Source: a virus
Virus record (IMG/VR): IMGVR_UViG_3300027771_000085
Location: 1-26,049 of that record
Reading direction: 5' to 3' (one strand)
DNA length: 26,049 bases
Positions within the stretch are counted from its first letter, which is position 1. Each line of letters begins with the position of its first letter. The notes under the pieces are model-generated. The model was not told the DNA's origin and searched no databases. It saw only the letters and a list, made by a program, of their open reading frames with translations. The position numbers were made by a program, and so were the translations under genes. Below, one piece after another: positions 1 to 26,049 of the stretch.

Positions 1-55
1 CCGTAAACCGAGTAGTATATACTCTTTGAACACCAACACGCACACACACAAAACC

Positions 56-71
56 AAAGTTCAATTTTATA
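56..71. repeat. Copy of AAAGTTCAATTTTATA
   Basis: This 16-base sequence is identical to 1583-1598, which lies in the divergent promoter region between the minus-strand genes and the terminase operon. A copy with two mismatches is at 381-396. The recurrence suggests a control element, possibly a promoter upstream part, rather than chance, although A+T-rich DNA makes such matches more likely. Confidence 0.5.
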
Positions 72-200
72 AAAGGTGTATACTTAAACATCTATTAACA
101 AAGAGTTAGATACTTTGCGATATGAGCAATGATGTTTACTAGAAGATTGAGTGGCTGTTATTATAACATGCTATTCTGTTAAGCTGTTGTTGCTTATACA

Positions 201-239
201 GACTTCTATAGAGTTTGTTTGAACTGACTTCTTTAGAGT
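201..239. repeat. Two 14-bp near-identical direct repeats
   Basis: GACTTCTATAGAGT at 201-214 and GACTTCTTTAGAGT at 226-239 differ at one base and start 25 bases apart. The second copy, with its following C, is a weak palindrome (GACT at one end, AGTC at the other). Tandem sites of this kind can bind a regulator, but nothing else in the window identifies one. Confidence 0.5.
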
Positions 240-398
240 CTTATATAGGTTTTAATAAGAGGCACGAAGATAGTGTTTGAATATTAAATACTTTCACAGT
301 TTTCATACAAAACACTCGTATAGGGTAAAATGTTAAAAGATAAGTTAAATATAGGGCTATATAGTTACAATAAAACTAGAGAAGTTCAACTTTATAGA

Positions 399-1256
399 TT
401 AATCATCACTACTAAACATATCTGTTTGGTAATTGATTTCTTCTTCAGTTTCGCTTCTTTTATCAAGGTCGTTTATACCACACATACCATTACAATCAAA
501 TAAAGGTTTAGGTTCTCTACCCTTCATCATAGATATATCTTTCATATCACTATAGTCTTTATGTGGCTTTAAGAATACTAATCCCCCTCCTTTGCTTTGG
601 TCTTTCAACATTGTTATTGGTTTGCCTTTAGCATCAGTGAGTTCGTGTTCCATAGCTGCCATTGTATCAAACTTATCAGGAAAATCTCTCTGCATCTTTT
701 GCCAATATCCTATACCACCTTGAACGCAACCTGTTTTAAAGCAATTATTATTCAGAAATCCTAATGAATACATATTAGGAACTTTTATTCCTTCATCTTG
801 AACTATCTTAATACAATCTTTCTTATTTAAACCATACATCATTAAAGGAAATAGTGGGCGTGTTTGAGAATGATTTAACACCATACCCTTTGCTCTTTTG
901 TATTCATCTAATTCAAATCCAAATATCTGATGTTTCCATTCATTTGTCTTTTCCCAAGTTTCTCTAACTTGCCTCTTTAACTCAGAACTACACACAGCTC
1001 CCTTTGCATTATTCAAAGCCTTGTATCTCCTCCATACATCCTGTATGCTATCGTGTTTAGCACTCTTAATCGTTTCTATATTTATACCATACCAAGCCTC
1101 ACACTCTTTCATAAATCTATAAGTGTCATCATCTTCATTCATAGTATCAATAAAAATTATCCTTACATTTTCTTTACCATATAAATCTATTCCTATCTTA
1201 CAGGCAACTGCACTTGTAATTCCACCTGACCACCATCCTATTATCTTATCATTCAT
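399..1256 (-). CDS. PAPS reductase-like PP-loop protein
   Basis: The 285-residue protein has an N-terminal PP-loop (GWWSGGITSA, residues 7-16; SGGITS core at 10-15), the nucleotide-binding signature of the PAPS reductase/ATP pyrophosphatase superfamily. Next come IIFIDT (33-38) and C89, then two cysteine pairs, C172/C177 (CFKTGC) and C255/C259 (CNGMC), that could hold a metal or act in sulfur chemistry. Family members reduce phosphoadenylyl sulfate or activate substrates for thiolation and related nucleic-acid modification; phage members mostly have no assigned reaction, and none is claimed here. It is the second gene of a two-gene minus-strand unit, 12 bases after its partner. The partner's stop codon lies inside the leader motif AATAACTAAAACAATA that precedes this start. 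The fold call is good, the substrate unknown. Confidence 0.8.
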   Translation of the reverse strand: MNDKIIGWWSGGITSAVACKIGIDLYGKENVRIIFIDTMNEDDDTYRFMKECEAWYGINIETIKSAKHDSIQDVWRRYKALNNAKGAVCSSELKRQVRETWEKTNEWKHQIFGFELDEYKRAKGMVLNHSQTRPLFPLMMYGLNKKDCIKIVQDEGIKVPNMYSLGFLNNNCFKTGCVQGGIGYWQKMQRDFPDKFDTMAAMEHELTDAKGKPITMLKDQSKGGGLVFLKPHKDYSDMKDISMMKGREPKPLFDCNGMCGINDLDKRSETEEEINYQTDMFSSDD

Positions 1257-1261
1257 AGCTG

Positions 1262-1277
1262 TATTGTTTTAGTTATT
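1262..1277 (-). promoter_or_regulatory. Shared translation leader, copy 1
   Basis: On the minus strand this reads AATAACTAAAACAATA and ends 5 bases before the start codon of the PP-loop gene. The same 16 bases occur at 1538-1553 (minus) and 25015-25030 (plus), each 5-6 bases before a start codon. Here it contains the upstream gene's stop codon and has no promoter box of its own, which suggests a role in translation. Confidence 0.6.
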
Positions 1278-1532
1278 GTTCTTCTTATACTCATCCTTGT
1301 GATACTCTCTCCATCTAAGCATTGCAGGTAGTGCTTCTTTATGTGCTTTACTATATATCTCTCCTATATCTTCGTGAGAGAAAGACATAAGGAAAAATGT
1401 TAATCCTTGTAGTATGGCAGCAGCTTGTTGCTCATTATCCCATCCTCGTTCTTTTAGAGCCTTGTGTAGTTCAAATCCTGCATCTGCAAATATCTCATTT
1501 GCTAGTATATTTATTTTTTGTGTTACGTGCAT
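1269..1532 (-). CDS. Small helical protein of unknown function
   Basis: This 87-residue protein is not recognised. It looks wholly alpha-helical, with a hydrophobic stretch around residues 40-50 (AAILQGLTFFLMSF) that is too short and mixed to call a membrane segment, and a charged lysine- and asparagine-rich tail. It is the first gene of the minus-strand pair, directly behind a candidate promoter (-7 box at 1560-1567) and a copy of the AATAACTAAAACAATA leader 5 bases before its start. Co-transcription with the PP-loop gene is likely. Its place opposite the terminase operon suggests an early or accessory gene, but that is inference. Confidence 0.65.
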   Translation of the reverse strand: MHVTQKINILANEIFADAGFELHKALKERGWDNEQQAAAILQGLTFFLMSFSHEDIGEIYSKAHKEALPAMLRWREYHKDEYKKNNN

Positions 1533-1537
1533 AGTTG

Positions 1538-1553
1538 TATTGTTTTAGTTATT
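1538..1553 (-). promoter_or_regulatory. Shared translation leader, copy 2
   Basis: On the minus strand this is AATAACTAAAACAATA, identical to copies at 1262-1277 and 25015-25030. It begins 6 bases after the TATGTTTG box on that strand and ends 5 bases before the start codon, so it would form nearly the whole 5' leader of the mRNA. Confidence 0.6.
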
Positions 1554-1559
1554 AGACTG

Positions 1560-1591
1560 CAAACATACACAAATAATCTTACAAAGTTCAA
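1560..1591 (-). promoter_or_regulatory. Promoter for the minus-strand gene pair
   Basis: On the minus strand TATGTTTG (1560-1567) matches the Bacteroidota -7 consensus TAnnTTTG. An ATTG (its TTG at 1589-1591) lies 21 bases upstream and is an acceptable -33 box; a better TTTG (1582-1585) is only 14 bases away, too close. Transcription would begin a few bases before the AATAAC leader. The -7 box is convincing, the -33 box less so. Confidence 0.55.
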
Positions 1592-1604
1592 TTTTATATC
1601 TTTA
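1583..1604 (+). promoter_or_regulatory. Candidate promoter of the terminase operon
   Basis: CAATTTTATATCTTT (1589-1603) is identical over 15 bases to 24992-25005, part of the best promoter in the window. Here the -7 box would be TATCTTTA (1597-1604), with A in place of the final G, and no TTTG sits at the right distance upstream. The 16-base repeat also found at 56-71 covers its left part. It lies about 50 bases before the small terminase start. Confidence 0.4.
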
Positions 1605-1654
1605 TTGTGAATAAAGTTTGAAACAATGTTGTATATTGGCAAACTAAACGAATA

Positions 1655-2071
1655 ATGATGTCAGAAGAAGAAAACAAAGTAGTGGGTAGTGAGGCGATGA
1701 AGAAGCGACCTAATAATATAGATGAACATTATAATAAAACTGCAAAGTCTTTACTACCTAAGAATAATGAAACAAGACAACTAGCTAAGATGACTAGGAA
1801 GTCTTTAGCTTATGCGCTAGAAGGACAGCCTGTAAAGATTAAGATGGCTTTAGATATACTCTTTGATGATGACCCTCGTGCATACATAGATGCAATAGCT
1901 AAACTAATGAACTATGCAATGCCTAAACTATCATCAACAGAGATTAAAAGAGATTCAGAAACTAAGATTGAGATTAACTTAACTGAAGGTGCAACACTTG
2001 AAGATATTAAGAAACAGATTAGAGGACTTGAAGAAGCAGAAGATATTGACTATACAGAATTAGATGACTAA
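1655..2071 (+). CDS. Probable terminase small subunit
   Basis: This 138-residue protein lies directly upstream of the large terminase and overlaps it by 8 bases, the classic place for the small subunit, which recognises the phage genome and feeds it to the motor. A basic, asparagine-rich N-terminus leads into a helical core with DDPRAYIDAIAKLM (about residues 75-88) and AMPKLSS (about 92-98), a pattern I associate with small terminase-like proteins of Bacteroidota phages, followed by a very acidic tail. No classical helix-turn-helix is obvious. A second in-frame ATG directly after the first could be the true start. The call rests mainly on position. Confidence 0.65.
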   Translation: MMSEEENKVVGSEAMKKRPNNIDEHYNKTAKSLLPKNNETRQLAKMTRKSLAYALEGQPVKIKMALDILFDDDPRAYIDAIAKLMNYAMPKLSSTEIKRDSETKIEINLTEGATLEDIKKQIRGLEEAEDIDYTELDD

Positions 2072-3506
2072 AAAAGCATTACTGAAGTTTGCACTAGAAA
2101 AGAAACTATGTGAGATGAGTTTCTATGAGTTCTTTAAAGCAGCGTGGATAGTAGTAGAACCAGCAGTACCACTTTCTACTAATTGGCATCATAAGTATAT
2201 ATGCGACTTACTACAAGAGGAATGTGAGAGAGTAATAGCTCAGAAGCCTAAAACTAAAGATGTTATCATTAATGTGCCTTTTAGAAGTACAAAATCATTG
2301 ATAGTAACTGTTATGTTTCCAGTATGGGCTTGGATAAAATCACCTAAACTAAGATTCATTACTTCTTCATATTCTGCAACACTATCTATTGAACTAGCAA
2401 CTAAGAGTAGAGATATTATATTTAGTGATTGGTTTAAGAGAAGATGGGGAGATGTATTCCACATTAAGAAAGACCAAAACCTAAAAGAGAGATACGAGAA
2501 CAATTTTGTTGGAATGAGAAGAGCAACATCAGTAGGTGGTACTGTTACTGGGCAAGGTGGGGACTTTCTAATAGTGGATGACCCCTTATCACCACAAATG
2601 GCAAGTTCTGCAACAGAAAGAGATAATGCTAACGAATGGTATAGGACTACATTCTATTCTAGGCTTAATCAGCCTGATATTGGAGTTAGGATAATAATTA
2701 TGCAAAGAGTACACGAAGATGACTTAACAGGATTCTTATTAGGTAAAGAAACTAGATTAAAGTATAAACACATCTGTATTCCTGCTAAAAGTGGAGATGG
2801 TAATATTAAACCAACATATTTAGAGAAGCATTACAACAAAGATACAGGATTGTTTTGGGAAGATAGGTTTAGTCAGAGAACATTAGATGATTACAGAAGT
2901 GCATTAGGTAGTTATGGATATGCAGGACAACTACAACAAACACCTACACCCTTAGATAGTGGAATGATACATAAGGATTGGTTTAAGGTAGATAGATATA
3001 GAGTTGAAGATTCAGTGGTTAATTTCGTAATTGACCCTGCTTATACTGCTGACCAAAAGAATGACCCCTCTGCACTACTAGCATATACCTATAAAGATAA
3101 CAAATGGCAAATAGTAGACTGTGTTAATGTGTATAAAGAATTTCCTGACCTAGTAAAATTCATTCAGCAATGGGTAGCAAAGAATGGATATACAAATAGG
3201 AGTAGAATATATGTAGAACCTAAAGCATCAGGTAAATCTATTGTTCAAACGCTAGTAAGAGAAACAGGACTTAATGTTAAAGAAGATAAACCACCAACTA
3301 AAGATAAGGTAGCAAGAGTGAGTGATGTAAGTGCATCTTTAGAGAGTGGTAGAGTTAGTATCTTAAATGGAGATTGGAATGATGAGTTTCTTGACCAACT
3401 AGCTAAGTTTCCTGCAGCTAAACACGATGATATGGTAGACTGCTTAGTTATGGCAGTAAACAAGGAGATTTGGAGTAATGGAAGTAAGATATTATATTTT
3501 TCATAA
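2064..3506 (+). CDS. terL: Terminase large subunit (ATPase and nuclease)
   Basis: This is the DNA-packaging motor, 480 residues and full length. The N-terminal ATPase has a variant Walker A, VPFRSTKSL (71-79), in which the usual glycine before K-S is replaced by threonine; a GTVTGQGGD segment (159-167); Walker B with catalytic acid, FLIVDD (168-173); and a coupling-type IIMQR (211-215). The C-terminal RNase H-like nuclease has the expected acids: D324 in VIDPAYT, E385 in YVEPKASG and D455/D456 in KHDDMVDCL. It acts at the portal to translocate and cut DNA. It overlaps the small subunit by 8 bases and is followed by a 97-base gap with a hairpin terminator and a new -7 box, so the packaging operon seems to end here. 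Confidence 0.97.
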   Translation: MTKKALLKFALEKKLCEMSFYEFFKAAWIVVEPAVPLSTNWHHKYICDLLQEECERVIAQKPKTKDVIINVPFRSTKSLIVTVMFPVWAWIKSPKLRFITSSYSATLSIELATKSRDIIFSDWFKRRWGDVFHIKKDQNLKERYENNFVGMRRATSVGGTVTGQGGDFLIVDDPLSPQMASSATERDNANEWYRTTFYSRLNQPDIGVRIIIMQRVHEDDLTGFLLGKETRLKYKHICIPAKSGDGNIKPTYLEKHYNKDTGLFWEDRFSQRTLDDYRSALGSYGYAGQLQQTPTPLDSGMIHKDWFKVDRYRVEDSVVNFVIDPAYTADQKNDPSALLAYTYKDNKWQIVDCVNVYKEFPDLVKFIQQWVAKNGYTNRSRIYVEPKASGKSIVQTLVRETGLNVKEDKPPTKDKVARVSDVSASLESGRVSILNGDWNDEFLDQLAKFPAAKHDDMVDCLVMAVNKEIWSNGSKILYFS

Positions 3507-3513
3507 TAATTTT

Positions 3514-3549
3514 CAGTTTGTTGGAAAACTGTGAAACTATTTCATAGTT
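3514..3549 (+). terminator. Two mutually exclusive hairpins after terL
   Basis: Hairpin A pairs CAGTTT (3514-3519) with AAACTG (3526-3531) around a 6-base loop. Hairpin B pairs AACTGTGAAA (3527-3536) with TTTCATAGTT (3540-3549) around a 3-base loop: ten pairs including one G-U, followed within 10 bases by a T-rich stretch. They share 3527-3531, so only one can form at a time. Hairpin B looks like an intrinsic terminator of the packaging operon. Confidence 0.6.
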
Positions 3550-3556
3550 AAATTAC

Positions 3557-3564
3557 TATTTTTG
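3557..3564 (+). promoter_or_regulatory. -7 box before the tail block
   Basis: TATTTTTG is an exact match to the Bacteroidota -7 consensus TAnnTTTG, 39 bases before the next start codon and just behind the hairpin that ends the terminase operon. No TTTG lies 19-21 bases upstream. The same octamer precedes the protease gene at 15522-15529, also without a -33 box, so the two may form a late promoter class needing a phage factor (inference). Confidence 0.5.
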
Positions 3565-3603
3565 CGTAGTTTTGAATAATTACTAAAAAATTATCAAAGA
3601 ATT

Positions 3604-4041
3604 ATGAAAAAGAAAGATATACTTTACTTAAACAAAGGACATCAAGTGGTTGTTGAGGGTCTTATGGAAGATGTTAAGCAAATAATGTATTACGCTACGG
3701 AATATGAGATTGCAGGTAAATATCAAGACTTCTTAAACATACTTGACTCTGTTTATTTGTATTCTAATAATTTTCACGAAACAACACTAAAGATTGAAGG
3801 TGATGATGGAGCAATGGCAGAATTTATCTTTTTAATACCAAATATGTTGTTCTACACTACTATTGGGTTTCTTACTGCACTGAAAACAAAAGAAAATAGT
3901 GATGATATGGTTTTGCATTTAGAGAAGATTGCTAATTTATGTGAGAACTCTACAGGAGAGTTAGCAGATGTTCTTATAGATGCTACTGATGAAAAGAGAT
4001 TGCTAGAGCGTATATTAGAAAAAGAAACAACAAACAACTAA
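3604..4041 (+). CDS. Unknown protein at the head of the tail block
   Basis: A 145-residue protein that I do not recognise. It is mostly helical and acidic, starts with MKKKD, and has a hydrophobic stretch around residues 72-93 (from AEFIFLIPN to GFLTAL) that could be a single membrane segment or simply a buried helix. Its tail (EKRLLERILEKE) is a short charged helix. It ends 3 bases before the tail assembly chaperone gene, so the two are surely co-transcribed and probably translationally linked. A tail or neck role is suggested only by position. Confidence 0.7.
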   Translation: MKKKDILYLNKGHQVVVEGLMEDVKQIMYYATEYEIAGKYQDFLNILDSVYLYSNNFHETTLKIEGDDGAMAEFIFLIPNMLFYTTIGFLTALKTKENSDDMVLHLEKIANLCENSTGELADVLIDATDEKRLLERILEKETTNN

Positions 4042-4044
4042 GAT

Positions 4045-4725
4045 ATGGTAGAGATTAAGATTGAAAACAACTCATACGAGATTCCAACAGAGTGGAAAGA
4101 CATTACATTAAGGTATTGGTGTGGATTATACACTATTATCAGTCAATATACGAAAAGAGATGAGGAAGGCAATGTTATTGAGCCTGAACACTCAGAAGTA
4201 GAGTTACTTAAGATGAATAGAGATATATTTATGTATCTAACTGGACTCACTCAGAATGAGATGAACAGACTTGATGTAGATAGCGTTAATGACGCTGTAG
4301 GTACATTCTCTAGCCTTTTAGAGGAATATAAGCCTAAAGGGATAGAAAAGTTTGAATTAGATGGTGAAGAATACTTATTTCCAAAAGAATTTCTAAGAAG
4401 GAACACATTTGGAGATTATATTGAGTCTACTCACTTGGATAGTACAATAGAAATAATGAAACACGGCAGGTTTGATGTATTACCTGAGCAAATGGCAATA
4501 CTTTGCAGGAGAGCAGATGAAGAATATGATGATGATGCAATACCAGCTAAGACTGAGAAGTTTAAAGAATTAAGTATGGATTTCGTTTGGGAGTTCAGTT
4601 TTTTTTTGACAATGCAAAGCGTAAAATTAACTCGGACTTTCCAAATGTTTTTGGGGAAAACAGACGAGGAGGTGGAGGAGGCAAAGGTAGAGTTTCTACA
4701 GTTGGACTCTACAACAAGTTCATAA
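4045..4725 (+). CDS. Tail assembly chaperone, short (G-type) form
   Basis: This 226-residue acidic protein has an N-terminal segment, IPTEWKDITLRYWCGL, of the kind seen in tail assembly chaperones of Bacteroidota phages, followed by a helical body. Such chaperones bind the tape measure protein and help the tail tube grow around it. In the normal frame it continues past a run of nine T's to a glutamate-rich end (DEEVEEAKVEF). The -1 frame stays open across the run for 106 more codons, giving the G/GT arrangement common among long-tailed phages: a frequent short product and a rare fused one. The chaperone identity is inferred from the frame overlap, the acidic small protein and the tail setting. 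It is unusual in being about 7 kb upstream of the tape measure gene. Confidence 0.7.
   Translation: MVEIKIENNSYEIPTEWKDITLRYWCGLYTIISQYTKRDEEGNVIEPEHSEVELLKMNRDIFMYLTGLTQNEMNRLDVDSVNDAVGTFSSLLEEYKPKGIEKFELDGEEYLFPKEFLRRNTFGDYIESTHLDSTIEIMKHGRFDVLPEQMAILCRRADEEYDDDAIPAKTEKFKELSMDFVWEFSFFLTMQSVKLTRTFQMFLGKTDEEVEEAKVEFLQLDSTTSS
4599..4607 (+). promoter_or_regulatory. Slippery site for -1 frameshift
   Basis: A run of nine T's is read AGT TTT TTT TTG in the upstream frame. T TTT TTT (4599-4605) fits the X XXY YYZ heptamer with both tRNAs able to re-pair after a one-base slip back; reading then resumes at TTT GAC AAT. No strong stem lies at the usual 5-9 base distance. A weak bulged hairpin begins about 33 bases downstream and is probably unrelated. 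Confidence 0.65.
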
Positions 4726-4925
4726 AGCCTTATGGATGGCTTAACAGCCTTTATATGGTGGCAGAGAAGGGAATATTTAGAATAGAAGGTTATAATGACA
4801 TTGATAGCGTGAAAGAAACAAATTTATATAAAGTATTAACTTACTTGAGCTACAATACTGCTAAGAACGACTATGAAATTGCTGTACAAGAAAAGATACA
4901 TAATAAAAATAATATAACACCATAA
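4605..4925 (+). CDS. Frameshift extension of the chaperone (GT-type)
   Basis: This open reading frame of 106 codons lies in the -1 frame relative to the upstream chaperone and lacks a good start codon of its own. Read after a slip on the T run, it gives a product of about 293 residues: 187 from the chaperone, then FDNAKRKI, a glycine-rich linker (GENRRGGGGGKGR) and a helical domain (from YNKFIKPYGW to LTYLSYNTA). A glycine-rich linker joining two domains fits a designed fusion. The domain resembles the C-terminal parts of fused chaperones in related phages, with a conserved tryptophan and an LTYLS-type helix (family recollection). If the T run is a sequencing error, this would instead be the true C-terminus. 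Confidence 0.65.
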   Translation, partial: FDNAKRKINSDFPNVFGENRRGGGGGKGRVSTVGLYNKFIKPYGWLNSLYMVAEKGIFRIEGYNDIDSVKETNLYKVLTYLSYNTAKNDYEIAVQEKIHNKNNITP

Positions 4926-4927
4926 CA

Positions 4928-6067
4928 ATGGCAATAACAAGACTAACAGATATAATAACTGTATTTGACAGCAAATGGACTTATGGAGATGTAAAGTTTG
5001 GATATGATGGTGAGGTTAATCAAGACCACGACACCCAATACCCATTAATGCTAGTAAATCCACCTGAATCAATAATGCCAGTAGTATATGATGGTAGAGA
5101 GGAATATTCATTTGAAATAAACTTCTATAATCTATACTCTCAAGCAGCACAATCAGTAGTAACGCTACAGAAGAGATGGGATAACTTACAAGACTTATCT
5201 AACGAATGGTTGGATATGGTACTTAAAAACTACCAAGATGTAACTGTAGAGGCTTATCTTAATGATGAGAGCATTGAGATTGAAAGAATTAAAGATACAC
5301 AGAACGATAAGTTAGTCCAAATCAAGTTAATATTCACAATGAGTGCGTTCACTAAGTGTTTCAGACCTGTATCTAGCTACCCATCAGACTTTGCAGACTT
5401 AGTAGTATGGCTAAGAGCAGATAGTGGAGTAACCTTTGATATACCAACAAAAAGAGTTAGTGCTTGGTCAGATAGTTCAGGAACTAACAATAATATGGCT
5501 CAATCTACTGCAGCTAACCAACCATTAAGAGAAGGATATGGAGGTCAGAACGATAAGGCATACTTTAGCCTTGATGGAACTAATGATTTTATGTTGTCAG
5601 ACAGTAACTCACCTATAACTAGAGAATTTACAATATTTGAGGTTAGTAAGATGAGTCAAGTAACTGGAAATGTTTTCGGATGGAGGAATGGTAGTGCATC
5701 TATTAGAATTGGAATTAATGATGATGGTAGTTTTTATACTAAAGTATCAGATGGTAATACAACACTATCTACAAATAGTTTAACTAACAACGTAGGAGAA
5801 AATCACATTGGAATATTAAAGAAAGAAGGTAAGGATATTAACTCTGAGTATTATGACTCAGCAAACACTATAACTAAAACTGATACTAGCGTAGATTTTG
5901 ATAGTGCATTTTTATTTAATACTGCTCAATTCAGTATTGGCTCTTTTGGTGTTACTGAATATCTATCAGGACAAGTACAAGAAGTAATAGTATATAACAG
6001 AGCATTATCATCAACTGAAATTGCTGATGTTAGGGGTTACTTAAATTTAAAATATAAAATATATTAA
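4928..6067 (+). CDS. Tail protein fused to a LamG-like domain
   Basis: The 379-residue protein has two parts. Residues 1-145 look like a short tail protein recurrent in Bacteroidota phages (from TRLTDIITVF through YPLMLVNPPES to IKLIFTMSAF), possibly a tail terminator or completion protein. From about residue 150 to the end there is a concanavalin A/LamG-like beta-sandwich: LVVWLRADSGV, VSAWSDSSG, FSLDGTNDFM and a closing EVIVYNRALSSTEI. Such domains bind glycans or host surface molecules. A related domain is encoded at 21670-22341, sharing the VSxWSDSS pattern. The gene begins 2 bases after the chaperone fusion ends. The lectin-like domain is well supported, the role of the N-terminal half is inference. 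Confidence 0.7.
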   Translation: MAITRLTDIITVFDSKWTYGDVKFGYDGEVNQDHDTQYPLMLVNPPESIMPVVYDGREEYSFEINFYNLYSQAAQSVVTLQKRWDNLQDLSNEWLDMVLKNYQDVTVEAYLNDESIEIERIKDTQNDKLVQIKLIFTMSAFTKCFRPVSSYPSDFADLVVWLRADSGVTFDIPTKRVSAWSDSSGTNNNMAQSTAANQPLREGYGGQNDKAYFSLDGTNDFMLSDSNSPITREFTIFEVSKMSQVTGNVFGWRNGSASIRIGINDDGSFYTKVSDGNTTLSTNSLTNNVGENHIGILKKEGKDINSEYYDSANTITKTDTSVDFDSAFLFNTAQFSIGSFGVTEYLSGQVQEVIVYNRALSSTEIADVRGYLNLKYKIY

Positions 6068-6070
6068 AAT

Positions 6071-7840
6071 ATGGCAACAATAAATGGAACAGCAGACTGG
6101 GGAATAGTTCCTTTAGATTGGGATGGTTCTCAATTAAGTTATATGAGTCTGAATTATAGATTTAACTACTTGAAAAGTGCTAATGACCAACTAAGGTATG
6201 AAATTGTTACCAGTAAAGGAGGTGAGGGAGCTGAACCTGCTGTGGAAGGAGATGTAGTTAATGTAATATTTAAGGTAGAAACAAGTGTTACAGGTAACTA
6301 TTGGACTACTATTGGAACGATTAAGAAGTCAAGAGATATTACTAATAAGAGGTACAATGGTGGTAACGCACCAGCAGGTCATAGATTTACTGTAGATGTA
6401 AGTCAATTAGTTGCAGACCAACTATCATATAGCTTGTGTCCAATCAATAAAGGTACTTGGCAAAGTAATTTCTATGGAGGTATGAATGGAGGGCTTACAA
6501 TGCAAGATAATGTTATTAATAAGGATGGTATATCTGGAGGAAGTGCAATAAGTATCTTTAATGTTTCTGATAATGGAACATTTAGAAGGTTGAAAGTGAG
6601 TGCAACTTTTGAAATTATGGGTAGTGCTGCAAATAATGGAGCATTAGAGATAGCTACTGATGATGCATTAGTATCACAAACAATAACAGCAATAAACTCA
6701 GTAAATCAATTTGAAAGAGATAGTGTTTTTTATCGTAAATATAATGTAGATTTATCTACTGGTTATAACTTTCTTACAAGATGTCCAAATTGGAGTGGTG
6801 GTAGTGTAACTCAAGACTTTAAAAAACCTGTCAGAATAGATGAACAAGCAGAATGGTTGCAGTTTTATATTACAAAAGGGGATTCTACTGATATTTCTAG
6901 TGCTGGGGGTGGTTCGGACATAGTTGGTGCTATGGGTATTGAGATTAAGACATATATAGGAAATACGCTTGAAAATACATTTTATTTGGATGATTTTCAG
7001 CAGAATGTGCTTCAATCTATAGCTGGTGGGTTTGCTCAAGTGAATGCGCAACAAAATCAAATGTTTATTCAAAACATATCGCCATATTACATAAATAATA
7101 CAGCAGCACTTAAAGCACTTCCAGCTAATCCACCTACAAGAAGTGCAACTGATATAGCAGGCAATTGGAATGCCTATACAGGTAATAAAATTACAAACAG
7201 CACAACTAGATATACAGCTAATCTTGTAAAGGTAGGTCTGTTCTCTCCTTATACTGTCTTGGAAGTTTCCTATTCTTACAATTACACGATAGATAGAGAG
7301 AGTGAGAATATACCTTATGGTTATGTTAGGTTTCATTGGTTAAATTCATTAGGTGCTATTGATAGTTATACTGCTAAAAGAGATGTAGTGGAAGGTTTAA
7401 CAATAAGTAGAGATGTAATTGAGAGAAAAAGTGGTGATAGAACTTGGTATCAAGCTGATTCAAATTACTCTGATGCTTCATATGCTGACAATGCTTACAT
7501 TTCAGACACAATGAGAGGTGGTGATATATATAAGGGTGGTAGAGAAGTTACAAATGTAAATGCAGATAGAGTGCAGAGTGTTTATACTGAGCCATTAAAT
7601 AAATCTGTTGCTACTTGGCTAGAGGAAATTATGTTATCACCTAATGTTTGGATAGAGAAAGATACAGAAGCTACAAAGATGGGAAACACAAGAAATCCTT
7701 ATTTAAGACCATCAACAAAAGAATACATACCAGTTATAATTACAAATAGTGATATTGAAACTGTTAATCAAGAAAATGGTTTAGTTAGATTTAATATTGA
7801 GTACACTTTAGCACATAAAGTACAAACACAAAGAAACTAA
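6071..7840 (+). CDS. Large tail protein, function unknown
   Basis: A 589-residue, beta-rich protein with many Gly, Ser, Thr and Asn residues, as expected of a virion component. It lacks a signal peptide and any motif I can name. Its N-terminus (from TADWGIVPLDWDG to NYRFNYLKSAND) and its C-terminus (ENGLVRFNIEYTLAHKVQ) look like paired beta-strands. The gene sits 3 bases after the LamG fusion and 3 bases before the 1006-residue tail protein, in a tight run that ends with the tape measure. A baseplate, tail-tip or fibre protein is likely from context. Confidence 0.65.
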   Translation: MATINGTADWGIVPLDWDGSQLSYMSLNYRFNYLKSANDQLRYEIVTSKGGEGAEPAVEGDVVNVIFKVETSVTGNYWTTIGTIKKSRDITNKRYNGGNAPAGHRFTVDVSQLVADQLSYSLCPINKGTWQSNFYGGMNGGLTMQDNVINKDGISGGSAISIFNVSDNGTFRRLKVSATFEIMGSAANNGALEIATDDALVSQTITAINSVNQFERDSVFYRKYNVDLSTGYNFLTRCPNWSGGSVTQDFKKPVRIDEQAEWLQFYITKGDSTDISSAGGGSDIVGAMGIEIKTYIGNTLENTFYLDDFQQNVLQSIAGGFAQVNAQQNQMFIQNISPYYINNTAALKALPANPPTRSATDIAGNWNAYTGNKITNSTTRYTANLVKVGLFSPYTVLEVSYSYNYTIDRESENIPYGYVRFHWLNSLGAIDSYTAKRDVVEGLTISRDVIERKSGDRTWYQADSNYSDASYADNAYISDTMRGGDIYKGGREVTNVNADRVQSVYTEPLNKSVATWLEEIMLSPNVWIEKDTEATKMGNTRNPYLRPSTKEYIPVIITNSDIETVNQENGLVRFNIEYTLAHKVQTQRN

Positions 7841-7843
7841 TAT

Positions 7844-10800
7844 ATGTCAGTAAAAATTGAGATACTAGATTATAAACACGGCACAGGTGATAATATGGCT
7901 GATGTTAATGAAGGTATATTTGGTACAGGATGGACAGCAATATCATCTACAAATGCCGCTTGGGATGGTAGTGGTAATGGAATTACATATTTGAGTGATA
8001 TATCATCACAATCTTTAGTGATAGGTAAAAGCTACAATCTTTCTTTTACGATAACTTCTTATACAGGTACAGGAGATATGGGATTTTCAGCATCTAGTGG
8101 AGTACCTGCATCAGCAAGGTCAGGCAGTAATGGTAATTTTTCTTTTAGTTTTGTCGCTACAAGTACAAGTTTTCCTGATTTATTTGGAAGAAGTACAAAT
8201 GCTGGAAGTATAGGAAACATATCTATAAAAGATGCTAGTACAGTTGATTGGGAAAATAGTGTGGTTGGAGAGTTAGATGTTACTAACCATTCTGACTTTC
8301 CTTTTGCAATGACATTTCAGATTTCAGACTTCAAAGATATAACATCAACAAGTGGTGATTACAGTAAGACATTTAAAATACCTGCCACTAAGAATAATAA
8401 TCAAATATTTAAAAACCTATATACTGCAAATATAGATGTTGATAATAAAGTTACTTCAAAAAAACAATGCAGAATACTTGTAAATAATCTTTACTCTCAA
8501 GTTGGATTAATACAAGTTAATAGTGTTAGTGGTTATGGGGAAAAACCATCTCACTATGATTGTGTATTTTTTGGAAATAATATAACTTGGTCTACAGGAA
8601 TTGAAGATTTATATATAAGTGATATAGAGTGGGGAACTGAAGGTGATGGACTGACTTACACTAAAGATAGTATTGTGGCTACTTGGCAATATGAAGATTC
8701 TAATAATGCGTCTAACTCGCCTATAGTATATCCAATAGCATCTTATGGAGCTTATAATGAGGGAGGTGATGAAAGAACAATACAACTACTAGATACTAGG
8801 TATGGAGCAGGGCAGACAGGAGATTCTTCTCGTTTAGGTTATTATGGAACTAATTTAGCTGGAAATGATTTCGGAACACCACCACCTTCCGCAGATTGGC
8901 GACCTACAATATTCGTTAAACAAACCTTAGAGAAGATATTTTCTGGTCTTGGTGAGGGATTTAAGATAAGTTCATCCTTTATGAATACTGAAATGTTTAA
9001 GAAGTTAGTGTGGTCATTGCCTAATTTTAAATATAATAATCCATCAGAAAGATATAATATACATTCCACTGAAACAAGTTTCACTAATAATGTTGTTTTA
9101 TCGGTAAATGCTAGTTCTGGTCTTCCTGCCATAGGAACTGAAGGTGGTGTTGTTAGAATATACAATGAATCTCTTGATGAAAATGATGGTGATTATTATT
9201 ATAATGGAGATGGGAGGGTTGTTCTTGATATTGACGATATAGTTTCTGACCCATCTTCATATAATATATCGGTAGGATTAGACAATAAACCTAACATTGA
9301 CTTTTCTAGTGATTATATTTTAGTTCCTGAGTATGGTTATTATAATATTAATTTAGGTGGACTAGAAACTAAAGTAGCTAGAGTCTATAAAGGTGGTGGT
9401 GATGATGCGGACGTTGATAAAATATGGAGCAGAGTAGCAGTAGAAGTTCAGACAGTAGGAGAGGGTTTTTGGTCGCCTATAGGAAGTTCAAGTAATGAAA
9501 TGGTTATTAATCAAGATGTAGACTTTAATACTGATGCAAATACTCCTTACGAAGATATGAGTAGTATTCAAATAGAAAGACATTTTTTAAATAAAGGAGA
9601 TAAAATACGAATCACTACAGGTCTAAAGATAACAGCACAAAATAACAGTCAGAATTTTCTTGTGTATATATTTGTTAAGTCAAAAGGTAGTTCTACGTTT
9701 AATTTAGAATTTTCCCCTCTTTATGTTGAGTATGGTCAGACTTATAACTTATCTGATGTAATTAATAAAGACTTAAAGCAGATAGATTTCATTAAAGGGA
9801 TTGCTCACGCATTTAATCTTCAAATGACTACAAATGAAGCATCTAAAATAATATATATAGAGCCTTTTAATGATTTCTATAAACCACTGAAAGATGCTAT
9901 AGATTGGACTTATAAGTTAGATAGAAGTAAGGAAATAAGCGATAAGTGGTTGAGTAGTGCTTTAAACAGAACTATGACTTTTAAGTACAAGAGTGATGAC
10001 GCAGATGCTGTAGTAAAGTACAATGGGGAGAATCTTTTTGATGGTGTACAAGATGAATACCCATATAAAGAAACACTGCCTGATACATTTGATAGAGGCG
10101 AAACTACATTTGAAAATCCATTCTTTGCTGGTACTTATAACGCTAAAGATAACGCTACTACTGGCAACCCAAATGTTAATACTGCATTTTCTGCTTGTTT
10201 ATGGACAGAAAATGTTAATTCTAATGCCGCAGGAAGACCACCTAAAGGATATGATTTTCTACCAAGATTATTATATTGGAATAAATACTCTCCTGCTGCA
10301 ACACCAGCATTTAGCTTAACACCTAAAAGAGCAAGAGTACAAACTTGGAGTTCAGATATAGACCTGATAGCAGCAGATGCTAGTTTGATTGGCACTACTG
10401 CTCTTTCAGGTATATACCCACAAGCAACAATGATTAATAGAGATAGTAATACAAGTCCTGTTTTGTCTTACGGCAATGTTTTTGTAAATAATTATGATGA
10501 CAGTACAGGGTTGTATGGAGCAGAAGAAACAGGAATTGGTTTGTATGAGAAATACTACAGAAACTCAATAGAGATGCTTAAATCTAATCCAAGAGTAAGA
10601 AGCGTATATGTTAATTTAAAAATTTCAGATATTATAAATTTAGATTTTACAAAATTAATTTATATAGATGGTGTTTATTGGAGAATAGGTAGAGTTTTAG
10701 ATTATATGCCCAATAACAATACATCTACTAAGGTTGAGTTAGTTGAATGGCTTACATCACTTGTTTACCCTTATAATACACCAAGATTTAAAGGTAGACC

Positions 10801-10864
10801 TCGTAATTGGGGGTATGGCTCTGGCACTCCTTATGTAGTTCCTGGTTTTACTCACGATATATAG
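7844..10864 (+). CDS. Large tail protein with inserted sugar-binding-like domain
   Basis: This 1006-residue protein is the largest in the window. It opens with KIEILDYKHG and then has a Gly/Ser-rich segment (about residues 20-135) with LVIGKSYNLSFTIT, the pattern of CBM-like beta-sandwiches. The main body follows: WENSVVGELDV and SGDYSKTFKIPATKNNNQIF (171-190), then KKQCRILVNN. The F-IP-T-NN-IF signature recurs in large tail proteins of Bacteroidota phages and prophages (family recollection). The CBM-like part seems inserted near the N-terminus of that body. A tail-tip or host-binding role is likely. The C-terminus (RPRNWGYGSGTPYVVPGF) is Gly/Pro/aromatic-rich. Confidence 0.7.
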   Translation: MSVKIEILDYKHGTGDNMADVNEGIFGTGWTAISSTNAAWDGSGNGITYLSDISSQSLVIGKSYNLSFTITSYTGTGDMGFSASSGVPASARSGSNGNFSFSFVATSTSFPDLFGRSTNAGSIGNISIKDASTVDWENSVVGELDVTNHSDFPFAMTFQISDFKDITSTSGDYSKTFKIPATKNNNQIFKNLYTANIDVDNKVTSKKQCRILVNNLYSQVGLIQVNSVSGYGEKPSHYDCVFFGNNITWSTGIEDLYISDIEWGTEGDGLTYTKDSIVATWQYEDSNNASNSPIVYPIASYGAYNEGGDERTIQLLDTRYGAGQTGDSSRLGYYGTNLAGNDFGTPPPSADWRPTIFVKQTLEKIFSGLGEGFKISSSFMNTEMFKKLVWSLPNFKYNNPSERYNIHSTETSFTNNVVLSVNASSGLPAIGTEGGVVRIYNESLDENDGDYYYNGDGRVVLDIDDIVSDPSSYNISVGLDNKPNIDFSSDYILVPEYGYYNINLGGLETKVARVYKGGGDDADVDKIWSRVAVEVQTVGEGFWSPIGSSSNEMVINQDVDFNTDANTPYEDMSSIQIERHFLNKGDKIRITTGLKITAQNNSQNFLVYIFVKSKGSSTFNLEFSPLYVEYGQTYNLSDVINKDLKQIDFIKGIAHAFNLQMTTNEASKIIYIEPFNDFYKPLKDAIDWTYKLDRSKEISDKWLSSALNRTMTFKYKSDDADAVVKYNGENLFDGVQDEYPYKETLPDTFDRGETTFENPFFAGTYNAKDNATTGNPNVNTAFSACLWTENVNSNAAGRPPKGYDFLPRLLYWNKYSPAATPAFSLTPKRARVQTWSSDIDLIAADASLIGTTALSGIYPQATMINRDSNTSPVLSYGNVFVNNYDDSTGLYGAEETGIGLYEKYYRNSIEMLKSNPRVRSVYVNLKISDIINLDFTKLIYIDGVYWRIGRVLDYMPNNNTSTKVELVEWLTSLVYPYNTPRFKGRPRNWGYGSGTPYVVPGFTHDI

Positions 10865-10895
10865 CAAAGAACTTAGACTATTAAAAATATAAAAT

Positions 10896-11612
10896 ATGAA
10901 TAATCAAGAAATATCAAGTAGAGGAGTGGCACGGCAGAGTGGATTAGATATATTCTCAAGTATAATAAACTATACTGGTGAGTTTTTAGGTCTAGGGCAA
11001 CCACTGCTAGCAAGTAATATAGATACTGCTGTAGATTATGCAACTACTAATGCTGACCCTCAATTAGATGCTGTATCTAGTAGCTACCCATCAACAAAAA
11101 ATATATGGTATAAATATCATACTACAGCTGGAGGAGAAGGTGCATATACTAATATACAAGCACCATCTATAAGTGGTGAGTTTGCTCACTTTAAAGGTCA
11201 TAAGTCTAGTGGAAAACCTAGTTTCTGTGGTATTTATCAGCAATTATCAGGATTAACTGTAGGTAAGACTTACGAGATAGATATTACAAATCCTTATCAG
11301 TTGATTGAAGGTACTATAACTGTAAAGACTTATAGAAAAGAAGGTGATACTGTTTTTGAATCTTCATCAAACTCATTCACTATGCCCTACATTAATGGTA
11401 ATATGTCTACTCACTTCACGGCAACTACTGAAAATGATGTTATATTGATTGATTATACTACTGAATCAACAAGTGCAGTTGTACAGCATATTTATGCAAT
11501 GAGAATATCAGAGTTACAGGAATACTTAGTCCCAACTTATGCTCAAGATGTTTTTGGTAATGACCACAAAATATTAAGAAGAAATTTAGGTAATACAATA
11601 TCAGATGATTAA
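10896..11612 (+). CDS. Tail-region protein with carbohydrate-binding-like fold
   Basis: A 238-residue protein that is not a recognised family as a whole. Residues about 75-205 look like a beta-sandwich with LSGLTVGKTYEIDIT, the L-x-x-G-x-x-Y pattern seen in carbohydrate-binding modules and in the preceding tail protein. The C-terminus (QDVFGNDHKILRRNLG) is basic and could anchor it. It follows the 1006-residue gene after a 31-base gap without hairpin and overlaps the next gene by 8 bases. A surface-binding accessory of the tail tip is plausible; this rests on one motif and on context. Confidence 0.55.
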   Translation: MNNQEISSRGVARQSGLDIFSSIINYTGEFLGLGQPLLASNIDTAVDYATTNADPQLDAVSSSYPSTKNIWYKYHTTAGGEGAYTNIQAPSISGEFAHFKGHKSSGKPSFCGIYQQLSGLTVGKTYEIDITNPYQLIEGTITVKTYRKEGDTVFESSSNSFTMPYINGNMSTHFTATTENDVILIDYTTESTSAVVQHIYAMRISELQEYLVPTYAQDVFGNDHKILRRNLGNTISDD

Positions 11613-12132
11613 ATTTAAAAACACAAGTAAAAAGTTAGGTAAGGTTACTAACTTGCTAGTTAAAGGACTTAAATCTCAATTAAGACTGCAAGAGTATTAT
11701 GCTACAGGTAAACTAAGTAGAAGTTTTTCAGGTACTATAAGTAAAGCGAAAGACCTTGTATTAGATGTAACATCTAGCAAGCATTACTGGAGAGTAGTAA
11801 ATGACCCTAGAGTTGCTTTTTCTGTAAATAAACAGAACATAATCAGATGGATGAATACAAAGGGGTTGGATAAGAAATTTGCACAAGCTGTTTATAGAAG
11901 ATTAGAAAGAGGAATTTACGCAAATAGTAAGGCGAATGGTAAGGAGAATTATGTTTATTGGAAGCACGGAAATTCTTTACAGAGGTCAAACTTTGCAGGT
12001 ATTACAGCAAAAGAAAACTCAGCAAAAGTAGCACAAGAATTAGCACCTGCTATAGGTGAAGATGTAGCAGATATGATAGCAGAACAAATTAAAAAAAATA
12101 ATCCAACAATAAATGTTCAAAAAGCATTTTAA
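11605..12132 (+). CDS. Possible tail completion or neck protein
   Basis: A 175-residue strongly basic protein directly before the tape measure. The segment YYATGKLSRSFSGTISKA, then YWRVVNDPR, recalls HK97 gp10-like tail completion or neck proteins, which typically have a stretch with Y-TG-L--S and a central beta region. The C-terminal half is helical and lysine- and asparagine-rich (AEQIKKNNPTINVQKAF). It overlaps the preceding gene by 8 bases and lies 13 bases before the tape measure start. The family call is tentative; that it is a structural tail protein is more secure. Confidence 0.5.
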   Translation: MIKFKNTSKKLGKVTNLLVKGLKSQLRLQEYYATGKLSRSFSGTISKAKDLVLDVTSSKHYWRVVNDPRVAFSVNKQNIIRWMNTKGLDKKFAQAVYRRLERGIYANSKANGKENYVYWKHGNSLQRSNFAGITAKENSAKVAQELAPAIGEDVADMIAEQIKKNNPTINVQKAF

Positions 12133-12145
12133 TTAATTATATATA

Positions 12146-14656
12146 ATGGCAACGAATACAGAAAAAATAGTAGTTCAGGTAGTAGTAAAAGGTGGAAAGC
12201 AGTTAGATAACTTAACAAAAAAGACAGGAACTGCTACTAAGAGTGCTGGTAGTCTTACGAAAAGTATGGTTAAGATGACTGGAGGTATTTTAGCTGCATC
12301 TACTGCATTTAGACAAATAAGTCAATTAGTAGGGAGTGCTATAAAAACCTTTAAAAACTATGAATTTCAAATGGCTAAAGTAAAAGCCATTACAGGTGCA
12401 AGTGAAAAAGATTTTAAAAAATTATCAAATACTGCACAACAATTAGGTCGTTCAACATTCTTTACTGCATCACAGGTTGCCGAATTACAAGTTGCTTTTG
12501 GTAAGTTAGGATTTTCAACAACAGAAATATTAGCAGCACAAGAAGCTACATTACAATTAGCTACTGCAACTCAATCAGACTTAGCTAGAGCAGCAATAGT
12601 AGCAGGTGCAGCAGTTAGAGGATTTGCTTTAGATGCTTCTGAAACTCAAAGAGTAGTAGATGTTATGGCTGTCGCATTTACAAGTTCTGCTTTAGATATA
12701 GAAAAATTCCAAACATCTATGACTAAGGTTGCTCCTATTGCAGCAGCAGCAGATATATCTTTAGAGGCTACTACAGCAGTTATGGGAACACTTACTGATG
12801 CAGGTATTGAGGCTTCTATTGCAGGTACATCTTTAAGAAATATATTTCTTAAAATGCAAGACCCAGCTTCTGATTTATCTAAACATTTAGGATTTACAGT
12901 AAATAGCAGTGAGGACTTAGAAAAAGCATTGACTCAATTAAATGATGAGGGATTATCAAATGCTGAGATGATGGAACTTGTAGATTTAAGGCAAGTAGCA
13001 GCGTTTCAGACTATGGTGAATGGTACTACTAGTATTTTAAGTTTGACTGATGCTTTAGAAGATGCTAATGGAGAGGCTCAGAAGATGGCTGATATAATGG
13101 CAGATACTTTAGAAGGTGATATTCTAAAGGCAAAATCTGCTTATGAAGGTTTTGAATTATCTGTATTGGGGGGTAACAGTAAAATATCAAGGTCATTAAG
13201 ACTTGTAGTTCAGGAATTTACTTCCTTTTTTGGCATATTAACAGATAATATGAGGTCATCTGAACAGTTGGGTGCTGATTTCTTAACGCAATCATTGAAG
13301 AATGTTCAAGCATTAGAAAATGCAGGTAAGGCTGTTCAGAAAGTTCAAAAAGATAATAATATAACTTTAAAAACAAGAGCAGAACTTTTACAAGAAGAAA
13401 TAGATAAGCAAAAAGGTGCTATAAGAGCAGGAGAAGCTTTTACGGATAGTATGAATGAACAATATGAAAATTTAAGTAGAATAGACAAAGACAGAACAGA
13501 CATAAGGCTGAAAGACATAGAAAGAGAAAGACCTGCCAGAGAATTAGCAATAAAGGATTTAAAAGAAATATTAGACATAGAAGTAAAGGCAGAGAAAAAT
13601 AAAAATGACCTATTAGAATTAGAAACTGACATACGACTTGAAAAAGAAAAAAGAGCTAAAAACAAAAAAGATGCACAAGATAAAACAGATGCAGAAAAAG
13701 TAGCAAAAGAAGCATTTAATAATGAGAAAACAAGAATAGATACAGAGGCTAGGGAGTTAAATAACATACAGAAGGAGCTTCTTATTAATGAACAAATAAC
13801 TCAGGAAACTTATGATGTAATGGCTTTTGATGCTGAACAACAAAGACTTCAAGACCAACTTGACCTCTACATTAAATATGAAGAAGATACTTCAGTTATT
13901 AATGGTAAGATTCTTACTAACGAGTTAAAGATGATTGCCGATAAGGCTGCTGCTGATGCAAAGGCTGCTCAAGATAAGTTAGACCAAGATGCACAAGTAA
14001 AGAAAGATAGAGATGAGCAAATAGCAGGTGTTGCACAATTAGGCGACCAACTGATTAATCTTGCAGGTGAGGATAAAAAAATGCAAGGAATTAGAAAAGC
14101 AGGTATTCAAATATCTGCTGCAGCAGCTATTGCTAATAATTTATTAGCATTGTCTAATGCTGCTGTAGGAGTTACAGAGCAGTCAAAATTACTATTTCCT
14201 TATAATCTAATAGCAATGGCGAGTACATTCGCTACAGTTTTTTCGTTATTTGCTAATGTAAAAGCATTAAAAGATTCATTTGGTGATGGTGGTATAGTAG
14301 AAACTTTTGCTAATGGTGGTATGGTACAAGGCAAATCACACGCACAAGGAGGAGAGAAGTTTGCAGTAGGTGGTAGAGTAGTTGAATTAGAGGGTGGTGA
14401 GGCTGTTATAAACAAAAGAAGTACATCAATGTTTTCTAGCCAATTATCTGCAATGAACGCAGCAGGAGGAGGTGTTAAGTTTGCTGATGGAGGATTACTT
14501 AATCAACCTTCATTCTCACAACAACAATTCAATGCTTTAGGACAGAATCAAATGATGGGTGCAATGGGTAACTCAGGTAAAGTAACTGTAGTTGAAGCAG
14601 ATATTACTAACAGTCAGAACACTGTAAGTGTGATACAATCTCAAGCAACAATTTAA
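12146..14656 (+). CDS. Tail tape measure protein (TP901 type)
   Basis: The 836-residue protein sets tail length and is ejected with the DNA. Residues about 70-300 match the TP901-type core: YEFQMAKVKAITGA, QQLGRSTFFTASQVAELQVA, then a long alanine- and threonine-rich helical stretch with TAVMGTLTDAGIEASIAGTS. A charged coiled-coil region follows (about 380-620), then a hydrophobic segment (ISAAAAIANNLLALSNAA and LIAMASTFATVFSLFANV), and a glycine-rich end with GDGGIVETFANGGMVQGKSH, typical of tape measures that lack a fused hydrolase. At roughly 0.15 nm per residue (established rule of thumb) it predicts a tail near 120-125 nm, so a siphovirus morphology. Confidence 0.95.
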   Translation: MATNTEKIVVQVVVKGGKQLDNLTKKTGTATKSAGSLTKSMVKMTGGILAASTAFRQISQLVGSAIKTFKNYEFQMAKVKAITGASEKDFKKLSNTAQQLGRSTFFTASQVAELQVAFGKLGFSTTEILAAQEATLQLATATQSDLARAAIVAGAAVRGFALDASETQRVVDVMAVAFTSSALDIEKFQTSMTKVAPIAAAADISLEATTAVMGTLTDAGIEASIAGTSLRNIFLKMQDPASDLSKHLGFTVNSSEDLEKALTQLNDEGLSNAEMMELVDLRQVAAFQTMVNGTTSILSLTDALEDANGEAQKMADIMADTLEGDILKAKSAYEGFELSVLGGNSKISRSLRLVVQEFTSFFGILTDNMRSSEQLGADFLTQSLKNVQALENAGKAVQKVQKDNNITLKTRAELLQEEIDKQKGAIRAGEAFTDSMNEQYENLSRIDKDRTDIRLKDIERERPARELAIKDLKEILDIEVKAEKNKNDLLELETDIRLEKEKRAKNKKDAQDKTDAEKVAKEAFNNEKTRIDTEARELNNIQKELLINEQITQETYDVMAFDAEQQRLQDQLDLYIKYEEDTSVINGKILTNELKMIADKAAADAKAAQDKLDQDAQVKKDRDEQIAGVAQLGDQLINLAGEDKKMQGIRKAGIQISAAAAIANNLLALSNAAVGVTEQSKLLFPYNLIAMASTFATVFSLFANVKALKDSFGDGGIVETFANGGMVQGKSHAQGGEKFAVGGRVVELEGGEAVINKRSTSMFSSQLSAMNAAGGGVKFADGGLLNQPSFSQQQFNALGQNQMMGAMGNSGKVTVVEADITNSQNTVSVIQSQATI

Positions 14657-14675
14657 TAATTAAAAAAGTAAACAA

Positions 14676-14870
14676 ATGTTTGTTGATAAGAAAACAAAAT
14701 TAGAAAGATTAGATGTGTGTAAAAGTTGTAGTTTTTACAGAAACTTTTTACTGTTAAAGAAGCCTAAGATAAGTAGAGGCTCAAGATGTGCTAAATGCAA
14801 ATGCTTCCTAGATGCAAAGACATCATTAACAAAAGAGTTTTTTGGTAAGTGTCCAGAAAATAAATGGTAA
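14676..14870 (+). CDS. Small cysteine-rich (zinc-ribbon-like) protein
   Basis: This 64-residue protein has CKSC (15-18), then CAKCKC (38-43), and ends with KCPENKW. The six cysteines suggest a zinc ribbon-like fold. Small proteins ending in CP-x-x-KW with a C-x2-C-x-C core recur in phage structural regions, by my recollection, without known function. It starts 19 bases after the tape measure stop and is followed by another short cysteine-bearing gene, so it likely belongs to the same operon. A role in assembly or host take-over cannot be told from the sequence. Confidence 0.75.
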   Translation: MFVDKKTKLERLDVCKSCSFYRNFLLLKKPKISRGSRCAKCKCFLDAKTSLTKEFFGKCPENKW

Positions 14871-14880
14871 AACTTTACAT

Positions 14881-15174
14881 ATGAATTTCAAAGAAATCGC
14901 TGCTAATTACAGCAAGAACAAAAGAGGTATGATGACTGATGCAGTTATAACTAACAAAAATCATCAAAGAAACTTTCCTTCATACCACGCTACATCATTA
15001 AACTTAATGTTTTCTGAATGGCATTTATTATTTCCAGCTAACAAGCAAAGTATTAATTGCACTTCTTGTAGAGGAGCAGTTTGTAAGTTTTGGGAGATGA
15101 TGGTAGATGAGTGGATTGAAATAGAGCAAACACCTAAAAAGAAAAATGTCCCTAAAAAAAATAAGACAAAATAA
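14881..15174 (+). CDS. Small conserved-type phage protein with CxxC
   Basis: A 97-residue protein read from the ATG at 14881. A longer reading from a TTG at 14842 would overlap the previous gene by 29 bases and is less likely. It has NCTSCRGAVCKFW near residues 60-72 (C-x2-C-x4-C), aromatic segments before it (FSEWHLLFPA) and a lysine-rich tail, KKKNVPKKNK, that could contact nucleic acid. It overlaps the next gene by 29 bases. It may work with the preceding cysteine-rich protein; function unknown. Confidence 0.7.
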   Translation: MNFKEIAANYSKNKRGMMTDAVITNKNHQRNFPSYHATSLNLMFSEWHLLFPANKQSINCTSCRGAVCKFWEMMVDEWIEIEQTPKKKNVPKKNKTK

Positions 15175-15478
15175 AGCAGATGTAGTCTTTGACTTCATTG
15201 AAATTGCTGGTAGTGAGTTAGAGAAGAGGTTTGGGGAAAGCCCAACTAGCAGGGATATTATAAGACATCTTGCAGAGAGAGGATTAATTGAGCCTAAGAG
15301 AATTAGGAACTATATGATTATTGCTGACTTTGACAGGATGCTAGTAGGTAATGAAGGTAGTAGAACTAACACTTGGATGGACTTATCTATTAAGTATGAC
15401 ATAAGTGAGAGTATGGCTCAAAACATAGTCTATAAGGAGAGAAAGAAGGCTACACCATCAAGTAACATCACATACTAA
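15146..15478 (+). CDS. Putative HTH DNA-binding protein
   Basis: This 110-residue protein begins with basic SLKKIRQNKADVV, has a predicted helical region (TSRDIIRHLAERGLIEPKRI) and ends with DLSIKYDISESMAQNIVYKE, which reads like the helix-turn-helix of Mor-like or replication-terminator-like regulators (D-S-x-K-Y-x-I-S-x-x-x-x-x-x-I-V-Y-x-x-R). If it binds DNA it may act on the promoter directly after it that serves the head genes. It overlaps the previous gene by 29 bases; translation is probably coupled. The HTH is seen by eye only. Confidence 0.55.
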   Translation: MSLKKIRQNKADVVFDFIEIAGSELEKRFGESPTSRDIIRHLAERGLIEPKRIRNYMIIADFDRMLVGNEGSRTNTWMDLSIKYDISESMAQNIVYKERKKATPSSNITY

Positions 15479-15521
15479 AAGTTTTGTAGGTAAATTGGGT
15501 AAGATTAAAATGACTTGCTTG

Positions 15522-15529
15522 TATTTTTG
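15522..15529 (+). promoter_or_regulatory. -7 box giving a nearly leaderless protease mRNA
   Basis: TATTTTTG matches the Bacteroidota -7 consensus and equals the box at 3557-3564. It ends only 5 bases before the protease ATG at 15535, so transcription started at the normal distance would begin within a base or two of the start codon. No TTTG is found 19-21 bases upstream. Confidence 0.5.
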
Positions 15530-15534
15530 CTGCT

Positions 15535-16569
15535 ATGAACGAAAAATGGTATAACATTCAAAACAAGGCAGGTGAAACTGCTGATATATATATCTTTGAT
15601 GAAATAGGTACTTATGGAGTAACTGCACAAGACTTTATATCAGAAATCAAAGGACTAAAAGATATGCCAATCAACTTACGCATCAATTCGCTTGGAGGAG
15701 ATGTGTTTGATGGAATGGCTATGTACAATGTAATCAAAAGAAGAGAAGCTAAGACTACAGTCTATATAGAGGGTATAGCAGCAAGTATAGCTACTATCAT
15801 TGCTTTAGGTGCAGATGAGGTGATAATGGCAGAGAACTCTTTATTTATGATTCATAACGCTTGGGGAGGAACTTCAGGAGAGGCTAAGGATATGCGTAAG
15901 ACTGCAGAAACTCTTGATAAGATTACAAGTGAATTAACAGACATTTATGTAAAGAAAACAGGATTATCGTATGATGCTCTTGCTGAGATGATGGATGAGG
16001 AGAGTTGGTTAAATGCTCAAGAGGCTTTTGACTTAGGATTCATTGATACTATCTCTGACTCTATTAAAGTGGCTGCTAAGTATGATGTATCTAAATTTAA
16101 GAACATCACGCAGGAAGAAATTAAGAATAAATTAAGTATTAATATAAATAACAAAAAAATGACTAACGAGTTAAAAGATTGGTTCAATAGCAAGGTTGAG
16201 GAAATTGTTACTGCCGTAAAAGGTGATGTAAAAGTTTCTGCAGATGTTGCTGAACAAACTGCGATAACTGTGAACTTAGGAGATAACGAAGAAATTACAA
16301 ATAAGATTTCTGAATTTGAAGCTAAGAACATTGAATTATCAAACAAAATGTCTTTACTAGAAGAAGAATTGGTTTCTGCAAAAGGAAACAATGAAACTTT
16401 AACAGTAGAGGTTGAAGGTTTGAACGCAAAAATCAACAAGGCAGATGCTAAAGGTACAGAATTAGAAACTTCAAGCGACCCTGCAATAGTTGAAAACAAA
16501 GTAGTAGATGGCAATTCAGCATTTTATGATGCAATGGCTGCAAGAATTAGAAGTAAATTTAATAATTAA
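15535..16569 (+). CDS. ClpP-like head protease fused to scaffold domain
   Basis: The N-terminal half (residues 1-175) is a ClpP/S49-type serine protease that matures the head: INSLGGDVFDGMAMYNVI (50-67), nucleophile S84 in GIAASIA, H107 in MIHNAWGG and probable third residue D154 in MMDEESW, followed by AQEAFDLGFID. The C-terminal part (209-344) is acidic and coiled-coil-like (ITNKISEFEAKNIELSNKMS and following), with an alanine/arginine end (AMAARIRSKFNN) typical of scaffold tails that contact the capsid. The gene directly precedes the major capsid protein. The two halves meet at an in-frame ATG with an A-rich leader, so a free scaffold may also be made. The start is fixed by the -7 box just upstream. 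Confidence 0.92.
   Translation: MNEKWYNIQNKAGETADIYIFDEIGTYGVTAQDFISEIKGLKDMPINLRINSLGGDVFDGMAMYNVIKRREAKTTVYIEGIAASIATIIALGADEVIMAENSLFMIHNAWGGTSGEAKDMRKTAETLDKITSELTDIYVKKTGLSYDALAEMMDEESWLNAQEAFDLGFIDTISDSIKVAAKYDVSKFKNITQEEIKNKLSININNKKMTNELKDWFNSKVEEIVTAVKGDVKVSADVAEQTAITVNLGDNEEITNKISEFEAKNIELSNKMSLLEEELVSAKGNNETLTVEVEGLNAKINKADAKGTELETSSDPAIVENKVVDGNSAFYDAMAARIRSKFNN
16159..16569 (+). CDS. Possible free scaffold protein, nested start
   Basis: An in-frame ATG at residue 209 of the protease fusion (MTNELKDWFN) is preceded by TAAATAACAAAAAA, resembling the leaders of independent genes nearby, such as TAAAATAAAATG before the capsid gene. It would give a 136-residue scaffold without protease, as lambda C and Nu3 do. 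The protein starts with a short helix (LKDWFNSKVEEIVTAV), then the coiled coil and the basic end. It is supported by leader likeness and by the domain boundary; there is no direct proof. Confidence 0.45.
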   Translation: MTNELKDWFNSKVEEIVTAVKGDVKVSADVAEQTAITVNLGDNEEITNKISEFEAKNIELSNKMSLLEEELVSAKGNNETLTVEVEGLNAKINKADAKGTELETSSDPAIVENKVVDGNSAFYDAMAARIRSKFNN

Positions 16570-16582
16570 AAAATAAAATAAA

Positions 16583-17584
16583 ATGGCAAATGTAGCAAAT
16601 GACGCAATCACAGCAACTTATGGTGGCGCACAATTAAACGAAATCTTCTACGAACCAGTTTTTAGAAGTGATGATATAATGCGTAACTATAGAGTAATTC
16701 CTAATGTTAAGCACGTTATGAATGTATATACAGCAGCAGCTTTAACGAAAATCGTAGAGGTTTACTCAACTTGTTCAGCGACAAGTGGCGCTAACCAATT
16801 TGATATTTCTGATAAAGTAATTACTGCAGGTAGATGTAGAGTTGCTTTAGAGCAATGTACTGATGAGTTTTTCGGAACTTTCATTGAGGAGTCTTACAGA
16901 AGTGGAGCAGATGTAATGAATATTGAAGGTACTCAGTTAGCTGATGCAATCGTAAACAGAGCAGTAAAAGGTATCGCACAAGATGTAGTAAGATTAGCTT
17001 GGGGTGGTGATGTAGCTGGAGCAGTAGCAGGATATGCAGTATTTAATGGTTGGATGGAATTAATGAAAGCAGAAACTGTAATAGAAAGTGCAGCAGCAGC
17101 AACAGCAAATCCAACAGCAGCAGAAGCATTAACTATGATTACAGCAATTTATGATGGAGCGCCTGCAGCATTACAGCAAGTAGCACCAGCAGATAAGAAA
17201 ATGTTTGTAACTCCTAAAGTATATAACGCTTACTTACAAAGTCTTGAAGGTACTGGTTCTGACTTAGCATTAGTTAATAGAGTAGATGCTTCACCTAGAG
17301 TTTCTTTTAGAGGTGTTGAATTAGTAGCAATGTATGAGTGGGACACTATCTTAGCTGATACTAATCCAGATTTATTCCAAAGTGCAGCAGGAGCTGACAA
17401 TAATCAAGGAATGTGTTATACTGCGATTGAAAACTTAATAATTGGTTCTGATGTAACTGACCCAGAAGGTTCTTTCAAAGTATTTTATGATGATTTAGAA
17501 GAAAAAATGTTCTTCAGAGGTTACTTCAAGTTAGGTGTACAATACTTGTACTCTTCTCTTGTTCAATGGGGACTTTTAGTATAA
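16583..17584 (+). CDS. Major capsid protein (HK97-like)
   Basis: The 333-residue protein directly follows the protease-scaffold gene and has the size and composition of an HK97-fold major capsid protein: an N-terminal arm (VANDAITATYGGAQLNEIFY), the central alanine-rich helix region (about 140-200), and late strands such as VSFRGVELVAMYEWDTI and SFKVFYDDLEEKMFFRGYFK. It forms the icosahedral shell. The start has the leader AAAAAATAAAATAAAATG, shared with the tail tube gene and the 22369 gene. A hairpin lies right after the stop. No signs of an unusual insertion domain. Confidence 0.88.
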   Translation: MANVANDAITATYGGAQLNEIFYEPVFRSDDIMRNYRVIPNVKHVMNVYTAAALTKIVEVYSTCSATSGANQFDISDKVITAGRCRVALEQCTDEFFGTFIEESYRSGADVMNIEGTQLADAIVNRAVKGIAQDVVRLAWGGDVAGAVAGYAVFNGWMELMKAETVIESAAAATANPTAAEALTMITAIYDGAPAALQQVAPADKKMFVTPKVYNAYLQSLEGTGSDLALVNRVDASPRVSFRGVELVAMYEWDTILADTNPDLFQSAAGADNNQGMCYTAIENLIIGSDVTDPEGSFKVFYDDLEEKMFFRGYFKLGVQYLYSSLVQWGLLV

Positions 17585-17599
17585 CAATAATGTAATGAT

Positions 17600-17629
17600 A
17601 GAGGAGAGGGTGTAAAAATCTTCTCCTCT
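17600..17629 (+). terminator. Hairpin after the capsid gene
   Basis: AGAGGAGAGG (17600-17609) pairs with CTTCTCCTCT (17620-17629) over ten positions, with one G-U pair and a 10-base loop. It is followed by TAATTACTTTT, which has few T's, so it may end part of the transcripts or protect the capsid mRNA from decay. The next gene has no promoter box of its own, so read-through must occur. Confidence 0.6.
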
Positions 17630-17666
17630 TAATTACTTTTAAATAATCAAAAAAAAATAAAATAAA

Positions 17667-18245
17667 ATGGCAATAGATACAGGTATAGGGGTTGTTTGTG
17701 CAAACTTACAATCAACAGGTGGTATAAAGCAAATCCTTTTAAGAAGTTGGGCAACTGCTGATGTTATTACTTATGGTGAGGCTGCTGGTGAGTGGGATAT
17801 TGATAATATTCAGTCAGGTGGTGATGCTGCTTGGTTTGTTTATGAGTTCAAAAACGAAACTCCTGCATTAACAATAAACGGAACGAAAGAAAATGGTTCT
17901 ACTGCATTTGAATGTGGTTTATCATTTATGATTCCTCAACTAGAAAGTGCTACTTTTCACGCAATGCAAGAAACTCTTGACCAATGTATGATGGGTATAG
18001 CAATTGATACTAATGATAACGCTTGGGTTCTTGGTGTTAGTTCTAAGTATGCAAATGAGGATGTAGCTGCAAAAAGTCAGACTTTCTTAAATATGTCTAC
18101 TATAGAGGGTGGTACAGGTGCTGCTTACTCTGATGAGAGTGGTATTACAGTTAATTTAATGGCTAGACAGTTTGAGTTACCGAGAAAGTATATTGGTACG
18201 ATTACTGTTGATACTTCAGCATTAACTGCAATAACAGGAGCATAA
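17667..18245 (+). CDS. Probable major tail tube protein
   Basis: A 192-residue beta-rich protein with the pattern of tail tube proteins of Bacteroidota phages: KNETPALTINGTKENGSTAF, ESATFHAMQETLDQCMMGI, then a strand pair with IDTNDNAWVLGVSS, and an end with GITVNLMARQFELPRKYIGT. It would stack into the tail tube around the tape measure. It has the same A-rich leader as the capsid gene, fitting high expression. The gene order is odd: the tube lies between capsid and portal, several kb from the tape measure. The fold call is from pattern and context, without a search. Confidence 0.65.
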   Translation: MAIDTGIGVVCANLQSTGGIKQILLRSWATADVITYGEAAGEWDIDNIQSGGDAAWFVYEFKNETPALTINGTKENGSTAFECGLSFMIPQLESATFHAMQETLDQCMMGIAIDTNDNAWVLGVSSKYANEDVAAKSQTFLNMSTIEGGTGAAYSDESGITVNLMARQFELPRKYIGTITVDTSALTAITGA

Positions 18246-18248
18246 TAA

Positions 18249-18375
18249 TTAAAGATATATTTCTAGGTTGAACTTGTTTCGTAAAAAGTTTATAACATTT
18301 TCCTATTAATATCTTTCTAATAATATGTGTGATTGTGGCAAAAATGTTGTAAATTTATCACACTTAAAGATATAT
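18249..18375. repeat. 12-bp direct repeat around a gene start
   Basis: TTAAAGATATAT occurs at 18249-18260 just after the tail tube gene and again at 18364-18375, 7 bases before the ATG at 18382. A 7-base inverted repeat, GTGTGAT (18327-18333) and ATCACAC (18357-18363), lies between. A duplicated leader or a regulator site would explain this. Confidence 0.4.
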
Positions 18376-18381
18376 ACAATT

Positions 18382-18600
18382 ATGGCAGAATATAAAGCAA
18401 AAAAAACATCTGGAAGGACTTATAAAGATGGTTTTGTTATTAAGTGGGCTACAGCAACTCAAGAGGAGTTAGCTTATGCTTACGAGGATTTAGGATTGAC
18501 TAAATTAGTAGAAAAATTATCAACTATAAAAACTGAAGATGAGCCAAAAAAAGAAAGTAAGAGGAGCAGTAAAAACAAATCTTCAGACTCAAAAGAGTAA
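18382..18600 (+). CDS. Small lysine-rich protein before the portal
   Basis: A 72-residue protein read from the ATG at 18382 (MAEYKAKKTSG), whose leader resembles other starts. A longer form from 18325 (starting MCDCGKN) is possible and cannot be excluded, since it contains a plausible Cys-x-Cys start. The protein has one aromatic core (GFVIKWATATQEELAYAYEDL), perhaps a small helical domain, and a tail made of Lys, Ser, Asp and Glu. It overlaps the portal gene by 62 bases, so translation may be coupled. Function unknown. Confidence 0.6.
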   Translation: MAEYKAKKTSGRTYKDGFVIKWATATQEELAYAYEDLGLTKLVEKLSTIKTEDEPKKESKRSSKNKSSDSKE

Positions 18601-19876
18601 TACTTTTGAATTTGGGGTTTTTAATTTATCAGTACCTGAGAATATAGAAGAAATACAAGACTTATCTAAGATAAGAACTAAGTTCGTACCATTTGGTGCT
18701 GACAACTTGTTTCCTCAATACTTAGCTAGATTAAAGCGACAGTCATCAACGCATAGAAGTGTACTAGCACAAAAGACAATCTTCACAAGTGGTGCTAAAT
18801 TCGTTAGTAATAACGAGGAAATTTCAGAATACATAAAAGATGTAAATGCTGATGGAGAGTCATTAAGAATGATTTTTAAGAAGTTGGCAGATGATTATTA
18901 TACATTTGGAAATGCTTACTTAGAAGGAGTTTTATATGATGGTGGAATGAATCTATACCATATAGATGCAACTACTGTTAGAATGTCTAAAAACAAGAAA
19001 GAAGTATATGTACACCCTGATTGGGCAAAGTACAATACTATGAAGGATAAATTAAGCATTATACCTCTTTACCCTGAAGTTAGAGGCAATAGGTTTGTAT
19101 TTGAGTTTAATGATTACGAGCCTACATTCCAATTCTATGGTTTACCAGACTATATTGCTGCATTGGAGCATATTGCTGTTGATTATGAGATTGGTAAATG
19201 GAATCACACAAAATTTAAAAATGGCTTCCAACCTTCTGCTATCGTTGAGATTAGTGGAGATATGGGTGAAGAAGAAGCTAAGAAATTAGTAAACGAAGCA
19301 CAAAAGAAATTTGTTGGAGCAGGAAATAATGGTAAAATATTATTTTTAGTTAAGAATGGAGATACTTCTCCTGCAAATGTTTCTATTATAAAAGATGACC
19401 AAGAGGGAAGTTGGATAGACTTACAAAGAATAACTGACCAGAACATTGTAACTGCTCACAGATGGCAACCATCATTAAGTGGGTTAGTATCAAGTGGTAA
19501 GATGAATAATACAGGTAGTGAAATTAGAATTGCTTACGATTTAGCAATGACTACTGTAATTAAAGATACTTCTGATTTACTTTTAGATGGTATTAAAACT
19601 ATACTATACAAAGAGTTAGGCTTTTTACCTGAAGATTTATTAATTCACTATGAGCCACCAATTAGTTTTGCAACTCAAATTGACCCATCTAAAGTTCTTA
19701 CAATCAATGAGCAAAGAAGATTATTAGATGAGGACTTACCAATGCTTGAGGAGGGAGATATGTTCTTGACTGATAGAGAGCAAATCATTGTAACTAGAGA
19801 TGATGATGCAGATGGAGTTGGTGATGATAATGCTGGGGACTTGACAGTAACTGAAAAAACTAATACACAAGACTAA
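18539..19876 (+). CDS. Portal protein
   Basis: The 445-residue protein has the HK97/PBSX-type portal pattern. The early region KIRTKFVPFGADNLFPQYLA is followed by VLAQKTIFTSGAKFV, then DDYYTFGNAYLEGVLYDGG and YHIDATTVRM, and the middle LPDYIAALEHIAVDYEIGKW and KFKNGFQPSAIVEISG, then GKILFLVKNG. It forms the dodecameric ring at one head vertex. The C-terminus has DDDADGVGDDNAGD, a calcium-binding-like acidic stretch. The ATG at 18539 gives a 62-base overlap with the preceding gene in another frame. The position after the capsid gene is unusual: portals usually come before it. Confidence 0.88.
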   Translation: MSQKKKVRGAVKTNLQTQKSNTFEFGVFNLSVPENIEEIQDLSKIRTKFVPFGADNLFPQYLARLKRQSSTHRSVLAQKTIFTSGAKFVSNNEEISEYIKDVNADGESLRMIFKKLADDYYTFGNAYLEGVLYDGGMNLYHIDATTVRMSKNKKEVYVHPDWAKYNTMKDKLSIIPLYPEVRGNRFVFEFNDYEPTFQFYGLPDYIAALEHIAVDYEIGKWNHTKFKNGFQPSAIVEISGDMGEEEAKKLVNEAQKKFVGAGNNGKILFLVKNGDTSPANVSIIKDDQEGSWIDLQRITDQNIVTAHRWQPSLSGLVSSGKMNNTGSEIRIAYDLAMTTVIKDTSDLLLDGIKTILYKELGFLPEDLLIHYEPPISFATQIDPSKVLTINEQRRLLDEDLPMLEEGDMFLTDREQIIVTRDDDADGVGDDNAGDLTVTEKTNTQD

Positions 19877-19881
19877 TTACT

Positions 19882-20478
19882 ATGGCAAACACAAATCAAT
19901 ATAAGACACTAGCAACGGCAGCAGAAGTTATAAGTAATAGTTTTACTAATGCTAATACTGACCCTGCTTTAATTTCAACTAACACTATATTGCTTTCTGA
20001 ATTAGCACATTTAAAGTCTGCTATTGGTAAGAAGTTTTATGAGGAGTTAAAGACACAAAATAATGTAGGTGATTATCCTGCTGTAGGTGGTCTTACTCAA
20101 GCAAATCAAACTTTGATGGATGATTTCTTAATCAGAACTTTATGTTGGTTTGCTAGATTTGAGGTTATTAATGAGGTTCAGAGTAATAGTAGCAGTATGG
20201 GAATTGTCCATAATATTGATGAGTTCTCTACTATCATTGACCCTGCTGAGTTAAATGCTTATAAGCAAGAAACTTACAGGAAGTCTGAAATATACCTGAA
20301 GGATATGTTAGAGTTTTTGAATGACTCTGACAATAGTGCTGACTACCCTACATATACAGCTCACGCACCTTGCAATACAACTACTTATAAGAATCACGGA
20401 ATAATAATGTATGATAGTATATATGATAGACCAAGAAGGAATTATGATAGTTGGAGGAATTATTGTCCAGAATGTTAA
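19882..20478 (+). CDS. Head-tail connector-type protein
   Basis: This 198-residue protein follows the portal by 5 bases. A helical N-terminal part (ALISTNTILLSELAHLKSAI, then FYEELKTQ) is followed by a long helix region (TLMDDFLIRTLCWFARFEVI) and an asparagine- and tyrosine-rich tail ending YCPEC. This is the pattern of a connector (adaptor) protein family common in Bacteroidota phages (from memory, a DUF such as DUF6712). It probably sits under the portal to join head and tail. The family number is from memory; the position next to the portal is the firmer evidence. Confidence 0.65.
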   Translation: MANTNQYKTLATAAEVISNSFTNANTDPALISTNTILLSELAHLKSAIGKKFYEELKTQNNVGDYPAVGGLTQANQTLMDDFLIRTLCWFARFEVINEVQSNSSSMGIVHNIDEFSTIIDPAELNAYKQETYRKSEIYLKDMLEFLNDSDNSADYPTYTAHAPCNTTTYKNHGIIMYDSIYDRPRRNYDSWRNYCPEC

Positions 20479-20493
20479 AAAATATATAAATTA

Positions 20494-21135
20494 ATGGCTG
20501 CAAACGAACATAAGAACTTAACTGATATTAATAGGCATAATCCAAAAGGATTTGAAAATGCTACTAATGAAACTGTATTAAGTAAGAATATAGGTACTTC
20601 TGCTACTGGAACTGATGGTAATTTAGTTTGGCAAGGAAAGTCTTATATGGGTGTAACTAACTATAAGATGCAGGGATATGCAACTGGTGCTGCAAATTAC
20701 TTTTATGGTGAGGATATAGCAGACACTAAATCTCCTTTTGAGATGGCAGTTGATTATGGAGCTAGTGCTGTTGCTTCAGGAAGTTTAATTCCTACAAATT
20801 TTTTTAGGATTGGTCAGGGTTGTATTATACCTGAAGTTTCTGAGGTTGTCAGTATTAGTGGATGGTTTACATCTAACAATGAAACTGTTATTACTATTGC
20901 TATATGTAAAATAACTCCTGTAGAAGATGCTTCAGCTAGTGTTGTTCCTGTTGTTATTGATGAAATAGCATTAGCAGGTAATGGTAGTAATGCAAAACTT
21001 GTAAGAGTAAATGAAACAACTATAACTACTTCATCATTATCAGCAGGAGATATTATATTTCCAATGATAAAAGAAACAGGAGCAACTGGTAGTACAATTT
21101 ATATGAATCTATCTATTCAAACAACTACATTTTAA
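20494..21135 (+). CDS. Virion surface or fibre protein
   Basis: A 213-residue protein with an N-terminal extended region (ANEHKNLTDINRHNPKGFEN), a middle section and a C-terminal jelly-roll-like beta domain (SISGWFTSNNETVITIAICK to IYMNLSIQTTTF) that recalls C1q/TNF-like trimeric domains of fibres and decorating proteins. It is the first of a run of small virion-type genes placed between connector and lysis genes. A head fibre or other capsid-surface role is likely from position; trimer formation is inferred. Confidence 0.55.
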   Translation: MAANEHKNLTDINRHNPKGFENATNETVLSKNIGTSATGTDGNLVWQGKSYMGVTNYKMQGYATGAANYFYGEDIADTKSPFEMAVDYGASAVASGSLIPTNFFRIGQGCIIPEVSEVVSISGWFTSNNETVITIAICKITPVEDASASVVPVVIDEIALAGNGSNAKLVRVNETTITTSSLSAGDIIFPMIKETGATGSTIYMNLSIQTTTF

Positions 21136-21368
21136 TGACTACTAAAGAAGAATTAATATCAATGAAAAAAGACATTAACTCTATTAATGGAAAAATGAGT
21201 AATATAGAGGATAAATTAGATATGCTTACTGAAAAACTATTAAACCCAGACACAGGAGTAACTGCTAGAGTAAATAGGAATACAGCAATGAGGAAGGTAT
21301 TAGTAAAAGCAATGTGGGTGATATACAGTATAACAATAGGTGCAATGATAACAGTATTTACAAGATAA
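21135..21368 (+). CDS. Coiled-coil membrane protein, holin-type (XhlA-like)
   Basis: A 77-residue protein with a heptad-like helix at residues 1-40 (SINGKMSNIEDKLDMLTEKL) and one C-terminal membrane segment (about 57-74, VKAMWVIYSITIGAMITV). This coiled coil plus single membrane anchor is the shape of XhlA-type haemolysin or holin helpers. Its ATG overlaps the previous stop by one base. It would act in the inner membrane. The gene lies about 1.7 kb from the endolysin with virion-type genes between, so a structural membrane-linked role cannot be excluded. Confidence 0.5.
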   Translation: MTTKEELISMKKDINSINGKMSNIEDKLDMLTEKLLNPDTGVTARVNRNTAMRKVLVKAMWVIYSITIGAMITVFTR

Positions 21369-21392
21369 TAATAACAATTAAAAAATAAAAAA

Positions 21393-21662
21393 ATGAGTAC
21401 ATTTGATACAGATAATACACTACTAATGATGCAATTAGGTAAAGGTGGAGGAACAGAGGTTTTTACTACTGTTGCACAAACAGGTAAAAATTGGTTTTGC
21501 GTACACTTTCCTGTAGAGTCAGTTATATCTTCTATAGCTGCTGATGGGGTTACAGGCGAAACTGCTCTTCAAACTACACTACCTGCTGGAAGCACCTTGT
21601 TTCTTAACATTACAGCAATTACACTTACTAGTGGTGTGGGAATTGGTTACAGAGATTTATAA
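21393..21662 (+). CDS. Small virion-type protein
   Basis: An 89-residue beta-rich protein (MSTFDTDNTLLMMQLGKGG, then LPAGSTLFLNITAITLTSG) with no known motif. The leader AAAAAATAAAAAAATG is like those of capsid and tube genes, so it is probably well expressed. Its neighbours are surface or fibre-type genes. A capsid decoration protein is a fair guess, nothing more. Confidence 0.55.
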   Translation: MSTFDTDNTLLMMQLGKGGGTEVFTTVAQTGKNWFCVHFPVESVISSIAADGVTGETALQTTLPAGSTLFLNITAITLTSGVGIGYRDL

Positions 21663-21669
21663 ATAAAAT

Positions 21670-22341
21670 ATGTTAAGTTTAAAACAAGGATTAAGTTTAA
21701 GTACGAAAAAGGCTTTAGGTGGATGGACTCCAACTGATGAAGGCACTTTAGAATCTTGGTATCAGAATCAAGTTGGAATTACTTTAAATGGTTCTGATGT
21801 AAGTCAATGGTCTGATAGTTCCTCTAATAGTAGGGATATGGTACAGGCAACTGCAACTGAGCAACCTGCTTATAGTGCAGGGGCTTTAACTTTTGATAGT
21901 GGTGATAAAACTAACTTACAGACTACGAGTCAGATTAGTGTAACTGATGATTTCACTTTAGGTATTAAAATGTTTCCTACAACCACTAATGGAACTTTTA
22001 TTGCTGATAATACAACAGCAAATGAATTGTTTAAAATTTCATCTGCTAGTCAAATAACTATTAAAATAGATGGAAGTCAAATAGCTTTGGATTTAGATTC
22101 AGGTTCTTTCGGTGATGACTACATTGTTTTGACTAGAGTTTCAGATGTGTTTACTTTATACAGAAATGGAGTAGGACAAAGCACTACCCAAACTTTAGCA
22201 GGTACTATTGATATTGATGCAATAGGTATTAGAAAAACTGATGTGAATGGATTTGACGGAACAATAGAAGAAGTACAAATTTATAGCAGTTCTAACTCAA
22301 CTCTAACAAGCAACATTAATAGTAGACTATCATCATTATAA
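21670..22341 (+). CDS. LamG-like adhesin protein
   Basis: The 223-residue protein is one concanavalin A-like domain after a short N-terminal peptide (LSLKQGLSLSTKKALGGW). It has LESWYQNQVGITLNG, VSQWSDSSSNSRDMVQATA, FDSGDKTNLQT, DDFTLGIKMFPTTTNGTF and a closing EEVQIYSSSNS. The pattern closely follows the C-terminal domain of the 4928 tail protein, including VSxWSDSS and an M-x-Q-x-TA-x-x-QP stretch, so the two are probably paralogues. Such a domain probably binds a polysaccharide on the host or on particles. It starts 7 bases after the previous gene. Confidence 0.65.
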   Translation: MLSLKQGLSLSTKKALGGWTPTDEGTLESWYQNQVGITLNGSDVSQWSDSSSNSRDMVQATATEQPAYSAGALTFDSGDKTNLQTTSQISVTDDFTLGIKMFPTTTNGTFIADNTTANELFKISSASQITIKIDGSQIALDLDSGSFGDDYIVLTRVSDVFTLYRNGVGQSTTQTLAGTIDIDAIGIRKTDVNGFDGTIEEVQIYSSSNSTLTSNINSRLSSL

Positions 22342-22368
22342 TATAATTATATAAAAAAATAAAATAAA

Positions 22369-22836
22369 ATGGCAACAACAATAATACCTTCAAATTTAAT
22401 AGTATCAATAACTGAGTCTTACTCTGTCAATGGAGTTAGTTATGGTAACACAATGACTCAAACATTTTTAAACAATAGTAAGGTATCTCAAAGAGTTATG
22501 AGTATTGCTGGTAAGACAGGAGAAGGAGCAGGTTGGACAGACATATTAGCATTATCAACAGTAGATGGTCAAGGTCAGGTGGTTAAATCAGCTTATCAAT
22601 ACTTTAGAATTACAAATTTAGACACTGCAAATACATTGAACCTTAGAGTTTATAATGGCTCTGACTATGTTGCACTTCAAGTTCCTCCTGCAAGTACGCA
22701 ATTATTTATGGATGCAGGTATTGACTCTCCAGTAGATACAGGTACTGTAACTTTTGCAGATATTCAAGCGATAGCAGGTCAATCAAGCAGTACAACTGAA
22801 GCTATTGATATTGAGTTTATAATGGTTACCACTTAA
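22369..22836 (+). CDS. Virion-type protein with abundant-gene leader
   Basis: This 155-residue beta-rich protein (IIPSNLIVSITESYSVNG, then YQYFRITNLDTANTLNLRV) has no named motif. Its leader, AAAAAATAAAATAAAATGGCA, is the same as that of the major capsid and tail tube genes, which suggests an abundant virion protein such as a decorating or head-fibre protein. It ends 1 base before the endolysin gene. Confidence 0.55.
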   Translation: MATTIIPSNLIVSITESYSVNGVSYGNTMTQTFLNNSKVSQRVMSIAGKTGEGAGWTDILALSTVDGQGQVVKSAYQYFRITNLDTANTLNLRVYNGSDYVALQVPPASTQLFMDAGIDSPVDTGTVTFADIQAIAGQSSSTTEAIDIEFIMVTT

Positions 22837-22837
22837 T

Positions 22838-23197
22838 ATGAAGTTGAAGTATTTTAAAAGAAGTGAGTTTAACTGTAAGTGTGGTTGTAACACCAACATT
22901 ATAGATGATGAGTTTTTATTAGCTATGGATAATGCTAGAAGAATATCAGGAGTTCCTTATAGGATAAATAGTGGTTATAGATGTGAAAAGCACCCTCTCT
23001 CAGTAAAGAGTCCAACATCATCTCATATTAAAGGAATAGCAGCAGATATTAGATTTATAGATGGTAAGAACTTAGCACTTATAATAAGTGGATTAGGTGG
23101 TGCAGGATTTGAAAGGTTTGGTATAGATTTTGAGAATAAGTTTATACACGCAGATTTAGATAAAGATAAAGTATCTCCAACTATTTGGGGTTACTAA
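22838..23197 (+). CDS. Endolysin, M15 peptidase type
   Basis: The 119-residue protein has the full M15 pattern: SGYRC with R48, SSHIKGIAAD with zinc ligands H63 and D70, and FIHADLD with H104 as third ligand. It cleaves peptide cross-links in peptidoglycan to release progeny. A cysteine-rich start (FNCKCGCNTN) precedes the catalytic part, as in many peptidase M15_3 phage lysins. No signal peptide or binding domain is seen, so it depends on a holin to reach the wall. Two short membrane-protein genes follow it, matching a lysis cassette. Confidence 0.9.
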   Translation: MKLKYFKRSEFNCKCGCNTNIIDDEFLLAMDNARRISGVPYRINSGYRCEKHPLSVKSPTSSHIKGIAADIRFIDGKNLALIISGLGGAGFERFGIDFENKFIHADLDKDKVSPTIWGY

Positions 23198-23222
23198 TTT
23201 AAAATTAACTTAAGTATATATT

Positions 23223-23384
23223 ATGAATTTTATTACAGAAAATTGGTTAGAGTTATTAGTTGGATTAATGGCAGCAGCAAAGGTTGTTACAAACTTAACA
23301 CCTTCAGATAAGGATAACAGAATATTCGGATGGCTAGACACTGTTATTGATGCTCTTGTTCCTAATTACCCAAAAAAGAAATAG
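23223..23384 (+). CDS. Short membrane protein in the lysis cassette
   Basis: A 53-residue gene: ATG at 23223, then residues 8-25 (WLELLVGLMAAAKVVTNL) forming one likely membrane helix, followed by TPSDKDNRIFGWLD and a basic end (PNYPKKK). The TPxDxDxxIFGWLD pattern is one I associate with small phage proteins in Bacteroidota phages next to endolysins. It sits 25 bases after the endolysin and its stop overlaps the start of the following gene by one base. It may be a holin partner or anti-holin. Confidence 0.65.
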   Translation: MNFITENWLELLVGLMAAAKVVTNLTPSDKDNRIFGWLDTVIDALVPNYPKKK

Positions 23385-23662
23385 TGTTTCAGAAATGGAT
23401 AGGTTCTATGCTGATGAAGGGAGGCATAACACCAATAACAGAATTACTGAAAGCAGTAAAAGAGTTATTTACAGACACAAAAGGCAAGTGGAGCAGCAAG
23501 AGAACTATTAGTGGTGTGATAGTTTTAGCTGCAAGTCTATATATTGAGAAGAATGGTATTGATACTAATGCTTTAATATTGACAGGATTAGGAATACTTC
23601 CTTTATGTTTCTCAGTATTTGAAAAAAATAATAAGAATAATGACTGTAGTTGCACTAAATAA
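23384..23662 (+). CDS. Holin-like protein with two membrane segments
   Basis: A 92-residue protein with two hydrophobic segments, at about 45-58 (SGVIVLAASLYIEK) and 66-82 (LILTGLGILPLCFSVFE), after an amphipathic basic N-terminal part (GGITPITELLKAVKELF). The C-terminal tail is charged and ends CSCTK. Two membrane helices and small size after an endolysin fit a holin that forms membrane lesions to let the lysin through. GTG at 23384 overlaps the previous stop; an internal ATG at 23411 is an alternative start. Confidence 0.6.
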   Translation: MFQKWIGSMLMKGGITPITELLKAVKELFTDTKGKWSSKRTISGVIVLAASLYIEKNGIDTNALILTGLGILPLCFSVFEKNNKNNDCSCTK

Positions 23663-23663
23663 G

Positions 23664-23671
23664 TATCTTTG
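23664..23671 (+). promoter_or_regulatory. -7 box between lysis genes and hairpins
   Basis: TATCTTTG is an exact -7 consensus 2 bases after the holin-like gene and just before two hairpins. No -33 box is found 19-21 bases upstream. A transcript from it would end at the second hairpin after roughly 80 bases. Confidence 0.4.
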
Positions 23672-23682
23672 CATTAAGATTT

Positions 23683-23702
23683 AGACAGGGTTGTGCCTGT
23701 CT
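23683..23702 (+). terminator. Hairpin 1 after the lysis cassette
   Basis: AGACAGG (23683-23689) pairs perfectly with CCTGTCT (23696-23702) around GTTGTG. TTTGTTTCATTGTTT follows. This is a probable terminator of the structural operon. Confidence 0.6.
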
Positions 23703-23725
23703 TTGTTTCATTGTTTATAGTTTTC

Positions 23726-23757
23726 AAGAGTGGGGTGTTCAAAAACATCTCACTTTT
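23726..23757. terminator. Hairpin 2, strong terminator-like
   Basis: A 14-base stem pairs AAGAGTGGGGTGTT (23726-23739) with AACATCTCACTTTT (23744-23757) around CAAA, with three G-U pairs on the plus strand. The T's at the 3' end of the stem form the start of a T tract. Plus-strand termination is favoured. Confidence 0.65.
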
Positions 23758-23815
23758 GTATTATATAAGCTTTTTTTTTCGTATCATTGCTATCTAATAA
23801 CTAATACTTTAAGCA

Positions 23816-24907
23816 ATGAAAGAATATGGTAAAAGATTAAGGTTGTCAGAAGAAGAGGTTGAGATGGTTTATGAGAATAGAGCCGAATCAACTACTAACA
23901 CTAATGGCAATACAGCATTAGACATTAACTTAGCAGAGAGAGGCATTGATAAAAAAGATGTAGTATCTGTAAAGCATTGGCAGTCTGCTAGTGGAGAGTT
24001 TAGATTTAGTATTGTAACTAAAGAAGATATAACTGCTAATGAAACTGATATACTAAAGACAGTTAGTAGTTTTATAGAAAATCACTCACCTCACTACCCA
24101 TCAATAAAAAGAAAGATTAAACTTAACAATCATCTGTTAGTAATTAATCCTGCAGATATTCATATTGGTAAATATGCTAATCATCTGGAAACTGGTGATG
24201 GTTACAATGTAGAGATTGCGTGTGAGAGGGTCTTAGAAGGGCTACAAGGGCTTATTGATAAATCTAAAGGCTTTGAGGTGGATAGGGTATTATTTTGCAT
24301 AGGGAACGATATTCTGCATATAGATAATGTTTACAATACAACTACAGCAGGTACTAATCAAGATGTAGATGGTAAGTGGTGGGAGCATTTTGAAATTGCT
24401 CTAGCATTATATGTTAAGTGTGTTGAGATATTAAGAGAGATTGCACCTGTAGATGTTATTCATTCAATGTCTAATCACGATTATCAGAGTGGCTTTCATT
24501 TAGCACACGCATTAAAGAGTTGGTTTAGATTAGATGATGAAGTTACCTTTGATATATCAGTAGCACATAGAAAGTATTATAAGTATGGTAAGAATTTAAT
24601 TGGATTAGAACACGGAGATGGTGCTAAGATGGCGAACTTACCTCTAACTATGGCACAAGAACGACCTCTATTATGGTCAGAAACAACTCATAGGTATTGG
24701 TATCTACATCATCTTCATCACAAAGTTAAACATAAGTGGTTAGATGCTAAGGATTTCATTGGTGTAACTGTTGAGTATATGCGTTCTCCTTCTGGAACTG
24801 ATAGTTGGCACTCAAGAAAAGGATATGTTGGAGTTCCAAGAGCAGTTGAAGGTTTCTTGCACGAAAAAAACAGTGGTCAAGTGGCTCGTTTAGTACATTA
24901 CTTCTAA
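23816..24907 (+). CDS. Calcineurin-like metallophosphoesterase
   Basis: The 363-residue protein has the metal-binding motifs of calcineurin-like phosphoesterases in order: D114 and H116 (PADIHIGK), G163-N164-D165 (CIGNDILHID), N220-H221-D222 (MSNHDYQ), H266-G-D (LEHGDGA) and H298-H302 (YLHHLHHK). The first 100 residues are a separate region, beginning with a likely basic/acidic helix (RLRLSEEEVEMVYENRAE). The substrate is unknown; family members hydrolyse phosphodiesters in nucleic acids or nucleotides. It follows the terminators, so it is probably the first gene of the next transcription unit, and it ends in its own hairpin. Confidence 0.85.
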   Translation: MKEYGKRLRLSEEEVEMVYENRAESTTNTNGNTALDINLAERGIDKKDVVSVKHWQSASGEFRFSIVTKEDITANETDILKTVSSFIENHSPHYPSIKRKIKLNNHLLVINPADIHIGKYANHLETGDGYNVEIACERVLEGLQGLIDKSKGFEVDRVLFCIGNDILHIDNVYNTTTAGTNQDVDGKWWEHFEIALALYVKCVEILREIAPVDVIHSMSNHDYQSGFHLAHALKSWFRLDDEVTFDISVAHRKYYKYGKNLIGLEHGDGAKMANLPLTMAQERPLLWSETTHRYWYLHHLHHKVKHKWLDAKDFIGVTVEYMRSPSGTDSWHSRKGYVGVPRAVEGFLHEKNSGQVARLVHYF

Positions 24908-24930
24908 AATAACACACAATATACATACAT

Positions 24931-24949
24931 TTTATCTCTAGTAGATAAA
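24931..24949. terminator. AT-rich hairpin after the phosphoesterase
   Basis: TTTATCT (24931-24937) pairs perfectly with AGATAAA (24943-24949) around CTAGT, followed by CATTTTTCT. A weak intrinsic terminator, 24 bases after the phosphoesterase stop and just before the next promoter. Confidence 0.55.
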
Positions 24950-24975
24950 CATTTTTCTAAAAATTGTTAAAAAAG

Positions 24976-25006
24976 TTTGGTGGGCAATTCCAATTTTATA
25001 TCTTTG
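24976..25006 (+). promoter_or_regulatory. Complete Bacteroidota-type promoter
   Basis: TTTG (24976-24979) and TATCTTTG (24999-25006) are separated by 19 bases, matching the -33 TTTG and -7 TAnnTTTG consensus exactly. Transcription would start a few bases after 25006, just before the AATAACTAAAACAATA leader. It decides that the next gene starts at 25037, not at the upstream TTG at 24977, which lies in the promoter. Confidence 0.75.
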
Positions 25007-25014
25007 CCTCAATT

Positions 25015-25030
25015 AATAACTAAAACAATA
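25015..25030 (+). promoter_or_regulatory. Shared translation leader, copy 3
   Basis: AATAACTAAAACAATA, identical to 1262-1277 and 1538-1553 on the minus strand. It lies 8 bases after the -7 box and ends 6 bases before the ATG at 25037. Confidence 0.6.
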
Positions 25031-25036
25031 AACAAA

Positions 25037-25570
25037 ATGGGAAAGATGAAAGAACAATTTATGAAAGAACGAGAACAAGAACAAAATCAGAATACTAATC
25101 AATTAAATAATAACAAAATGGCAAAAAAAACAATGCAGGAAAAACTACAAAAACAACCAGAGGTAGTTGTTGAAACAAGAACAGAGGCTTTAAGAAGGCT
25201 TTACAAAGAGAATGGCTTAACTGCTGAAGATGTGTTTAAAGACCCTAGAGGCTTTGTAATTATCACTAGAACAGGTATTGATAAGATTTCTGCTAAGAAT
25301 GGAATTACTATTGGATATGAAGTGGTAACTATGGATGTAGATAAAGGTATCTGTGTTTTAAAAGCAGCAGGAACTATGAAGGTTGGTAATGATGTAAGAA
25401 ATGTAATGAGTTTTGGTGAAGCATCTCCTGCTAACTTAAATGGTGGTGGTAAGAAATTTCCTGTATCAATGGCAGAGAAAAGAGCAATGAGTAGAGTAGT
25501 GTTGAAACTGACAGGATTCTATGAGCAAGGAGTATTTGGGCAGGATGAAATTGTAGATGAGCCTAAGTAA
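25037..25570 (+). CDS. Possible ssDNA-annealing/recombination protein
   Basis: A 177-residue protein from the ATG at 25037 (MGKMKEQFMKE); a second in-frame ATG at 25118 (MAKKTMQEKLQ) would give 150 residues. The N-terminal extension is a glutamine- and glutamate-rich helix. The body has YEVVTMDVDKGICVLKA, MSFGEASPANLNGGGKKFP and MAEKRAMSRVVLKLTGF; the GEA with a later MAEKRAxxR pattern recalls phage single-strand annealing or recombination-region proteins (from memory, family unproven). It has the best promoter in the window, so it is probably the first gene of an early or middle operon. It overlaps the next gene by 14 bases. Confidence 0.5.
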   Translation: MGKMKEQFMKEREQEQNQNTNQLNNNKMAKKTMQEKLQKQPEVVVETRTEALRRLYKENGLTAEDVFKDPRGFVIITRTGIDKISAKNGITIGYEVVTMDVDKGICVLKAAGTMKVGNDVRNVMSFGEASPANLNGGGKKFPVSMAEKRAMSRVVLKLTGFYEQGVFGQDEIVDEPK

Positions 25571-25829
25571 TAGTGATATAGATGAACTTTTTGATGGAAA
25601 GCCTAGTGAGCTAACATACTCACAATGGCTGACCATTGAAGGGAACATTGACTTTACCTCACTAACAACAACAATGAAGTCTGATATTCTTAATAGGTTA
25701 AATGACTTATCAGAAGAAGAAGCAGAAGAAATAATAACTATACTATACAACAACAGATATGAAAAAGACACACAAAAACAATGGCTCAAAATGTTCAGAG
25801 ATGGAGTATTTAGACATAGAGATTTTTAA
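25557..25829 (+). CDS. Small acidic protein of unknown function
   Basis: A 90-residue protein that I do not recognise, acidic in its first two-thirds (SDIDELFDGKPSELTYSQW, then LNDLSEEEAEEIITILY) and basic at its end (WLKMFRDGVFRHRDF). All-helical by eye. It overlaps the preceding gene by 14 bases and the following by up to 71 bases, depending on the start chosen there; overlaps of this kind point to coupled translation in a tight operon. Confidence 0.6.
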   Translation: MSLSNSDIDELFDGKPSELTYSQWLTIEGNIDFTSLTTTMKSDILNRLNDLSEEEAEEIITILYNNRYEKDTQKQWLKMFRDGVFRHRDF

Positions 25830-26013
25830 GCACTTCCTAAAGGTTTACACATACATTGTATGGAATAAAAAAAGTATGTTAGGCTTTATTGTAGAGGATG
25901 ATATTATGAAACTGTTGGATGAAAAGCAGATGATAGACTTCTATCACTTTGATAAAACAAACTTTAAGGTACTATCTAGTAAGGTTGATGAATACCTACA
26001 TAGTAATGACTAA
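25801..26013 (+). CDS. Small protein of unknown function
   Basis: A 70-residue protein from the ATG at 25801 (MEYLDIEIFKHFLKVYTYIV). A longer form from 25759 adds 14 residues and overlaps the previous gene by 71 bases, which seems less likely. It is helical, with aromatic and acidic residues (VEDDIMKLLDEKQMIDFYHF). No known motif. Confidence 0.55.
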   Translation: MEYLDIEIFKHFLKVYTYIVWNKKSMLGFIVEDDIMKLLDEKQMIDFYHFDKTNFKVLSSKVDEYLHSND

Positions 26014-26049
26014 GAAATATTCACTACTAAAAATCAGACAGTCTAGGAA
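26006..26049 (+). CDS. Start of a further gene, cut by the window end
   Basis: An ATG at 26006 overlaps the previous gene's stop region by 8 bases and stays open to the end (MTKKYSLLKIRQSR). The overlap matches neighbouring gene joints, and the basic start is plausible. Nothing can be said of its function. Confidence 0.35.
   Translation, partial: MTKKYSLLKIRQSR

What the first reader, a model, noticed from the sequence alone, without database searches (positions are those of the whole stretch)
4045..4925. Probable -1 programmed frameshift in a tail assembly chaperone
The frame read from 4045 reaches a run of nine T's (4599-4607); the -1 frame is open across it and onward for 106 codons, without a good start of its own. 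T TTT TTT fits the slippery heptamer and the joined product carries a glycine-rich linker. Both outcomes look protein-like, as in G/GT pairs. No stimulatory structure is seen at the usual distance, so the long T run may itself be enough.
Basis: partly seen in the sequence, partly recalled or inferred. Interest (0 to 1): 0.65.

Follow-up and report, generated by a model that had tools for sequence, protein, structure and literature searches.

The report
Tail-protein gene with conserved nine-T frameshift
A virus of Bacteroidota bacteria makes two versions of one tail-module protein through a "stutter" at exactly nine T's; hundreds of related viruses keep those T's, and the pattern suggests that the enzyme copying DNA into RNA, more than the ribosome, does the stuttering.

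Summary
T9 lies at 4599-4607 inside ORF 4045-4725 (226 aa), and the -1 frame continues to 4925 (293-aa fusion). It is not a sequencing error. All 85 distinct relatives in the window's family keep exactly nine T's, with no change on a tree of 12.7 substitutions per site. A remote sister family, found by fold and confirmed profile-to-profile, includes the cultured phage P12024S and a prophage in the isolate Galbibacter pacificus. There, 195 of 197 distinct sequences have T9 or T10 and the C-domain is always in the -1 frame. No unbroken fusion was found inside these families. Remoter phages (Duneviridae, Leef) encode an apparently equivalent two-domain protein in one frame, which supports the fusion as a real protein. 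An in-frame heptamer is present, but no stimulatory structure was found, and the run stays at nine or ten T's in all three codon registers. That matches the 9-10 bp RNA-DNA hybrid of RNA polymerase, so I favour transcriptional slippage (about 0.6) over ribosomal frameshifting (about 0.35). The tail-chaperone role is plausible but unproven: the gene lies near the terminase, not next to the tape measure gene.

The parts
4045..4725 (+). 0-frame ORF, 226 aa: N-domain (about 185 aa) plus a 41-codon 0-frame tail after the T run
   Evidence: N-domain fold of relative L095 mean pLDDT 80.7; profile homology to the P12024S family
4599..4607 (+). T9 slippage site; contains one in-frame heptamer T_TTT_TTT at 4599-4605, followed by two further T's
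4599..4922 (+). -1-frame C-domain, 108 codons (FFFDNAK...GWLNSLY...NLYKVLTYLS...), joined to residue 185 to give the 293-aa product; stop at 4923-4925
   Evidence: profile homology to the P12024S-family C-domain, E 4.5e-11
4608..4725 (+). dual-coding stretch; constrained in both frames over the first 15 or so codons, then loosely
   Evidence: parsimony change counts
4588..4598 (+). GGGAG-like sequence 5 nt before the run; dictated by the codons TGG GAR, GGGAA in 4 relatives, absent from the sister family; not a convincing Shine-Dalgarno stimulator
   Evidence: PMC8710568
3604..4041 (+). upstream neighbour, 145 aa, no family match
4928..6067 (+). downstream neighbour, 379 aa, C-terminal laminin-G-like part; matches a virion structural protein family
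2064..3506 (+). large terminase subunit, context
12146..14656 (+). tail tape measure protein, context: 7.4 kb downstream of the slip-site gene

Best explanation
The gene makes two proteins from one coding region: an abundant 226-aa form and a minor 293-aa form with an extra C-domain from the -1 frame. Shown by comparative sequence: the two-frame arrangement, the T9/T10 run and the C-domain are all under strong selection. Inferred: during transcription, RNA polymerase slips on the nine T's because its 9-10 bp hybrid is then all rU-dA, and a fraction of mRNAs gains one U. Normal translation of U10 (or U7) mRNA reads into the -1 frame; U9 mRNA gives the short form. Ribosomal slippage on U_UUU_UUU may add to it. 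Also inferred: the pair works like the lambda G and GT tail chaperones, with many copies of the short form and few of the long form linking tail parts during assembly.
For: T9 is invariant in the window's family. In the sister family, 167 of 197 distinct sequences have T9, 28 have T10, 1 has T8 and 1 has T4; none is fused, and a long N-domain frame stands in the -1 relation to the C-domain in 195. A search by C-domain, which could have found fusions, found none. The families are homologous over both halves. Length is kept across registers: NNT TTT TTT TTG (window), NTT TTT TTT T.. (sister), and T10 in all three registers. Sequences that lack the T before the heptamer have two or more extra T's after it in 20 of 22, against 17 of 188 otherwise; the tree needs about 3 separate changes for that state. 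No T7 was seen, although T7 would suffice for a heptamer. No downstream or upstream RNA structure: mean z about 0 and an empty consensus fold. Published: bacterial RNAP slips efficiently on 9 A or T and its hybrid is 9-10 bp (PMC5009743); 9 is the common avoidance threshold (PMC1088944); the T-run gene mxiE slips 20-30% (quoted in PMC4256274); heptamers without stimulators reach at most about 10 times a 0.055% background in E. coli (PMC4066793); Bacteroidia occlude the anti-Shine-Dalgarno (PMC8710568).
Against: No RNA or protein was measured. Every T9 also contains an in-frame T_TTT_TTT. The two T's outside the heptamer are partly explained by coding needs (hydrophobic residue before FF, Leu or Phe in the -1 frame). 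The compensation test is not phylogenetically independent and could reflect selection on hydrophobic residues. The C-domain is always in the -1 frame, as tandem-tRNA slippage would also give. PRF in Bacteroidota phages has not been quantified, so E. coli rates may not apply. The chaperone role rests on analogy.
Confidence: 0.6

Rival explanations
1. Classical -1 programmed ribosomal frameshifting: tRNAPhe pairs slip on U_UUU_UUU (4599-4605), and the flanking T's are fixed by coding in two frames.
For: An in-frame heptamer is always present in T9/T10; the relation is always -1; lambda-type G/GT chaperones use PRF (PMC5009743), and two cloned ones gave 6-7% (PMC3711429). Extra T's can be explained by Leu/Val/Ile before FF and Leu/Phe in the -1 frame.
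Against: No stimulator. T7 never seen and T8 seen once in about 280 distinct sequences; run length compensated across registers. Unstimulated heptamers are weak in E. coli (PMC4066793).
Confidence: 0.35
2. Assembly or sequencing error in a homopolymer, or a pseudogene; the true gene is one frame.
For: Homopolymers are error-prone; remoter relatives are unbroken, and phage 6H looks broken by such an error.
Against: Hundreds of independent contigs, a cultured phage pair and an isolate genome whose contig title reports 413x coverage all agree; -1 frame conserved past the 0-frame stop.
Confidence: 0.01
3. Phase variation: replication slippage at T9 switches the long form on and off in the population.
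For: T9 can also slip in replication.
Against: No relative has an indel that puts the C-domain in the 0 frame; length is fixed.
Confidence: 0.02
4. The -1 ORF is a separate gene translated from its own start or by reinitiation.
For: P12024S gp39 is annotated that way.
Against: 61 of 84 family members have no ATG in the -1 frame up to 40 codons past the run, and 189 of 197 sister sequences have no Met in the first 45 residues; the T run would have no reason to be invariant.
Confidence: 0.02

Closest known systems
Lambda gpG/gpGT tail assembly chaperones
   Same: Two products, the longer with a C-domain from the -1 frame; phage structural module; no fusion in DNA
   Different: Lambda uses ribosomal slippage; here T9 and probably RNAP slippage. 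Gene is near terminase, not next to the tape measure; no strong sequence or fold match to named chaperones
Programmed transcriptional slippage genes: Shigella mxiE, Thermus dnaX, Citrobacter tssM1 (A11)
   Same: Long A/T run, no other stimulator needed, long and short forms; mxiE likewise needs slippage on a T run to make the longer protein
   Different: Those are cellular genes; here a phage family keeps the run across hundreds of genomes. Slippage is shown there, inferred here
Nonlabens phage P12024S gp38/gp39 (annotated as separate hypothetical proteins)
   Same: Homologous N- and C-domains, T9, -1 relation, next to the terminase gene
   Different: T9 sits in another codon register; identity too low for tblastn; found by fold, confirmed by hhalign
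Single-frame proteins of Flavobacterium phage FPSV-F7, laban6-1, Cellulophaga phage Ingeline_1, Polaribacter phage Leef_1
   Same: Apparently the same N plus C domain order in one polypeptide
   Different: One unbroken frame, no T9; remote, homology supported by fold search (6H) and a rough alignment only

Membership tests
Lambda G/GT-type tail assembly chaperone | N-domain alone and N plus C fusion produced through a frame change | tested here: met
   Two-frame arrangement conserved in all relatives of both families; production itself not measured
Lambda G/GT-type tail assembly chaperone | Gene lies between the major tail protein and the tape measure gene | tested here: not met
   One gene after TerL; tape measure 7.4 kb downstream; similar in P12024S
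Lambda G/GT-type tail assembly chaperone | Sequence or fold similarity to named chaperones | tested here: inconclusive
   BFVD hits named 'Tail assembly chaperone' at E 0.15-1; phrog_166 'tail protein' E 0.003 in 6 of 15 sister sequences; PDB none
Lambda G/GT-type tail assembly chaperone | Binds tape measure and tail tube proteins; absent from virion | not testable with these tools
   needs biochemistry
Programmed -1 ribosomal frameshift | In-frame X_XXY_YYZ heptamer | tested here: met
   T_TTT_TTT at 4599-4605
Programmed -1 ribosomal frameshift | Stimulator (3' structure or 5' SD); common but not universal in bacteria | tested here: not met
   Mean z about 0, no consensus fold; GGGAG not general
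Programmed transcriptional slippage | Uninterrupted A or T run of 9 or more, kept for its length | tested here: met
   T9/T10 in all three registers
Programmed transcriptional slippage | mRNA heterogeneous in run length | not testable with these tools
   needs RNA from infected cells
P12024S gp38/39 family | Homology of N- and C-domains | tested here: met
   hhalign E 1.1e-8 and 4.5e-11

The most novel reading that the evidence does not exclude
A large group of Bacteroidota phages sets the ratio of two tail-module proteins by RNA polymerase slippage at a T9/T10 tract, replacing the ribosomal frameshift used by lambda-type phages. Homopolymers at the chaperone-like gene pairs of other flavophages (A9/A10 in Helsingorvirus, A8 in P2559S) suggest this may be a wider habit in hosts whose ribosomes hide the anti-Shine-Dalgarno.
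Probability: 0.55. Interest if true: 0.72.

Novelty: new variant of a known kind. Interest (0 to 1): 0.6.

Why it matters
Tail-chaperone frameshifting is a textbook case of ribosomal recoding. If this group does it at transcription, the same two-product design has been reached by another machine, and the selected quantity (9-10 T's, the length of the polymerase hybrid) can be read from comparative sequence. It gives a testable case of programmed transcriptional slippage in a viral structural module, in a bacterial class where Shine-Dalgarno help is blocked. Annotators currently miss it: in P12024S the two halves are separate hypothetical proteins.

Tried and rejected
Sequence search of cultured phages with the window protein: no match; the link came only through the fold search. 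PDB fold search: nothing. Pfam: nothing. Downstream stem-loop: none by energy or covariation; pseudoknots were not specifically modelled. GGGAG as SD stimulator: explained by the W-E codons and absent from the sister family. The quick +1-frame stop after the run (TGA, TAA or ATT TAG) looked like a guard against one-base loss, but it follows from the -1-frame codons, so I dropped it. Synonymous test at the ninth T: TTT third positions vary little elsewhere too (0-11 changes), so it does not separate the mechanisms. First scan of genome contigs with the N-domain found nothing.

Full report
What is in the window. The window is a 26-kb virus record whose genes are those of a tailed phage: terminase (2064-3506), tape measure (12146-14656), head protease, portal. 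Its terminase is closest to Croceibacter phage P2559Y, 45%. ORF 4045-4725 encodes 226 aa; nine T's lie at 4599-4607, and the -1 frame is open from 4566 to 4925. Re-reading one T joins 185 residues to 108, giving 293.

Conservation in the window's own family. Searches of IMG/VR with the N-terminal half gave 80 contigs and then 7 more, roughly 50-99% identical in protein. Every one has exactly nine T's at the same codon with the -1 frame open for 103-109 codons beyond, while the 0-frame tail varies from 25 to 50 codons. In 84 complete sequences on a tree of 12.7 substitutions per site there is no change in any of the nine T's. The first two bases of the codon before the run changed eight times, and ordinary third positions about twelve times each. 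After the run both frames are constrained for about 15 codons; beyond the 0-frame stop the -1 frame shows the usual third-position pattern. T runs of nine or more are otherwise avoided: 3 seen against about 15 expected in 621 kb.

A remote sister family. The N-domain of relative L095 folded well (pLDDT 80.7), and Foldseek against BFVD matched, among uncharacterised phage proteins, P12024S gp38 (E 3e-4) and Flavobacterium phage 6H gp10 (E 4e-5) (the BFVD entries were matched to these genes by protein length). P12024S gp38 also has T9, with a C-domain in the -1 frame, annotated only in part as gp39. Its relatives have T9 too, with one T10. Profile comparison confirms homology of both halves: C-domain E 4.5e-11, N-domain E 1.1e-8. 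Gene neighbours match as well: phrog_38559 is found in the window (7844-10864, E 4e-14), in P12024S and in the Galbibacter prophage.

A search that could have found fusions. Scanning with the C-domains would reveal any gene in which N and C share a frame. None was found among 159 loci or 197 distinct sister sequences. Run lengths in the latter are T9 167, T10 28, T8 1 (L392), T4 1 (L381). The hits in cellular genomes are all Bacteroidota, including a prophage in the isolate Galbibacter pacificus CAA-3 (contig title gives 413x coverage) with T9. Homopolymer error and pseudogenes are excluded.

Why I lean to transcriptional slippage. A ribosomal -1 shift needs T_TTT_TTT in frame, seven T's; what is conserved is nine or ten. 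The extra T's are supplied in different ways: the window's family has none before the heptamer and two after (AGT TTT TTT TTG), the sister family one before and one after (GTT TTT TTT TAT), and T10 occurs in all three registers. When the T before the heptamer is missing, two or more follow it in 20 of 22 sequences, against 17 of 188 otherwise; parsimony asks for about three separate changes. These counts are not independent, and the same pattern could come from selection for hydrophobic residues, so this is evidence and not proof. Neither family shows an RNA structure around the run. In E. coli, heptamers without stimulators stay within about 10 times a 0.055% background (PMC4066793), while slippage on nine A or T is efficient and matches the 9-10 bp hybrid (PMC5009743, PMC1088944); mxiE reaches 20-30% (figure quoted in PMC4256274). 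Bacteroidia ribosomes sequester the anti-Shine-Dalgarno (PMC8710568), which would remove one usual stimulator, though prfB frameshifting persists there. I put transcriptional slippage as main agent at 0.6 and ribosomal at 0.35; both may act.

Function. Remoter flavophages (FPSV-F7, laban6-1, Ingeline_1, Leef_1) carry what looks like the same two-domain protein in a single frame, so the 293-aa form resembles a normal protein and the 226-aa form is the extra product. A two-product gene in the tail region suggests a lambda-like chaperone pair. Against filing it as a lambda G/GT member: it is not next to the tape measure gene, and matches to named chaperones are weak. 'Works like' is about 0.7 likely; membership is not claimed.

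Novelty. Tail chaperone frameshifting and bacterial transcriptional slippage are both known. In the open-access library I found no report of slippage at a T tract in a phage tail gene or of this family; subscription papers were not searched. I rate it a new variant of a known kind.

Noticed in passing
L031:29009-29018 (Cellulophaga phage phi17:1), L581:1199-1207 (phi18:2), L582:1199-1207 (phi12:1): The overlapping gene pair between the major tail protein and the tape measure gene sits on A10 in phi17:1 but A9 in phi18:2 and phi12:1, with the same second domain; the frame step needed is -1 in one and +1 in the others. Either a sequencing slip or a natural sign of polymerase slippage.
   Followed up: partly
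L030:14747-14754 (Croceibacter phage P2559S): A8 at the end of gp20, just before the tape measure gene, with the +1 frame open for 120 codons; gp20 matches the first half of a 250-residue structural family.
   Followed up: no
L194:10352-10927 minus (Flavobacterium phage 6H gp10): Close relatives encode a 293-aa unbroken protein; 6H ends at 191 aa in a T-rich stretch, probably a sequencing error in that record.
   Followed up: partly
L195:23136-23830 (P12024S gp38 and gp39): Annotated as two hypothetical proteins; they appear to be one two-frame gene joined at T9 (23578-23586).
   Followed up: yes
L381:257-280 and L392:2501-2508: The only two sister sequences with shorter runs (T4 and T8) yet intact frames; are they still expressed, and how?
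   Followed up: no
L183:4101-4109: A second T9 inside the coding frame of the next gene downstream of the slip-site gene in this one relative.
   Followed up: no
window 23771-23779 and 17649-17657: The only other T9/A9 runs in the window lie outside long + strand ORFs (possible terminator tract and spacer).
   Followed up: no
window 4928-6067: The downstream neighbour carries a C-terminal laminin-G-like domain, matched to virion structural proteins; unusual for a gene in this position.
   Followed up: no
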